A DNA stretch of 64,000 nt from Arcobacter sp. (lineage in GTDB: Bacteria; Campylobacterota; Campylobacteria; Campylobacterales; Arcobacteraceae). Below the pieces are notes generated by a model. That model saw only the letters and a list, made by a program, of their open reading frames with translations, made no database searches and was not told the origin of the DNA. Below are positions 1 through 64,000 of this stretch, in pieces. The position numbers and the translations under genes were made by a program. The DNA lies in the NCBI GenBank assembly GCA_020048055.1, contig JAIFNA010000003.1, positions 1 to 64,000 on the forward strand. The letters run 5' to 3'. Numbering within the stretch: position 1 is the first letter of the stretch; each line of letters begins with the position of its first letter.

Positions 1-1531
1 CGGCGTCCGCACTTCTAGTTGCTAAGTTTCTTACCTCTTGCGCAACAACTGCAAATCCTTTTCCTGCTTCACCTGCTGTTGCTGCTTCTACGGCTGCATT
101 TAGAGATAAGATATTTGTTTGGAATGCAATTTGATCAATTATCGTAATAGCTTCACTGATTGCATTAACCTCTTTATTTATTTCATCCATTGCAACTGTT
201 GTATCGTATGCTAATTTTTGACCCTCATTTGATGAAATAGTAACACTTGAAGCCAATGAAGACATTTTAACTATATTTGTTGTATTACTTGCTATGGCTT
301 CTGTTATCTCTTCTAGAGCTGCTGCTGTTTCTTCCAGTGCTGCTGCTGATTCATTTGAATTTTTATTAAGAATATCAACATTTTCAAGCAATATGCAACT
401 GCTCACATCTAGTGTTAATCCATTTTGTTTGTTTTCAGACAAAATAGAAGAAATAAGCTCACCAAGTTCATTAATCGAAACAGCAATTTTAGCATAAGGA
501 CTAGGGAATCTTGCAGTAAAATCTCCTTTTTTGTAAGAGTCAAGTGTTGAAACCAAAAGATTTGTATCTCTAGCTATTGTGTGTTCCAAATAATATCTTA
601 GATTTTCAAGTATATCTCCAAGTTCTTGAAGTTCTTTAGTATGTGCCTCTTTTTTGAGTTTTGGCAAATTATTTCCAGATTTAAGTTCATTAGTAAATTG
701 AACTACATCTGATACAAATTCTGCATCTATTATTTGTGCCGCTTCAATTCTTTTAATGTTGTTGTTTACAATTAGTGACATTTCACCAAATTCATCTTTT
801 GAATCTATATCAATAGTTGAAGCTGTAGCTTTTTCCTTCTTTAAAAAATCAAAAAATGAAATAAGTCCTTGTTCGAAATTTTCCATTTTTCTAGAAATAT
901 CCTTGATAATAATAAATGACATTAACAACATTGCTCCCAATGAGATAATAATATTTATAATGGTTACTGTTATACTTGTATTATAAGTACTAGTCGCAAC
1001 TATTGTTTCTTCTTTTGCAACCCTTAACTGTAATTGTGTTAATTCAGATATTTTTTCACTGATTGGATCAATTTTTGGATATAAATCATTTTTTGTAATT
1101 TGAGTAATTAACTCTAAATTATTTGATTTACAAGCTTCTTTTATTTGGTTACTAATACCATCCCCTGCCCTCATAAGCTCCTCAGCATCTTTTGCCAAAA
1201 TAGATTCTTCTTTTGTAAGAGTTGTTGCCTTATAAGCACCCCACTGCTTCTCTATTATTGTTTGGGCATCATCAATATTTTTAACACACTTATTAAAATC
1301 AAAGTTACCATTTCTAGTCTGATGAGTTGTATCTACAATATTAACAGCATAAGCATCGGCAATGTTTTTTAATTGCTCCAAAGGAACAACCCTATCATTA
1401 TAAACTGTTTGCAGTCCATTATTTACTTGCTTTAAGCTTATTAAACTTACTACACCCAAGATTGATAGTCCAACGAAAGCCATCGCCACAATAATAATGA
1501 ATTTAAATTTTGTTTTTAGATTATTTACCAT
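1..1531 (-). CDS. Methyl-accepting chemotaxis protein (partial, C-terminus off window)
   Basis: Transmembrane chemoreceptor that would signal to CheA/CheW. Reading the reverse strand from the ATG at 1531 gives a continuous frame to the window edge. It has TM1 at about residues 9-30, a periplasmic four-helix-bundle sensor to about residue 180 and TM2 at about 182-207. A long linker follows, then the methyl-accepting domain. The conserved hairpin tip is visible near the edge ([16 protein letters not shown], then [18 protein letters not shown]). Roughly the last 100 residues lie beyond position 1. An in-frame ATG at 1543 is an alternative start; 1531 has a weak GGGA upstream. It is separated by about 200 bp from the LOV regulator, so co-transcription is uncertain. 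The ligand is unknown. Confidence 0.93.
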
Positions 1532-1727
1532 TTTTTGTCCCATTCATGTATTTTTTGATACTTCATCACGATTTGATAAAAATATTTCAAGAATTATACT
1601 TAAAAAGTGTCCACCAAATGTCTAATATTAAATATATTTATAAATAATGTATAAAATTTATCCATTTTTTCTGTATTGTTAATTTAATACACTTTAGTAT
1701 AAAACTTAACCCCTATAAGTTTTTCTA

Positions 1728-2450
1728 CTATATCCGCTCTTTAATTTGTTTAACTAGTGTTTGAAGCATAATTACATCAGTATAGATACCCAAGAAGTAT
1801 TTGAGTTTTCCACTATTTTTGTCAAGAATAGGACTAACCGTAACTTCAGTACAAATAAGCTGATTATTTTTTGCATAATTTCTAAGATTGACAGTAATAG
1901 GGATTTCGTTACGAAGTGATAGTCTAAGCTCTTCAAGAGACAATTGATCGTTGTCGTTTTTATGCATAAAACGACAATTCTTACCAACTACATCCTCAGC
2001 CAAATAACCAAATAAATTAGTGAATGAACCATTAATATAAATTATGGGATTATCATCTATATTTGGATTTGTTATTACAATAGCGTTTTTTGATTGGTCT
2101 AATATTTCAAATGAATAATCTTTAAATTCATAATTTGGTTCACTACTTACTTGTCTAAGGATATAAGACCCGCCATATAAATTTATAATTGATATTATTG
2201 GGACAGCTTTTCTAATAGAAGAAATCAAATTTCTTACACTCTTTTCATTGTATTCTTTGTTAAGATTTTCCCACACTTCAAAAAAAATATTCACATTCAA
2301 AACTGGTTTATTGATATTTTTAACCATTAATCCTAGTAATTTTTTTTGACTTGCAGTTAATTTTGCTTCTTGTCCATTTAGTAGTAAGTTTGAGGATTCG
2401 ATATGCCAATAACAATTTCGAGTTAATTTTACAATTGTTTTGTTTTCCAT
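1728..2450 (-). CDS. Winged-helix DNA-binding protein with C-terminal LOV-type PAS domain
   Basis: Probable blue-light or flavin-linked transcription factor of 240 aa. Residues about 5-100 match an OmpR-type winged helix (Trans_reg_C), ending in the wing signature NLYGGSYILR. Residues about 112-235 form a LOV/PAS domain with NPIIYINGSF and GKNCRFMH. The photoactive cysteine is C159 within the GxNCRF motif. Several flavin contacts differ from classical LOV domains: the Gln after NCRF(L) is H163, the Asn of the FWN motif is Thr, and the signalling Gln of the last strand is Y223. It begins 50 bp after the phytochrome-like gene, so the two are probably one operon. LOV identity rests on motif reading; it could be an ordinary PAS domain that kept the Cys by descent. 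Confidence 0.75.
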   Translation of the reverse strand: MENKTIVKLTRNCYWHIESSNLLLNGQEAKLTASQKKLLGLMVKNINKPVLNVNIFFEVWENLNKEYNEKSVRNLISSIRKAVPIISIINLYGGSYILRQVSSEPNYEFKDYSFEILDQSKNAIVITNPNIDDNPIIYINGSFTNLFGYLAEDVVGKNCRFMHKNDNDQLSLEELRLSLRNEIPITVNLRNYAKNNQLICTEVTVSPILDKNSGKLKYFLGIYTDVIMLQTLVKQIKERI

Positions 2451-2500
2451 GTGATGATTGTAACCAATAAGTGTCTATCAAATGTCTATCATATTGTAGA

Positions 2501-4987
2501 TTAATCTCTTCCATTATCGTTTTTCAACAAAATCGACTTTAATTCTGAAGCTCTCACAAAATCACTAAAATTCAAAAAAAGATTAGACTCATATGCAATA
2601 GCAGATACGCTTGCACTACAAAATACATTAATTCCATTGAGCAAAATTGATTGATTTTTAATTTCTTCATTTATTTCTTCAGACATCTTTAAAACTTCAA
2701 TTGATGATAAATATGGAGCAATTATTGTGAATTCTTCACAGCCAGTACGCGTTACTACATCATCTTGATTTCTTATTTTAGATTTAAGAATATTTGCAAC
2801 CATTACTAAAATGGCATCACTAATATCATTTCCGTAAATTGTTTTAATGTTTGAAAAAGAATTTATCCCTACCGTAATGAGTGAAATTTCTGTTTTATTT
2901 TTCTTGGCAAGCTCAAACTGTAACAAACCGCATTCTCTAAAATATCTCTGGTTGTAAAGTTGTGTCAATGGATCGGTGGTTGATTGGATTCGTAACTTTT
3001 GATTTAAAATTTGCAAATCTTGTTCCGCATAATATTGTCTAGAAATATCACTAAATGCTACCGCTACACCTACAAGAATATTTTCATCATAAACTGGGGT
3101 AGCAATAATTTTTACAGGAAATTTATCCCCATTTGATTTGAAAAGCCAATCGTTCTGTTCATTTTTTATTTCGTATAAAATCGTGTTACAGATTATACAT
3201 TCGTGTTGGTCATAAACACCCTTATCTAATGGGTGATGATGAATAATCTTATGAATATTTTTTCCTAAAATTTCATCTTCTCTTAAAGATAATATTTCAA
3301 GTGCTACTGAATTTATAAAAAAACAATTCATGTTCAAATCAACACCATAAAAACCTTCTCCAATACTATTAAAAAGTTGTTCTCTTTCTAAAAATACTTT
3401 TTTTTCGATTGAATTTTGGATTAAAATTTGCTCTTGCATTTTTTGTTGTTTTTTTAATGATCTTGTTTCTTCATAACCAATAAAGTATTCATAAGAAATT
3501 TGAAGTTCTTTGGACAAAAGTTTTGCATTTTTAATTTCTACTTCAGAAAATGACAAAGATGTGCCAAATGTAATTTGATTCATATTTTCAAACGATGCCC
3601 TATTGTCTATAACTATTTGGTTATCTCTAAATTCAATACTTTCCTCATCTGCTATTTTTGTTTCACGAATCTCTTTGGCTCGTAAAAATAATAAATAAGA
3701 ATTATCTAATGCTTGAATCTTAACTGCTAAAAAACGATCAATAGATATATTTTGTAATTTTATTTCTGGATACTCTAGTCCAAGTTGATTGGTATAAAAT
3801 ATATCCTCATTAATATTTTTTGAAGCCAAGTTAACTAGTGATTTTAAGTCTTTGTCTGTAATATTTTTTCCTTCAAAATAGACAATATCTTCATACACCA
3901 ATATACAATAATCACAATTTACAATATTTATTAATTTGGATATATTTTGATTTATGGCTTGTGAAAATGTCAAATTGGCGCTAAGATTTAATGAATTAAA
4001 AAATAATTCCCTTCTAAGATTTAATTCAAATTCTTTTTTATATTTTACAATTTTTTCTTTTTGAGCTACTAGTAAGGAAAAAATTGAACTTAGTATTGAG
4101 TACGTTTCGTATGAAGTTAATGGAATTTTTTTAGATTCATAATGATGGCAAGCTACTACTCCCCATAATTTATCATCTACAACAATTGATATAGAAAGTG
4201 ATGATGTTACACCGATATTTTTTAAATATTCAATATGTATTGGTGGGACACTTTTAAAATAGCAACAACTCATATCTAATGGTTTTAATGTTAAAGGATT
4301 AAGAATTGGGTGAATATTTAGAGTATTAGCAAAGAGATCTTCGATAATTAAAAATTTATTTTTTATATACAAAGTCTTAGACTCTTGAGGAATATTGGGT
4401 GCTGTAACAAAATTGCCAATAATATTTTCTTTTGATACATTAAAAGATTGGGCTAAAACGATGTCGTTTCTTTCTTCATAAAATTTATATAACAAAACTC
4501 TATCAAATCCACTTATTTCTTGGACACTTTGGACAATAAAATTAATTAAACTATCAAAAGAATCTAATTCTTTACTTTTGTCTAATACTTTAGATACAAG
4601 TTGTTCTGATGCAACATCTTCTTTACTAAGCAAGTTAGACATCTCTAAAATTACATACTCACATTTAATATTGATGACGCAAAATAATTCTTTATTGTTA
4701 ACATTGCACTGTATAGTTGTAAAGTTTTTCTGAACTCTTTTTAACTCCCCAATATTGAAGGTTAATTCTTCAATAAACGATAAATTAAAACAATCATAGA
4801 TTGATTTTAATAATAAACTTTCTTTTGTAATTCCAATATAATCTTCTACTTTTTCACTGACTTGTAAAATTTTTAAATCGTCACAAGAAACAACTATCAA
4901 AGCACCAATAGGTTGAATCTGTGACAAAAAATCAATCGGCTCCACATCATATAATAAAGTTAATTCTGAGCCTGAATCCATATTCAT
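2501..4987 (-). CDS. Phytochrome-like sensor: PAS-GAF-PHY-PAS-degenerate GGDEF
   Basis: 828 aa from the ATG at 4987, chosen for the AAGAAAG-like site upstream and because homologous N-termini start near EPI; the open frame reaches an ATG at 5032 with no visible ribosome site. Domains in order: phytochrome N-terminal PAS (EPIDFLSQIQPIGAL), GAF (PIHIEYLKNIGV, WGVVACHHY, H251 and H281/H282), PHY with a tongue motif NRASFENM, a PAS domain, and a GGDEF-type domain. The biliverdin Cys before EPI is Tyr (Y13), QPHG is QPIG, and PxSDIP is replaced by APNIP (Asp to Asn, N198). The cyanobacterial GAF Cys is Ile. The GGDEF reads GCEEF and the metal-binding DxD region reads GIN, so cyclase activity is unlikely. 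It may bind bilin non-covalently, or be a light-insensitive descendant. No heme oxygenase gene is in the window. Confidence 0.85.
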   Translation of the reverse strand: MNMDSGSELTLLYDVEPIDFLSQIQPIGALIVVSCDDLKILQVSEKVEDYIGITKESLLLKSIYDCFNLSFIEELTFNIGELKRVQKNFTTIQCNVNNKELFCVINIKCEYVILEMSNLLSKEDVASEQLVSKVLDKSKELDSFDSLINFIVQSVQEISGFDRVLLYKFYEERNDIVLAQSFNVSKENIIGNFVTAPNIPQESKTLYIKNKFLIIEDLFANTLNIHPILNPLTLKPLDMSCCYFKSVPPIHIEYLKNIGVTSSLSISIVVDDKLWGVVACHHYESKKIPLTSYETYSILSSIFSLLVAQKEKIVKYKKEFELNLRRELFFNSLNLSANLTFSQAINQNISKLINIVNCDYCILVYEDIVYFEGKNITDKDLKSLVNLASKNINEDIFYTNQLGLEYPEIKLQNISIDRFLAVKIQALDNSYLLFLRAKEIRETKIADEESIEFRDNQIVIDNRASFENMNQITFGTSLSFSEVEIKNAKLLSKELQISYEYFIGYEETRSLKKQQKMQEQILIQNSIEKKVFLEREQLFNSIGEGFYGVDLNMNCFFINSVALEILSLREDEILGKNIHKIIHHHPLDKGVYDQHECIICNTILYEIKNEQNDWLFKSNGDKFPVKIIATPVYDENILVGVAVAFSDISRQYYAEQDLQILNQKLRIQSTTDPLTQLYNQRYFRECGLLQFELAKKNKTEISLITVGINSFSNIKTIYGNDISDAILVMVANILKSKIRNQDDVVTRTGCEEFTIIAPYLSSIEVLKMSEEINEEIKNQSILLNGINVFCSASVSAIAYESNLFLNFSDFVRASELKSILLKNDNGRD

Positions 4988-5239
4988 TCTATGCCACTTT
5001 CTTGGAAAGATATTTTTTAGACAATAAATCATCGATTTATAGATGGAATCTACTGCGTATTGTAAAATAATACCAAATAAAACAAAAACTATACAATTTG
5101 TACCAAATGAACCTATAAACTAGATTGTAACAAATCAAAAAGACATACTATAGCAGAATCGATATCTAACTTAAAATTTAATGCCAAGAACAATTTTTTT
5201 TTGGTATTATCAGCCAATATAAATCAAAAAAGGAAATTA

Positions 5240-5431
5240 ATGTGCCTAATCTTAAGTGGAATTTTTTCCTATCTTGCTTATAGTTTCTTGCGTGATGGCG
5301 AGCTTTTAAGTGGTGGTTTAAATCTAGTAGCTGCTGTTATTTTTATAATTTTGCTTATAAGAAATATTTTACAAACCAAGCGATACAAAAATGAGCAAAG
5401 ATTAGATATCAATCAAAAAGGTGATTTATGA
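5240..5431 (+). CDS. Small membrane protein
   Basis: 63-aa protein with two hydrophobic helices (about residues 1-17 and 25-45) and a basic, polar C-terminal tail. The start at 5240 is chosen because AAAAGGAA lies just upstream; the open frame begins at 5201 without a ribosome site. The stop overlaps the next gene by 4 bp (ATGA), so it is translationally coupled to the membrane phosphoesterase and may work with it. I do not recognise a family. Confidence 0.65.
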   Translation: MCLILSGIFSYLAYSFLRDGELLSGGLNLVAAVIFIILLIRNILQTKRYKNEQRLDINQKGDL

Positions 5432-6546
5432 GTTTTTATATTTTCTTTGCACTATTTGTAATAGTTTTTTCTCTCCAAGTATTTACAATAAAAAAGTGGT
5501 TTATAGACAACTCTTTACTAAGTCAAAATACAAAGCGATACCTTAGGATTGTACTTTACATATTATTTATACTAATTTTATTTTACCCTGTCGCTAGGTA
5601 TTTTCCAACGGAATCAAATATTCTATATGTAATATTTTCAGTTCCAATTGGTATCATTTTTATAACATTTTCAATTACTCTTTTATACAAACTTGTCACC
5701 TACTTATTTTTTAAAATTGATTTTAACGAAACACGGAGAGACTTTTTTCACAAAACTGCAGATTTAGGTATGCTTTCCTTGGTTGTCGCTACAAATGCTC
5801 AAGCGATACAAAACGCTAATGAAATCGAAATCGAAAATGTAGATATAAAAATAAACAATCTAAAAAAATCATACAAGATGGCACAACTGAGTGATATTCA
5901 TATTGGTGGGATTATTGATACTGAATTTGTATCAAACCTTGTTAGTAAAACAAACAATGAAATGCCAGATATTATTGTTATCACAGGGGATTTAGTTGAT
6001 ACAAAATTAGAATCAGCAAAGCCAGCATTAGATAAACTTAAAAATCTAAAATCAAAATATGGAACATTTTTTATTGTTGGAAATCATGAGTATTTTCATG
6101 GTGTAATACCAATTATTGATTATGTAAATTCACTTGGAATAAAAACATTAGAAAATGAAAATGTTTATATTGGTGAACCAAACAATGGCTTTTATCTTTG
6201 TGGTGTTTATGATATTTTTGGCAACAGATATGGTTCACACATACCAAATTTAGCTAAAGCATTAGAAAATTCACAAAATAATCCAACGATACTTTTGGCA
6301 CATCAGCCAAAATTCATTAATGAAATCAAAAACACTAAAGGGATAGATTTAATACTTTGCGGACATACTCACGGCGGACAAATTTTCCCCTTTAATTTCC
6401 TAGTAAAACTCCAACAACCCTATGTAAAAGGTCTACATCAGCACAACGAATTTACAAAAGTATATGTAAACAAAGGGACGGGCTTTTGGGGTCCACCTAT
6501 GAGACTTGGTACAACAAGTGAAATTACAATATTAAATATCTCATAA
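5428..6546 (+). CDS. Membrane-anchored metallophosphoesterase (YkuE/YaeI-like)
   Basis: 372 aa. Three hydrophobic helices occupy about residues 1-95. A twin-arginine-like stretch (RRDFFHKTADLGML) follows at about 102-120, then a calcineurin-type phosphoesterase domain. The dimetal motifs are present in order: LSDIHIGG (~156), GDLVD (~188), GNHEYFHG (~217), LLAHQP (~289) and CGHTHGGQ (~312). Relatives act on phosphate esters outside or at the membrane, including lipid A precursors and related lipids in some bacteria; the substrate here is unknown. It overlaps the preceding small membrane gene by 4 bp and ends in a hairpin shared with the convergent mdaB gene. Confidence 0.85.
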   Translation: MSFYIFFALFVIVFSLQVFTIKKWFIDNSLLSQNTKRYLRIVLYILFILILFYPVARYFPTESNILYVIFSVPIGIIFITFSITLLYKLVTYLFFKIDFNETRRDFFHKTADLGMLSLVVATNAQAIQNANEIEIENVDIKINNLKKSYKMAQLSDIHIGGIIDTEFVSNLVSKTNNEMPDIIVITGDLVDTKLESAKPALDKLKNLKSKYGTFFIVGNHEYFHGVIPIIDYVNSLGIKTLENENVYIGEPNNGFYLCGVYDIFGNRYGSHIPNLAKALENSQNNPTILLAHQPKFINEIKNTKGIDLILCGHTHGGQIFPFNFLVKLQQPYVKGLHQHNEFTKVYVNKGTGFWGPPMRLGTTSEITILNIS

Positions 6547-6564
6547 AAAACTTATGAGATATTT
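6534..6564. terminator. Convergent hairpin between phosphoesterase and mdaB
   Basis: A perfect 13-bp inverted repeat (AAATATCTCATAA / TTATGAGATATTT) with a 5-nt loop. It contains the stop codons of both converging genes, which are only 5 bp apart. There is no long T tract on either side, so termination may be weak. The stem would form in both transcripts. Confidence 0.6.
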
Positions 6565-7139
6565 CGCTTTAAAATATTATTGAGTCTTGCAAATTCATCA
6601 TCAATTTTTAAATCACCCTTATAAACATCGTGTATTGAAAATGTTTCCGTTTTAGTTGCTCCACAAAATTGAAATACTTTATGCACGGCACAGTTTGATT
6701 CCTCAAGTGACAATCCATCAAAAAAGCCATCTTTGGATGAGAATTCACTCAAAGGACAGTTGTAAGTTAAACTTAGCATATATTTTTTTCCGCCCATCAG
6801 TCCACCACTTCCATATTTTTTTGAAATGTCAGTTAAACTTCTCCTATCGTTCCTATATGTTACTTCACCTACTCCTGAACTAAAAATATCATCAACATAT
6901 TTTTTTGCAATCCATGGCAATCCCATCCAGTAAACTGGATACTGAAATACTATTAAATCTGCCCATTTAAACTTTTCAAGCTCATCGTTTATCTCATAAG
7001 ATTCAACCGAACTATGCTTTACCAAGCAACCTTTAGCTGTACAAAATTTATCTATCTCCTTGATAACATCTTTTGTTAAGTTTCCTTCAGCAATCCCTTT
7101 GTAGTACTGGTGCCCATTTATGATTAATACATTATTCAT
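6552..7139 (-). CDS. mdaB: NAD(P)H:quinone oxidoreductase, MdaB-like flavoprotein
   Basis: 195-aa flavodoxin-fold oxidoreductase that reduces quinones by two electrons and protects against redox stress. The family pattern is clear: an N-terminal NVLIINGHQYY, then LIVFQYPVYWMGLPWIAKKYVDDIF (split here as LIVFQYPVYWMG and PWIAKKYVDDIF), then LSLTYNCPLSEFSS and HKVFQFCGATKTETFSIHDV. Length matches MdaB/YwrO-type proteins. It is monocistronic, convergent with the phosphoesterase and separated from glnA downstream. Confidence 0.88.
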   Translation of the reverse strand: MNNVLIINGHQYYKGIAEGNLTKDVIKEIDKFCTAKGCLVKHSSVESYEINDELEKFKWADLIVFQYPVYWMGLPWIAKKYVDDIFSSGVGEVTYRNDRRSLTDISKKYGSGGLMGGKKYMLSLTYNCPLSEFSSKDGFFDGLSLEESNCAVHKVFQFCGATKTETFSIHDVYKGDLKIDDEFARLNNILKRNIS

Positions 7140-7230
7140 ATTTTTTCCTTTTAATGTTATTTTTCATTTTACCCAATTTAGGTCACTAAAAAAGTCACTT
7201 TAAATAGTAAAAATATTATGTAAGTTATAA

Positions 7231-7263
7231 AAAAAGCCCTACCACATAGTGATAGGGCTTTTT
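7231..7263 (-). terminator. Rho-independent terminator of glnA
   Basis: Stem AAAAAGCCCTACCAC / GTGATAGGGCTTTTT with a 3-nt loop, one wobble-type mismatch, and U-rich flank on the minus-strand transcript. It lies 17 bp after the glnA stop. Confidence 0.85.
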
Positions 7264-7279
7264 ATTAGAATTTAAATTT

Positions 7280-8707
7280 CTAACAAGAATATGTAGTTTT
7301 AAACTCAAATGGAGTAGGTCTAGCTTCATAAGGCCAAACTTGTGTTTCAAATTTATAATGTTGATACACATTAATAAAATCTGGAGTAAATACAGGTTGA
7401 AGATAAGAATTATCTCTAATTAATCCCTCTAATGCTCCCCTTAAAGTATGTGGCATTTGTGGAATACCTTTTTCTCTAATCTCATCAAGTGATAATTCAT
7501 ATAAATCTTCATCCATTGGCCCAATAGGCTCAGTTTTATTTTTAATACCATCAAGTCCAGCCATCATCATAGCAGCAAATGCTAAATATGGACAAGCTGT
7601 ACTATCTGGGAATCTCATCTCAACTCTTGTTGCTTTTTCACCAGCACCATAAGGAATTCTACAAGATGCACTTCTATTTTGAGAAGAGAAAGTCAAGATT
7701 GAAGGTGCTTCAAATCCTGGAATAAGTCTTTTATAAGAGTTTGTTGATGGATTAGTAAATGCTGAAACACTTCTAGCATGTTGGAAAACACCACCAATAT
7801 AATGTCTAGCCATATCTGAAAGATTTCCGTAACTTCCTGGTGAATAAAATAAGTTTTTACCATTTTTCCATAAAGATTGGTGAACATGCATACCATTTCC
7901 ATTATCACCATAAAGTGGTTTTGGCATAAATGTAGCTGTTTTACCATTTAAATGAGCTACCATTTTGATTACATATTTTAATTTTTGAACATTATCAGCA
8001 GCACCAATAATATCAGAGAAAACTATACCAATCTCATGTTGACCTTGTGCAACCTCATGATGTCCTAAAACAACTTCAAGACCAACTTGTTCTAAAACAA
8101 GCATCATTTCAGCTCTCATATCAACACCACTATCAATTGGAGCTACTGGAAAATAACCACCCTTAACTCTAGGACGATGCCCCATATTTCCACCCTCATA
8201 AGATGTATTATCAGACCATGCACCCTCTGTTGAATCAACTTTATAATATGACTCATTCATTCCATCAATAATTCTTACATCATCAAATACAAAAAATTCA
8301 TTTTCAGGACCAAAATATGCAGCATCTGCTACACCTAATTCTTCAGCATATTTAAGTGTTTTTTTTGCGATACTTCTTGGACATTTTTCATATAAATCAC
8401 CTTTATAAATATCATAAACATCACAAAATACAATTATTGTAACATCAGCTGTAAATGGATCTAAAAATGCAGTTGGAACATCTGGTTTAAGTATCATATC
8501 TGATTGATTAATTGGTTGCCAAGCATCAATACTACTTCCATCAAAAGGTAGACCAGCACTTAAATTGTCTTTATTAACAGCACTCATTCTGTAACTTACA
8601 TGGTGCCACATACCTTTTAAATCGGTAAATCTAAAATCTACAAATTGTACTTCATTTTCTTCACAATAAGCCATAAACTCTTCAATATTATTAACGAATT
8701 TCCCCAT
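7280..8707 (-). CDS. glnA: Type I glutamine synthetase
   Basis: 475 aa, normal length for GS-I. It condenses ammonia and glutamate with ATP. Conserved elements visible are the N-terminal [10 protein letters not shown], the latch FDGSSI, the metal/ATP region ENEFFVFDD, the ammonium-channel region [22 protein letters not shown]-like MHVHQSLWK, and NRSASCRIP. The Tyr in DLYELSLDE fits the adenylylation loop of GS-I-beta enzymes. A strong AGGGG ribosome site precedes the ATG at 8707. The gene is flanked by a rho-independent terminator and has its own 110-bp upstream region, so it is probably a single transcription unit. Confidence 0.98.
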
Positions 8708-8818
8708 CTCATCCCCTTTTTTTAAATTAAATTTTGAAAGATTTTATCAAAAGTTCCATCAAACTTCAAGGTAAAAATTGTATAAATTTTATACATTTAC
8801 ATAAAAAAATATGTCGTA

Positions 8819-9748
8819 TTAACCGTCAGTATTTATTGTTTCAATCAATTCTTTCAATACTTGTTCCGCAATTTCATGTGGTGGTTGGCAACCACCAGCA
8901 GCTTCATGTCCACCACCATAATATTGCAACATAAGCTTCCCTACATTTGTATTTGATGTTCTGTTAAGAATAGATTTTCCAGTACTATAAACTACATTTT
9001 GTTTATTTCTTCCCCAAACAGCGTGTATTGAAATATTAATCTCAGGATACATGGCATAGACCATAAATCTATTACCAGGATAGATAAGTTCTTCATCTCT
9101 ATAATCTACAATTGCTAAATTATGATGTATTTTTGTACATCTTTTGAGCTGGTCTTTAAACTCCTTTTCATATCTAAAATAAAGATCTACTCTCTCTTTG
9201 ACATCTGAAAGATTTAAAATATCATCTATTGTATGTTCACTACAATAATCAATCAAATCCATCATTAACTGATAATTCGAAACCGTAAACTCTCTAAATC
9301 TTCCAAGTCCAGTTCTACTATCCATTAAAAAACTAAGAAGCTCCCAATCTTTTGGATTTAAAATATCTTCCATATTAAATTGTGCACTATCTGCTTTATT
9401 TGCTGCGTCCATCATATCTTGAAATCTCATTGGAAATGTTTTAGTTCCACCATAATATTGATAAACAACTTCTGCGGCACTTGGAGCTTCAGGTATGATT
9501 ATATGATTTTCTTTTTTTTCATTTCTTAGAGTTTCACTAAAGTGATGATCGAATGCCAAATGAACGCCATCCACATAAGGTAAATTGGTTGTTATGTCAT
9601 CTTCATTAATCTCAATTTTACCATCTTGCATATCTTTTGGATGAACAAAAGATATTTCATCAATTATTCCCAAATATTTCAACAACGTACCACAAACGAG
9701 TCCATCCATATCGCTTCTTGTAACAAGCCTATAAACTTTTTGTGTCAT
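8819..9748 (-). CDS. DHH/DHHA1 phosphoesterase (exopolyphosphatase-like)
   Basis: 309 aa. The catalytic N-terminal DHH domain shows RSDMDGLVCG and LAFDHHFS metal-binding motifs. The C-terminal DHHA1 substrate-binding domain shows YYGGGHEAAGGC. Relatives hydrolyse short oligonucleotides, cyclic dinucleotide products or polyphosphate; which applies here cannot be told from sequence. It differs from the second DHH protein in this window (33128-34090). It is preceded by an 80-bp gap after the PHP phosphatase gene, on the same strand. Confidence 0.85.
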   Translation of the reverse strand: MTQKVYRLVTRSDMDGLVCGTLLKYLGIIDEISFVHPKDMQDGKIEINEDDITTNLPYVDGVHLAFDHHFSETLRNEKKENHIIIPEAPSAAEVVYQYYGGTKTFPMRFQDMMDAANKADSAQFNMEDILNPKDWELLSFLMDSRTGLGRFREFTVSNYQLMMDLIDYCSEHTIDDILNLSDVKERVDLYFRYEKEFKDQLKRCTKIHHNLAIVDYRDEELIYPGNRFMVYAMYPEINISIHAVWGRNKQNVVYSTGKSILNRTSNTNVGKLMLQYYGGGHEAAGGCQPPHEIAEQVLKELIETINTDG

Positions 9749-9826
9749 CTTGACTCCTTAAATTCTATTCCGTTTCAATCAATAGATTGCATAAAAGCTG
9801 ATTTTAGCTACTTAAAGCTTATAAAC

Positions 9827-10621
9827 TTAAAAATTATACTTAATTTTTTCCCGTTTTTTAAAAGAAAAAGCCTCTGTGTAGCCAATATTTTTAGCCACTC
9901 TTACAACATCTTCATAATAAAGTCCAACTTGTGAAACTTGGTGAGCATCACTCCCAAATGTAATCCCGATTCCAAGCTCAAACGCTAACTTTAAAATTGT
10001 AACCGATGGGTATTGTTCTTTTGGTGCTTTTCTAAATCCTGAACTATTAAGCTCAATCGTCATATCACCTTTTTTTATCTCTTTTAATGCTTCAAAACAA
10101 AGCTCTTTCATCTCTTTTTTTGGTAAAAAATTAAACACTTTCATCAAATCAAGATGTCCAACAATATCAAATTTACCACAATTTGCCATTTTTTTAAGTG
10201 CTAAGAAATACTCCTCCCAAATCTTATCAATATCTCTTTTAGAATACTCACCAATAAATTCAGGATTATCAAAACCCCATTTATCAAGATAATGCACAGA
10301 ACCAATTAGATAATCAACTGGAGCTTCTAAAATCTCATCAAGCAAATAATCCCCATCAATAAAATCAACCTCATAACCTAAAAGTATCTCAATTTTATCT
10401 TTGTATTTATCTTTTAGCTCCAAAACACTATTTTGGTAAAAATCTTTTTTATCCAAAACAAGTCGATACTCATCTTCAAAGTTTTTCATAGGGGCATGTT
10501 CACTAAAACCAAAGATATTAATCCCAAGTTCAATTGCTCTTTTTACATAATCTTCCATCTCACCATCAGCATGGTTACAAAGATAAGTATGATTATGTAA
10601 ATCTATCCGTTTTATATTCAT
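9827..10621 (-). CDS. hisJ: PHP-domain histidinol-phosphatase (HisJ family)
   Basis: 264 aa. PHP-superfamily motifs are in order: DLHNHTYLCNHADG, FSEHAPM, GYEVDF, GSVHYLD, DIVGHLDL, and FGSDAHQ. This is the HisJ/HisK type that dephosphorylates histidinol phosphate in histidine synthesis, rather than the HAD type. It overlaps the end of moaE by 4 bp, so it is co-transcribed with moaD-moaE although the pathways are unrelated. PHP proteins with other phosphatase roles are hard to exclude. Confidence 0.82.
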   Translation of the reverse strand: MNIKRIDLHNHTYLCNHADGEMEDYVKRAIELGINIFGFSEHAPMKNFEDEYRLVLDKKDFYQNSVLELKDKYKDKIEILLGYEVDFIDGDYLLDEILEAPVDYLIGSVHYLDKWGFDNPEFIGEYSKRDIDKIWEEYFLALKKMANCGKFDIVGHLDLMKVFNFLPKKEMKELCFEALKEIKKGDMTIELNSSGFRKAPKEQYPSVTILKLAFELGIGITFGSDAHQVSQVGLYYEDVVRVAKNIGYTEAFSFKKREKIKYNF

Positions 10622-11052
10622 AATAAAATTCCAGCGCCTTCTAATTTTGTACTTCTATCTTTAGCATAAACTCTTTTTCCGCCAACAATATCATATTTCC
10701 AAATTGGAGCATTTGCTTTAAAATCTTCGACAAACTCATCAATAAGATCCAACGCAACTCGCCGTTTTGGACTACATACTCCAGCAATATATGAAGTTTC
10801 ATGATTTAAAACATCACCAATTGAATGTGCCATAAGTACAATTGCTCCTTTGTATTTTGCTTTTTCTTCCCAAGAGGCAAACCAACTTTTTAAAAGCGGC
10901 ACATAAATATCAAAACTAAGCCCATCAATTCTATCTTCATCTCTAACAACTCCAACAAAAGTGATAATTGCCCCAAAGTTTTTCATCTTTAACTCTTCAT
11001 ACCAACTGTTTGTAATAAGTTTTACATCCAACCCATTTTTAAATATCTCCAC
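10618..11052 (-). CDS. moaE: Molybdopterin synthase catalytic subunit
   Basis: MoaE transfers sulfur from MoaD thiocarboxylate to precursor Z, making molybdopterin. Visible motifs are ITFVGVVRDED, VLMAHSIGDV, CSPKRRVALDLIDEFVE and APIWKYDIV. The frame is open to a TTG at 11067. I prefer the GTG at 11052 because GGCGG lies 6-7 nt upstream and it overlaps little with moaD. It follows moaD directly and overlaps the hisJ start by 4 bp. Confidence 0.92.
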   Translation of the reverse strand: MEIFKNGLDVKLITNSWYEELKMKNFGAIITFVGVVRDEDRIDGLSFDIYVPLLKSWFASWEEKAKYKGAIVLMAHSIGDVLNHETSYIAGVCSPKRRVALDLIDEFVEDFKANAPIWKYDIVGGKRVYAKDRSTKLEGAGILL

Positions 11053-11054
11053 AA

Positions 11055-11276
11055 TCAACCGCCACAAACAGGTGGAAGTAATGAAATTTTATCTCCACTT
11101 TTAAGTTTAATATCTTTATCTTTTACCAACACATCATTTAGTGCAATAGCGCAACTAGAAAGCCACCCATTTAAACTATCATCAGCTTTTAAAATCTCAC
11201 TTAAGCTACTTAAATTATCTATATCTACTTCAATTGGTGATTTTCCAATTGGTCCTAAAAATTCTACTGTTACCAT
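11055..11276 (-). CDS. moaD: Molybdopterin synthase sulfur carrier subunit
   Basis: 73-aa ubiquitin-fold sulfur carrier ending in the required Gly-Gly (LLPPVCGG). The C-terminal glycine is converted to thiocarboxylate and feeds MoaE. An AGAGGGA ribosome site precedes the ATG. It is the first gene of the moaD-moaE-hisJ run and is divergent from mqnA, with a shared 105-bp control region. Confidence 0.93.
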   Translation of the reverse strand: MVTVEFLGPIGKSPIEVDIDNLSSLSEILKADDSLNGWLSSCAIALNDVLVKDKDIKLKSGDKISLLPPVCGG

Positions 11277-11381
11277 TTTTCCCTCTTAAGTATTATTGAA
11301 ACGGTTATTGCCATTCACTCCGTTTTTATCGATTGTTGGTTATTATACCAATTCACTACAAAATTTAAAGGATTCAAATTT

Positions 11382-12065
11382 ATGATATTTGCTAAGATTG
11401 ACTATATTAATTTATTGCCATTTTATGTATTTATCAAACAAAATCTACCATCTTCTCAAGATAAACAAATTATAAATTATAAAAAATCATATCCAGCAAA
11501 AATTAACAAAGATTTTAAAAGAAGAGCAGTAGATGCTGCTTTTATCTCATCTATAAAATCAAAAAATTGCAAATGTTTAGACATCGGGATAGTTGCCAAA
11601 AAAGATGTTATCTCAGTTATTAGCGTTGGTGATGTTTCAAAAAATGATTACCAATCAGACACATCAAATGTTTTAGCAAAGATTTTAAACCTTAAGGGTG
11701 AGATTTTAATTGGCGATAAGGCACTTTATTTTTACCACAACAACAATTCAAAAACTGTTGTGGATTTAGCAAATGAATGGAATAAAATCTACAACTTACC
11801 GTTTGTTTTTGCTAGGCTTTGTACAAATAAAAAATTACCAAACCTAGAAAAAGTAGCCAAAAAATTTGTTAAAAACAAAGTTTTTATCCCCCAATATATT
11901 CTAAATAACTATGTTAAAAAAACAAACTTAACGCAAAAACAAATTAAACATTATCTTACAAAGATAACCTATGACATCTCACACAAAGAGAAAATATCGC
12001 TAAAGAAATTTTTCTCGCTTTCAAAAAAATTAAAAAAATATGAGGTACAAAATGACAATATTTGA
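11382..12065 (+). CDS. mqnA: Chorismate dehydratase MqnA-like (futalosine menaquinone pathway)
   Basis: 227 aa with the MqnA/MqnD periplasmic-binding-type fold. The N-terminal signature IDYINLLPFYVFIK and the DAAFISSIKSKNCKCLDIGI segment match MqnA, which dehydrates chorismate to 3-enolpyruvylbenzoate in the first step of the futalosine route used by Campylobacterota. At 227 aa it is near the short end of the family. It overlaps the uppP start by 14 bp and is divergent from moaD. Confidence 0.85.
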   Translation: MIFAKIDYINLLPFYVFIKQNLPSSQDKQIINYKKSYPAKINKDFKRRAVDAAFISSIKSKNCKCLDIGIVAKKDVISVISVGDVSKNDYQSDTSNVLAKILNLKGEILIGDKALYFYHNNNSKTVVDLANEWNKIYNLPFVFARLCTNKKLPNLEKVAKKFVKNKVFIPQYILNNYVKKTNLTQKQIKHYLTKITYDISHKEKISLKKFFSLSKKLKKYEVQNDNI

Positions 12066-12819
12066 CGCATTAATCTTAGGAACTTTAGAGGGGTTGACAG
12101 AATTTTTGCCAATCTCAAGCACTGGGCATCTTATAATGGCTTCACACCTTTTAGGACTGGAGCAAACAAATGCTCACAAAACTTTTGAAGTTGCCGTCCA
12201 ACTTGGAAGTATTTTAGCAGTCCTATTTTTATTTGCAAAAAGACTCTTGGTTGACAAGATGCTTTGGGTAAAAATCATCATCGCTTTTTTACCAACTGCT
12301 ATTTTTGGATTTTTATTTTACAAAACTATAAAAGCACTTTTTGGGATTGAAACTGTTGCCATTATGCTTATTGTTGGTGGATTTATCTTTTTAATTGTCG
12401 AGTATTTTAGAAGAAATCATGATGACAATAAAGATAAAACTATCGATGATTTAAGTATTAAAGAGGCACTTACTATTGGGTTATTTCAAAGTTTATCGAT
12501 GGTTCCTGGGACTAGTAGAAGTGGTGCGACTATGATTGGTGGATTATTTGCAGGACTAAGCCGTAAAAGTGCAGCTGAGTTTTCATTTTTACTTGCAATA
12601 CCTACTATGTTTGTTGCTACTTTTTATGATTTGTACAAAAATAGAAGTGAAATGATAATTGATGATTATTCACTTTTGGCTATTGGGTTTGTAACCGCAT
12701 TTGTTGTTGCATTTTTTACAGTTAAAGCTGTTATGAATTTCCTTACAACTCACACATTTGTTGCGTTTGGAGTTTATAGAATAGTTGTTGGTTTAGCTTT
12801 TTGGTTTTTTGTGGTTTAA
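12052..12819 (+). CDS. uppP: Undecaprenyl-diphosphatase
   Basis: Integral membrane phosphatase that recycles undecaprenyl pyrophosphate for peptidoglycan and polysaccharide synthesis. BacA/UppP signatures are present: GLTEFLPISSTGHLI at the N-terminus and PGTSRSGATMIGGL in the middle, with about seven hydrophobic helices. The start at 12052 is chosen because GAGG lies 7 nt upstream; the frame also has an ATG at 12040. About 255 aa, usual length. Coupled to mqnA by overlap. Confidence 0.96.
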   Translation: MTIFDALILGTLEGLTEFLPISSTGHLIMASHLLGLEQTNAHKTFEVAVQLGSILAVLFLFAKRLLVDKMLWVKIIIAFLPTAIFGFLFYKTIKALFGIETVAIMLIVGGFIFLIVEYFRRNHDDNKDKTIDDLSIKEALTIGLFQSLSMVPGTSRSGATMIGGLFAGLSRKSAAEFSFLLAIPTMFVATFYDLYKNRSEMIIDDYSLLAIGFVTAFVVAFFTVKAVMNFLTTHTFVAFGVYRIVVGLAFWFFVV

Positions 12820-12832
12820 TTAAAATTTAGAA

Positions 12833-13009
12833 TCAAGCAATAGTAAACAATTGAAGCATTCCAAAGGCAAGTGAACAAATAGTAAAAAATAGGGATAAAA
12901 AATGTGTGTATTGCAATGTAGATTTTACACCTTCAAAAGTTTCAAAAAAGACTGATTCAAGCTGGGAACATATCATAAATAATTCAAAAATTATTACAGT
13001 AACAAACAT
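12833..13009 (-). CDS. Possible small two-helix membrane protein (58 aa)
   Basis: A 58-codon frame lying in a 400-bp gap between uppP and the DUF350 gene. It encodes FVTVIIFELFMIC, a short polar centre (ESVFFETFEGVKST), then FLSLFFTICSLAFGMLQ, a credible pair of membrane helices. There is no strong ribosome site, only AACAAAG upstream of the ATG. It could be a real small protein or the residue of a decayed gene. Confidence 0.4.
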   Translation of the reverse strand: MFVTVIIFELFMICSQLESVFFETFEGVKSTLQYTHFLSLFFTICSLAFGMLQLFTIA

Positions 13010-13216
13010 TGTACTTTGTTATTGTAGCTAAACGCCAGCAAAGGGTAAGAACAACTTTCAGCGTGGCTTAAATCCAAAATATTGCTAAGAAAAAATATTA
13101 CGCCAGAAAGTGTGTCTCAAATAATAAAACTTAAAATTCAAAATGGACTTTAATATAAAATACTATTTACATCTCTCCAGGCGAGAGGCTTTAAAAGCTT
13201 ATTAATAAATATATTA
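13010..13216. other. Gene-free intergenic stretch
   Basis: No frame of interest. The patch at about 13025-13075 has more G and C than the surroundings, and a short hairpin (CTCTC / GAGAG) at about 13173-13187 is followed by an AAGCTT-rich inverted repeat. This might end the DUF350 transcript or be part of an unrecognised small RNA. I could not match it to tRNA, 4.5S or tmRNA. Confidence 0.35.
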
Positions 13217-13621
13217 TCAATAACTCATCGACCCAGCGTTAATCAACCCAATCGAAATAGATAAAAATGCCATTAACAATCCAGCAGAGATATTCCCATC
13301 AGATATTTGTTTAGTAAATGAGTACTTACCATTGCATCTTGTTATAAGTAGAGCAAAAATAAGTTGTATAGTTATTGCAACAACACCCCATACAACAAAA
13401 TCCAAAAATGATACAGAACTAACCAAAGCACTATACAAAGGGATAGAAACACCAATAATCGCACCACCAAAACCAAGTGAAGCACCAATATTATTTTCAT
13501 TAAAAATCATCTCATAATCATCATACGGCGTAACAATCGCGTATAAATAAAGAAAAATCCCAACCAAAACAATCGCTGTACCAAAAAACTGCAAAAATGC
13601 AACAAATGAATCTAAAACCAT
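13217..13621 (-). CDS. DUF350-family membrane protein
   Basis: 134-aa integral membrane protein with four predicted helices and the DUF350 pattern (IGASLGFGGAIIGVSIPL, then a second repeat near SDGNISAGLLMAFLSIS). The start at 13621 follows GGAGG by 7 nt; the open frame extends upstream to 13666 inside the response regulator gene. DUF350 proteins are poorly characterised. It is the last gene of a kinase-regulator run, which hints that it is in the same envelope-related regulon. Confidence 0.82.
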   Translation of the reverse strand: MVLDSFVAFLQFFGTAIVLVGIFLYLYAIVTPYDDYEMIFNENNIGASLGFGGAIIGVSIPLYSALVSSVSFLDFVVWGVVAITIQLIFALLITRCNGKYSFTKQISDGNISAGLLMAFLSISIGLINAGSMSY

Positions 13622-13662
13622 ACAATACCTCCAAAAATTTATTAAATTGACGACACTACAAA

Positions 13663-14334
13663 TCAAACTCTAGGAATATACCGGTCAATCGTATATCCAA
13701 CACCTTTGATATTTTTTATAAAATCCTCTTTTAGCTCTTTTTTGAGCCTACTCATCTCAGCTCGTATCGTAGCATCACCTATTGGTTCACTATCCCAAAC
13801 ATATATTCTAAGTGTATCAATGGTGATAATTGTCCCTATATTTTGAGCCAAATATTTTACAATTTGAAATTTTTTATTTGTTAGAAGTTGCACTTCTCTA
13901 TTAAAATACAAGCAATTCTCATCTACAACCAAAGAGTAACTTTTGCTAAGAGAGATATGTTTTAGTTTAATCTTTTGGATATTTTCTATCTCTTTTTGAA
14001 TTCTTATTGCCAACTCTTTGAGATGAAATGGCTTTTTAAGATAATCAATAGCCCCACCATCAAAAGCTTTTGAAATAGTTGAAATATCAGTATTTGCACT
14101 TATAAAAATAGTTGGAGTATAGTTATTTGTTTGTTTTAGCTTTGAAACCAATTGTAAACCATCGATAGCTGGGACATTTATATCAAGTAGCAACAAATCG
14201 TATTCATTTTTTTCAAGATTATTAAGCGCCTCTTGCCCATCACCAAACACACTAACACGGTAACCCATATCATTTAGATATTCATTTATTGATGTTTGCA
14301 GCATCATCTCATCTTCAAGTAGTAAAATTTTCAT
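13663..14334 (-). CDS. OmpR-family response regulator
   Basis: 223 aa. The receiver domain (residues 1-120) has the acidic pair in LLLEDE, the phospho-acceptor Asp in LLLLDINVPAIDG, Ser/Thr in FISAN and Lys in YLKKPF. The C-terminal winged helix covers about residues 125-220 (NKKFQIVKYLAQN, IRAEMSRLKKEL, VGYTIDR). It overlaps the kinase gene upstream by 4 bp, so the two form a cognate pair. Targets are unknown; the adjacent DUF350 gene is a candidate. Confidence 0.93.
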   Translation of the reverse strand: MKILLLEDEMMLQTSINEYLNDMGYRVSVFGDGQEALNNLEKNEYDLLLLDINVPAIDGLQLVSKLKQTNNYTPTIFISANTDISTISKAFDGGAIDYLKKPFHLKELAIRIQKEIENIQKIKLKHISLSKSYSLVVDENCLYFNREVQLLTNKKFQIVKYLAQNIGTIITIDTLRIYVWDSEPIGDATIRAEMSRLKKELKEDFIKNIKGVGYTIDRYIPRV

Positions 14335-15884
14335 ACGAAATAATACCTAAAAGTTACTAATTCATTTTTGGAAATCACCTCAACTTCAACACCATTTTTA
14401 TCACAAATCTCTTTTATGATACTAAGACCTATTCCAAAACCTCCACGAGAATCATTTTCTCTATAAAATCTATCAAATAATTTATCTGGGTGTTCAATAT
14501 TGATACCGCTATTTATAACCTCAACAACTTTAAATTTACCATCAAAAAAAAGTTTTACAACGATATTTTTTCTATACAAGCTATATTTGATAGCATTTGA
14601 AAGTGTATTATCAAATATCCTTTGAAGATGAGTTTGATTAAAAGAGATACTTAAATTGTCCTCAACTAAAAGCTCAAACAAAAGCTCATTTCCATAGGCA
14701 ATCTCACTAAAAAATTCGATTCTATCTTTTATAAATTTACTTAAATTTATCTCCTCTTTTGGGTACTCAATCCTATCTTTTTTAACCATATATTCTAAGT
14801 CATTGTATATATTATGGATAATCTTAGCTCCAGCTTCAATTTTACCAAGATACCTATTTTTCCCATATTTTAGGTTATAGAGATCGATATTTATAATAAT
14901 AATACCAAGTGGAGTATTTATCTCATGAATAGCATCTTTTATAAATCTATCTTGTTTTTCAACTATATCAAGTGCGTACTCTTTTGCTTCAACAAGCTCG
15001 CACGTCCTTTTTTCAACCTTAAGCTCAAGATTTTTATTCAAATCTTTTAAACTTTCATTCATAATATTTATATGGTTTGCAACCTCTTTAAACTCTTTAA
15101 AAGTTATAAGCGAAGTATTTATAATTTGAAGCTCTGATGACGCATTTTGAATAAGCTCAATATCAAACTCTATCACATTCATAAAATATCTATAAATAAA
15201 AATTCCAATCAAAAACAAAACCATAACAACAACGAAAACAAATCCAAAATAGTGAAATAGTTGAGTTACATACTCTTTCTTTTTTACATTAATCATTTGT
15301 TGTATATCATCAAGATAAACACCACTTCCAATCATTAGTCCAAGCGGTGAATAAGAGATAGCGTAAGATATTTTTGGTGATGGTTTATTTGTCGTTGGCT
15401 TATTCCACACATAATCAACATATCCACCATTTGGTTTTTTTGAAACTTCAATGAGTTCATATATAACTCTTTTACCGTTTAAATCTTTGAAATTTAAAAG
15501 ATTTTTGCCGCTATTTTCTTTTAAAATAGGGTCAGCAATATTTACTCCATCAAAAGTATAAATAAAAATATATCCAGTTCCATCACCCTCATCTCTCATA
15601 TTTTCAATAACAGCACTTATTTCGTCTTGCAAAAGCGAAATTGGTTTATTTTTATCTTTTTTGTATTTATAATCTATATATTTTAAAGCTCTTTTTGTCT
15701 CTTTCTCAATAAAGTTTTTTTGAGATGTTAAATAATTCTTTTCTAGCTTTTTTATATCTTCTACGTATTGTGTGTAACCAACAAAAAGAACTGAACCAAC
15801 AAAAATAAATAATAAAAACACTACAAAAAACAACCCCAAAAGATTCATCTTTCGTAAACTTTGATTCCTAAGTGATTTAAGCAT
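14331..15884 (-). CDS. Sensor histidine kinase with periplasmic Cache domain
   Basis: 517 aa. TM1 is at about residues 13-35. A periplasmic Cache domain spans about 40-190, including TGYIFIYTFDGVNIADP and SYAISYSPLGLMIGSGVYLDDI (read as SPLGLMIGSGVY). TM2 is at about 208-230. The HisKA H-box (DAIHEINTPLG) lies near residue 319 and the HATPase domain follows with NTLSNAIKYS and GGFGIGLSI. Cache domains of this type often bind small organic acids or related metabolites. Its partner is the overlapping downstream OmpR-type regulator. Confidence 0.93.
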   Translation of the reverse strand: MLKSLRNQSLRKMNLLGLFFVVFLLFIFVGSVLFVGYTQYVEDIKKLEKNYLTSQKNFIEKETKRALKYIDYKYKKDKNKPISLLQDEISAVIENMRDEGDGTGYIFIYTFDGVNIADPILKENSGKNLLNFKDLNGKRVIYELIEVSKKPNGGYVDYVWNKPTTNKPSPKISYAISYSPLGLMIGSGVYLDDIQQMINVKKKEYVTQLFHYFGFVFVVVMVLFLIGIFIYRYFMNVIEFDIELIQNASSELQIINTSLITFKEFKEVANHINIMNESLKDLNKNLELKVEKRTCELVEAKEYALDIVEKQDRFIKDAIHEINTPLGIIIINIDLYNLKYGKNRYLGKIEAGAKIIHNIYNDLEYMVKKDRIEYPKEEINLSKFIKDRIEFFSEIAYGNELLFELLVEDNLSISFNQTHLQRIFDNTLSNAIKYSLYRKNIVVKLFFDGKFKVVEVINSGINIEHPDKLFDRFYRENDSRGGFGIGLSIIKEICDKNGVEVEVISKNELVTFRYYFV

Positions 15885-15896
15885 GAAAATTACCTT

Positions 15897-16682
15897 TTAT
15901 TTTTTTATTTTGAAATAAAAAAGCAACAAAGAAGATGTTATAAAAACAACGCCAAGTAAAATTAAAACACTGTATGAACCGCCACTTTGCGTTGTGAATG
16001 GTAAACTTGTAGTGTTAATTCCAAAAAAACCAACAATTAGATTTAAAGGCAAAAATATCCCAGATAAAATAGTAAGCAAATAGATAGTTTGATTCATTTT
16101 CTCATTTGCGATATTTTGGTGGAAATTATAAATTGCATCGAGTTTCTCTAATGCATGATTCGATGAACGCTGAGCCCTTTGAAGATGCTCCCCTATATCC
16201 TCAAAACCATTTTTTAAATCAAAATTTTTACTACTAAAGTTTTCTAAAAAACTCTCCATAACATCATTACTTCCCAATAAAATCCTATCAAAAACAATCA
16301 AATTCTTTTTGTGTGTAAACCAAATTGCACTAAAAGAGTGAACCCTCAAACCACTATAAAGCTTCTCCTCAAGCTTCTCAATTTCGATATGAAATCTATG
16401 CGAAGTTACCAAAACATCATTGATTAACTTATCTAAAAAAGTATGAAATTCATTTACTGTTAAAAATTCAACAAAGTCATTAAGTTCTCTATCATAAACA
16501 AAATATTTGGATTCAATTACAATAAAGGGGTAAGAGATAGCAATAATATTTTTATCTTTTTGCTTTGGTAATCGAAAAATAAACAAATGATAATCTGGTT
16601 GTTTAAAATATACAGCTGGGTGATTTTTATTTTTTATATCCTCGAGATGGTATTTATCAATTTTTTCGATGAACCTTTTCAT
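15897..16682 (-). CDS. CorA/ZntB-like divalent cation transporter with GIN motif
   Basis: 261 aa, shorter than CorA (about 316-350 aa). It has a cytosolic alpha/beta N-terminal part, a long helix and two C-terminal membrane helices (LLTILSGIFLPLNLIVGFFG and SVLILLGVVFITSSLLLFYF). The pore signature GMN at the end of the first helix is GIN here (FGINTT), which may change ion selection. It overlaps tcdA by 1 bp and precedes the histidine kinase by 12 bp, so it belongs to the polA run. Confidence 0.8.
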   Translation of the reverse strand: MKRFIEKIDKYHLEDIKNKNHPAVYFKQPDYHLFIFRLPKQKDKNIIAISYPFIVIESKYFVYDRELNDFVEFLTVNEFHTFLDKLINDVLVTSHRFHIEIEKLEEKLYSGLRVHSFSAIWFTHKKNLIVFDRILLGSNDVMESFLENFSSKNFDLKNGFEDIGEHLQRAQRSSNHALEKLDAIYNFHQNIANEKMNQTIYLLTILSGIFLPLNLIVGFFGINTTSLPFTTQSGGSYSVLILLGVVFITSSLLLFYFKIKK

Positions 16683-17365
16683 TATATAGATTTGTACTCT
16701 TTATTTTTAACGATTTTTTCAATCGCAATACTACACATAGTAAGTCCAAAAGCACCTGTAACTGCGTTGAATGAGCCTTTTTCAACTATTTTTGGCACTT
16801 CACTACTAAAAATAACTTTGAACTCTTTTGTAAATCTATCTTTTTTTAACATTGTTCTTATTTTACGTAAAAAAGGATCATTTGTTGTTTTCCAAAGTGA
16901 AATATACTCAATTTTTGTAGGGTCTATTTTTTTAGCACTTCCCCCTGAACTTATCAGTTTTTTGTGATATTTTTTGATAAGTTCAACTTTTGGCTTAATA
17001 TCATCTATCGCATCAAGCACTAAATCATAGTTATCCAAGTTGCTATTTTTTACCCAATCAATGTCAATCTTTTGATTTATTGCTTTAATATTTGGGTAAA
17101 GTTCTTTGAGTCTTAAAACTTTCACCTCCCCAACAGCTTCACTTCCTATTTGTCTATTTTGATTTGTGATATCAAAAGTATCAAAATCAACTATTGTAAT
17201 ATCAAAAACTCCGCTTCTATAAAGACAATCAAGCGCGTAACTTCCAACACCGCCAACACCCAAAATAATAATTTTACTATTTTGGATTTTAGAAAAATCA
17301 GCTCCAAAAAGCATCTCACATCTTGTAAATCTACTTGGCTCTTTGTTCTCTTTTTGTGTTTCCAT
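16682..17365 (-). CDS. tcdA: tRNA threonylcarbamoyladenosine dehydratase
   Basis: 227-aa E1/ThiF-like ATPase that cyclises t6A37 of tRNA to ct6A. Typical features are RFTRCEMLFG at the N-terminus, the nucleotide-binding IIILGVGGVGSYALDCLYRSG (GVGGVGS core), DFDTFDITNQNRQ, and LDAIDDIKPKVELI. It starts at the polA stop with 1-bp overlap and ends overlapping the CorA-like gene by 1 bp. Some members of the family sulfurate other carriers, but no desulfurase gene is adjacent. Confidence 0.88.
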   Translation of the reverse strand: METQKENKEPSRFTRCEMLFGADFSKIQNSKIIILGVGGVGSYALDCLYRSGVFDITIVDFDTFDITNQNRQIGSEAVGEVKVLRLKELYPNIKAINQKIDIDWVKNSNLDNYDLVLDAIDDIKPKVELIKKYHKKLISSGGSAKKIDPTKIEYISLWKTTNDPFLRKIRTMLKKDRFTKEFKVIFSSEVPKIVEKGSFNAVTGAFGLTMCSIAIEKIVKNKEYKSI

Positions 17366-20073
17366 TATTTGAGCTCACCCCAGTTTGCACCAATATTTGT
17401 ACTTACATTAAGTGGAACACCCAAAGTATAAATATTTTCCATAATAGTTTTTATTTCACTAGCAACATCAACACAAATGTCCTCTTTAATCTCAAAAATT
17501 AACTCATCGTGAATTTGTAGAAGCATCTTGACATTTGGGTTGTTTTTATATTTTGTATAAATCTCAACCATTGAAAGTTTTATTAAATCTGCTGCACTTC
17601 CTTGAAATACTGCATTTACAGCCTCTCTTAAATATGAAGCCCTAAGCATAGGTGTTGCATTTTTAAAATCAAATTTTCTTTTTCTTCCAAGTAAAGTTTT
17701 AACATAGCCATCTTCAAGTGCTTTGTTTTCAACACTATTTAAAAAGTTTTTAATATCTGTAAAACTAAGAAAATATCTATCAATATACCCTTTTGCTTCT
17801 TTTGCACTTATCCCTAAAGTATCACCTAATTTTTTTGCACCCATTCCATAAAGCAAACCAAAATTGATAGATTTTGCAATATTTCTTTTATTTGCCGCTT
17901 CCTCCTCACCAAAAATATGGATAGCAGTTCGCAAGTGAATATCTGCCCCATCTCTAAAAGCTTCACAAAGAGCTTTATCTTTACTAAAATGAGCCAGAAG
18001 CCTAAGTTCAATCTGAGAATAATCGACACTTAGAAGTTTGAATCCATCTTTTGAAATAAATGCTTTTCTAATACCCCTTCCAGCTTCACTTTTAACTGGG
18101 ATATTTTGTAGGTTTGGATTTTTACTGCTTAATCTTCCAGTAGCTGTTCCTGTTTGCAAAAATGAGGTATGGACACGATTATCATCACTCATTTTTCCAA
18201 GTTCCAAAAGTGGCTCAATATAGGTACTTTGAAGCTTAAAAGCTTCTCTATAATCTAACAATTTTTCAACCACAATATGTGTACCCCTAAGCCCTTCCAA
18301 AACCTGTTCGTTTGTACTAAAGCCTGTTTGTGTTTTTTTCCCTGTTGGGAGTTTTAAGTGTGTAAAAAGAACCTCACCAAGTTGTTTTGGTGAATTTATA
18401 TTAAATGTCATACCACTTTGTTCATAAATCTCATTTGTTAAACCATCAAGGTAGATTTTATTTTGTTGTTTCAGTTTTAACAATAAATCGATATCAACTT
18501 TAATACCAAGTTCTTGCATATAACTTAAAACTTTGATAAATGGAAACTCCAAACTCTCCCCAAGAGCTAAAATCTCCCTATCATTTTGAAATTCTTCTAA
18601 AAGTTTATAAAACAACATATTACAAATATAAGCATCTTCGGCGGCATATTTACAAGCCTCCTCAAGTTCAACATTTGAAAAATCTTCCCCTTTTTTAACC
18701 ACATCTTTAAAAGCGATCATCTCATGTGAAAAATATTTTAATGCTAATTTATCGAGCCCAACAGGTTTATCACTCTCGAATAACCACGACATTATCATCG
18801 TATCTGCAAAACAATCAAGTTCAATCCCAAAATTGTTTTTAATAATCTCAAAGTCATACTTAAAATTATGGACAATAAGTTTATGTTTTTGCAAAACCAA
18901 AATCGCGTTTTTAGCTACATCATGAGAAATTTGCTCCCCAACACCTAGATAAAAATGGGCAATTGGAACATAATATGAAGATTTTTTATCATAACAAAAT
19001 GAGAATCCAACAATCCTTTCATTTAAACTATCAAGGCCTGTGGTTTCAGTATCAAAAGCAACAATCGTATCTTTTGGGATATTATTTACAATATCTAAAA
19101 GTTTTTTTGGATCATCTAGTAAAATATATTTAATATTTGTATCAACTTTTAATAAGACTTCATTTTTTTCAACATAACCCTCAGGGATAACTGTTTTATA
19201 ACTTGTCCCGTCTTTATGAACTTTTGCAATGATATTATGCATATCATAGCCCCTTAAAATATCAGCAACTTTCAAAATTGGATTCTCTTTTGGCAAAGTC
19301 ATCTCACATAAAAGAAGTGAAAACTCATCAAATGAGATACAATTTTTATCCAAAGTAACAAGTTTTTTACTGATAAATGCCATCTCTTTATTTTCTAAAA
19401 GGAGAGATTTCCATCTTGGTTTTTCAACCTTATCAATATTTTCATAAATATTTTCAATAGAATTAAACTCACTAATCAAACTAGTTGCAGTTTTAGCGCC
19501 AACACCCTTAACGCCAGGGACATTGTCAGCGCTATCTCCAAGTAAAGATTGATAATCTATAAATTGTTCAGGATTTACGCCATATTTTAAAAAACAATCA
19601 TCTTTTTTTATAGTTTTTCGGTTTATCGGATCAAACATAAAAGTTGTCTCATCGATAAGTTGATACAAATCTTTATCATGACTTACAATTCGCACCAAAA
19701 TATTATTTTTTTTAGCATCCTCGCAAAGTGAAGCGATAATATCATCAGCCTCATAGCCAACTTTTGAAGCAACTGTAAAACCCATTTTTTCTATCAAATC
19801 AATAACAATCGGAAGTTGAATTTTTAAATCTTCAGGGGCTTCTGGACGATGAGATTTATATTCACTGTATATCTCTTTTCTAAAACTATCACCTTTGCTA
19901 TCGAGGGCAAAAATTAGATAGTCTGTCCCAAAATCTTTTCCGATTCCGGCTACAAAATTCATAAATCCTGTAATCATACCTGTTGGAACTCCACTTTTTG
20001 ATTTAAGTGGTGGCAGTGCAAAATAGCTTCTAAATAAAAATCCAAATGTGTCTATAATAGTGAGTGTTTTCAA
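17365..20073 (-). CDS. polA: DNA polymerase I
   Basis: 902 aa, full length with all three domains. The 5'-nuclease occupies about residues 1-290 (LTIIDTFGFLFRSYFALPP, GYEADDIIASL, LLGDSADNVPGVKGVGAKTA read as GDSADNVPGVKG). The 3'-exonuclease begins near 340 with an intact DTETTGL. The polymerase domain has DYSQIELRLLAHFS, NIAKSINFGLLYGMG and the catalytic IHDELIFE. It acts in Okazaki fragment processing and repair. It heads a minus-strand run of at least six genes and is divergent from the PAS kinase at 20225. Confidence 0.98.
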   Translation of the reverse strand: MKTLTIIDTFGFLFRSYFALPPLKSKSGVPTGMITGFMNFVAGIGKDFGTDYLIFALDSKGDSFRKEIYSEYKSHRPEAPEDLKIQLPIVIDLIEKMGFTVASKVGYEADDIIASLCEDAKKNNILVRIVSHDKDLYQLIDETTFMFDPINRKTIKKDDCFLKYGVNPEQFIDYQSLLGDSADNVPGVKGVGAKTATSLISEFNSIENIYENIDKVEKPRWKSLLLENKEMAFISKKLVTLDKNCISFDEFSLLLCEMTLPKENPILKVADILRGYDMHNIIAKVHKDGTSYKTVIPEGYVEKNEVLLKVDTNIKYILLDDPKKLLDIVNNIPKDTIVAFDTETTGLDSLNERIVGFSFCYDKKSSYYVPIAHFYLGVGEQISHDVAKNAILVLQKHKLIVHNFKYDFEIIKNNFGIELDCFADTMIMSWLFESDKPVGLDKLALKYFSHEMIAFKDVVKKGEDFSNVELEEACKYAAEDAYICNMLFYKLLEEFQNDREILALGESLEFPFIKVLSYMQELGIKVDIDLLLKLKQQNKIYLDGLTNEIYEQSGMTFNINSPKQLGEVLFTHLKLPTGKKTQTGFSTNEQVLEGLRGTHIVVEKLLDYREAFKLQSTYIEPLLELGKMSDDNRVHTSFLQTGTATGRLSSKNPNLQNIPVKSEAGRGIRKAFISKDGFKLLSVDYSQIELRLLAHFSKDKALCEAFRDGADIHLRTAIHIFGEEEAANKRNIAKSINFGLLYGMGAKKLGDTLGISAKEAKGYIDRYFLSFTDIKNFLNSVENKALEDGYVKTLLGRKRKFDFKNATPMLRASYLREAVNAVFQGSAADLIKLSMVEIYTKYKNNPNVKMLLQIHDELIFEIKEDICVDVASEIKTIMENIYTLGVPLNVSTNIGANWGELK

Positions 20074-20224
20074 GGTTTTCCTTATCTTTTTTGATGCTTT
20101 ATATGTTTACTTTAAGTTTGATAATATCATTTATTGTTTTAGATGGTGCTTATCGTTTGGCTTTTAGATTTTTAGTTTCATTATGTTAAAATAAATGATA
20201 ATTCAATTTTTATAAAGGTAACAA

Positions 20225-21682
20225 GTGCCAAACAGTGTAGACAATCTTGAGATAATTAAAAATCAAAATACTTTACTTAAAGAGATGCTTAATGGCTCTT
20301 GGAATGCTATTGGAATTATTGACCTTCAATCCAACTTTAAATACATAAATAAAGCTTTTTCACCTGTTTTTGGCTACACAAATATCGAACTTTTAAAGAT
20401 AAGTCTATACGAACTTGTGCTACCAAAATTTAAAGAATCATTTTTAAATTTATTAAAAGAAAATCAAGCAAACGAATACAATAATCGCTTAACAATAGGT
20501 TGCTTACGAAAAGATAATCAGATGGTTTATCTTGATATCATCATAAAACTTATGAATAATAAAAAGATGTTTGTAATCAATGCATTAGACATAACAGAAG
20601 ATGTAACTGAACAAAAACTAATAAATCAATTTATAATACAATTTCACACAGATGCGAATGGAAATATCTTAAAAGCAAGCGATGCTTTTTATAAACTACT
20701 TGGATACACCTACGATAAATTAGTTTTTTTAAATTATAAAGAACTAATAAGTACAGAAACGCCAAATGATGTTATTCAATCAATAAATTCTTCAATAACA
20801 AAAGGTACACATTGGGATGGAAATCTTGTACTAAAAAAATCAGATGGTGGTTTATTTTTTGTTTATTTAGCATCAAAACCTACAAAAAATAAATATGGGG
20901 ATATTGTTGGTCACAGTGCCTTAATGATGGATATGACAAGTGAAATTAACCTAGAAAAAAATCAAAATATTTTGCAAGAAAAGCTTGTTGATGAAGAGGA
21001 AAAACTAGAAATTATGGCTGAGACTATGAGGACTGTGGCTCATGAGTGGAGACAACCTTTAAATATTATCTCTCTTGAAGCGCAAGGATTGGCTTTTGAG
21101 ATTGATTTTAGTGATGAGATTGATAAAGAGCAAATCAAACACAAACTTGAAAACATTTCGCTTAGTACACAAAAATTGTCAAATATTATAAATAGTTTCC
21201 AAGAAGTAACAGAGCTAAAAGGGAGTAAGAAAAAAAGACACATTAAAGATATTTTACTTGATGCAATTCAAATTGCAAATCTTTATGATTTAGAGTATTT
21301 GCAAGAGGAACATCTTGATACAAAAAGCTTTAGGACATACCCAAAAGAGTTAGCTTCAGCACTTTCTAGTATATTAATAAATGCTAAAGAGCAAATTCTT
21401 AAAAATGATATAAGAGAGATAAAAATAAAAACTTACGAATCATTAGGCAATATAGTATGTGAAATTTCAAATAATGGCGGAAACATACCAGATGAAATTT
21501 TTGAAAAAATATTTACCCCATACTTTAGTACAAAAATTGTAAAAAATGGAGTTGGGCTTAGTTTGTATACTTGCAAAATAATAATAGAACTCCATCTAAA
21601 AGGGAAAATACTAGTTAAAAACCTTGAAAATGGATGGGTTAAATTTACAATCTCATTACCAATAGGAGCTTTAGAAGAATGA
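20225..21682 (+). CDS. Cytosolic PAS-PAS sensor histidine kinase
   Basis: 485 aa from a GTG preceded by AAAGG. Two PAS domains occupy about residues 10-125 and 135-255. The H-box is AHEWRQPLN near residue 272, the HEWRQPL subtype common in Campylobacterota. The ATPase domain has SSILINAKEQI and FTPYFSTKIVKNGVGLSLY. No membrane helix, so it senses a cytoplasmic signal. It overlaps kdsB by 4 bp. No cognate regulator is adjacent; the REC-PAS-GGDEF gene two genes on is a candidate. Confidence 0.92.
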   Translation: MPNSVDNLEIIKNQNTLLKEMLNGSWNAIGIIDLQSNFKYINKAFSPVFGYTNIELLKISLYELVLPKFKESFLNLLKENQANEYNNRLTIGCLRKDNQMVYLDIIIKLMNNKKMFVINALDITEDVTEQKLINQFIIQFHTDANGNILKASDAFYKLLGYTYDKLVFLNYKELISTETPNDVIQSINSSITKGTHWDGNLVLKKSDGGLFFVYLASKPTKNKYGDIVGHSALMMDMTSEINLEKNQNILQEKLVDEEEKLEIMAETMRTVAHEWRQPLNIISLEAQGLAFEIDFSDEIDKEQIKHKLENISLSTQKLSNIINSFQEVTELKGSKKKRHIKDILLDAIQIANLYDLEYLQEEHLDTKSFRTYPKELASALSSILINAKEQILKNDIREIKIKTYESLGNIVCEISNNGGNIPDEIFEKIFTPYFSTKIVKNGVGLSLYTCKIIIELHLKGKILVKNLENGWVKFTISLPIGALEE

Positions 21683-22401
21683 TAATAATACCAGCGAGAT
21701 TAAAAAGTAGCAGATTCCCTCAAAAAATATTAGCAGACATTTTAGGGCTTCCCATGGTTATACGAACAGCAAAAAGAGTTGAAGGACTTGACAAAGTTGT
21801 AATTGCAACAGATTCACAAGAAGTCATAGACTTAGCCAAAAAGCATAACATTATGGCAATTTTGACAAGCGAAAATCACAATAGTGGAACAGATAGAATC
21901 AATGAAGCATCAAATATTTTGGGTTTACACGATGATGATATAATAATCAATGTTCAAGCTGATGAACCATTTATAGAACCAGAAGTTGTCAAAGCAGTCA
22001 TCGATAGAGTTAAGCAATCACAAGATGATTTTACAATGGCCAGCGCATACAAAGAGATCAATAGTAGCTTAGCAGATGACCCTAATCATGTAAAAGTTGT
22101 TGTTGATGGGAATGGAGATGCGATATATTTTTCAAGAAGTAAAATCCCATACAACAGAGACCATTATGTTGATTTGCAATATCTTGGACATCTTGGAATT
22201 TATGGATTTAAGAAAAAAAGCTTAAATCAGTTTTGTTCTTTTTCTTCTTCAAACTTAGAAAATATTGAGAAATTAGAGCAACTTAGAGCAATATCATGTG
22301 GTAAAAAAATCTCAATGGTGAAAGTATCTTCAGAGAGCTTTGGTATAGATACTCAAGAGGATTTAAACAATGCTCTACTTATATTTGGACAAAAGGAATA
22401 A
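21679..22401 (+). CDS. kdsB: 3-deoxy-manno-octulosonate cytidylyltransferase
   Basis: 240 aa. KdsB activates Kdo as CMP-Kdo for lipopolysaccharide core assembly. The nucleotidyltransferase signatures are MIIIPARLKSSRFPQKIL, VVIATDSQEV, SGTDRINEA, INVQADEPFIEP and YFSRSKIPYNRD. Usual length. It overlaps the kinase gene before it by 4 bp. Confidence 0.97.
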   Translation: MIIIPARLKSSRFPQKILADILGLPMVIRTAKRVEGLDKVVIATDSQEVIDLAKKHNIMAILTSENHNSGTDRINEASNILGLHDDDIIINVQADEPFIEPEVVKAVIDRVKQSQDDFTMASAYKEINSSLADDPNHVKVVVDGNGDAIYFSRSKIPYNRDHYVDLQYLGHLGIYGFKKKSLNQFCSFSSSNLENIEKLEQLRAISCGKKISMVKVSSESFGIDTQEDLNNALLIFGQKE

Positions 22402-22402
22402 A

Positions 22403-23728
22403 ATGAAATCAAACGAATTAAATATACTCAAAACAATTAAACTTCTATATGTTGAAGATGAACTAGATATTCAAACTATTACTGCTGATGTATTAAGAAG
22501 CGTTTGTGGCGAAGTCGTTTGTGCAAATGATGGCGTAGAAGCGATAGCAATGTTTGAAGCACATGGTGATTTTGACATTTTGGTAACAGATTTAAATATG
22601 CCCAAAATGGATGGAATTACCCTAATTGGAAAACTACGAGCATTTGACCAATCATTTCCAGTTATCATAACAACAGCTCATACTGAGATTAATTTTCTAC
22701 ATGACGCAATAAATCTAGGAGTAAACGGTTACACACTAAAACCAATTGATTTAAAAAAATTAATATCTGCGATTGCCAAAGCTGTTGAATCAAGAATATT
22801 GCGTAAAGAACTTGAGATATTTAATGGTGAACTTATGTCAAAAGTAAAAGAACAAACTTTTGAACTAAATTCAATTTTGGATTCTCAAGATAGTTTAATT
22901 GCAGTTTCCAGTGGTAAAAAGATTACAGTAATGAATCAAAGATTTTTAGATTTTCTAGGGATAAATTCAATCGATGAATTAGATGATGACATATCTTCTG
23001 TGTGTGATTTATTTATTGAAGAAGATGGGTATTATTTCAAAAATACTTCAAAGGGTGAATGTTGTTTTTCACAAACGAACCGTCCAACAAATACAGATCT
23101 TTTTGTCAAAATGAAAAATAACCACGGAGTTATTACTGTATTTAAACTAAACATTAACACGTATGATTTCAATGGTGTACATTTTATAATGTCGCTTACT
23201 GATATTACAATCTTAAAAGAGCAATCTGATTTGCTTCAATACCAAGCAAACCATGATGCTCTAACTGGACTAGTTAATCGTCAATATTTAACCAACATAC
23301 TACAAACTGAAATAAGTCGAGCTTCAAGATATGAGCATAATTTCATAATAGCAATGTTTGACATAGATTATTTTAAAACAATCAATGATACTTATGGACA
23401 TGATATCGGTGATGAAGTTTTACAAAACCTCTCAAATTTAGTAAAAAAATATTTAAGGGACACTGACATATTGGCACGATGGGGTGGGGAAGAATTTATG
23501 GTGCTATTAACAGAAACAGACGTAGAAAGTGGATTTGAAAAAATCAACAATCTTAAAGAATTAATTTCAAATGCTCAACTATCTCCAAGTGTAGAAACAA
23601 AAATTACTGTTAGTTTTGGGGTCACACTTTTTAAAGCTGGTGATACCAAGAATGATATTACAAAAAGAGTTGATATTGCACTTTATGAAGCTAAAAATGG
23701 TGGACGAAACAAAGTTGTATTAAAATAA
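22403..23728 (+). CDS. Response regulator with PAS and GGDEF domains (diguanylate cyclase)
   Basis: 441 aa from the ATG at 22403, preceded by AAAGGA; an upstream in-frame ATG at 22370 lies inside kdsB. Receiver domain at about 1-125 with LYVEDE, phospho-Asp in LVTDLNMPKMDG and Lys in TLKPID. A PAS-like segment follows, then a GGDEF domain with DIDYFKTINDTYGHDIGD and GGEEF. The RxxD inhibitory site (RDTD) sits five residues before GGEEF. All catalytic residues are intact, so it should make c-di-GMP on phosphorylation, probably downstream of the PAS kinase at 20225. Confidence 0.93.
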   Translation: MKSNELNILKTIKLLYVEDELDIQTITADVLRSVCGEVVCANDGVEAIAMFEAHGDFDILVTDLNMPKMDGITLIGKLRAFDQSFPVIITTAHTEINFLHDAINLGVNGYTLKPIDLKKLISAIAKAVESRILRKELEIFNGELMSKVKEQTFELNSILDSQDSLIAVSSGKKITVMNQRFLDFLGINSIDELDDDISSVCDLFIEEDGYYFKNTSKGECCFSQTNRPTNTDLFVKMKNNHGVITVFKLNINTYDFNGVHFIMSLTDITILKEQSDLLQYQANHDALTGLVNRQYLTNILQTEISRASRYEHNFIIAMFDIDYFKTINDTYGHDIGDEVLQNLSNLVKKYLRDTDILARWGGEEFMVLLTETDVESGFEKINNLKELISNAQLSPSVETKITVSFGVTLFKAGDTKNDITKRVDIALYEAKNGGRNKVVLK

Positions 23729-23731
23729 CAT

Positions 23732-23754
23732 CATAGACTCATCTAAAGTCTGTG
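23732..23754. terminator. Weak hairpin between convergent GGDEF and bioV genes
   Basis: CATAGACT / AGTCTGTG, eight pairs with one G-U wobble and a 7-nt loop, in the 14-bp gap and overlapping the bioV stop. No T tract follows on either strand. Confidence 0.35.
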
Positions 23755-24264
23755 ATTTGCCTCTTTTATAAAGTAAACATCACCAAATTGACGGAAAAAT
23801 TCTAAAGCTTCTTGTGGATTAATTATCTTATCACGCCCACCTAAATATGTCTCAATGATAATTCCTTTATTTACAATCGACTCCATTTTTACCTGACTCC
23901 ACTCATAATAAAGCAAATTTTCCAACTCATTAAAGGCTCCAAGTTTAAAATATTTTTCTTTATCATCTTCACTAAAACCACAATTTTTTATAAAATTGTC
24001 ACTATATAAATTTTCATCTTTTGTAAAAAACATCAACTGCATTCTTTTAAATTTTTCATCTTTATCATTAAAATAAGCAGGTGAAAAAAGTTGGATTTTA
24101 TCAATTCGCTTTTTATATTCAACTGTGTCATAAACTCCATTTATGATATTTTCAACCAAATTTATAGCTCCATAACTAAAACCACTACAAGTGACATCAT
24201 TAATAATTCGATACTCTTTAAATATCTCCTCTTCATTTTGTAAAGAAAAACCACTAAAAAACAA
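23743..24264 (-). CDS. bioV: BioV-like pimeloyl-ACP methyl ester esterase
   Basis: 173-aa alpha/beta hydrolase from a TTG start; an in-frame stop directly upstream rules out a longer form. A likely catalytic triad is visible: Ser in GFSYGA (~31), Asp in GGRDKI and His in NHRL near the C-terminus. The N-terminal FFSGFSL and overall size match the short BioV esterase known from Helicobacter, which releases pimeloyl-ACP for biotin synthesis. It overlaps the FtsH-like gene by 11 bp. Function rests on family resemblance recalled from memory. Confidence 0.75.
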   Translation of the reverse strand: MFFSGFSLQNEEEIFKEYRIINDVTCSGFSYGAINLVENIINGVYDTVEYKKRIDKIQLFSPAYFNDKDEKFKRMQLMFFTKDENLYSDNFIKNCGFSEDDKEKYFKLGAFNELENLLYYEWSQVKMESIVNKGIIIETYLGGRDKIINPQEALEFFRQFGDVYFIKEANHRL

Positions 24265-25765
24265 TCACTTCATCCTTAATCATAATATCTCGCAGTCTCA
24301 AAATCTCATAGGTTTGTGTTTCAAATTTTGCCCTTAAATCATTTTTTACACTGTCTAAAATCTCTTTAGCACCACTCCCCATATCGTATTTTAAAACCAT
24401 ATCATTTGCAATTTCTTTCGCACATTGAAGTTCATTTGGAAAAACTACATATTTTTCATTTTTAATAGTTTCTATACCAACACTACCAGCTAAATAATTT
24501 TGAATCCTTTCCATTAACTCATTTTTACTAGGATACTCACAAATCTCATCACTTATCCCATCATCAAAAAGGGAAACATTTTTTTGCATCACAAATGCTT
24601 TACAGGCTTGGTAAGTTGCAAGTATATCTTTTTGGGTATCACTCAAAATATTTATCTGTTTTTTCCCAAATTGCACTTTTTGTTTTGCAATGCTTATATC
24701 ATCTTCGCTAAGTGAAATATTGTTTGTTTTAATCATATTTAAAAGCGCCTCATTTATAAGCGTTGCAAGTGCTGCACTACTAAATCCACTTGTATCATTT
24801 GCTAACTTATTAATATCAAAATTGATTTTTTTATTTTTTGTATAAAGTTGTAAAATTTTTATCCTATCGTTTAGTGATGGTAAAGATAAAAATACTCTCC
24901 TATCAAATCTGCCAGCTCTTAAAAGTGCCTCATCAAGAACCTCAATTTTGTTTGTTGCAGCTATTACGATAACACCATTTTCCCCATCAAAGCCATCCAT
25001 TTGCGTAAGGAGTTCATTTAGTGTTGCTTCCCTCTCGTCATTGCTCCCACCATTTCTACTTTTTCCAACAGCATCAATCTCATCAATAAAAATAATAGAA
25101 GGTGCCATACTTTTAGCTTTTAAAAACAACTCTTTTACCCTTTTGGCACCCATTCCAACATAAATATGTACAAAACTAGCGCCACTTTGGTAAAAAAATG
25201 GAACATCTGCTTCACCTGCAACTGCTCTCGCTATAAGTGTTTTCCCAACACCTGGGGGACCTACTAAAAGGACACCTTTTGGTAATGTTGCTCCATAAAA
25301 AGTATATTTTTTTGGATTGTGTAAAAAGTCAACTATCTCTTCAAGCTCCTCTTTTATCGACTCAATACCTGCAATATCACTAAATTTCATACTAGAAACA
25401 ATTGGCTCGATTTGAGAATTTAATTCACTTGAAACTTCATTATTTTTACTATACTCATTGTTCTCTTTAGCTTTTTCCATCTCATCTTGAAATTTATTAG
25501 CAGGTATCATCGCCCTTACTTTCTCTTTGTATTTGTTTAGATAAAAAGACAAAATCATAAGAAAAAATAAAAATCCAATCCCTATTATATAACTTCCATT
25601 CAACATAACAGAATCGCTTTTAATTAAAGTATAAATAAAAAGTCCAATTAAAACCGAGGCACTTATCATCATAAATCTAAGATTTTTTTCATTTTCTGTT
25701 AGTTTGTTGTTATCTTTATTTTTTTCGTTTTTTCGTTTTTGTAAATCTTTTAAATATTGAAACAT
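24254..25765 (-). CDS. FtsH-like membrane AAA+ ATPase lacking the protease motif
   Basis: 503 aa against about 640 for FtsH. Two N-terminal membrane helices (about 29-49 and 52-75) are followed by an intact AAA+ module: GPPGVGKT, the pore loop [17 protein letters not shown] (FVHIYVG), [17 protein letters not shown] and [13 protein letters not shown]. In the M41 region, where FtsH has HEAGH, this protein has TYQACKAFV, so the zinc ligands are lost. It probably acts as an unfoldase or membrane chaperone. A short FtsH-like paralog is also known in Helicobacter. Its end overlaps bioV. Confidence 0.9.
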
Positions 25766-25895
25766 AAATTTCCTCTTTGATTTTTGATTTTTGATTTTAA
25801 CTAAAAACTATATATACCATCATTAAGATTATTTGATGGTGGAGTAATAAGTGGTATTTGGATAAAATCAAATATAAAAATCAAAAGGATACAAA

Positions 25896-26696
25896 ATGTT
25901 ACTTGGTGTAAATATTGACCATATCGCTGTTTTAAGGGAAGCTAGAAAAATAAACGACCCTAATCCAATTGACGCTATTTCTATTTGCAAACTTTCAGGT
26001 GCAAACCAAATAACTATCCACCTAAGGGAAGATAGACGACATATCCACGATGAAGACGCTAAAAATATTATCAATCTCTCACAACTTCCTGTAAATCTTG
26101 AATGCAGTATAAACAATGATATAATCGACATAGTCTGCTCACTTTTACCACATCGAGTAACTTTGGTTCCTGAAAATAGAGCTGAAGTTACAACTGAAGG
26201 TGGACTTGATGTGGAAAATAATTTTGAGCAAATTAAAACTGTTGTAAAAAAATTACAAGACAATGGAATTGAGGTTTCACTTTTTATAGACCCAGATACC
26301 AAAATGATTGAGCTTTCTCATAAACTTGGAGTTGAATGGATTGAGCTTCATACAGGAACTTTTGCCAATATCTATGCGATGCTTTACAGTGGACTTAATA
26401 AAACTCACCATTCAATAAAAGAGCTGGAATTACCTAGAGAAAAACTATCAAAAAAGTTACAAAAATCGATAAAAGAGATAAATCAAAGTGCTACAACTGC
26501 GCATAAACTTGGAATAAGAGTAGCTGCTGGGCATGGACTAAACTATCAAAATGTAGTACTTATCTCAAAAATAAAAGAGATTTGTGAACTAAATATAGGA
26601 CAAAGCATCATTGCGAGAAGTGTGTTTACTGGGCTAAAAGATGCTATTTTGGAGATGAAAAGTCTCATAAAAAATAAAAAGACGCTCAATGACTAG
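25896..26696 (+). CDS. pdxJ: Pyridoxine 5'-phosphate synthase
   Basis: 266 aa. PdxJ condenses 1-deoxyxylulose 5-phosphate with 3-amino-2-oxopropyl phosphate to form pyridoxine 5'-phosphate. Signatures: LLGVNIDHIAVLREARK, ITIHLREDRRHIHDEDA (HLREDRRHI), TLVPENR, VSLFIDPD, GIRVAAGHGLNYQN. It overlaps pdxA by 8 bp, so the two consecutive enzymes of the DXP-dependent vitamin B6 pathway are coupled. Confidence 0.97.
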   Translation: MLLGVNIDHIAVLREARKINDPNPIDAISICKLSGANQITIHLREDRRHIHDEDAKNIINLSQLPVNLECSINNDIIDIVCSLLPHRVTLVPENRAEVTTEGGLDVENNFEQIKTVVKKLQDNGIEVSLFIDPDTKMIELSHKLGVEWIELHTGTFANIYAMLYSGLNKTHHSIKELELPREKLSKKLQKSIKEINQSATTAHKLGIRVAAGHGLNYQNVVLISKIKEICELNIGQSIIARSVFTGLKDAILEMKSLIKNKKTLND

Positions 26697-27618
26697 CTTA
26701 ACTGATGCCAAAAAAACAATTGCAATATCTGTTGGTGATATAAATGGGATTGGGATTGAACTTGTTTTAAAAAATCACAATGAAGTTGCAAAACTTTGCA
26801 ATCCAATATATTGTATAAACGACGAACTTCTAACACAAGCTAGTAAACTTTTAGAACTTGAAATTCCAACCAATTTTAAAACTTATCCAACATACAAAAA
26901 TTTCAAAATTAAAGCTGGGGAAGTAACGGAAAAATCTGGTTTTTTTAGTTATTTATCATTTCTTGATGCAATAAATTTGGCAACTGATGGAAAGGTTGAT
27001 GGGATATGCACCCTTCCAATAAACAAAAAAGCTTGGCAAAAAGCTGGAGTACACTATGTTGGACACACAGATATGCTTCGTGATATTTTTAAAAAAGATG
27101 CAATTATGATGCTTGGTTGTACAGAGATGTTTGTTGCACTATATACTGAACATATTCCACTAAAAGATGTACCAAAAGAGATTGAAGCAAAAAAACTTTA
27201 CTCATTTTTTAAAAATTTTTACACTTTTGAAAATCCAAAAAAAGTAGCAGTGCTTGGATTAAATCCCCATGCTGGAGATGATGGTGTTTTAGGAGATGAA
27301 GAGAAAGAGATAATAAAAGCTATACAAAAAATCAATAAAACACTCGGGAGTGAAATATTTCAAGGACCATTTGTACCTGATACAATTTTTACACCAAATT
27401 CAAGAAAAAATTTTAATTATTTTATAGCGATGTATCATGATCAAGGATTGGCTCCACTAAAAGCCTTACACTTTGAAGAGGGGATAAACGTAACCTTAGG
27501 ATTACCAATTAAAAGAACATCTGTCGATCACGGTACTGCCTTTGATAAAGCATACAAAAAAAACAATAACTTATCAAATTTAAGCTATTTGAATGCAATT
27601 AAAAAATTAGTGGAGTAA
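26689..27618 (+). CDS. pdxA: 4-hydroxythreonine-4-phosphate dehydrogenase
   Basis: 309 aa. PdxA oxidises 4-phosphohydroxy-threonine, giving the PdxJ substrate. Metal-binding and substrate motifs include SVGDINGIG, THTDMLRDI-like VGHTDMLRD, LGLNPHAGDDG, GPFVPDTIF and MYHDQGLAPLK, ending in TSVDHGTAFD. Usual length is about 310-330 aa. Translationally coupled to pdxJ. Confidence 0.97.
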   Translation: MTSLTDAKKTIAISVGDINGIGIELVLKNHNEVAKLCNPIYCINDELLTQASKLLELEIPTNFKTYPTYKNFKIKAGEVTEKSGFFSYLSFLDAINLATDGKVDGICTLPINKKAWQKAGVHYVGHTDMLRDIFKKDAIMMLGCTEMFVALYTEHIPLKDVPKEIEAKKLYSFFKNFYTFENPKKVAVLGLNPHAGDDGVLGDEEKEIIKAIQKINKTLGSEIFQGPFVPDTIFTPNSRKNFNYFIAMYHDQGLAPLKALHFEEGINVTLGLPIKRTSVDHGTAFDKAYKKNNNLSNLSYLNAIKKLVE

Positions 27619-27630
27619 AGTTTTACTCCA
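27611..27630 (-). terminator. Hairpin at pdxA end, terminator of the REC-PAS gene
   Basis: TGGAGTAAA / TTTACTCCA, a 9-bp stem with minimal spacer. In minus-strand transcripts it is followed by CTAATTTTTT, as expected of an intrinsic terminator. The plus-strand side is A-rich, so it should act less well for pdxA, whose stop codon lies inside the stem. Confidence 0.65.
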
Positions 27631-27637
27631 AAAAAAC

Positions 27638-28483
27638 CTAATGGAGAAGCTCAAGATAAAAATTATATCCATTAACAAGCAAATCATCTCCATAAAATGA
27701 AACCATTTTAGTTTTAAAATGGAGCATCTTTCCATCTTTCCTTAAAAAACTATGTCTTGAATCAATTGTTGTTTTTTTGTGTATCGCTTCTAGCATCTCT
27801 TTTTGTATAGATACAGATGAGCTATTTTCTTTTAAAAGTGATATATTTGAACTCATAAGTTCAGTTTCATCATATTGCATTAATTCGCTAAACTTACTAG
27901 AAACCTCTAAAATATCTCCATTTTTATCTACACTCATTGTTGCAATATACATATCAGCTAACTGCTTATAGTATGTGAGATTTTTATCTAGTTGTTTGTT
28001 TAATGCCAACAAATCGCCCATCTCTTGTGTATCATTTTTAGATTTCACTATAAGTGTTTTTGCTATGTCTTTGATATTTTGTTCTTTTCTGTGTTGAACT
28101 ACAACTTTTTCAATATCTTGTATTATTTTATTAATTGTGACTGGTTTATTGATGTATTTCTTAATTCCAACATCAAGTGCTTCAAGCATATACTCTGTAT
28201 TTGCGTAAGCTGTTGTAACAATAAAAGGTACATTTGAAATTTCATTAATAGCTCTTGCCAAATCAAGTCCAGACATTTTAGGCATATTTATATCTGTAAC
28301 TATAATATCTATCTTGTCTTGATTCTTTTTAAATATTTCCAATGCTTCTTCGCCATCTTCAGCCTCAAAGACCTCTTTAAAAATTTTGCTATATATTTTA
28401 GTTTCTTGTTTTCTTAACGCTCCCTCATCTTCAGCGTAAAGTATAGTTATAGTTCTTAATTCTGAAATATCAAAAGTTGCCAT
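27638..28483 (-). CDS. Response regulator with PAS output domain
   Basis: 281 aa. The receiver (about 1-130) has LYAEDE, phospho-Asp in IVTDINMPKMSG, Thr in VTTAY and Lys in YINKPV. A coiled linker leads to a C-terminal PAS domain (about 170-281, YIATMSVDKNGDILEVSSKF). There is no enzymatic or DNA-binding output, so it may act through protein contacts, for example with the sensor kinase at 29554 two genes upstream. Confidence 0.88.
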   Translation of the reverse strand: MATFDISELRTITILYAEDEGALRKQETKIYSKIFKEVFEAEDGEEALEIFKKNQDKIDIIVTDINMPKMSGLDLARAINEISNVPFIVTTAYANTEYMLEALDVGIKKYINKPVTINKIIQDIEKVVVQHRKEQNIKDIAKTLIVKSKNDTQEMGDLLALNKQLDKNLTYYKQLADMYIATMSVDKNGDILEVSSKFSELMQYDETELMSSNISLLKENSSSVSIQKEMLEAIHKKTTIDSRHSFLRKDGKMLHFKTKMVSFYGDDLLVNGYNFYLELLH

Positions 28484-28514
28484 TATGTTGTCCTCTTTAA
28501 TTTATTTTATTGTT

Positions 28515-29543
28515 TCAATCCACAAACAGTGCATTTGTTTGCAATGCGAAATTTGGTGGTGTTAATCTAAATAATTCATAAGATTTAACACTTGCTATTC
28601 GTCCCCTTGCTGTTCTTTCAATATAGCCATTTGCTAGCAAATATGGCTCAATTGCCTCCTCCAAAGTACCCTCATCTTCACTTAGTGCAGCTGCAATTGT
28701 TGAGAGTCCCATTGGTCGCCCTTTATTTGAAATCAGTAATTCAAGAAGCCTTAAATCCATCTCATCAAATCCTTTATCATTTACACCAAGTTCATCAAGT
28801 GCATATTTACATCTATCAAGTGTAATTGTATTTTCTCCACTCACCTCAGCAAAATCTCTAACCCTTTTTAAAAGTCGTAAAGCTACCCTCGGGGTTCCTC
28901 TGCTTCTTCTTGCTATTTCAAAACTTGCAGTTTCTTTTGTTGGTTTGCCTAATTTATTTGCAGCGATTGTGATGATTTTTGCTAGCTCATCATCGCTATA
29001 AAAATTCATTCTAAAATGCATACCAAATCTATCACGAAGTGGATTACTTATCATTCCGGCTCTTGTTGTTGCACCAATTAAAGTAAATTTTGGCAAATCA
29101 ATCTGCACGGTTTGAGCCGCTGGACCACTTCCTATAATAATATCTAATCGATAATCTTCCATGGCAGGATAAAGTATCTCTTCAATTGCAGGACTTAATC
29201 TATGAATCTCATCGATAAATAAAATATCCCCTTCACTCAAATTTGTAACAATAGCTGCTAAATCACCAGCTTTTTCAATAGTTGGTGCAGCAGTTACTTT
29301 TATACTTGCGCCCATTTGGTTTGCAATAATATGACTAAGTGTTGTTTTTCCAAGCCCTGGTGGTCCAAAAAGTAAAATATGGTCAAGAACATCATCCCTG
29401 ATTTTACAAGCTTCAATAAAAACTTGAAGATTCTTTTTGATTTTCTCTTGCCCTATATATTCATCCCAAATACTCGGACGAAGTATATTTTCAGTGCTAG
29501 TATCTTCAAAAGAAACTTTTTCCACCTCAACCAATCTTTCCAT
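28515..29543 (-). CDS. ruvB: Holliday junction branch migration ATPase RuvB
   Basis: 342 aa, full length. AAA+ motor that drives branch migration with RuvA. It shows [16 protein letters not shown], Walker [11 protein letters not shown], Walker [10 protein letters not shown], sensor 1 IGATTRAGM and the C-terminal winged helix ([20 protein letters not shown] split as [15 protein letters not shown]). It starts 10 bp downstream of the kinase gene at 29554 on the same strand. Confidence 0.98.
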
Positions 29544-29553
29544 CTATATATTC

Positions 29554-31080
29554 CTATTCCATATCACTATTAATAAATATTGCATCAATAATAGGAAAAC
29601 TAAGGGTAAAAACTGCCCCTTTGTATTTAGTATCTTGATATACAAATTCTTCATTTTGAACTTTTACTTTTCCAAAGCTATCTTCAATAATTTGTTTACA
29701 CATATGAAGTCCCAGTCCTGTTCCATCACTATCTTGTTTGGTTGTAAAATATGGTTTAAATACTTTGTCTAAAATATCTTCAGGGACGCCACCTGCGTTA
29801 TCTTTAATTTTAATTTCTATCATTTGACCAACGATGTGTGTCTCAATAAAAATAAATCTAGATAGTTCATTTTCAATATTAGAAACCAAAACATCTTTAG
29901 CATTATTTAATATATTTAGAAATGCTTGCAAGATTTCACTTTCAAAGCCATTGCACAAAGCATCATCTTTAATGTCTAAAATCAACTCTATATAGTATTT
30001 TGATAATGACGCATTGGCAATTGATAAGCACTTCTGAATCATACTTAAGATATGAAAGTTTTGTTTATCTCTATCATTTTTAATAAAGTTTCTAAAATCA
30101 TTTATTGTATTTGATAAATACTCAGCTTGCTTAATAATTCCATCCATAGCTTCGTGTGTAGTATTTTCATCCAATGTTTTCATTGTATTATAAAGGCTAA
30201 CTGTACTTGCCATAGTTGTAATCATACTAAGTGGTTGCCTCCATTGATGAGCAATATTACCTATCATTTCACCTAGCGTTGCCAACCTACTTTGTTTTTC
30301 AAGGAGTATCTCTTTTGATCTCAAGTTTACAGTATCAGTAATATCCCTCACGCACCCAATCATCCTTAGTGGCATATTGTCATTATCAAATTTTATAACT
30401 TTACCTCTATCCTCAACCCATCTAATATCTCCATTAGCACAAATTATTCTATGTTGACTCACGTATGGCTTATTTGTCTTTAGTGTATCTTGAATTGATT
30501 CAAACACTCTTTGTGCATCATCATGGTGCAGAAGTGACGAGAAAAAACCAAGATCATGTTCCAATTTCGAATCATCTATATAAAACATATCACACCACTG
30601 CTGATTGTGTCTCACCATATTTGTTGTCAAATCCCAATCCCAAACGCCTTCGCCTATAATCTCAAGAGCAAGATTAAGCATTGCCTCTTTCTCTTCTGTT
30701 TTTAATCTTTCATTGTGGATACTTGTTATGTCATTTGCCAGAACCAAAATATTTTTATTTCCTTTTGAATCAAGAAACGGTTTTTTTAAAGATTGATAAT
30801 ATCTTATCTCTTTTGTTGTAACGTCTGTTGATTCTTCATAGACAGTTTGCAATTCATTCAAATCCATAATATCTTGAATATTTTTTAGATAAAAATCTGT
30901 TTGTTCTTTGTTTGGATTAAAATCACTATCTGATTTTCCTATCATATTTTCTGGAGTTGTATTGTAGAGCTTAGAAAGAGTTTGATTAGCAAATTCAAAT
31001 TGACCTTGATAATTTTTTATCATTATAATATTGGGTGTTTCATCTGTAATCGTCTTAATCACTTCTGTAAATTGGCTCAT
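29554..31080 (-). CDS. Cytosolic PAS-PAS sensor histidine kinase
   Basis: 508 aa. PAS 1 (about 8-125), PAS 2 with PAC (about 140-260, PAS_3 type: GVWDWDLTTNMVRHN, WVEDRGKVI), then the H-box GNIAHQWRQPLSM and HATPase motifs NILNNAKDVL, NAGGVPEDI and DGTGLGLHM. The HQWRQPL signature places it in the same subgroup as the kinase at 20225. No membrane helices. It is divergent from nadA with a 186-bp intergenic control region. Confidence 0.92.
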   Translation of the reverse strand: MSQFTEVIKTITDETPNIIMIKNYQGQFEFANQTLSKLYNTTPENMIGKSDSDFNPNKEQTDFYLKNIQDIMDLNELQTVYEESTDVTTKEIRYYQSLKKPFLDSKGNKNILVLANDITSIHNERLKTEEKEAMLNLALEIIGEGVWDWDLTTNMVRHNQQWCDMFYIDDSKLEHDLGFFSSLLHHDDAQRVFESIQDTLKTNKPYVSQHRIICANGDIRWVEDRGKVIKFDNDNMPLRMIGCVRDITDTVNLRSKEILLEKQSRLATLGEMIGNIAHQWRQPLSMITTMASTVSLYNTMKTLDENTTHEAMDGIIKQAEYLSNTINDFRNFIKNDRDKQNFHILSMIQKCLSIANASLSKYYIELILDIKDDALCNGFESEILQAFLNILNNAKDVLVSNIENELSRFIFIETHIVGQMIEIKIKDNAGGVPEDILDKVFKPYFTTKQDSDGTGLGLHMCKQIIEDSFGKVKVQNEEFVYQDTKYKGAVFTLSFPIIDAIFINSDME

Positions 31081-31266
31081 TCAAAGTACCTTTTATTTTT
31101 CAATATTCTATAAGTTGTATATAATATCAAAAAATTGATAAATATTAAGTTACCAGTAGTTACAAAAATATTACATTTTATAAAAGTAGAAATCGCAACT
31201 CAGTCAGTAATTAAGTTCTTTTGGATATATTTATAGTTAATTTTTTTTAAAGAGGCGATAGAATTT

Positions 31267-32259
31267 ATGGATTTTAAAGAAGAGATTTTAAATCTTAAGC
31301 GGGAACTAGATGTTACAGTAGTTGCCCATTATTACCAAAAAGACGAAGTTTTTGAACTCGCTGATATAGTTGGTGATAGTTTAGAGCTAGCAAAAAGATC
31401 TCTAGCTGCAACTACCCAAAATATAATATTTTGTGGTGTAGGTTTTATGGGCGAAAGTGTCAAAGTAATGGCACCACATAAAAGAGTTTTGATGCCAAAA
31501 ATAGCATGTTGTGCTATGGCAAAAATGATTGATGTTGATTATTTTCACGCCAATTTAAAAACCTTAAATGATGCTGGAATATCAAATGATGATATTTTAC
31601 CAATTACTTATATTAACTCAAGCGCAGCTGTTAAAGCTATTGTTGGGAAAATGGGTGGATATGTTTGCACAAGCTCTAATGCTTACAAAATTATAGAAAA
31701 AGGGCTTAGTAGCGGTAAAAAAATATTTTTTGTGCCTGATCGTTGTTTGGGGCAAAATTTTGCGCACAAAATGAACCTAAAATCAGCTGTAATTGGGGTT
31801 GATAGTATTGAAACAATAAAAGATGCTGATATTATCTGTTTTAATGGATTTTGCTCGGTTCATCAACTTTTTACAGTTGAAGATATAGAATTTTTTAGAA
31901 ATAAATACCCAGATATTATAGTTGCAGTTCATCCTGAGTGTGATCCTAGTATAGTACAAAGAGCAGATTTTGTTGGAAGCACATCACAATTGATACATTT
32001 CATAACACAAGAGATAGCACCAACTCAAAAAGTTGTAGTGGGAACAGAATTTAATATGGTTAATAGACTAAGACCAAATAATACTTTTATTTTAAGTAGC
32101 ACAAAACCAGAGTGTCCAACAATGAATGAAACAACTTTGGAGGACCTATACAATACACTTATCTCTATCAAAAATAGAACTTTCACAAATGAAATTTTTA
32201 TTAGTGATGAAACAGTACACTATGCAAGAGTAGCGCTTGAACGAATGTTCGAAGTTTAA
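31267..32259 (+). CDS. nadA: Quinolinate synthase
   Basis: 330 aa. [4Fe-4S] enzyme joining iminoaspartate and dihydroxyacetone phosphate to quinolinate in NAD synthesis. Motifs: VAHYYQKDEV, DSLELAKRS, FCGVGFMGESVKV, YINSSAAVKA, PDRCLGQNFA, HPECDPSIVQ and KPECPTMNETTLEDL. The three cluster cysteines fit the ACCAMA, RCLG and PECP regions. First gene of a plus-strand run; nadC follows by 29 bp. Confidence 0.97.
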   Translation: MDFKEEILNLKRELDVTVVAHYYQKDEVFELADIVGDSLELAKRSLAATTQNIIFCGVGFMGESVKVMAPHKRVLMPKIACCAMAKMIDVDYFHANLKTLNDAGISNDDILPITYINSSAAVKAIVGKMGGYVCTSSNAYKIIEKGLSSGKKIFFVPDRCLGQNFAHKMNLKSAVIGVDSIETIKDADIICFNGFCSVHQLFTVEDIEFFRNKYPDIIVAVHPECDPSIVQRADFVGSTSQLIHFITQEIAPTQKVVVGTEFNMVNRLRPNNTFILSSTKPECPTMNETTLEDLYNTLISIKNRTFTNEIFISDETVHYARVALERMFEV

Positions 32260-32288
32260 TAAATAGAAGCAAATTTAAGGAGTTAGAA

Positions 32289-33113
32289 GTGGCGATCAAT
32301 ATTAGAAAATTTGTAAAAAATGCTATTTTAGAAGATAACGGTAGAGGGGATTTATTTTTTGATATTGCTCCAAAAGGTAGATTTACAGCTAGAGTAATCG
32401 CAAAAGATGATGGGATACTAGCTGGAGTAAAATATGCAAAAGTATTAGCGAGAACGGAAAAATTTGATTGTATCTTTAAACTTCAGGATGGAGAGAGTGT
32501 AAAAAAAGGTGATATTATCGCTGAACTTGAAGGTAAAGCATCGATACTTTTAAGTAGCGAAAGGACATTTTTAAATATCCTTCAACATGCAAGTGGAATA
32601 GCAACAAACGCTTCAAAATATGCAAAACTTCTTGAAGGTAGCAATGTTGTTTTACTAGATACAAGAAAAACAAGACCAGGTTTAAGAGATTTTGAAAAAT
32701 ATGCAAGTAGAATTGGTGGAGCGATTAACCATAGGTTAGGACTTGATGATTGCTTAATGCTCAAAGACACTCACTTAAAAACAATTACAAACCTCAAAGA
32801 GTTTGTTGTAACTGCTCGAAAAAGAATCTCATGGGTTACAAAAATAGAGATAGAATGTGAAACTTTTACTCAAGTCCAAGAAGCAATGGATGCAGGTGGA
32901 GATATAATTATGTGTGATAATATGAACCCAGACGAGATAAAAATTGTCTCAAAATTTAGAGACGAGCACTATCCGCATGTACTCCTTGAAGCAAGTGGAA
33001 ATATCACAGCTGAAACAATAAGTAGTTATCTAAATAGTGGCGTAAATGCAATAAGTAGTGGCTCAATTATCCACCAAGCAACATGGCTTGATTTCTCTAT
33101 GAAGTTTGACTAA
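32289..33113 (+). CDS. nadC: Quinolinate phosphoribosyltransferase
   Basis: 274 aa from a GTG start preceded by AAGGAG. It decarboxylates quinolinate with PRPP to nicotinate mononucleotide. Signatures: EDNGRGDLFFDI, FLNILQHASGIAT, DTRKTRPGLRDFEKYA split here as DTRKTRPGLR, GGAINHRLGLDD, KIEIECET and LEASGNI. Usual length. Downstream of nadA in the same pathway. Confidence 0.97.
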   Translation: MAINIRKFVKNAILEDNGRGDLFFDIAPKGRFTARVIAKDDGILAGVKYAKVLARTEKFDCIFKLQDGESVKKGDIIAELEGKASILLSSERTFLNILQHASGIATNASKYAKLLEGSNVVLLDTRKTRPGLRDFEKYASRIGGAINHRLGLDDCLMLKDTHLKTITNLKEFVVTARKRISWVTKIEIECETFTQVQEAMDAGGDIIMCDNMNPDEIKIVSKFRDEHYPHVLLEASGNITAETISSYLNSGVNAISSGSIIHQATWLDFSMKFD

Positions 33114-33127
33114 AAAAAGGAAATAAA

Positions 33128-34090
33128 ATCAAAGCAAATATCTACGATGAGGCACTTTCTCTTATAAAAAATGCTCAATATGTTTTAGTTTTAACCCATA
33201 CAAACCCAGATGCGGACACAATTTCTTGTGGACTAGCACTAAGTAATTTTATGTGGGAAAATAAAATTAAACACAAAGTATTTAATCAAGAAAAAGATTT
33301 GCCAAAAAACTTTGATTTTTTACCAAGATTTGAAAAAATAACAAACCAGTTGCCAAATTTTTACGATTTGGCAATTTATGTTGATTGTGGAGATAAAGGT
33401 AGAGTTGATATTAAAACAAATGAAAATATAAAAATTATAAATATTGACCATCATGCCTCAAATGATGATTTTGGGGATATAAATATCACTGATGATACAA
33501 AATCAAGTACAGCAGAGGTTTTATACCATTTTTTTAAAAACAATAATTTAGAAATATCACGTGACATTGCTACTTGTATCTATACAGGTATTTATAGTGA
33601 TAGCTTAGGTTTTAGCACACCAAGGGTTGATGGTGATACATTTGCAATTGCTCACCATTTATCACTTTGTGGAGTAAATCCATCATTCGTAGCTGATATG
33701 CTCACAAGGAGAGATTCATTAGCAAAATATAGGCTTTTGCCTCTAGTTTTAGATAGCCTAAGCCTCTATCAAGAGGGAAAAGTTGGCGTTGTTTATGTAG
33801 TTGATGATTGGTTAAACAAAACGGGCGGGAGTGTGCGAGATATTCACGATGTTGTTGATATGGTTTTATCTATTGGTGTTGTAGAAGTTGCGTTTTTAAT
33901 GAGAGTATCTGGTGGGAAAACAAGAGTTTCACTTAGAAGCAAAAACAATTTTGATGTTTCAAAAGTAGCATCACATTTTGGTGGTGGTGGACATATTATG
34001 GCTGCTGGATGTTCGATAGATAGCGATATGGACGAAGCATTAAAACAAATTTTAAATATTATAAAGGATGAGAATGAAAAGAAATTTTAG
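33128..34090 (+). CDS. DHH-family phosphoesterase (NrnA-like), apparent ATC start
   Basis: Bifunctional oligoribonuclease/phosphatase-type protein, 321 aa from 33128. The first ATG is at 33251, but starting there would remove the essential metal motif THTNPDADT encoded at about 33196-33222. The frame is open upstream to an ATC at 33128 with AAGGA about 6 nt before it, exactly where the family's N-terminal Met-Lys-x-x-Ile-Tyr normally lies. Other motifs: NIDHHASND, GIYSDSLGF, and the DHHA1 end HFGGGGHIMAAGC. It follows nadC by 14 bp and overlaps the M23 peptidase gene by 17 bp. A rare ATC start or a sequencing error are the alternatives. Confidence 0.82.
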   Translation: MKANIYDEALSLIKNAQYVLVLTHTNPDADTISCGLALSNFMWENKIKHKVFNQEKDLPKNFDFLPRFEKITNQLPNFYDLAIYVDCGDKGRVDIKTNENIKIINIDHHASNDDFGDINITDDTKSSTAEVLYHFFKNNNLEISRDIATCIYTGIYSDSLGFSTPRVDGDTFAIAHHLSLCGVNPSFVADMLTRRDSLAKYRLLPLVLDSLSLYQEGKVGVVYVVDDWLNKTGGSVRDIHDVVDMVLSIGVVEVAFLMRVSGGKTRVSLRSKNNFDVSKVASHFGGGGHIMAAGCSIDSDMDEALKQILNIIKDENEKKF

Positions 34091-35471
34091 AGATGGAAGA
34101 ATTAGAAAAGGTAATAAATACTTTTTGCCTAGTGTAGCTTTGGTTGTATTGATTGGACTTGGGTTTTTATTTTTTGCTCCACAATTTGAAAGGGAATCAC
34201 CAAAAATAAAATTAAAACAAGATGGCTTTTGGAACCTCAAAGATAGCCTTGAAATTGAGCTTAGTGACAATAGTAACCTAACCTCATACAAAGTAACTTT
34301 TATAGATGAAAAAGAGGAGAAAGTTTTAGATGAAAAAATAATCACTGCTCCGACAAAAAAAATTAATTTAAAAATTGCTCCACCAAAATTTGAAAATATC
34401 TACAAAGGGAAATCAATAAAACTCCAAATTGAAGCAACTGACGATAGTAGATGGGGCTTTTTGATGGGTAACACAACAGACAATACTTATGATTTAATAA
34501 TAGACACAAAAGCTCCAACATCACTTGTAATAAACAATAGTAGATATATAGCAAGGGGCGGAAGTGCTTTGGTTGTAGTAAAAGTTGAAGATGAAAATAT
34601 CAAGCAAGCATATATCAATTTTAGTGACCAAACAAATTTTGCACTAATTCCATTTTACAAAAAAAACTACTACGCTGCAATTATAGCTTGGGATATAAAT
34701 ATACCATTTGAAGAATTTAATGGGGCAAATGTTGTAGCTATCGATAAAGCTGGAAATAAATCAGTAGCAAAAATTCCACTTTATATTCAAGATTTCGCAG
34801 TTAAAAATGACAACCTAAATATTCCACAAAGCTTTATAGATACGATAAGTACAAGTGTTTTAGAAAATATGAATGAAGAAGTTCCTGCTGATTTAGAGGC
34901 TAGATTTATAAAACAAAATAAAGACCTTAGAGCAAAAAATGTAGCTAAAATAAAAGAGGTGTCTCTAAAACATCTAAAACAAAATATGATTAGTGACTTT
35001 AAGATTGATCATTTCGTAAGACTTCAAGGTTCGCAAACAGCAGCAGGTTTTGGCGAAAGAAGACACTACTTTTTAAACAACAAAAAAATCGATGAAGAGT
35101 GGCACTTAGGACTTGATTGGGCAAGTGTAAAACAAGACTCTATAACTATCTCAAATGGTGGAGATATTATTTTCAAAGAGTATCTTGGAATTTATGGAAA
35201 TACTATTATAATTGACCATGGTTTGGGACTTGGGACACTCTATGCACACACTACAAGTCAATTTATTAATGTTGGTGATAAAGCTGTTAAAAATCAAAAA
35301 ATTGCTACAACTGGTGTAACTGGAGCTGTTTTAGGAGATCATCTACATTTTGGTGTTTTAGTGCAAGGGATAGAGGTAAATCCAATAGAGTGGATGGATC
35401 CAAATTGGATTAAAACAAGAATTACAGAGATACTTGATACAAGTAAAGCTATAATTTCTCCAACTCCATAA
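34074..35471 (+). CDS. Membrane-anchored M23 peptidoglycan endopeptidase
   Basis: 465 aa from the ATG at 34074, which has AAAGGA 7 nt upstream (another ATG at 34068). One N-terminal membrane helix (about 15-35) anchors a periplasmic region. The C-terminal M23 domain keeps the zinc ligands: H and D in EWHLGLDW and the HLH in GDHLHFGV, plus IIDHGLGLGTLYAH. It likely cuts peptide cross-links in peptidoglycan, like the cell-shape endopeptidases of Campylobacter and Helicobacter. Its place before lpxC fits an envelope role. Confidence 0.9.
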   Translation: MKRNFRDGRIRKGNKYFLPSVALVVLIGLGFLFFAPQFERESPKIKLKQDGFWNLKDSLEIELSDNSNLTSYKVTFIDEKEEKVLDEKIITAPTKKINLKIAPPKFENIYKGKSIKLQIEATDDSRWGFLMGNTTDNTYDLIIDTKAPTSLVINNSRYIARGGSALVVVKVEDENIKQAYINFSDQTNFALIPFYKKNYYAAIIAWDINIPFEEFNGANVVAIDKAGNKSVAKIPLYIQDFAVKNDNLNIPQSFIDTISTSVLENMNEEVPADLEARFIKQNKDLRAKNVAKIKEVSLKHLKQNMISDFKIDHFVRLQGSQTAAGFGERRHYFLNNKKIDEEWHLGLDWASVKQDSITISNGGDIIFKEYLGIYGNTIIIDHGLGLGTLYAHTTSQFINVGDKAVKNQKIATTGVTGAVLGDHLHFGVLVQGIEVNPIEWMDPNWIKTRITEILDTSKAIISPTP

Positions 35472-35512
35472 ACTTCAAGCGTTAAACCAAAGAGTAAATA
35501 AAAAGAAAAAAT

Positions 35513-36421
35513 ATGAAACAACGAACAATTAAAAAAAGTGTTGAGATAGTTGGGATTGGACTACACAAAGGTGTCCCTGTAAAGATGATTTTAGAACCAC
35601 TTCCGATTAATTCTGGGATTATGTTTTATAGAAAAGATGAGGGGGTTACAATACCCCTTACCCCTGAATTTGTAGTTGATACAAAAATGGCAACTGTTAT
35701 AGGTAAAAACGGTGTAGTGATATCAACTATCGAGCATCTTTTGTCAGCCATTTATGCTTATGGTATAGATAATCTTAGAATTGTACTTGATAATGATGAG
35801 ATACCAATACTTGATGGCAGTAGTAGTGGATACTGTATGCTTATCGACGAAGTTGGGATAGAAGAACAAAGTGCGCCCAAAAAAGCGATAAGGATTAAAA
35901 AAGAGGTGGTGGTTGAAGCTGGAAATAAAGTCGTAAGATTAAAGCCATCAAACCATATCATTTATGATTTTGCTATCAATTTTGACCATCCTGTGATTGG
36001 GGAGCAAAATTTTAGGTTTGATTATAGTATCGAAGATTATAAAGAAAATATCAGTCGAGCTAGAACTTTTGGATTTTTACATGAAGTTCAATATCTAAGA
36101 AGTATAGGATTAGCACTTGGTGGGAGCCTTGAAAATGCTATCGTTTTAGATGACCAAAAGATACTCAATCCTGATGGATTAAGATACGATGATGAATTTG
36201 TAAGACATAAAATCCTCGATGCAATAGGTGATATGTCTCTTTTGGGATACACAATGATTGGAGAATATCAAGCAATTGCAGGGAGTCATCACCTAAATCA
36301 TCTATTAACAAAAAAACTACTAGAAAATCCGCAAAATTATGAGATTATTGATCTAGAACTAGCAACAACCACAAGTGAAGCGACAAATCTTCAAATGGCT
36401 TATGCAAAAAACAGAGCTTAA
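35513..36421 (+). CDS. lpxC: UDP-3-O-acyl-N-acetylglucosamine deacetylase
   Basis: 302 aa. Zinc enzyme of the committed step in lipid A synthesis. Features: QRTIKKSVEIVGIGLHKGVP, STIEHLLSAIYAYGIDN (zinc His in EHLLSA), LDGSSSGYCMLID, ISRARTFGF, and the C-terminal RHKILDAIGDMSLLG and AGSHHLNH. All residues of the family appear intact. Preceded by an endopeptidase and followed directly by tsaB. Confidence 0.98.
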   Translation: MKQRTIKKSVEIVGIGLHKGVPVKMILEPLPINSGIMFYRKDEGVTIPLTPEFVVDTKMATVIGKNGVVISTIEHLLSAIYAYGIDNLRIVLDNDEIPILDGSSSGYCMLIDEVGIEEQSAPKKAIRIKKEVVVEAGNKVVRLKPSNHIIYDFAINFDHPVIGEQNFRFDYSIEDYKENISRARTFGFLHEVQYLRSIGLALGGSLENAIVLDDQKILNPDGLRYDDEFVRHKILDAIGDMSLLGYTMIGEYQAIAGSHHLNHLLTKKLLENPQNYEIIDLELATTTSEATNLQMAYAKNRA

Positions 36422-36422
36422 A

Positions 36423-36884
36423 ATGTCCAAAATATCACTTCTAGTAATCTCTATCGCAAACCCAATTTTAATTGGTGTTTATAAAGAGGGGAACCTAAAA
36501 GAAACAATCAAGGGTTATGGTAAAACAAGTGATGTTTTACCCAAAATAATAGATGAACTTTTGAAAAAAATGTCAATTGGAGAATTGATTTATGTAAATG
36601 GACCAGGAAGCTATATGTCAATAAAATTAGCTTATATATTTTTAAAAACACTTTCAATCACGCTAAATATCCCATTTTTAGCTCTTAGCGGGTTTGATGT
36701 AAACAACAACTCACCAATCAAAGCTTTGGGAAAAAAATACTTTTTTTTAGATGAAAACAATGAGATAAAAATGAGATTTTTAGATGATGATGAGATAGTA
36801 AATGACTTTGTATTGCCTTTGGTTATCAATTATGAAAAATGTTTTAGCGATACACTTCCAAACTATCAACTACCAGCCGTATAG
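36423..36884 (+). CDS. tsaB: TsaB-like t6A-synthesis protein
   Basis: 153 aa from the ATG at 36423, immediately after the lpxC stop. It has the TsaB/ASKHA core pattern VNGPGSYMSIKLAYIFLKTL, in place of the common GPGSFTGLRIG, and an N-terminal LLVISIANPILIGVY beta-strand pair. It is short, as in other Campylobacterota. TsaB is the scaffold partner of TsaD in threonylcarbamoyl-adenosine synthesis. The next locus is a restriction-modification island that probably inserted here. Confidence 0.78.
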   Translation: MSKISLLVISIANPILIGVYKEGNLKETIKGYGKTSDVLPKIIDELLKKMSIGELIYVNGPGSYMSIKLAYIFLKTLSITLNIPFLALSGFDVNNNSPIKALGKKYFFLDENNEIKMRFLDDDEIVNDFVLPLVINYEKCFSDTLPNYQLPAV

Positions 36885-36906
36885 TTTTTCCAAAGAACAA
36901 AAACAA

Positions 36907-37095
36907 TTATTTCTTAGCTTTAAAACTTTCTTCCAATTCCTTTAATTCATCGGCATTTTGTTGGGCTTTTTTGACTGCTTCTTCAAATGCGAAGCCCTTC
37001 ATCACTATTTCATACAGTTTTGGTTTTTCTTTTCGCCAGTTTCTTATGGTAACGGTTGTAATTCCAAGCAATCCTGCCATGTCTCTTTGAGTCAT
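36907..37095 (-). CDS. Small helix-turn-helix protein next to type III R-M genes
   Basis: 62 aa. The N-terminal half is a helix-turn-helix (QRDMAGLLGITTVTIRNWRK), the C-terminal half a charged helix (FEEAVKKAQQNADELKELEE). It is divergent from mod with a 163-bp A+T-rich gap, the arrangement expected of a controller protein. It could also be an unrelated small regulator carried by the island. Confidence 0.65.
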   Translation of the reverse strand: MTQRDMAGLLGITTVTIRNWRKEKPKLYEIVMKGFAFEEAVKKAQQNADELKELEESFKAKK

Positions 37096-37258
37096 TTTTA
37101 GCCTTTTTTTACTAAAAATCTAACTCATACCCAATAATTACTCAACAGATAAAATATTTACTATTATATTAATAAAATAGTAAATATATTACGGTTATAC
37201 TTCTTGGTTAGTTAAATATTAACTATAAATTATCAAAAAGAGAAAAATATTAGCTATT

Positions 37259-37459
37259 ATGAAAAAATATGAGAACTATACAAAAGAACAATTAATTCAA
37301 AAAATAAAACAGTTAGAATCCAAAAAATATGGTCTTGTTTGGGATGATGAAAAAGAGCCTGAAAAAGTTGTATTAGAGTGCCAAAATAATATACCAATAC
37401 TCAAAAAAATTGATGAAAAAACAATAAAAACAGATATAAAAAACCTACAAATATTTTGA
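37259..37459 (+). CDS. mod: Type III methyltransferase Mod, N-terminal fragment (frameshifted)
   Basis: 66 codons. The sequence (KKYENYTKEQLIQKIKQLE, then KKYGLVWDDEKEPEKVVLE) is the usual coiled-coil N-terminus of Campylobacterota type III Mod proteins, and it stops just where the IEGDNYHAL segment should follow. That segment is present in the -1 frame of the next ORF. The break lies in a run of six A at 37438-37443. One more A, or a -1 ribosomal shift, would join the parts into about 550 aa. Confidence 0.8.
   Translation: MKKYENYTKEQLIQKIKQLESKKYGLVWDDEKEPEKVVLECQNNIPILKKIDEKTIKTDIKNLQIF
37438..37444 (+). promoter_or_regulatory. A AAA AAC heptamer at the mod frame break
   Basis: In the reading frame of the N-terminal fragment the codons are ATA AAA AAC, so the heptamer is in the X XXY YYZ phase needed for -1 tandem slippage, and -1 slippage gives exactly the frame of the methyltransferase body. 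The zero-frame stop follows five codons later. I see no stable hairpin just downstream; TGATAATTATCA at 37467-37478 is a palindrome without a loop. It could equally be a phase-variable A tract or a fixed mutation. Confidence 0.5.
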
Positions 37460-38910
37460 TTGAGGGTGATAATTATCATGCTTTGCAAGTGTTAAATTAT
37501 ACACACAAAGGGCAAATTGATGTTATATATATCGACCCTCCTTACAATACTGGGAATAAGGATTTTAAATATAACGATAGTTTTGTAGATAAGGAAGATG
37601 GATATAGACATAGTAAATGGCTAAATTTTATGAGTAAAAGATTAAAACTTGCACATAATCTTTTAAAAGATAGTGGAGTTATATTTATTAGTATTGATGA
37701 TAATGAAGTTGCACAACTAAAATTACTTTGTGATGATATATTTGGAGATAATAATACAGATCAATATATTTGGGATTTAAGAGATTTTGAAGAAAGCTCT
37801 TTTACAAAAACAGCTTCAAATACAGTTAGATTTGAGCATGAATATATTATTGCTTGTTATAAGAATATTAAAAAATTATATAGATATAAAGAATTTAGAT
37901 TTCAAAATAGAGAAGATTTTTCTAATATAGATAATGATATTAGAGGAGATTGGATGTCTGGAAATATTTCACGAAATGGTATAAAATCAACAACTGGTTC
38001 AAAATATTTTACTATAACAACACCAACTGGTGAGAAATATACAAGAAATTGGACAATTTCAGAAAGTGAATATATAGATTTGTTAAATGATAATAGAATT
38101 TATTTTAGTAAGAATGGAGATGGAGTACCAAGATTAAAGATTTTTAAAAATGAACATTCATCTTCAATTCAGAGTTCAATATTTAGCGGATTAAAAACTT
38201 CAATAACTGGAAAAAACCAAATTAAAGAACTATTTAATGGTGATACAATGTTTGATTTCCCAAAACCAACTACATTGATTAGAAGATTAGTTGAATTATC
38301 ATCTAAACCAAACTCAACAATCTTAGATTTTTTTGCAGGTTCAGGGACAACTGGACATGCTGTTTTAGAGTTAAATAAAGAAGATGGAGGAAATAGAAAA
38401 TTTATTCTTTGTACAAATAATGAAAATAGTATTTGTGAAGAAGTTACTTATCCTCGAATTTCAAAGGTTATAGTTGGATATAAAAATCCAAAAAACATTG
38501 ATGTAGATGGTTTGGGAGGAAACCTTGATTATTATAAAACAGACTTAATTCCTACAAATGGTATATCAAATATTACAGATACAACAAGAGAAGAATTAAC
38601 CAAAAAAGCTGGAAATATGATAGCTATCAAAGAAAATACACATTATATGTTAGAGCTTTGTGAACATTATCAAATTTTTATAAATGAAGCTACAAAAAAA
38701 CAAACAGCAATTTATTTTACAGAGGATTTAAGTTGTTTTGATGAATTGATAGAAAAAACAAAATCACATTCTACAAAACTTTATATTTTTTCATTTGGAA
38801 GAATTGATAAATCCTCATATAAATATTTAGGGAAAAATTACCAAATTGAAGATATTCCAGAGCCAATAATTGAAATTTATAAAGAGATAAACAAAGAGGG
38901 AAATTTATGA
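37456..38910 (+). CDS. mod: Type III DNA methyltransferase Mod, main body
   Basis: 484 codons opening with TTG in a TTGA overlap with the upstream fragment's stop, so re-initiation is possible. Beta-class amino-methyltransferase order: catalytic motif IV DPPYNTGNKDFKYNDSF near residue 27, and AdoMet-binding FAGSGTTGHAVLELN near residue 291. The middle (about 95-270) is the target-recognition region. It would methylate adenine in an asymmetric site. Res overlaps its end by 4 bp. Without the N-terminal 66 residues activity is uncertain. Confidence 0.9.
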   Translation: MIEGDNYHALQVLNYTHKGQIDVIYIDPPYNTGNKDFKYNDSFVDKEDGYRHSKWLNFMSKRLKLAHNLLKDSGVIFISIDDNEVAQLKLLCDDIFGDNNTDQYIWDLRDFEESSFTKTASNTVRFEHEYIIACYKNIKKLYRYKEFRFQNREDFSNIDNDIRGDWMSGNISRNGIKSTTGSKYFTITTPTGEKYTRNWTISESEYIDLLNDNRIYFSKNGDGVPRLKIFKNEHSSSIQSSIFSGLKTSITGKNQIKELFNGDTMFDFPKPTTLIRRLVELSSKPNSTILDFFAGSGTTGHAVLELNKEDGGNRKFILCTNNENSICEEVTYPRISKVIVGYKNPKNIDVDGLGGNLDYYKTDLIPTNGISNITDTTREELTKKAGNMIAIKENTHYMLELCEHYQIFINEATKKQTAIYFTEDLSCFDELIEKTKSHSTKLYIFSFGRIDKSSYKYLGKNYQIEDIPEPIIEIYKEINKEGNL

Positions 38911-41222
38911 TATTAGCCGATTTTCAGAAAAAAGCTGTGGATGATTTAAGTAAAACATTTTTTAATCTTTGGCAAACAAAAAATTATCAACTTCCTTTAG
39001 TTTTTAAAGCTCCAACAGGTGCTGGAAAAACTATTATGATGGCTGATTTTTTAAGAACATTAGATGGAAATTATCATTTTGATGATGATAAGGCTTATAT
39101 TTGGATTTCTTTTGGTGGAGATGAATCTTATTTACAATCAAAAGAGAAACTTTATAAATATTTTAACAATGGAACAGATATGACTTTGAGGGATAAAAAT
39201 GATTTATCTCTCAAAGAATTACCAAAAAACAATATCTTTTTTATTAATTGGTCAAAAATAAAAGCTGATAAAAAAGAAGGACGAGTCTTGCGAAAAGATT
39301 GTGAACTTACAAGTGGAGATTATGGAGTTTTTGATGAGTTTATCATTAACACAAAAAGCAAAAGAGATTTGATACTTATAATTGATGAAGCACACACAGA
39401 AACAAATACAACTTTAGCAAATGAAGTGATAGATTTGATAAATCCAAGAATTATTATAAAAGTAACAGCAACCCCTAAGAATTTACCAAATATTAGTGAT
39501 GTTACACACCATAAAGCAGGATTTATAGAGGTTTTGGAAGATGAAGTAATAGAAAGTGGTTTGATTAAAAAATCACTTATAATCCAAACAGAGGAAGAGA
39601 TAAAAGCTATAGCGAATCAAAATCTAAGTGAAGATGAGTTGATGATAGAATTAGCTATCAAAAAAAGAGATGAACTCAAGAAAATTTATGATGAAGAAAA
39701 TTTTGATATAAATCCACTTGTACTTATACAACTTCCAAGTGATATGAATGAAAAAGAAGAAGTTACAACAAATAAAAAACTTGTAGTGTTAAACTACCTA
39801 AAACAAAAAGGTGTTTTAGATAATGAAGTTGCTATTTGGTTATCAAATGAAAAGAAAAATCTTGATTTTATAACTTTAAATAATAATGAAGTGAATTTTA
39901 TGCTTTTTAAAGTAGCACCAGCAACTGGTTGGGATTGTCCAAGGGCTTCTATTTTGGTGATGTTTAGAGAGATAAAATCTCCATCATTTCACACTCAAAT
40001 TATAGGACGAGTTAAGCGAATGCCCCAAGCAAAACATTATGAAAATGAAGTTTTAAATAAAGCATATATCTATACAAATTACAATAAAAGCCATATTCGA
40101 GATATAAAAGAAGCAAATGAAAATAAATTACCGATATTTTTTACAAAATTAAAAGATGAAATTTCTCACATAACTCTGCAAAGTATTTATCACAATAGAG
40201 TTGATTTTAATACTTTAAGCCCTGAAACTATGTGGCAAAAATATATGCTAAATACTTTAGATAATTATAAAAGTGAAATTGAGAAAAAAATAGATTTTGA
40301 AGTTTTTAATATTTCAAATAAAATTGTTGTTGATGCCACTATTAGCAGTTTTGATGGTTTTATAGTACAACTTAAACAAAAAGCAAATGAGACAAATTTT
40401 GCTTTTAGTAGAAATGATATTGAAAAACTTTATAATCTTTTGTGTTTTGAAGAACTTGAAAAACAAGAAAATGATAGTGCAAAATATAATCCATCAAGGT
40501 CTTGGAGTGCTTTAAAAAAGGCGTTGAATGTTTGGTTTAGTAAAACTTTTAGAATAGATAGGGAAAAGTTTTATTTGATTATTGTAAATGATTTACTTAA
40601 AAATGATAGTTCTTTAAAAGTTGTTATAAATGAAGCTTTGGTTGGATTTAGAAAAGAGTATGAAATAAAACTCAAAGAAAAAGACGGTAAAGAATTAATG
40701 AATGTAACTATTCCACAAAATGAACTTAGTTTTACAGATGATTTTGAAGAGTTAAAAGTAACAAAGAATGTTTACGAAAGGTTTTTTAATCGTAAAAAAT
40801 ACAAAGGAAAAGAGAATGAAGAAAATTTTATTAAATTTTTAGAAACTCAAGAAAGAATTTTTTGGTGGCATAAACAAAATGATAGCGGTAAGGAAAATTT
40901 TGCCATTGAATATTTTGATTCACAAGAACAAAAAAAGAGACTTTTTTATCCTGATTTTTTGATTATGACAAATGAAAATAGACTTTTTATTGTAGATACA
41001 AAAAAAGGTGATACTGCAAAATCAATAGAAACAAAAGATAAAGCAGAAGCATTACAAAAATGGATAAAAGAGAATCAAAAAAATTATAATTTTGAAATAA
41101 TTGGTGGGATTGTAATATTTGAACATCCAAGTTGGAAAATAAATCAAAGCAAGATTTATATTCATAATGGAAATTTCGTAAAATTAGAGTTTCAACAACA
41201 CTTTCCATTACCTAATTATTAA
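38907..41222 (+). CDS. res: Type III restriction enzyme subunit Res
   Basis: 771 aa; many Res proteins are 850-1000 aa. SF2 helicase motifs: Walker A FKAPTGAGKT (~34-42), DEAH in LIIDEAHTET (~155), KVTATPKNL, and motif VI HTQIIGRVKRMPQA (~368). The C-terminal endonuclease motif is intact: YPDFLIMTNENRLFIVDTKKG, with PD and DxK, near residue 680-700 (PDF then VDTKK). It cuts only with Mod, so its activity depends on the mod frame. Ends 80 bp before tgt. Confidence 0.9.
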   Translation: MILADFQKKAVDDLSKTFFNLWQTKNYQLPLVFKAPTGAGKTIMMADFLRTLDGNYHFDDDKAYIWISFGGDESYLQSKEKLYKYFNNGTDMTLRDKNDLSLKELPKNNIFFINWSKIKADKKEGRVLRKDCELTSGDYGVFDEFIINTKSKRDLILIIDEAHTETNTTLANEVIDLINPRIIIKVTATPKNLPNISDVTHHKAGFIEVLEDEVIESGLIKKSLIIQTEEEIKAIANQNLSEDELMIELAIKKRDELKKIYDEENFDINPLVLIQLPSDMNEKEEVTTNKKLVVLNYLKQKGVLDNEVAIWLSNEKKNLDFITLNNNEVNFMLFKVAPATGWDCPRASILVMFREIKSPSFHTQIIGRVKRMPQAKHYENEVLNKAYIYTNYNKSHIRDIKEANENKLPIFFTKLKDEISHITLQSIYHNRVDFNTLSPETMWQKYMLNTLDNYKSEIEKKIDFEVFNISNKIVVDATISSFDGFIVQLKQKANETNFAFSRNDIEKLYNLLCFEELEKQENDSAKYNPSRSWSALKKALNVWFSKTFRIDREKFYLIIVNDLLKNDSSLKVVINEALVGFRKEYEIKLKEKDGKELMNVTIPQNELSFTDDFEELKVTKNVYERFFNRKKYKGKENEENFIKFLETQERIFWWHKQNDSGKENFAIEYFDSQEQKKRLFYPDFLIMTNENRLFIVDTKKGDTAKSIETKDKAEALQKWIKENQKNYNFEIIGGIVIFEHPSWKINQSKIYIHNGNFVKLEFQQHFPLPNY

Positions 41223-41285
41223 GATTTATACACATTCACTAGACAATAAGCCCTTTTTTAGTATCATATTACTCTTATAAAATGA

Positions 41286-42440
<1,155 letters not shown>

Positions 42441-42500
42441 ATCTTAATACGACTTTTAAGTTATACTTTAAGATAAGCAATAAAATTAAGGACAAAAATT

Positions 42501-42791
42501 ATGATAATAGATGATAAAACAATAGACAAACTAGCAAAACTCTCCTCTTTAGAGATTGACGAAGGAAATAGAGAACATTTAAGAAGCGACCTTATAGATA
42601 TTGTTAGCTTTGTAGAAAACCTAAATGAGATAGATGTAAGTGGAGTTGATGCCACTTTTACAACAATCAGCGGTGGGCAACCTATGAGGGACGATGTAGT
42701 ATCTAGTGACGCTGAACTTACAAAACATATCATAAATCACGCACCAAAAACAGCTGATAACTATTTTATCGTACCACAAATTATCGAGTAG
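42501..42791 (+). CDS. gatC: Asp-tRNA(Asn)/Glu-tRNA(Gln) amidotransferase subunit C
   Basis: 96 aa. Small subunit of GatCAB. Typical N-terminal DDKTIDKLAKLSSLEID and C-terminal PMRDDVVSSDAELTKHIINHAP with the family's VP-containing tail (YFIVPQIIE). gatA and gatB are not in the window. The ArsC-like gene follows by 3 bp. Confidence 0.93.
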   Translation: MIIDDKTIDKLAKLSSLEIDEGNREHLRSDLIDIVSFVENLNEIDVSGVDATFTTISGGQPMRDDVVSSDAELTKHIINHAPKTADNYFIVPQIIE

Positions 42792-42794
42792 ATT

Positions 42795-43139
42795 ATGAAA
42801 ATTTATGGTATCAAAACTTGCGGTAGCGTACAAAAAGCTATAAAATTTTGTGAGGCGAATGGAATTGATTTTGAATTTATAGACTTCAGAAAAACTCCGC
42901 TTGAAGATAACTTGATAGACTTTTTTGCTTCAAAAGTTGATATAAATCTCCTTTTCAATAACAAAGGGACAAAATATAAAACACTAGGATTAAAAGAACT
43001 AAACCTAGATAATGACGGAAAATTAGCGTGGCTCAAAAAAGACAATATGCTTCTAAAAAGACCGGTGATTAGCTATGGGGAAGATAAAATTCTGTGTGGT
43101 TTTAACGAAACAATTTATCAAAGTAGCCTAATAAAGTGA
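42795..43139 (+). CDS. ArsC/Spx-family protein (YffB-like)
   Basis: 114-aa thioredoxin-fold protein. N-terminal IYGIKTCGSVQKAIKFCE carries the single redox Cys of the ArsC/YffB type, and the C-terminal LKRPVISYGEDKILCGFNE matches the substrate-loop LKRPxI signature. YffB-like members bind glutathione and are usually not arsenate reductases. No ars genes are nearby, so arsenic detoxification is not implied. Confidence 0.85.
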   Translation: MKIYGIKTCGSVQKAIKFCEANGIDFEFIDFRKTPLEDNLIDFFASKVDINLLFNNKGTKYKTLGLKELNLDNDGKLAWLKKDNMLLKRPVISYGEDKILCGFNETIYQSSLIK

Positions 43140-43166
43140 TATATGCAAGAAATCCTAAGGATAAAC

Positions 43167-44423
43167 ATGACAAATATACTCATAGTTGAAGATAATATTT
43201 CAACAGCAGACCTTTTAAAATCAAGCATAAAAGATGAAATACAAAACGTCAATGTAATGATTGCAGGTACATACAAAGAAGCATTGAAATTTATTTTGGA
43301 TACTGAAGTAAAAATTGATTTTGCTATTTTAGACCTAGGATTACCAGATACTCAAGCGTGCGAAATTGTAAAATTATTTGTTTCTAAAAAAATAAGAAGT
43401 ATCATATATTCTGCTATTTTGGATAACAATATGGCATTTGATATGATTGATGACAATATAGTAGCCTACATTGAAAAAGGTGGAATTGTAAGCATAAGTA
43501 ATGTTATAAGAATTTTAAAAACTTCAATTTTAGCGATTGATAAGAATATACTTCTTGTAGATGATTCAAAAATTCAACTAAAAATTATCCAAAGCATAGT
43601 TGAAGACCTTGGTTTTAACACAAAAATTGCACACAATGGTAAAGAAGCTTTAGAAATAATGAAAGAGATAGGTCACACAATCTCTCTTGTTATAACAGAC
43701 TATAATATGCCAATTATGAATGGAGTCAGCCTCACTTTAGAACTGAGAAAAAAGTATCCGCATGATACGTTAGGAATTATTGTACTAAGTAGCAATGAAG
43801 AGGAAGATACATCTGCTAAATTTATTAAAATTGGAGCGAGTGACTTCATAAATAAGCCTTATCATCCGATTGAGATTAAAACAAAAATAACTTCTAATCT
43901 TATAAATCTTGAACTTTTTAGAGAAATGAAAGAGTTAGCAAATAAAGATTTTCTAACAAATTGTTACAACAGAAGATTTTTTTATGATAGTGGTGAAGCA
44001 ATATTTCAAAAAGCAAAACGTGAAGAAAAAAACCTAGTAATTGCAACCATTGATATAGATAATTTTAAGGCTATAAACGACACTTATGGACATGATGTTG
44101 GCGATGTTGCTATTAAAAATGCAGCAAAAATACTTCAAGAAAATTTAAGAAGTTCAGATATGGTGGCCAGATTTGGTGGTGAAGAATTTTGTATTATTTT
44201 AGAAAAAATTTCGCTTGAAGATACTAAATTATTATTTGAAAAAATCAGGGATATATTTGAAAAAAATACAATAGAAAAAAATGGATTAGAGATAAGATTT
44301 ACAACATCTATTGGAATATGTTATGGAATCTACAACAGCTTAGATGAAATGATTAAAATATCAGACAATAACCTTTATTATTGTAAAAAAAATGGAAGAA
44401 ATCAAATAGCCATAAACAAATAA
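43167..44423 (+). CDS. Two-receiver diguanylate cyclase (PleD-like)
   Basis: 418 aa from the ATG at 43167, which has AAGGA 5 nt upstream; an ATG at 43143 has none. REC1 (ILIVEDN, AILDLGLPD), REC2 (LLVDDSKIQLK, VITDYNMPIMNG, FINKPYHP), then GGDEF with TIDIDNFKAINDTYGHDVGD and GGEEF. An RSSD inhibitory site precedes GGEEF by five residues. All catalytic residues are intact. The second receiver keeps the phospho-Asp and Lys; the first keeps the Asp in AILD, and its Lys could be that in YIEKGG. Confidence 0.93.
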   Translation: MTNILIVEDNISTADLLKSSIKDEIQNVNVMIAGTYKEALKFILDTEVKIDFAILDLGLPDTQACEIVKLFVSKKIRSIIYSAILDNNMAFDMIDDNIVAYIEKGGIVSISNVIRILKTSILAIDKNILLVDDSKIQLKIIQSIVEDLGFNTKIAHNGKEALEIMKEIGHTISLVITDYNMPIMNGVSLTLELRKKYPHDTLGIIVLSSNEEEDTSAKFIKIGASDFINKPYHPIEIKTKITSNLINLELFREMKELANKDFLTNCYNRRFFYDSGEAIFQKAKREEKNLVIATIDIDNFKAINDTYGHDVGDVAIKNAAKILQENLRSSDMVARFGGEEFCIILEKISLEDTKLLFEKIRDIFEKNTIEKNGLEIRFTTSIGICYGIYNSLDEMIKISDNNLYYCKKNGRNQIAINK

Positions 44424-44469
44424 ATCTCATAGTTTTAAACCGAAATAATTTGTTAAATGAGGAAAATAG

Positions 44470-45063
44470 ATGACGATATCGAACAAAAAACAAGCCAAAA
44501 AAGAGCAAATTATTGGCTATGCACTTGAACTTTTTGCTTCAAAAGGATTTTATTCTACAACAATTCCTGATATTGCAAAAGCTATGAAGATGAGTGTTGG
44601 AAATATGTATAACTACTTCACCTCAAAAGATATTTTAGCAAAAGAGATAATTAGATTTATCTCTCACTATCTTGGTGGAAAACTAAAGAAAATAAACGAA
44701 CAAGATATTTCCACAAAAGAGAAAACTAAACAAATAGTAGAAGTTTATTTTAAAACAGCAATCAGTAATCCCCAAATGATAGATTATTTTTTAAGAGTTT
44801 ACTTATCTAACCGTGAAGTTTTTAGAGATGGCTGTGAGGGTATGATTTGCGTAAACGAATTTGTTACTGAAATTATGATCTATTTTGAAGATGGTGTAAG
44901 AGGAAATGAATTAAGAGATCAAGATTTTTTTAGCGCATTTGGTCTTTTTATGGGTTATCTTGGTGGAATGGTTTTTCTAAACGGTGAAAAAATATTACCA
45001 AAAGATTTAGAAGCCTATATTGATGATATCAGTTTTAACATCTACAAAGCACTAAGTATATAA
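44470..45063 (+). CDS. TetR-family transcriptional regulator
   Basis: 197 aa. N-terminal helix-turn-helix (YSTTIPDIAKAMKMSVGNMY, then NYFTSKDILAKEI). The C-terminal ligand domain is not specific to a known effector. The gene ends one base before the ATG of the cytosolic hydrogenase small subunit, so the two are almost certainly co-transcribed. It is a candidate autoregulator of the hydrogenase region. No binding site was identified. Confidence 0.92.
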   Translation: MTISNKKQAKKEQIIGYALELFASKGFYSTTIPDIAKAMKMSVGNMYNYFTSKDILAKEIIRFISHYLGGKLKKINEQDISTKEKTKQIVEVYFKTAISNPQMIDYFLRVYLSNREVFRDGCEGMICVNEFVTEIMIYFEDGVRGNELRDQDFFSAFGLFMGYLGGMVFLNGEKILPKDLEAYIDDISFNIYKALSI

Positions 45064-45939
45064 ATGGAAAAAACAAAAATCCTATGGCTTAGTGGGATTT
45101 CTTGCAATGGAAATACACACTCATTTTTAAACCACCCCGAATTAGAATATTTTTTGAAACATTTCCAATTTACATACCATCCAATCTTAGAATCAACTCA
45201 CACTTTAGTTGAGGTTACAAATACCGTCACACCTTGTGATATTTTAATCATCGAGGGGGCGCTCCAAAATGAGTTCAGAAGAGCAGATGTTTTGCTAAAC
45301 GAAATCATTTCAAAATATGGAAAAGCATCAAAAAAAATCATTACGGTTGGAACTTGTGCATGTTTTGGTGGTATTTTTAAAGAGAGTGGTGAAAATATCA
45401 CAGGGCTTCACTTTAAAGAGGAAAAAGAGCTAGAAAATTTTAAAAACTTTAAAAACAAAACCATCTCAATCTCTGGCTGCCCAATCCATCCACAAACACT
45501 TATCTCGACACTCTTTATGATTAAAAAAGAGATTGATATCAAGCTAGACAATCTTCTCCGTCCAAAAGAGTTTTTCTCACATACAGTTCATAATGGCTGT
45601 TTACGAAATGAGTACTTTGAATACAAAATCGACAACCACACATTTGGAAAAAAAGAGGGTTGTATGTTTTATGACAATGGTTGTCAAGCACCATTTACGA
45701 GCGGAAGTTGCAATAAAATTTTATGGAATGAAGTTAGTTCAAAGACAAGATCAGGCTCCCCTTGTTTTGGATGCACTGAGCCAACTTTCCCAAAAACAAA
45801 CCTTTTTGTAACCAAAAAAAATATGGGGATACCTCAATTTTTACCAAAAGGTGTAAGCAAAAGAGCTTATCTGACACTAGCTGGGGTTGCAAAAGCATTT
45901 AAAATTGACAGGCTAGAAAAAGGACTTTTTGATGAATAA
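45064..45939 (+). CDS. Cytosolic [NiFe] hydrogenase small subunit (group 2, HupS-like)
   Basis: 291 aa with no Tat signal, so cytosolic. The pattern closely follows cyanobacterial HupS: LWLSGISCNGNTHSFLN, VGTCACFGGI, SGCPIHPQTLIS, HNGCLRNEYF, KEGCMFYDNGCQAPFTSGSC and KTRSGSPCFGCTEPTFPKTN. These carry three Fe-S clusters. The proximal-cluster CxxC is CNGN, with Asn at one ligand as in HupS proteins. It overlaps the large subunit by 8 bp and follows a TetR gene. Possible roles are H2 sensing or H2 uptake into ferredoxin or NAD pools. Confidence 0.88.
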   Translation: MEKTKILWLSGISCNGNTHSFLNHPELEYFLKHFQFTYHPILESTHTLVEVTNTVTPCDILIIEGALQNEFRRADVLLNEIISKYGKASKKIITVGTCACFGGIFKESGENITGLHFKEEKELENFKNFKNKTISISGCPIHPQTLISTLFMIKKEIDIKLDNLLRPKEFFSHTVHNGCLRNEYFEYKIDNHTFGKKEGCMFYDNGCQAPFTSGSCNKILWNEVSSKTRSGSPCFGCTEPTFPKTNLFVTKKNMGIPQFLPKGVSKRAYLTLAGVAKAFKIDRLEKGLFDE

Positions 45940-47200
45940 AATGGTTAGGTTGATTGAAAAAATAGAGGGGGAAGCAAAGCTACATTTTACCCTTGATGAT
46001 GAAAAAATAGATTTTGTTGAGATAGAATTCTTATCAACAAGAAACATAGAAAATATTTTAAAAAATAAAAATGCACTTGATGCACTCATTATCAATCCTA
46101 GAGTTTGTGGAATTTGTGGACACGCTCACCTAATCGCTACTGTACAAGCCCTTGAAAATTGTTACGATAAGATAACAATCTCAAATAAAGCTAGGATTTT
46201 AAGGGAAATTACACTTAATTTTGAACTTATTCAAAACCATTTCAAATGGTTTTATCTAACAATCTTACCACTTTTTGGTTACCCACAATATGTTTTAAAA
46301 GCTTCAAAACCATCAGCTTTAATGGGAAAAGCAATAGCAGTATTTGGTGGACAATATCCACACAACAGCTATGCAATAGTTGGTGGTGTTGTGTGTGACC
46401 CTACAAATAGCGATTTATTCAAAGTTGAAGCTATTTTAGATGAAACAATTAAATTTTTTGAAGAATTTGTAGTTAATGCAAATAGTGGAGATTTTTTAGA
46501 GTGTGTCTCTGTTGATAAAATATTTTTACGAACTGGTGATTTGCCGATGATTTTAAATGAGATAAAAAACCAAAATTTACAATTTGCTGGGAAAAGTTAC
46601 GATAGGTTTATAGCATTTGGAGAAACTAGTTACTTTAAAAATGGTAAATCATCAAAAACAACACTAAGCAAAAATCTCAATATCCAATTAATAGAGGAGT
46701 TTTCAAATAAAAATTCCTATGCGAAAAATGTTAAATACAAAAATAAATACTATGAAGTTGGACCACTATCAAGGGCAATCATAAATAAAACACCACTTAT
46801 AAAAGATGCTCATAGAAAATATGGAGATAGCATCTTTAGTAGAGTTTTGGCTCGTGTTTGTGAGATTCCGCAACTACTTCACCACTCAAAAAAACTTCTC
46901 TCACTAATTGATTTAAGTGAGCCATCTTTTATAAAACCAAAAATTGAACTATCTAAAATAAGTGGCACAGGTTATGGTGCAGTTGAAGCTGCTAGAGGCT
47001 CACTTATTCACAAAGTTAAATTACAAAATGGAATAATTGAAAATTATGAGATTATCACACCAACTCAATGGAACTTATCAAATGGAACAAAAGAGGAGAT
47101 GGGAGTATCACAAAATGCTATGATTGGGGCTAAAGACAAAAAAACTGCAGAGATAATTTTTAAATCTTTTGATGTTTGCTCGGTTTGCACTACACACTAA
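45932..47200 (+). CDS. Cytosolic [NiFe] hydrogenase large subunit without C-terminal peptide
   Basis: 422 aa from the ATG at 45932, which has AAAGGA about 7 nt upstream. The N-terminal Ni ligand motif is RVCGICGHAH. The C-terminal motif is SFDVCSVCTTH, with Val for the usual Pro of DPCxxC, and the protein ends at that His. There is thus no peptide for an endoprotease to remove, a feature known for regulatory HupV/HoxC-type hydrogenases. At 422 aa it is shorter than uptake enzymes such as HydB (582 aa). Forms a heterodimer with the preceding small subunit. Confidence 0.88.
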   Translation: MNKMVRLIEKIEGEAKLHFTLDDEKIDFVEIEFLSTRNIENILKNKNALDALIINPRVCGICGHAHLIATVQALENCYDKITISNKARILREITLNFELIQNHFKWFYLTILPLFGYPQYVLKASKPSALMGKAIAVFGGQYPHNSYAIVGGVVCDPTNSDLFKVEAILDETIKFFEEFVVNANSGDFLECVSVDKIFLRTGDLPMILNEIKNQNLQFAGKSYDRFIAFGETSYFKNGKSSKTTLSKNLNIQLIEEFSNKNSYAKNVKYKNKYYEVGPLSRAIINKTPLIKDAHRKYGDSIFSRVLARVCEIPQLLHHSKKLLSLIDLSEPSFIKPKIELSKISGTGYGAVEAARGSLIHKVKLQNGIIENYEIITPTQWNLSNGTKEEMGVSQNAMIGAKDKKTAEIIFKSFDVCSVCTTH

Positions 47201-47353
47201 AAGGCAATAATAACTTTTGCTACTATTTTCAAAATAAGATTAATTTATATTTTAGAAGTATTTTTAAGATTTATATAAGGCAAATTCCTCTAAAATTTTT
47301 TTATGAATACATGTTCATTTTTATAAAATAATTTTCACTAAAAAGGAGTTGCT

Positions 47354-48592
47354 ATGTTGGATAAAAGGGAAGCTTTGGTTCAAATGTTTAGTGCCAAAGG
47401 GGCAAAAGTTAATACAAACCGTGGTGATGAATATTATAATTCATTAAAAGATATTATGGAAAAAAGACTTAGTGAACTAGAAAAAACACAAGTAGCAACC
47501 AAGTCATCAATTGTTAATGTTTTAGAATACGAAGGACTTTCGAGAAGAGATTTTATGAAATGGGCTAGTGCTGCTTGTGCTGCTTTGATGTTGCCACCAA
47601 CATTTACTCCGCTTGTTGCTCGTGCTGCTGAACTTATGAACAGAGTACCAGTTATTTGGATTGAATTGCAAGATTGTGCGGGAAATAGTGAGGCAATTTT
47701 AAGAAGTGATTCTCCGACAATTGATGAGCTTATTTTAGAAACCATCTCGCTAGAGTTCAATGAAACTTTAATGGTAGCAGCTGGTCATCAAGCTGAAGAT
47801 CATCTTGATGAGGCGATGAAAACTTTCAAAGGTAAATATCTTTGTGTTGTAGAAGGTGCTATTCCAAGAGGAATGGATGGACTTTATGGGACAATGGGAG
47901 CTAAAGGTGAAACTTATGTTGAACACCTAAAAAGAGTCTCAAAAGATTGTGCAGCATTAGTTGCTGTTGGAACTTGTGCTACTTTTGGAGGAGTTCCAGC
48001 TGCTTCTCCAAACCCAACTGACGCTGTTGGTGTGCAAGATATTATAAAAGATAAACCAATTATAAACATCCCAGCTTGTCCTGCAAATCCTGCAAATATC
48101 ACAGGTACGATTTTGCATTTTGTATTAACAGGGACGATTCCAGAATTAGATCATCTAAATCGTCCAAAATTTGCATTTGGATACAGAATCCATGATAACT
48201 GCGAAAGAAGAGCACATTTTGATGCTGGAGAATTTGTTGAGGAGTGGGGAGATGATGGCGCTAAAAATAACTTCTGTCTTTACAAAATGGGTTGTAAAGG
48301 TCCTATGACTTTTAATAACTGCTCAATTGTCAAATACAATAGTGGTACAAACTGGCCAATTGGTGCTGGACACGGTTGCATTGGATGTAGTGAACCACAA
48401 TTTTGGGATAAATTTGCAACTGAAAGACCAGTAGCAGACTCACATATAAAAGCACCAACTGGTGGAGTTGAAAAGACAGTTGATGAGTTTGGTATGGTAC
48501 TTATAACTGCCGCTGGAGTTGGTATTGGAATTCATGCAGCTCTTAGTATAGCTGCTGGTAAAAAAAGCCAAACAAATGATAGTGAAAAATAA
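47354..48592 (+). CDS. hydA: Membrane-bound uptake hydrogenase small subunit
   Basis: 412 aa. A long N-region ends in the Tat motif LSRRDFMKWASAACAALML (RR about residue 59), so it is folded, exported and membrane-held by a C-terminal helix (about 374-398). Cluster ligands: QDCAGNSEA, VGTCATFGG, PACPANPANI, DNCERRAHFD, LYKMGCKGPMTFNNCS, GHGCIGCSEPQFWD. The usual proximal CxxC reads CAGN. It oxidises periplasmic H2 together with HydB. AAGGAG precedes the ATG. Confidence 0.96.
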   Translation: MLDKREALVQMFSAKGAKVNTNRGDEYYNSLKDIMEKRLSELEKTQVATKSSIVNVLEYEGLSRRDFMKWASAACAALMLPPTFTPLVARAAELMNRVPVIWIELQDCAGNSEAILRSDSPTIDELILETISLEFNETLMVAAGHQAEDHLDEAMKTFKGKYLCVVEGAIPRGMDGLYGTMGAKGETYVEHLKRVSKDCAALVAVGTCATFGGVPAASPNPTDAVGVQDIIKDKPIINIPACPANPANITGTILHFVLTGTIPELDHLNRPKFAFGYRIHDNCERRAHFDAGEFVEEWGDDGAKNNFCLYKMGCKGPMTFNNCSIVKYNSGTNWPIGAGHGCIGCSEPQFWDKFATERPVADSHIKAPTGGVEKTVDEFGMVLITAAGVGIGIHAALSIAAGKKSQTNDSEK

Positions 48593-48622
48593 AAACTAAA
48601 AATAACCAACAAAGGAAATAAT

Positions 48623-50371
48623 ATGAGCAAACATATAATAATTGATCCCATAACAAGAATTGAGGGACATCTTAGAATTGAAGCTGTGATTGATGACAAC
48701 AATGTTATAACTGACGCATTTGCAAGTTCAACAATGTTTAGAGGAATTGAGACTATCTTAAAAGGGCGAGACCCACGTGATGCTGGTATGCTTGCTATGA
48801 GAATTTGTGGAGTTTGTACAGGTACGCACTACCAAAGAAGTATTGAAGCGGTTGAGCATGCTTTTGGTATTGATATTCCAAAAAATGCAAGAATTGTTAG
48901 AAATTTAATACAAGGTGCACTGTATGTTCACGACCATGTTGTACATTTCTATCATCTTCACGCACTTGACTGGGTTGACATCACAAGCGCACTTAAAGCA
49001 GATCCAAAACAAGCAGCAGCTGAAGCTTTAAAATGGACAAGTACACCATATGGAGCAGGGGAAGGTGACCTTAGAGCTATCCAAGAAAGGGTTGGAAAGT
49101 TTGTAAAACAAGGGCGACTTGGAATATTCTCAAATGCTTATTGGGGAAATAAAAACTATAAATTATCACCTGAACAAAACTTAATCGCAGTTGCTCACTA
49201 CCTACAAGCACTTGATATGCAAAGAGATATGTCAAAAATGATGGCTATCTTTGGTGGAAAAATGCCTCACCCACAATCACTTGTAGTTGGTGGAGTAACT
49301 TGTATCCAAGATATAAAAAATCCAGCAAGAATTTCAGCATTTAAATCACTTTTAACTAAAGCATCGAATTTTATCAAAAATGCCTATTTGATAGATGTTT
49401 TAATGGCAGGAACTGTATACGCAGGTGAAGCGCTTGATGGGACTGGTGGAGGACTAAAAAGCTATATGTCTTATGGAGATTTTAGATTAAACGACAATGG
49501 TTTTTATGATTCAACTTTACTGTTTCCAAAAGGTGTAGTTTTAAATGGTGATATTTCAAAACTCCATCCATTAGACCAAACAAAAATAACAGAAGATGTA
49601 ACACACGCATGGTATGAGGGGAAAAATGATAAAGGACTTCACCCATTTGATGGGGTAACAAATCCTAAATACACAGGCTTAGAGAAAAAAGCTGATGGCT
49701 ATGCGTATCTAAAAACAAATGAAAAATATAGCTGGATAAAATCGCCACTTTATGATGACACAAGAGTTGAAGTTGGACCACTCGCTAGAATTGTAGTTGG
49801 ACTCGCTGCTGGTGATGAGAGAATTTCAAAATATGCAACAAACTTCTTAACAAAACTAGGAAACACTTTAGGTCTAGGGAAACCTGCACCAATTAGTGTT
49901 GTTTTCTCAACAGTTGGAAGAACTGCAGCAAGAGCTATTGAAACCGAAATGATGAGCGACGTTATGTTTGAGTGGGTTGATGAATTGGCAGCGAATGTAG
50001 CAAAAGGGGATCTATCGACTTGGACAGAATTTGACTTTGAAAAAGTTTCAAAAGATGCTAAAGGTTATGGAATGGCTGAAGCACCTAGGGGTGGACTTGG
50101 ACACTGGGTTGTTATTAAAGATGGGAAAATTGCTAATTATCAAGCTGTTGTTCCATCGACTTGGAATGCAGCACCTAGAGACTATAAGGGACGACTCGGG
50201 GCTTATGAATCAGCACTTATTGGGACAAAAGTAGCCAACCCAGAGCAACCTCTTGAAATCCTAAGAACAGTCCATTCATTTGATCCATGTATAGCTTGTG
50301 CTGTACATATTGTTGATACAAAAGGGAAAGAACTTAGTAGTTTTAAAGTTAGTGCTACTTGTGCAATATAA
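48623..50371 (+). CDS. hydB: Membrane-bound uptake hydrogenase large subunit
   Basis: 582 aa, usual for group 1b. Ni-Fe ligands: MRICGVCTGTHYQRSIEAVE (RICGVC) at the N-terminus and SFDPCIACAVH at the C-terminus. A 21-residue tail after the His (starting IVDTKGKEL) is the peptide that HydD should remove after nickel insertion. Exported with HydA by hitch-hiking on its Tat signal. Order hydA-hydB-hydC-hydD-hydE matches Wolinella and Campylobacter. Confidence 0.97.
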   Translation: MSKHIIIDPITRIEGHLRIEAVIDDNNVITDAFASSTMFRGIETILKGRDPRDAGMLAMRICGVCTGTHYQRSIEAVEHAFGIDIPKNARIVRNLIQGALYVHDHVVHFYHLHALDWVDITSALKADPKQAAAEALKWTSTPYGAGEGDLRAIQERVGKFVKQGRLGIFSNAYWGNKNYKLSPEQNLIAVAHYLQALDMQRDMSKMMAIFGGKMPHPQSLVVGGVTCIQDIKNPARISAFKSLLTKASNFIKNAYLIDVLMAGTVYAGEALDGTGGGLKSYMSYGDFRLNDNGFYDSTLLFPKGVVLNGDISKLHPLDQTKITEDVTHAWYEGKNDKGLHPFDGVTNPKYTGLEKKADGYAYLKTNEKYSWIKSPLYDDTRVEVGPLARIVVGLAAGDERISKYATNFLTKLGNTLGLGKPAPISVVFSTVGRTAARAIETEMMSDVMFEWVDELAANVAKGDLSTWTEFDFEKVSKDAKGYGMAEAPRGGLGHWVVIKDGKIANYQAVVPSTWNAAPRDYKGRLGAYESALIGTKVANPEQPLEILRTVHSFDPCIACAVHIVDTKGKELSSFKVSATCAI

Positions 50372-50401
50372 ACAAATGGGACATTTTTTAAGGAGTTTTA
50401 G

Positions 50402-51106
50402 ATGAGTAGTTACAAAAAAGTTGAAAGAATGACCGCATTTATGCGGTGGAACCATTGGATAGTTGCTATTTGTATGGTTGGAGCTGTTATCACTGGACTT
50501 TATATCGGGCATCCTTATTATCAAAGTTTTATAAGTGATCCTGCAGTTGATAAATATGTGATGGCTTGGAATAGATGGATACATTTTATGGCAGCTATTA
50601 TTTTTGATGTAAGCAGTATTGTTGTTGCATATCTATATTTCTTTTCAAGATTTGAAAAACCATACAAAAAACTCATACCAAACCAAACAAATATAAAAGA
50701 ATTTATAGAGGTATTTTTAAATTTGGTCACTTTAAACAGACGAAAAACATTTAATAGTAGTCATAGTGATAGTTTTAATATCGTATTTTTTACAGTTTTC
50801 CATCTTTTGTTACTTTGGATGCTTTTAACTGGTTTACAACTTTATGTTCACGGATTGGCTTCGGGACTGAGTTCTATTGGCGAATGGTGGCCTGCTATGC
50901 TTCACCTTGCAACCGATTGGACATTATGGATAACGGGTGGAACAACCGTTGATGTTAGAATTTCACATCACATAAGTATGTACTTAATTATAGTGTGGGT
51001 AATGTTTCATGTCTATTATCAAATATGGCGAACGATCTTTTGGCAAGAGGGTGATATTTCAATTGTTATTGGTGGATCAAAATTTGTTAAAGAGGAAGAG
51101 AAATAA
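50402..51106 (+). CDS. hydC: Hydrogenase cytochrome b subunit
   Basis: 234 aa with four membrane helices and di-heme b ligands: RWNHWIVAICMVGAVITG, NRWIHFMAAIIF, FFTVFHLLLLWMLLTGLQLY (FHLLLLW) and HHISMYLIIVWVMFHVYYQIW (HHISMY, FHVYYQ). It anchors HydAB and passes electrons to menaquinone. Placed 30 bp after hydB; 78 bp before hydD with a hairpin-rich gap. Confidence 0.95.
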   Translation: MSSYKKVERMTAFMRWNHWIVAICMVGAVITGLYIGHPYYQSFISDPAVDKYVMAWNRWIHFMAAIIFDVSSIVVAYLYFFSRFEKPYKKLIPNQTNIKEFIEVFLNLVTLNRRKTFNSSHSDSFNIVFFTVFHLLLLWMLLTGLQLYVHGLASGLSSIGEWWPAMLHLATDWTLWITGGTTVDVRISHHISMYLIIVWVMFHVYYQIWRTIFWQEGDISIVIGGSKFVKEEEK

Positions 51107-51132
51107 AGTCAACTCTTTTGGCTTTTTAATTT

Positions 51133-51169
51133 ATCACTCCAATTTTATCGTGGAGTGATTCTACTCCAC
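51133..51169 (+). promoter_or_regulatory. Mutually exclusive hairpins between hydC and hydD
   Basis: Segment 1 (ATCACTCCA, 51133-51141) pairs with segment 2 (TGGAGTGAT, 51151-51159). Segment 2 can instead pair with segment 3: GTGGAGT (51150-51156) with ACTCCAC (51163-51169). Both stems cannot form together. The second stem ends 6-8 nt before the AAAAGGGA ribosome site of hydD. This could be an mRNA stabiliser after hydABC or a switch limiting hydD translation. No T tract, so not a classical terminator. Confidence 0.45.
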
Positions 51170-51184
51170 CATAAAAGGGAAAAA

Positions 51185-51745
51185 ATGGAAAAAATCGCAA
51201 TTATTGGGGCTGGTACTGTTATCTATCAAGATGAGGGTGTTGGTGTTTTTGCCTCAAGATATATAGAAGAAAATTACACCTTTGATAAAGATGTAACAAT
51301 GGTAGATGGTGGGGTTTTAGGTTTTCAACTTATGACTTACTATCAAGAGTTTGATAAAATCATCATTTTAGACACTATCACAATGGATGACAAAGTTGGC
51401 TCAATTTACAATCTACCATCAGATGAACTTCTAGGACTTGGAAGCTACAAACAAACAGCTCACGAGGTTGAGATTGTTGAGATGCTTGAAATTTGTTCAC
51501 TTCTTGAACGAATGGCAGAGGTAAATATAATTGGAATAGTCCCTAAAGATATCGAAACAGTTGGGGTTGGATTAACAAATGAAATAAAAGAGAATTTTTT
51601 TATTTTTGTAGATACAGCAATCAATCAACTCTTACGGATGGGAATTAGTAGCACAAAAAATGAACTAGAATTTCCACTTGAAGAGATTATTTTAAATTAC
51701 AAAGAGCCAAGAGCTCCAAGATTTGAGGAGAAGATATGGCAATAA
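51185..51745 (+). CDS. hydD: Hydrogenase maturation endoprotease HydD
   Basis: 186 aa from the ATG at 51185, with AAGGGA upstream; the open frame extends to 51155. HycI/HyaD-family nickel-dependent protease: IGAGTVIYQDEGVGVFAS (Glu ligand in DEGVG), MVDGGVLGFQLM, IILDTITMDD (Asp), and the HEVEIVEML His segment. Its substrate should be the HydB C-terminal tail. The cytosolic large subunit has no such tail. Ends overlapping hydE by 10 bp. Confidence 0.92.
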   Translation: MEKIAIIGAGTVIYQDEGVGVFASRYIEENYTFDKDVTMVDGGVLGFQLMTYYQEFDKIIILDTITMDDKVGSIYNLPSDELLGLGSYKQTAHEVEIVEMLEICSLLERMAEVNIIGIVPKDIETVGVGLTNEIKENFFIFVDTAINQLLRMGISSTKNELEFPLEEIILNYKEPRAPRFEEKIWQ

Positions 51746-53145
51746 AGCAGACTTTAAACTACAAAAGCAACAATCAATATTTTTCTGGATTTCTAAATCA
51801 TTTACTCAAAGAAGCAGATTTACAAGGTGCGGTCTCGTTGTCAAACGGTAAAATTACACTACTTCTTGATGATAGCGATAGTAAAAAACTTGAATATTTT
51901 GTTTCTCTTACAGATAATTATCTTCCAAATTCAATATTTTTAGGTGATATCGAAACGATAAATATTGATGAAAAAATAGCAAAAAATGAGTTTTTATCAA
52001 AAAATTATGAGATTGCACCTTGTCCTAAGTGTCTTCATAATCTCCTAAATCCATCAAGTCAAAATTATCTTGATGATAGTTTAGTTTGCAATCACTATTC
52101 AAATGTCGGTGAAACTTACAGCGATACAAATATGTTTTCTCCACATTACAGTGAAAATTCAACACTTTTATTAACAGATGGAAATAAACTTGATGAACTT
52201 TTTATACTCACACAAAATGAAGCAAAAGCCCTATTTTCAATCGAACGCCCATCTTTAAAACTTACAATCAAAGATGAACACCTAAAATTTGTAACTGGGA
52301 AAAACTTTATTTTTACAAAAGCTATCTATAATACAAAAAGTGCTTTAGTTGCGCAAAATGCGAAAGAAAGCGGTATTGATTATCTATTTTTTAACGACAA
52401 CAACCCATCACTTTGTGTTGTAGTGCAAAAAAATATCTCAATAATAAAAGATAAAAGATTTGCGACACCACTTCAAAACCTAGATGAAAACAAAACAATC
52501 AATCGCTTTTTAAATATCAGCAATGAAGCAAACTTCAAAAAAGGCTCAATCGGTGGATATTTAAGCGCACTAAATGGGATTAATTTTATCGTTTCAAACG
52601 AAGTAGCCTCAAAAATCGTTTTACAATCACAACCTTTTATCCAAGATGAAGTTTTAAAATTTATGAGCGAAGATGAAACAAAATCAAAACTTTTAAAAAA
52701 TCTACACAATAATTTTCCAGAACTTTTTGGAAAACTTCAAACTTTAAACAAATTAAATCTCTTTGAGTTTATCTCGTTTATTTTGGAACTTGATACACTA
52801 AGTTTTGAAGCACTTAGTGATACTGCTTCTTTGTTTAGAGGAAATGGTGGATTAAAAATTGATATATTTTTCAATGAAAATGGGCTTGACTATCCATCAT
52901 TTTTGGGTTCAATCATAAGCTTTAAATTAGCAGGGACTGATAAAAATTATCTTAGCTACTCAATAATGGAGAGTTTGGCCGATATGACTATTACAAATCT
53001 AAATCAGTTAAAAACAAAATTTAAAATTGATAACTTTGTACTCTTTGGCGATATGTTTCAAAATAGTGTCCTTTACAGCCGAATACTTAGCAAATTTCAA
53101 CTTTCAAACCCATATTTTAGTAGCACAATAGCTTTTGATGAGTAA
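51736..53145 (+). CDS. hydE: Hydrogenase accessory protein HydE (HypF-related)
   Basis: 469 aa. In position and character it matches HydE of Wolinella and Helicobacter, which is needed for hydrogenase activity and resembles part of HypF. It has a reduced zinc-finger segment (APCPKCLHNLLNPSSQNY then LVCNHYSN, residues about 94-125), then HypF-like regions (TDGNKLDELFILTQNEAKAL; GYLSALNGINFI; SLADMTITNLNQ; LFGDMFQNSVLYSRILSK). Not related to the radical-SAM HydE of [FeFe] hydrogenases. Overlaps hydD. Confidence 0.82.
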   Translation: MAIKQTLNYKSNNQYFSGFLNHLLKEADLQGAVSLSNGKITLLLDDSDSKKLEYFVSLTDNYLPNSIFLGDIETINIDEKIAKNEFLSKNYEIAPCPKCLHNLLNPSSQNYLDDSLVCNHYSNVGETYSDTNMFSPHYSENSTLLLTDGNKLDELFILTQNEAKALFSIERPSLKLTIKDEHLKFVTGKNFIFTKAIYNTKSALVAQNAKESGIDYLFFNDNNPSLCVVVQKNISIIKDKRFATPLQNLDENKTINRFLNISNEANFKKGSIGGYLSALNGINFIVSNEVASKIVLQSQPFIQDEVLKFMSEDETKSKLLKNLHNNFPELFGKLQTLNKLNLFEFISFILELDTLSFEALSDTASLFRGNGGLKIDIFFNENGLDYPSFLGSIISFKLAGTDKNYLSYSIMESLADMTITNLNQLKTKFKIDNFVLFGDMFQNSVLYSRILSKFQLSNPYFSSTIAFDE

Positions 53146-53147
53146 TC

Positions 53148-53167
53148 AAAAAGAGATTTATCTTTTT
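53148..53167 (+). terminator. Possible hairpin terminator after hydE
   Basis: AAAAAGA / TCTTTTT, 7-bp stem and 6-nt loop, located 3 bp after the hydE stop and followed by CTC. Weak because the T run lies in the stem. Confidence 0.4.
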
Positions 53168-53233
53168 CTCATCATTGCTATTTTTTTGTTAAAATCCCAT
53201 CTTACAAATTCTAAAAAATATTAGGGATAAAAA

Positions 53234-53713
53234 ATGTTAATTTCAAGTAATCAAACAGTTATCACAACAATTTCAACACTTATTCAACTTTCAGTTGCAC
53301 CTGTCTTTTTACTAGCTGGTGTGGCTGGACTTTTAAATGTTTTTACAAGCAGACTAACAAGAACGATAGATAAGCTAGAACTAATCGATGCTCAAATAAA
53401 TAAGCACGAAGAGGAGAATATTGTTTGCCAAAAAGAGAGTGATTTTTTAAAGCAAAGGAGAAACTTTCTGATTAAGCGGATGAAAAACATCAATTTTGCA
53501 ATATTTTTTGCAACAGCTACTGGGCTTATGGTTGCGCTTGTTATCATTAGTGTATTTTTTAGTGCACTTTATGCGTATGATAGTCAACTTCTCATCTCGC
53601 TTTCATTTATTTTATCTATGGTTTTTTTGATTATCTCATTGATTTTATTTTTGCGTGAGATATATTTTACAAATATGTCAATCAATCTTAAAAAAGTTTC
53701 AACACACACCTAA
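53234..53713 (+). CDS. DUF2721-family membrane protein
   Basis: 159 aa. Helices at about 14-36, 83-108 and 117-140, with the family signature NVFTSRLTRTIDKLELID and a charged coiled segment after it. Function unknown. It lies between hydE and hypF, sharing one base with the hypF start, so it is expressed with the hydrogenase maturation genes; a role there is not established. Confidence 0.8.
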   Translation: MLISSNQTVITTISTLIQLSVAPVFLLAGVAGLLNVFTSRLTRTIDKLELIDAQINKHEEENIVCQKESDFLKQRRNFLIKRMKNINFAIFFATATGLMVALVIISVFFSALYAYDSQLLISLSFILSMVFLIISLILFLREIYFTNMSINLKKVSTHT

Positions 53714-55947
53714 TGATTAGGTATATTTACAAAATCAAAGGGGTTGTTCAAGGGGTTGGATTTCGTCCGTATATTTACACCCTTGCTACAAGATTTAATC
53801 TGAATGGTTTTGTATTTAATGATTCAAATGGTGTAACAATCGAGCTTCAAGGAAAAGTAGAAAATATTGAGCTTTTTGATGAAACACTTCTAAATGAACT
53901 CCCACCACTTGCACATATTGATAGCTTTCTCAAACATCCTATACCACTTAAAAATGAAATAACTTTTTCCATTATGGAGAGTTCAAACGATACTCAAGAA
54001 TTAAAAACAACCCTTATCTCCCCTGATATGAAAGTTTGCAACGAGTGCTTAGATGATATAAAACAAAAACGAAAATATCATAATTATTTTGCCACTAATT
54101 GTACAAATTGTGGTCCAAGATACAGCATCATAGAAACTGTCCCGTACGATAGAAAAAATACCTCTATGAAAAAGTTTATGATGTGTGAAAGTTGTAAAGA
54201 GGAGTATCAAAATCCGCTCGCTAGAAGATACCATGCTCAGCCAATCTCGTGTACTATTTGTGGACCAAAGTTAGAGTTAAGAGTTAAGAATGAAGAGTTA
54301 AAAGTTGAAGGTGATTATATATTGATCCTCACAGCAAAGCTTATAACAGAAGGAAAAATAGGAGCCATAAAAGGCATTGGTGGGTTTCATCTTGTATGTG
54401 ATAGTACAAATGATACGACAATCGAGCATTTAAGACAATACAAAAATCGTCCAACAAAACCTTTTGCTTTGATGTGTAAAGACCTAGAACAAATAAAACA
54501 ATTTGCAAAAGTTTCAAACAAAGAAGAGGAAATTTTAACTTCCAAAGAAGCTCCAATTGTTATACTTGAAAAGTTAATAGTTAATAATTTAGAATTAAAA
54601 ATTAGTAATAATGTAGCTCCAAATATCTCAAAAATTGGCTGTTTTCTCCCCTATTCCCCTTTGCATCATCTTTTGTTTGAACATCTTGAAGCTCCAATCG
54701 TCGCTACAAGTGCAAACCTTGGAGATGAACCAATTATTACAAAAGGTGAAAATATCGAGCTTTTGCTTCCATTTGTTGATTTTATTTTGGATTTTAATCG
54801 TGATATTGTAAATGGAATAGATGATAGTTTAGTGCAAATAGTTGATGGAAAAATGCAAATTTTACGACTTGGAAGAGGTTATGCTCCAAAGGTTATACAT
54901 CTTCCATTTAAACTTTCAAAAAATATTTTAGCCGTTGGTGGAAGTGGAAAAAACACTGTCTCTTTAGCCTTTCTTGATAATATTATAATCTCCCCTCATA
55001 TTGGAGATTTAGATAGTTTGAAAGCTTTTGAATACTTCAAGCGAACAATCGAAACATTTGAAAGATTTTATGACTTTAAGCCAGATATTATCGTTTGTGA
55101 TAAACACCCAAACTATGAAACTACAAAATGGGCAAAAGAGTTAACAATTAAAAATGAAGAATTAAAAATTATTGAAGTACAACACCATTTAGCTCATATT
55201 TATAGCGTTAAGGCTGAATTTGGACTAACAAAAAATTATCTTGGATTTAGTTTTGATGGGACTGGATATGGAGATGATGGGACGATTTGGGGTGGAGAAG
55301 TTTTTGTTGGAGAAATGCGAAAATATCACTTCAAACAATTCAAACTTTTAGGTGGAAGCAAAGCTATAAAAGAACCACGAAGAGTCGCTTTGAGCCTTTT
55401 ATTTGAGAGATATAGTTTAGATGAAATTTTAGATTTCAAGCTACCATTTTTAGAAACTTTTACCCAAAGCGAACTGAGACTTCTTTATCAGAGTTACGAA
55501 AAAAACCTCAATGCTCCGCTTACAAGTTCAGTTGGAAGATTGTTTGACGCGGTAGCAAGTTTGGCAAATCTGAGTCATTTTCAAAGCTATGAGGGGGAAG
55601 CTGGACTTTTGTGTGAAATGGCTTACGATAAAAATATAAACGATTCGTTCCCGTATAGTTTAAAAAATAATATTATCGATATAGAATTTGACTTTTTTGA
55701 TAGAAACCTCATCTCAAAATTTATCAATTCACTTGTAGATATCGTTATAAAAATCGCTAAAATACAGCAACTTGAAGTGATTTTAAGTGGTGGAGTTTTT
55801 CAAAACAAAACACTTCTTGAGCTTGTAATTAAAAAACTAAAAGATGAAAATATCAAATATCACCACAACCAAAAAACACCCACAAATGATGGAGGGATAA
55901 GCTTGGGGCAAATTTATTATGCTATTTGCGAAAACCAAATACACTAA
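53713..55947 (+). CDS. hypF: Carbamoyltransferase HypF
   Basis: 744 aa. Makes the thiocarboxamide on HypE that becomes the cyanide ligands of the Ni-Fe site. Domains: acylphosphatase (KGVVQGVGFRPYIYTLA, 1-90), two zinc fingers (CNECLDD / CTNCGPRYS and CESCKEE / CTICGPK), YrdC-like (GAIKGIGGFHLVCDST, ~215-395) and Kae1-like carbamoyltransferase (VQHHLAHIYSVKAE, SFDGTGYGDDGTIWGGE, LSGGVFQNK). Three in-frame copies of a NEELK-type repeat occur at 54271-54312, 54571-54612 and 55137-55178. A 31-bp stretch at 55665-55695 is duplicated at 56564. Confidence 0.97.
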   Translation: MIRYIYKIKGVVQGVGFRPYIYTLATRFNLNGFVFNDSNGVTIELQGKVENIELFDETLLNELPPLAHIDSFLKHPIPLKNEITFSIMESSNDTQELKTTLISPDMKVCNECLDDIKQKRKYHNYFATNCTNCGPRYSIIETVPYDRKNTSMKKFMMCESCKEEYQNPLARRYHAQPISCTICGPKLELRVKNEELKVEGDYILILTAKLITEGKIGAIKGIGGFHLVCDSTNDTTIEHLRQYKNRPTKPFALMCKDLEQIKQFAKVSNKEEEILTSKEAPIVILEKLIVNNLELKISNNVAPNISKIGCFLPYSPLHHLLFEHLEAPIVATSANLGDEPIITKGENIELLLPFVDFILDFNRDIVNGIDDSLVQIVDGKMQILRLGRGYAPKVIHLPFKLSKNILAVGGSGKNTVSLAFLDNIIISPHIGDLDSLKAFEYFKRTIETFERFYDFKPDIIVCDKHPNYETTKWAKELTIKNEELKIIEVQHHLAHIYSVKAEFGLTKNYLGFSFDGTGYGDDGTIWGGEVFVGEMRKYHFKQFKLLGGSKAIKEPRRVALSLLFERYSLDEILDFKLPFLETFTQSELRLLYQSYEKNLNAPLTSSVGRLFDAVASLANLSHFQSYEGEAGLLCEMAYDKNINDSFPYSLKNNIIDIEFDFFDRNLISKFINSLVDIVIKIAKIQQLEVILSGGVFQNKTLLELVIKKLKDENIKYHHNQKTPTNDGGISLGQIYYAICENQIH
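54271..54312 (+). repeat. In-frame NEELK repeat in hypF, copy 1
   Basis: GAGTTAAGAGTTAAGAATG followed by AAGAGTTAAAAGTT, translating to ELRVKNEELKV. It lies just after the second zinc finger, where other HypF proteins go directly to the YrdC-like domain. Confidence 0.6.
54571..54612 (+). repeat. In-frame NEELK repeat in hypF, copy 2 (diverged)
   Basis: AAGTTAATAGTTAATAATT followed by TAGAATTAAAAATT, translating to KLIVNNLELKI. Same frame as copies 1 and 3, more diverged. Confidence 0.5.
55137..55178 (+). repeat. In-frame NEELK repeat in hypF, copy 3
   Basis: GAGTTAACAATTAAAAATG followed by AAGAATTAAAAATT, translating to ELTIKNEELKI. It sits directly before the conserved VQHHLAH of the carbamoyltransferase domain. 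Confidence 0.6.
55665..55695 (+). repeat. 31-bp direct repeat, copy inside hypF
   Basis: Identical to 56564-56594. Within hypF it encodes the NNIIDIEFDF segment. See the second copy. Confidence 0.9.
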
Positions 55948-56061
55948 GCTATAAAATTTCAATAGATAGCCATATCTAAAAACTATATAGGAAATTTATT
56001 TTAATGAAAAGTTTATATCTATATGGATATACTTTTTTATTATTCTGCAAGGAGGATTGTA

Positions 56062-56292
56062 ATGTTAGCAGTAAAAAATACAAAAATGTTGGTTTCTATG
56101 CCACAAAACTTGGTCGATGATGTAACTGAATTTGCAAAAGAATTCAACCAAAACAAAAGTGCTATTATATCTCAAGCGTTGGAGTTTTATTTTGATCATC
56201 TTGATTTACAAATAGCTAAAAAAAGAAGTCTTGAGAAAAATGAAACTATCACATTTGATGAAATGAGAAAACTATCAAATGAGCAAATATAG
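56062..56292 (+). CDS. Ribbon-helix-helix antitoxin (CopG/RelB-like)
   Basis: 76 aa from the ATG at 56062, preceded by a near-perfect AAGGAGG; the frame is open from 56023. The N-terminal MLVSMPQNLVDDVTEFAKEF and NKSAIISQALEFYFDHL segments form a ribbon-helix-helix DNA-binding fold; the acidic/polar tail would block the toxin. It overlaps the toxin gene by 14 bp. The pair interrupts the hypF-hupE-hypB order. Confidence 0.85.
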   Translation: MLAVKNTKMLVSMPQNLVDDVTEFAKEFNQNKSAIISQALEFYFDHLDLQIAKKRSLEKNETITFDEMRKLSNEQI

Positions 56293-56569
56293 TCTTACAT
56301 TTGATAAAAAAGCTTCCAAAGATATTCTTTCTCTTGATAAAACTGTAAGAAATTTTATTTTAGATGAGTTGGAAATTTTTATTAATAATTTTGATGATGC
56401 ATACGAAAAAGAGTTGATAAAGCTTACAAAAATAAAAGCACTACAAGGTGAATTTAAGGGCTTATATCGTCTCAAATTACGAACTTATCGAGTTATTTAT
56501 GAAAAACAAAACGACAAGTTGGTAATCTTGGTGCTGAGGGTATCACATCGAAAAGATGTGTATAAATAA
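56279..56569 (+). CDS. RelE/ParE-family toxin
   Basis: 96 aa. Typical RelE-fold pattern: YSLTFDKKASKDILSLDKTV, ALQGEFKGLYRLKLRTYRVIY (GLYRLKLRTYRVIY core) and ILVLRVSHRKDVYK. The Arg/Lys/His set at the C-terminus fits an mRNA interferase, but ParE-type gyrase inhibition cannot be excluded. The last codons fall inside the 31-bp repeat shared with hypF, so the present 3' end may be a recombination product. Confidence 0.87.
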   Translation: MSKYSLTFDKKASKDILSLDKTVRNFILDELEIFINNFDDAYEKELIKLTKIKALQGEFKGLYRLKLRTYRVIYEKQNDKLVILVLRVSHRKDVYK

Positions 56570-56594
56570 TATTATCGATATAGAATTTGACTTT
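56564..56594 (+). repeat. 31-bp direct repeat, copy after toxin gene
   Basis: Perfect copy of hypF bases 55665-55695. It begins within the toxin's last codons (Lys, stop) and ends exactly where the first REP-like palindrome unit begins (CCCTCGTTCCC). The two copies are 899 bp apart, spanning the hypF 3' end and the toxin-antitoxin pair. Confidence 0.9.
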
Positions 56595-56717
56595 CCCTCG
56601 TTCCCAAGCTCCAGCTTGGGAATGCATACTTAAATTAAAACATTCTTTCAACATCTATCAGCCTTTTTCATCTTCATAATCTCTTACACTTGAATATCTC
56701 CATTACTTAGTAATATC
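56592..56717. repeat. 126-bp direct repeat, copy 1 (RAYT 3' end plus REP)
   Basis: Matches 57618-57743 with four mismatches. It holds a REP-like palindrome (TTCCCAAGCT / AGCTTGGGAA, 56601-56622) and, on the minus strand, a RAYT C-terminal segment WRYSSVRDYEDEKG. Confidence 0.9.
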
Positions 56718-56961
56718 AACTTGATATATCATCACTTGATATTGTCATATGGAGATGATTTTCTAATATTACATAAGAGTATATTTTTAGATTATCTTCC
56801 CTTTGAAGATATTTTAATGAATCAAAAACAATATATGTTGTTTCAACTCTAGTAAATATAGTTATCCAATGTAATATGGTACAAGTTATAAAATGTGGAT
56901 ATGTAGGTTCATATATTTTATATCTACTTCTTCCAACAACTTTTTCCTTTTTATTTAATAC
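56716..56961 (-). pseudogene. REP-associated tyrosine transposase, N-terminal remnant
   Basis: Open frame of 81 codons without a usable start codon. The translation contains RSRYKIYEPTYPHFITCTIL, then HWITIFTRVETTYIVFDSLK and YSYVILENHLHMTISS. This matches the start of Y1/RAYT transposases, including the two-His metal site (NHLHM). It then hits a stop at the boundary of the 126-bp repeat. About 90 residues, with the catalytic Tyr, are missing. Confidence 0.75.
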
Positions 56962-57033
56962 CTATATGCATTCCCAACGTGGACGTTGGGAACGAGTGAA
57001 ACTCTAAGTAACCGTTTTGTTTTTTAATATTTT

Positions 57034-57582
57034 TTAATGATCTGTGCTGAACAAGATTCTTGGATAGTCTATTATTTCAAAATCAAAATTTTCTTTTGAA
57101 GCTAAAATATTATAAAAATTGTGGTCAGGTACAGAATTATTACACTTCAATTCTGCTACTTTTTGATTGTTTTTTTCAACTATAACACCTGAACCACTCG
57201 GATTGTACACATAACTATCTCTAGCAATTGTATATGTATATTTACCTTTTTTAAAAGAAACTTCATAAGTAGTTCCTTTCGAAATACCAGAATATGCATA
57301 TTGAAAATATTTATTGATATCTTCACCTGCTTTTGAGCTGTATTCAAGTTCTGGAATTGAATTTTCTTTGCCAAATCGATAAATTAAAATATTCTTTTGT
57401 TTTTGTTTCGTTAGAACCGCACATAAAGATACAACCTTTTTTCCAGCTGCACATGAAAAAATATTTTTTTCATCAGATTTACATAAAGATGGTTCTTTTG
57501 TTACAACTATTTCTTCTGCAGAAATAGATGAAAAACCACCCATCAACATCAACCCTAAAATCACCCTTTTTATTGTTTGCAT
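57034..57582 (-). CDS. Secreted protein of unknown function
   Basis: 182 aa. A clear signal peptide (MQTIKRVILGLMLMGGFSSI, cut probably after SAEE region at about residue 22) precedes a soluble domain with four Cys (LCKSDEK, FSCAAGK, SLCAVL, LKCNN). Recurring beta-strand-like segments suggest a beta-rich periplasmic protein. I do not recognise a named family. It sits between two RAYT remnants, so it may be cargo or may simply have been flanked by later insertions. Confidence 0.72.
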   Translation of the reverse strand: MQTIKRVILGLMLMGGFSSISAEEIVVTKEPSLCKSDEKNIFSCAAGKKVVSLCAVLTKQKQKNILIYRFGKENSIPELEYSSKAGEDINKYFQYAYSGISKGTTYEVSFKKGKYTYTIARDSYVYNPSGSGVIVEKNNQKVAELKCNNSVPDHNFYNILASKENFDFEIIDYPRILFSTDH

Positions 57583-57617
57583 ACTACATTCTCCTTTTTT
57601 ATTTGTTTATTTTTATC

Positions 57618-57743
57618 TTTCCCTCGTTCCCAAGCTCCTGCTTGGGAATGCATACTTAAATTAAAACATTCTTTCAACATCTATCAGCCTTTTTCATCTT
57701 CATAATCTCTTGCACTTGAATATCTCCAATGCTTAGTAATATC
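57618..57743. repeat. 126-bp direct repeat, copy 2 (RAYT 3' end plus REP)
   Basis: Second copy of the 56592-56717 sequence. The REP palindrome is TTCCCAAGC / GCTTGGGAA at 57627-57648. The same apparent frame break (GGC TGA) in the transposase C-terminus occurs in both copies, so either they share a damaged ancestor or the natural stop is there. Confidence 0.9.
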
Positions 57744-57795
57744 GACATATCTTTTTTTACTGGATATTATGTATGTAATCAATAGTATCTATCAT
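57661..57795 (-). pseudogene. REP-associated tyrosine transposase, C-terminal remnant
   Basis: Reading the minus strand across one frameshift gives IDTIDYIHN, then PVKKRYVDITKHWRYSSARD and YEDEKG. This corresponds to the conserved RAYT C-terminus (YIHNNPVKRGYV, WRYSSA). After a further one-base shift, LIDVERMF and a stop would follow. No N-terminal half is present upstream. Confidence 0.7.
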
Positions 57796-57972
57796 CACTT
57801 TTAATTTGTTACAAGTTTTATTTCGACACATTATAAAGAAATATTGTAACTATTTTGTAATTATTGGTGATTATTGTGTCGAAATATAAAAATATTTAAT
57901 TTCACTCGTTCCAAATGTCTACATTTGAATAGATACAGAAACAAAAACAATCAAAGTTATAGGATAAATTTA

Positions 57973-58596
57973 TTATCTGATATCTTCTAATATTTTCAAT
58001 TGCTCCTCCAAAAGATAATTAAATTTAAACTCGATTTCTTTAAGATAATAAAAAAAATTCTCCTCTTTTACCCCTTTGTATTTCAAAATCGAATTTTCAA
58101 AAAACTCCCAAAAGTTTTGGATAGTTGTCTCTTTTTTTTCAAGTTTTGAGATTTTATGGAGGCTCATAAATCTTGAAAAATCTTTTGGTTCGATATCTTT
58201 GTATCTTGCAATATTTGGCATCAATATATTGTAAACTTTATCTTCATAGTGAAATGTCAAAAAGTTTTTCGCTTCAAAAAATTTCTCTTTTGTTTTTTTA
58301 CTTTTTTCCAAATAAAGATACTCATCGTACTCAAGTACCTCTTTGTTTACATATTGGGTTTCTAAAAAATTTGCTATGTTTTCCCTTATGTTTTTGTATT
58401 CGTTGGCGACTGTTTGATAGTTTAACCCTAAAAACTTTGCTGTTTTGTTTATCGAAAAGTTATTGCAAAAACACTCTATAAGCTGATTTGTTCGATTTAT
58501 TTTTTCCAAACTAAACTTCTTTGTACAACTTGCACATTTGAGCTGTTTTGTTTTTAGGAGGTATAATTTATTGTGATTACAAAATGGGCACTTCAT
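57973..58596 (-). CDS. Zinc-ribbon/HTH protein, transposase-like
   Basis: 207 aa. The N-terminus is a zinc ribbon (CPFCNHNK ... CASCTKKF, residues 3-26). A helix-turn-helix follows (INKTAKFLGLNYQTVANEYK, ~49-68). This layout is that of the N-terminal part of IS1595/ISXO2-type transposases. The rest (about 90-207) lacks a recognisable DDE core; the segment EYLYLEKSKKTKEKFFEAKN may be a residue of it. It may be a domesticated DNA-binding protein. Its divergence from hupE across 133 bp makes it a possible local regulator. Confidence 0.6.
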   Translation of the reverse strand: MKCPFCNHNKLYLLKTKQLKCASCTKKFSLEKINRTNQLIECFCNNFSINKTAKFLGLNYQTVANEYKNIRENIANFLETQYVNKEVLEYDEYLYLEKSKKTKEKFFEAKNFLTFHYEDKVYNILMPNIARYKDIEPKDFSRFMSLHKISKLEKKETTIQNFWEFFENSILKYKGVKEENFFYYLKEIEFKFNYLLEEQLKILEDIR

Positions 58597-58689
58597 AAAA
58601 AAATTTTACCATATTCTAGTCCCAAATTCATATAAGAAATAGGTAAATTAATTTTAAATTTATATTGAACTACTAAAATTTGAATACCA

Positions 58690-58706
58690 ATTCACTATTT
58701 GTGAAT
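58690..58706. promoter_or_regulatory. Inverted repeat upstream of hupE
   Basis: ATTCAC-tattt-GTGAAT, 24 bp before the hupE ATG and directly before the AAGGGG ribosome site. The symmetry suits an operator for a dimeric regulator but no regulator is assigned. Confidence 0.3.
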
Positions 58707-58729
58707 ATATTTACTTTAAGGGGTTTACG

Positions 58730-59233
58730 ATGAAAATTTTTGCAATGGTTTTAGTTATGATGAGTTTGGCATTTGGGCATACTGATGTTTTAGAACACGG
58801 TGGATTTATGAGTGGACTAGCTCACCCAATAAGTGGACTTGACCATATTTTGGCGATGATTGGTGTTGGTATGGTTGCATTTTATGCGCAAAAAGTTGTT
58901 CCAACATTTGTAGCGTTTGTCCTAGCTATGATGTTTGCTGCAGTTGCTGGATATAGTGGAGTAGCTCTTGTTGGTGTCGAGGAGGGAATTTTAATTTCTA
59001 TTGCAGTTGTTTTTGCACTTATTGGATTTGCTTCAAAACTATCTATCAATTTCATAGTTTCAATTATTGCATTTTTTGGGATGTTTCATGGGTTTGCTCA
59101 TGGTGCTGAATTTACAACTGGAAATTTTGTAGCTTATATGAGTGGTTTTGTACTTTCAACTATTACACTTCATCTTGTAGGTTTTGGTTTGGCATCTGTT
59201 TATTCTAAAAAACTAGCTTTTTTAAGAGCATAA
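58730..59233 (+). CDS. hupE: HupE/UreJ-family nickel permease-like protein
   Basis: 167 aa. An N-terminal signal-like helix is followed by the family motif AHPISGLDHILAMIGVG, with His and Asp thought to bind nickel, and further membrane helices including FFGMFHGFAHGAE. HupE proteins import nickel for hydrogenase or urease. It is 3 bp before hypB, the nickel-inserting GTPase, which fits that role. An AAGGGG site precedes the ATG. Confidence 0.92.
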   Translation: MKIFAMVLVMMSLAFGHTDVLEHGGFMSGLAHPISGLDHILAMIGVGMVAFYAQKVVPTFVAFVLAMMFAAVAGYSGVALVGVEEGILISIAVVFALIGFASKLSINFIVSIIAFFGMFHGFAHGAEFTTGNFVAYMSGFVLSTITLHLVGFGLASVYSKKLAFLRA

Positions 59234-59236
59234 AGT

Positions 59237-59983
59237 ATGTGTAAAGATTGCGGGTGTTCGATAACTGAACACGACCATCACCATCATGGTGATGAAAGAC
59301 TTGATAATATCCATTCAAACCCTCAATTAAATGATAAAAAAACAGTGGAAGTTATCAAAAAAATTTTGGATAAAAACGATACAGAGGCGATTCATAATCG
59401 TGCCCATTTTGATGAGCATCAAGTCTTAGCTATCAACCTTATGTCAAGTCCAGGGAGTGGGAAAACTACACTTTTAGAAAAATTAGCAGAACTTACCCCT
59501 TTTAAATTTTCAGTGATTGAAGGGGACTTAGAAACTTCAAGGGATGCTGATAGATTAAAAGCAAAAGGGATAAATGCTTACCAAATTCAAACTGGCTCAG
59601 CTTGTCATTTAGATGCTTTTATGGTGCATAAAGCACTTCATCATGTGCCACTAGAGCCAATTGATGTGTGTTTTGTGGAAAATGTAGGAAATCTTGTGTG
59701 TCCTGCTAGTTATGATGTTGGAACTCATCTAAACATAGTACTTGTGAGTGTTCCTGAGGGAAATGACAAAATAGCAAAATACCCTGTGATGTTTAGAAGT
59801 GCCGATTTGATACTTATCACAAAAACAGACTTGCTTCCACATTTTGAGTATGACATAGAAGCAGAAAAAAAAGATGCAAGAAAAATCAAACCAAATGTCG
59901 ATATTTTGGAGATTAATACAAAAGATGAAACAACTATCCAAAAAGTTATTGATTGGATAGAATTTAAAAGGAAAATGAGATAA
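59237..59983 (+). CDS. hypB: Hydrogenase nickel incorporation GTPase HypB
   Basis: 248 aa. N-terminal CKDCGC metal site and a short His stretch (EHDHHHHGDE) for nickel binding. GTPase motifs: NLMSSPGSGKTTLLEKL (Walker A), VIEGDLETSRDADR, GSACHLDA, VENVGNLVCPA and LITKTDLLPH (NKxD-like TKTD). Works with HypA to insert Ni into the large subunit precursors. Co-transcribed with hupE. Confidence 0.97.
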   Translation: MCKDCGCSITEHDHHHHGDERLDNIHSNPQLNDKKTVEVIKKILDKNDTEAIHNRAHFDEHQVLAINLMSSPGSGKTTLLEKLAELTPFKFSVIEGDLETSRDADRLKAKGINAYQIQTGSACHLDAFMVHKALHHVPLEPIDVCFVENVGNLVCPASYDVGTHLNIVLVSVPEGNDKIAKYPVMFRSADLILITKTDLLPHFEYDIEAEKKDARKIKPNVDILEINTKDETTIQKVIDWIEFKRKMR

Positions 59984-60031
59984 TCATACTTTTAAAAAAT
60001 TTTATTCATTAAGGCTTCGTGATGGGTACCC

Positions 60032-60048
60032 CACGATTAAAAATCGTG
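60032..60048. repeat. Small palindromic element between hypB and hypC
   Basis: CACGATT / AATCGTG with a 3-nt loop, extended by GGG...CCC on both sides (GGGTACCC before, GACCC after). It is richer in G and C than the flanks, like a REP-type insertion into the 137-bp hypB-hypC gap. Sequence differs from the CGTTCCC REPs upstream. Confidence 0.5.
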
Positions 60049-60120
60049 ACCCTTTCACTGCAGAATCATTCATAAAATCATTTTAAAAGTATCTTTAGAA
60101 TTAAGAACAAGGAAAAATAA

Positions 60121-60405
60121 ATGTGCCTTTCAATACCAAGTCGTGTAACAAAAATCGATAAAGAAAATAACACTGCAACCGTTGATACTATGGGGGTAAC
60201 AAGGGAAGCATCACTCGATTTGATGGAGGAAAATAGTATCAATATTGGTGATTTTGTTTTAATTCATATTGGATTTATTATGAATAAAATTGACGAGGAA
60301 GATGCTCTTATCTCTCTTGAAACTTATCGAGAAATCTTAGAAACACTCGATAAAGAGGAGCTAAGTGAAACAATTTTAAAAAGTGATAGTTGTGAAAACA
60401 GATAA
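60121..60405 (+). CDS. hypC: Hydrogenase maturation chaperone HypC
   Basis: 94 aa. The essential N-terminal MCLSIPSRV places Cys2 for Fe(CN)2CO carriage; the HIGFIMNKID segment supplies the conserved His. It shuttles the iron cofactor from HypD to the large subunit. Overlaps hypD. Confidence 0.96.
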   Translation: MCLSIPSRVTKIDKENNTATVDTMGVTREASLDLMEENSINIGDFVLIHIGFIMNKIDEEDALISLETYREILETLDKEELSETILKSDSCENR

Positions 60406-61522
60406 CATAAATCTCAAAGATTTGTACGACGGATTTCGTCAAAGTGATGTAATCAAAAAATATGCTTCACTTATAGAAACAGCTTCTCATCAACTAAAAA
60501 ATCCAATAAACATAATGGAAGTTTGCGGTGGACATACCCATACAATTATGAAATATGGACTCAAACAACTTCTCCCGCCAAAAATCAACTTTATCCATGG
60601 ACCTGGATGCCCTGTTTGTGTGATGCCAAAAGAGAGAATTGACCATGCTTATATCTTATCGATGCAACCAGATGTAATACTTGTAACATTGGGCGATATG
60701 ATAAAAGTTCCAGGGAGTCTTGGAAGTTTGCAAGATGCAAGAAGCAAAGGGGCTGATGTAAGATTTGTGTACTCTCCGCTTGATTGCCTAAAAATAGCAA
60801 AAGAGAATGAAAACAAAAAAATTATATTTTTTGCGATTGGCTTTGAAACAACAACACCAATGACATCAGCCCTTATCAATCAAGTTGTAGAAAAGAATAT
60901 CAAAAATATATTTTTTCATATCAATCACATTACGGTACCAGAGGCTATGATGGCACTTCTTGATGACCCTACTAATAAAATTGATGCTTTTATAGGACCA
61001 TCGCATGTTAGTGTTATAAGTGGAAGCAAAATCTATGAAATTTTCCCAAAACAATATAAAAAACCTGTTGTAGTAAGTGGCTTTGAGCCTCTTGATGTGA
61101 TGGAAAGTATTTTAATGATTGTAGATCAATTTAACCAAAATAGATGTGAACTTGAGGTTGAATACACAAGAAGCGTTAGTTATGATGGGAATGTAACAGC
61201 TCAAAATCTAATCAAAAAATACTTTCAAACAAGAGATAATTTTAGATGGAGGGGCTTGGGGGATATTTCTAAAAGTGCTTTAAAACTAAGTGATAAATTT
61301 GCCCATCTTGATGCTGAAATTATCTATAAAGATATTTTACCATCACAGATGATTGATGATCATAAACTTTGTATTTGCGGGGAGATACTCAAAGGGAAGG
61401 CGAACCCACAGGAGTGTAAAGTTTTTGGAACAGCATGTAAGCCTAGTAGCCCAATGGGAAGTTGTATGGTAAGTAGCGAGGGTGCTTGCGCTGCATATTA
61501 TAAATATGGTAATTTACGTTAA
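60392..61522 (+). CDS. hypD: Hydrogenase maturation iron-sulfur protein HypD
   Basis: About 376 aa from the GTG at 60392 (an in-frame GTG at 60383 is the alternative); both overlap hypC. Motifs: LKDLYDGFR, EVCGGHTHTIMKYGL (CGGHTH), HGPGCPVCVMP, FFAIGFETTTPMT, GPSHVSVI, GFEPLDVM, and the C-terminal cluster Cys set CICGEILKG / CKVFGTACKP / GSCMVSSEGAC. It assembles the Fe(CN)2CO unit with HypC and HypE. Confidence 0.96.
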   Translation: MKTDNINLKDLYDGFRQSDVIKKYASLIETASHQLKNPINIMEVCGGHTHTIMKYGLKQLLPPKINFIHGPGCPVCVMPKERIDHAYILSMQPDVILVTLGDMIKVPGSLGSLQDARSKGADVRFVYSPLDCLKIAKENENKKIIFFAIGFETTTPMTSALINQVVEKNIKNIFFHINHITVPEAMMALLDDPTNKIDAFIGPSHVSVISGSKIYEIFPKQYKKPVVVSGFEPLDVMESILMIVDQFNQNRCELEVEYTRSVSYDGNVTAQNLIKKYFQTRDNFRWRGLGDISKSALKLSDKFAHLDAEIIYKDILPSQMIDDHKLCICGEILKGKANPQECKVFGTACKPSSPMGSCMVSSEGACAAYYKYGNLR

Positions 61523-61548
61523 AAAAAAGTGAATTGCTTCACTTTTAA
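61523..61548 (+). terminator. Hairpin after hypD
   Basis: AAAAGTGAA / TTCACTTTT with a TTGC loop, directly after the hypD stop and followed by AAAA. It may end part of the hyp transcript before the thiamine-binding-like gene. Confidence 0.55.
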
Positions 61549-61570
61549 AAATAATATCAAAGGATTCTTT

Positions 61571-61897
61571 ATGACAAGTTTTTTACTAGAGTTTAGCATG
61601 TTCCCAACATCTTCTGATGGGCGAGACGGAGCAAGTGTTTCAAAATCTGTTAGCAAGATTATCAAAATGATTGATGAAAGTGGGATAGCTTATCAACTTA
61701 CCCCAATGGGAACTGTTATAGAAGCAACAACAATGAGGGAAGCTTTAGATATCATCGAAAAAGCTTACGAATGCCTAGAGGATTGTGAAAGAGTTTATAG
61801 TTCACTCAAATTTGATATACGAAAAGATTGTGAAAATAGACTCATCTCAAAAATTGCTTCGGTTGAAAAAGTTTTAGGAAAAGAATTAAACAAATAA
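61571..61897 (+). CDS. MTH1187-family thiamine-binding-like protein
   Basis: 108 aa from the ATG at 61571, with AAAGGA upstream; the frame is open from 61529. MTH1187/YkoF-like ferredoxin-fold protein: FLLEFSMFPTSSDGRDGASV, then SGIAYQLTPMGTVIEATTMR (YQLTPMGT core) and a C-terminal DCENRLISKIASVEKVLGK. The family binds thiamine or HMP-like ligands. It is often seen near hyp genes in relatives only by my impression; a link to hydrogenase is unproven. Confidence 0.82.
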   Translation: MTSFLLEFSMFPTSSDGRDGASVSKSVSKIIKMIDESGIAYQLTPMGTVIEATTMREALDIIEKAYECLEDCERVYSSLKFDIRKDCENRLISKIASVEKVLGKELNK

Positions 61898-61958
61898 AAG
61901 CATTTGACAATAGTTTTTATAATAATATAATTTAACATATTTATAAAAAGGATATTCG

Positions 61959-62195
61959 ATGATTATTATTAACTCTAGTGATTTTATTAAAAATCCTCAT
62001 ACAATACACAACCAATTAATATTACTTTCATGGAAGATGCAAAAAAACATATTACAAAAAGTGTTGTTTTATCTTTTGAATTGTATAAAACTTGAAGACT
62101 CTACGCAAAATAAAATGACAAAAAATGAAGCGAAATACCCAGTTGAAACTTCCAAAGATGGAAGCAAAAAATACAGTAAATACAGAAAAAACTAA
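61959..62195 (+). pseudogene. Frameshifted antitoxin-like remnant
   Basis: The 78-codon frame starts MIIINSSDFIKNP then turns into low-quality sequence. The same DNA in another frame gives PINITFMEDAKKHITKSVVL then SFELYK (about 62010-62090), and the first frame resumes with LEDSTQNK. Joined by two compensating shifts, these make a Phd-like antitoxin of the type with EDAKKHITKSV. The remainder (KYPVETSKDGSKKYSKYRKN) is basic and unexplained. A genuine small protein in the listed frame is the alternative. Confidence 0.4.
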
Positions 62196-62200
62196 CTCAA

Positions 62201-63004
62201 ATGTTTCACAAACTCCTCATTTTTATAATGCTTCTCTCATCCCTTTTTTCATTTGAAGTGCAAAAACCACAAATTTATGATGACCAAAATATAAGCGGTT
62301 GGTTGATGAGTGAGAAACTTGATGGTGTGCGTGGATACTGGGATGGGAAAAAATTATACACCAAAAATGGTAATCTTATAAACGCTCCAAAAGAGTTTAC
62401 CGCAAACTTTCCGCCATTTCCACTTGATGGAGAACTTTGGAGCAAAAGAGATGACTTCTCTTTTATCCAATCAACTGTTCTAGATGAGACTCCTTCAAAA
62501 AATTGGGAAAAAATCACTTACAATATCTTTGAAGTACCGGAGGCAAATGGAGATTTTTTAGGGCGACTTGAAAGTGCAAAAGAATGGTTTGAAATACATC
62601 CAAATCCACATATAAATATCATCAAACAAATCGTTTGTAAAGATGAGGAGCATTTACAAAAGTATCTGGGAGAAATTATTGAACTTAAAGGGGAAGGTGT
62701 GATAGTAAAAAATAAAAAGGAGCCTTATCAAACAGGGAGAAGCCCACATATTTTAAAAGTTAAAATTGCCCAAGATATGGAGGGAATAACAACAGGATAC
62801 AATTACGATAAAGATGGGAAATTAAAAAGTTTAAAACTAAAACTTGATAATGGAGTGATTTTCAATCTTGGAGGTGGTTTTAGTGAACTTGAAAAGGAAA
62901 ACCCTCCAAAAATAGGTGAAATAGTAACCTTTAAATATTATGGTTTTACAAAAAATGGTGTACCTAAATTTACTAGTTTTTTAAGGGTTAGGAGAGGGGA
63001 ATAG
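62201..63004 (+). CDS. Small ATP-dependent DNA ligase with signal peptide (LigE/Lig B-type)
   Basis: 267 aa. N-terminal signal peptide (LLIFIMLLSSLFSFE) followed by a minimal ligase. Motif I is SEKLDGVRGYWDGKKL with the adenylated Lys; motif III-like FPLDGELWSKR; motif IV-like GEGVIVKNKK; motif V HILKVKIAQD. A compact OB-fold domain ends the protein. Exported minimal ligases of this kind are thought to seal incoming or extracellular DNA. Monocistronic or after the antitoxin-like remnant. Confidence 0.88.
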   Translation: MFHKLLIFIMLLSSLFSFEVQKPQIYDDQNISGWLMSEKLDGVRGYWDGKKLYTKNGNLINAPKEFTANFPPFPLDGELWSKRDDFSFIQSTVLDETPSKNWEKITYNIFEVPEANGDFLGRLESAKEWFEIHPNPHINIIKQIVCKDEEHLQKYLGEIIELKGEGVIVKNKKEPYQTGRSPHILKVKIAQDMEGITTGYNYDKDGKLKSLKLKLDNGVIFNLGGGFSELEKENPPKIGEIVTFKYYGFTKNGVPKFTSFLRVRRGE

Positions 63005-63009
63005 ATTTA

Positions 63010-63216
63010 TCACCTTTTTTTAAGATAATTATCTATCTCATTTTTAGCAATTTGATTTATCTCCCTAAAACTTTTATCAAGATTTCTCAAAACAGATTCA
63101 AAAAGTGGGTCGTTTGAGTGATATTTTTTAAATCTATTCATATTCTCTTCATACTTGAGAAAATAACTTCCCCTTAACATTTTCCAATTATCGATAAGTT
63201 TTTCTTTTTCAGTCAT
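63010..63216 (-). CDS. Hypothetical small helical protein
   Basis: 68 aa, charged and helical (EKEKLIDNWKMLRGSYFLKY, then RFKKYHSNDPLFESVLRNLD). It overlaps the phosphatase gene by 4 bp, so it is translationally coupled to it. No family recognised. Confidence 0.6.
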   Translation of the reverse strand: MTEKEKLIDNWKMLRGSYFLKYEENMNRFKKYHSNDPLFESVLRNLDKSFREINQIAKNEIDNYLKKR

Positions 63217-63665
63217 ATTATTCTCTTCTCTTCAATCAAATTATGCACACATGTTTCTATCATCAAAAAAACTTTCAAAAATCCATCAAATCCATCAAAA
63301 AAATAAGGGTCAGGGACATCTTGATTGTCATATCCAAAAGAACCCAATTTGAAAAGTTTTTCTTTTGGGCAACCCATCTTTAAAAGATTTTTCATATTAC
63401 TCTCATCAAGCCCAACAATAATATCAAAACTTACAAAATCATCTTTTGTAATTGCTCTTGCTCTATATTTACTTATGTCAATATTGTTTGCTTTTGCTAT
63501 TTTTATTGAGTTTGCACATGGTTTCTCCCCTTGATGATAATCCCCTGTTCCACAGCTATCAACTACAATATCAAGATTCTTTTCATAAGCCATATTTAAT
63601 GCCACACCTTTTGCAATTGGTGAGCGACATATATTTCCAAGACATACAAATAATATTTTTTTCAA
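63213..63665 (-). CDS. Low-molecular-weight protein-tyrosine phosphatase
   Basis: 150 aa. N-terminal active-site loop FVCLGNICRSPIAKGVA (CX5RS) and the general-acid Asp in VPDPYFFDG. Usual length for the family. Some bacterial members counter tyrosine kinases in capsule export; none is nearby. Coupled to the small helical protein gene. Confidence 0.93.
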   Translation of the reverse strand: MKKILFVCLGNICRSPIAKGVALNMAYEKNLDIVVDSCGTGDYHQGEKPCANSIKIAKANNIDISKYRARAITKDDFVSFDIIVGLDESNMKNLLKMGCPKEKLFKLGSFGYDNQDVPDPYFFDGFDGFLKVFLMIETCVHNLIEEKRII

Positions 63666-63750
63666 TTTCTACCTTTATTATAAAATGATTTATTCTAACA
63701 TAAATAGTTTTTGATACAATAAATGAATAACTATTCAAAAAAGGTAGCCT

Positions 63751-64000
63751 ATGGATAAACAAATTAAATTAGCGCATGGAAACGGTGGAAGTGAAAACAA
63801 TGAGCTTATCACAAAGGTATTTTATGAGGCATTTAAAAATGATATTTTGGAAAAAAGTGAGGATGCTGCGATTATTGAAAATGGGAAATTAGCATTTTGT
63901 ACCGATAGTTTTACAATTAGTCCACTTTTTTTTAATGGGGGAGATATAGGAAAGATATCAATTTGTGGGACTTGCAATGACCTTGCCATGATGGGTGCAA
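63751..64000 (+). CDS. hypE: Hydrogenase maturation protein HypE (partial, runs off window)
   Basis: First 83 codons. The start has KLAHGNGGSENNELI, the usual HypE N-terminus (GxGG ATP-binding region), then FCTDSFTISPLFFNGGDIGK and ISICGTCNDLAMMGA, the conserved PurM-like core (CGTxNDLA). It dehydrates the thiocarboxamide made by HypF to cyanide. AAGGT precedes the ATG. It is separated from hypD by 2.2 kb of other genes. hypA is not seen and may follow. Confidence 0.95.
   Translation, partial: MDKQIKLAHGNGGSENNELITKVFYEAFKNDILEKSEDAAIIENGKLAFCTDSFTISPLFFNGGDIGKISICGTCNDLAMMGA

Follow-up and report, generated by a model that had tools for sequence, protein, structure and literature searches.

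The window, that is, the 64,000-nucleotide stretch of DNA analyzed here, encodes a protein, hereafter the pseudo-phytochrome, that belongs by fold to the phytochrome superfamily and, judged from its residues, fails the defining features of both a bacteriophytochrome photoreceptor and a PadC cyclase. It is probably, with ample room for other readings, a member of a Campylobacterota clade that is no longer a red/far-red photoreceptor and has been kept as a regulator acting through protein contact. This cautious preference draws on changes at 17 of 38 conserved columns, an intact frame, conservation of the GAF and PAS domains, bphO and a canonical BphP in the genome, a dead GGDEF domain, the recurrence in G100 of a winged-helix LOV gene beside a phytochrome operon and the precedent of the fungal protein FphB. 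Counted against it are the retention of about half of the pocket, the conservative nature of the change of R254 to Lys, the lack of enrichment of the losses in the pocket and tongue, the single sequence available and a partner proposed from gene order alone. The features discussed below are the following.

2501..5032 (-), pseudo-phytochrome gene, 843 aa (ORF, Pfam, AF2/Foldseek)
4949..4951 (-), Tyr28 codon, where DrBphP has its biliverdin Cys, Cys24 (alignment)
4388..4402 (-), APNIP (residues 211-215) for ASDIP, DrBphP Asp207 being Asn213 (alignment)
4349..4351 (-), Leu228 for Arg222, a B-ring propionate anchor (alignment; role, PMC11924222)
4259..4267 (-), C256-C257-Y, not an attachment site (alignment)
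4240..4255 (-), Lys260 (Arg254) and Pro263 (Ser257), changed B-ring propionate anchors (alignment; roles, PMC7164956)
3590..3660 (-), tongue, with WGG lost and PRxSF changed to NRASF, residues 477-481 (alignment)
3029..3397 (-), C-terminal PAS domain (546-668), where identity to the nearest relative, L021, is highest at 53% (Pfam, identity)
2528..2980 (-), GGDEF domain (685-835), catalytically dead by its residues (Gly722 at the metal Asp, Lys730 at the Asn, GCEEF at 764-768)
1728..2450 (-), 240-aa winged-helix (wHTH) and LOV-type PAS protein (PDB match, NCBIfam)

A phytochrome fold in an intact reading frame

The reading frame of the pseudo-phytochrome is intact and encodes the domain order PAS-GAF-PHY-PAS-GGDEF. 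Five Pfam domains, all exceeding the curated cut-offs, were identified: PAS_2 (31-131), GAF (162-309), PHY (352-510), PAS (549-663) and GGDEF (685-824). The earlier note, made from the DNA letters, had placed the start of the gene at 4987, which corresponds to the second Met (residue 16), is preceded by a weak AAGAAAG and is a plausible true start, although the ORF from the first ATG reaches 5032. The PAS-GAF-PHY core named in that note was recovered both by Pfam (PAS_2, GAF and PHY) and by matches of the predicted fold. By sequence, the PDB matches of the protein are phytochromes; the 50 Foldseek PDB matches listed for the AF2 model are all phytochromes or phytochrome chimeras, and the predicted fold matches the PAS-GAF-PHY structures of Agp1, Cph1 and DrBphP. 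The AF2 model built with two sequences was poor (pLDDT 53), and that built with five sequences (pLDDT 70) is adequate for the fold and inadequate for the pocket, where segments 210-214, 236-247 and 249-261 have a confidence below 50.

Changes in the bilin pocket and tongue

The pseudo-phytochrome was aligned first with 24 other phytochromes and later with 39, including DrBphP (L034) and PaBphP (L035); substitutions such as those at R222, R254, S257, D207 and H260 are numbered by DrBphP positions. The two central losses claimed by the earlier note were reproduced in both alignments: the biliverdin-binding Cys24 is Tyr28, and PASDIP reads TAPNIP, with Asp207 replaced by Asn213. Both the Cys and the PASDIP Asp are present in every other phytochrome in the two alignments. 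Three further observations of that note are real and carry less weight than it gave them. QPHG is indeed QPIG in the pseudo-phytochrome; this is no sign of loss, because L002, the canonical phytochrome encoded in this genome, shares QPIG, as does L012, and the clade mates read QRSG, QQSG or KDEG at this motif. Similarly, the Ile at the site of the plant Cys (Ile265) is not diagnostic, given that BphPs have I, V or M there. The adjacent Cys pair reported as C241/C242 exists (C256/C257 in full numbering); C257 is common to the clade, being found in L021, L072, L080 and L073, and C256 is private to the pseudo-phytochrome. This pair was considered as a new attachment site and rejected, since C257 occurs in relatives with the normal Cys and neither residue lies at an attachment position. 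At the two attachment sites, N-terminal and GAF, the alignment shows Tyr28 and Ile265 and no Cys, and no canonical relative in it carries the same substitutions.

The losses extend beyond those recognized earlier and include R222L, R254K, S257P, M267I, W451I, G453D, P465N and several others, among them a replacement of F203. Of these residues, Arg222 and Arg254 fix the chromophore's B-ring propionate in place (PMC11924222), and Ser257 hydrogen-bonds to it (PMC7164956); R222 and S257 are thus replaced anchors, and R254 is conservatively changed to Lys. Asp207 connects the chromophore with tongue Arg466 (PMC7164956); the W/G region of the tongue reads KIAD, and only R466, S468 and F469 are kept there. 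Conversely, about half of the pocket is intact, because H260, H290, Y176, Y263, I208-P209 and the S272/S274 pair are retained together with these three tongue residues. H260, which with H290 forms the GAF His pair, sits in PPIH just after the Lys260/Pro263 stretch, and Ser272 and Ser274 serve as anchors for the C-ring propionate (PMC7164956).

The earlier note had proposed searching the genome for heme oxygenase, and bphO was found beside a canonical BphP on contig C8 (L070 4687-8965), which encodes a PAS-histidine kinase, the bphO heme oxygenase and BphP (L002). The latter contains the QCEDEPI Cys, YPASDIP and an output of HD-GYP plus an apparently divergent GGDEF-like domain. Biliverdin can therefore be made in the cell, and the loss of the bilin site was not forced by missing biliverdin; lack of supply was accordingly discarded as its cause. 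As a separate observation, the histidine kinase-bphO-bphP operon is found again in genome G100 and partially in others.

Given this supply, the pseudo-phytochrome could be a noncovalent bilin photosensor: no thioether would form, biliverdin made by BphO would be kept in place by the two histidines and the C-ring propionate serines, and the spectrum or kinetics would be altered. The bphO gene in its own genome, the retention of H260, H290, Y176, Y263, S272 and S274, and the finding that an engineered BphP lacking both Cys retains biliverdin absorption (PMC5454922) are all compatible with such a sensor, which we nevertheless regard as rather unlikely: the Cys, R222, S257, D207, F203, W451, G453 and P465 are replaced, R254 is Lys, and such a set of substitutions is found in no relative. 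The earlier note had offered three readings, namely, noncovalent sensing of bilin, sensing of a different ligand and regulation by protein contact. Given the replacement of the Cys, R222, S257, D207 and three tongue residues (W, G and P), together with the conservative change of R254, weight shifts away from the first of these and toward the other two.

Relatives and the likely order of losses

A protein scan of the named genomes yielded a single full-length relative, L021, from a Sulfurimonas crateris MAG (CAMCYC010000017.1), which is 39% identical over 819 aa and is the nearest relative; L011, L072, L080 and L073 were added by searches in two families. In the phylogenetic tree, these five sequences and the pseudo-phytochrome form a clade with 100/99 support, and the pseudo-phytochrome is sister to L021 at 96/80. 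All other members retain the Cys and the PASDIP Asp, and among the relatives found there is no ortholog with the same losses, so that the pseudo-phytochrome is the single sequence of its type. Its end branch (0.95) is among the longest in the clade, next to that of L011 (1.02). Phytochrome-like genes are rare, occurring in 5 of 104 genomes of its own family and in 9 of the 228 from the family of Sulfurimonas, and class-wide searches detected PHY domains in 3 of 397 genomes. Within the clade, two further observations were made: L072, a 535-aa photosensory module without an output domain, lies ∼3 kb from a second phytochrome gene, L082 (G515, contig C2), and the reading frame of L073 (G476, contig C36) is broken by an in-frame stop.

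The output domains were compared with five canonical GGDEF proteins encoded by the genome of the pseudo-phytochrome. The GCEEF motif and the lost metal Asp, both read by the earlier note, were confirmed, with Gly722 in place of the Asp, and the guanine-contact Asn was found to be lost as well (Lys730); by these residues, the GGDEF domain is not catalytically competent. L021 also has GCEEF and has lost the guanine-contact Asn, with Glu at the position of the metal Asp where the pseudo-phytochrome has Gly. Because L021 shares GCEEF and yet keeps the Cys and PASDIP, GCEEF arose before the loss of the bilin site, and the GGDEF loss was inherited and is not tied to the bilin loss. By parsimony, output catalysis was likely lost first, followed by light sensing on the branch leading to the pseudo-phytochrome; L021 itself would, from its residues, be photoactive.

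Losses concentrate in conserved columns

Across 34 phytochromes outside the clade, 38 alignment columns are at least 95% conserved. The pseudo-phytochrome is changed at 17 of these, compared with 1 each in L021 and L072, 3 in L080, and 2 in L073 and 3 in L011, the last two being incomplete sequences; any one of the 34 references is changed at no more than 2. A first set of 22 references gave the same picture over 47 columns, with 20 changed in the pseudo-phytochrome, 1 in L021 and 0 to 5 in references left out one at a time. Even canonical pairs that are only 22 to 25% identical differ at 0 to 7 of the 47, whereas the pseudo-phytochrome differs from every other sequence at 20 to 23.

The comparison with L021 locates the excess. 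With L072, L080 and L073 as outgroups, changes in conserved columns unique to the pseudo-phytochrome and to L021 stand at 16:1, 15:1 and 15:0, respectively, against 71:54, 69:61 and 45:45 in the other columns (Fisher P = 0.0027, 0.0022 and 0.0001). Per-domain relative-rate tests were mostly not significant. Since the excess is confined to conserved columns, the loss appears directed at the constraint common to phytochromes; the pattern looks like a specific release from photochemistry and not like general decay. The losses were not enriched in a hand-made list of pocket and tongue positions (10 of 20, against 10 of 27 other conserved columns; P = 0.55); the L021-based column comparison was preferred to this test as the better posed.

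These data also bear on the possibility that the gene was recently inactivated and drifts without function. In favor of this are the loss of many conserved sites, an end branch that is one of the longest of the clade, and the small number of genomes in the family with phytochrome-like genes (see above). However, the frame is open over 843 codons at 27% GC, and the DNA is 44% diverged from that of L021; simulated neutral copies acquire stops after 1 to 2% divergence, and in 99% of cases after 2%. In addition, the excess change is confined to near-invariant columns, the others evolving at about the rate of L021. Only a very recent inactivation would fit, and that would not account for 17 losses, making this explanation very unlikely.

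The GAF domain, at 49% identity to L021, nearly matches the C-terminal PAS domain (53%), these being the two best-kept parts of the protein. Such conservation suggests that the GAF domain still functions, conceivably by responding to redox state or to a different ligand, with heme, a flavin or a quinone in a reshaped pocket or with C256/C257 as a thiol switch. The Cys pair and the precedent of CikA, which is phytochrome-like and unresponsive to bilin (PMC7766417), would suit a sensor of this kind. Against it, C257 is a clade feature present in Cys-bearing relatives, no ligand has positive support, and the pocket region of the AF2 model is of low confidence; we judge it improbable.

A neighboring gene for a wHTH-LOV regulator

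On the same strand and 3' of the pseudo-phytochrome gene, after a gap of 50 bp in which a scan detected no terminator-like site, lies the gene for the wHTH-LOV protein. The best PDB match of this protein is the blue-light receptor YtvA, and it retains the photoactive Cys (GKNCRFMH). Several flavin contacts are changed relative to YtvA, as FWN is ICT, GIQ is GIY and NCRFLQ is NCRFMH. Related genes are present in G100 and G071. The one in G100 (L051/L066 7670-8389) has Leu for the photoactive Cys (GKNLRFL) and lies directly upstream of the HK-bphO-bphP operon; by virtue of this adjacency, the pairing of a phytochrome with a wHTH-LOV gene recurs in two genomes. The gene order suggests that the pseudo-phytochrome and the wHTH-LOV protein may interact.

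Under the preferred reading, that of a protein-contact regulator, the photosensory module without photochemistry would serve as a dimerizing scaffold or as a sensor of a nonlight input, and the conserved C-terminal PAS domain and the dead GGDEF domain would relay the signal through protein contact. The recipient would most plausibly be the wHTH-LOV regulator encoded downstream or, alternatively, the canonical phytochrome present in the cell. A more specific and doubtful version is that the bilin pocket has become a sensor of a small ligand or of thiol redox state and controls, via the dead GGDEF domain, a wHTH-LOV protein that has itself lost flavin contacts. If so, the two proteins would be a pair of former photoreceptors made into a nonlight switch.

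Comparison with known systems

The pseudo-phytochrome shares with L021 the five-domain order, GCEEF and C257; in contrast, L021 retains the bilin Cys, PASDIP, R222, R254, S257, the tongue W and G and PRASF, and its gene adjoins a CheB-CheR fusion whereas that of the pseudo-phytochrome adjoins the LOV gene. With regard to this fusion gene, it adjoins both L021 (8527-11847) and L011 (L068), and the nearest copy in the genome of the pseudo-phytochrome is on another contig, C11. DrBphP, Agp1 and PaBphP have the same PAS-GAF-PHY fold with H260, H290, Y176 and Y263; compared with them, the pseudo-phytochrome is without the attachment Cys, the PASDIP Asp, the tongue motifs and a kinase, and its B-ring propionate anchors are changed. 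PadC (5llw) likewise couples a phytochrome sensor to a GGDEF output, but in the pseudo-phytochrome a PAS domain (549-663) lies between PHY and GGDEF in place of a direct coiled-coil link, and the GGDEF domain is without its catalytic residues (Asp to Gly, Asn to Lys, GCEEF). L002 has PAS-GAF-PHY and QPIG in common with the pseudo-phytochrome, and differs as a distant paralog (26% identity) with the Cys, YPASDIP, an output of HD-GYP plus a GGDEF-like domain, and an operon that also encodes a histidine kinase and BphO.

Photoinactive phytochromes are already known, and two were likened to the pseudo-phytochrome by description, not by sequence. FphB of Aspergillus fumigatus has Met at the Cys site, shows no red absorption and physically interacts with the photoactive FphA (PMC12607886). 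It is similarly a Cys-less second phytochrome alongside a canonical one, its photoinactivity being established by experiment (PMC12607886), and differs in being a fungal hybrid histidine kinase; by analogy, the pseudo-phytochrome would bind no bilin and absorb no red light. The cyanobacterial CikA, phytochrome-like and bilin-unresponsive (PMC7766417), is a clock input kinase. To these, the pseudo-phytochrome adds a variant with a matched sister that is predicted to be light competent. Natural phytochromes shown or thought to function without bilin chemistry are few, and the citable ones are fungal and cyanobacterial. Here, the putatively light-competent sister L021, the Cys-bearing clade mates and a canonical paralog with heme oxygenase are all available, a set that makes it possible to test directly what role the phytochrome fold plays without light and whether catalysis or light sensing was the first to be lost. 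Finally, ordinary Cys-bearing phytochromes are encoded on three IMG/VR contigs (L085, L086 and L087).
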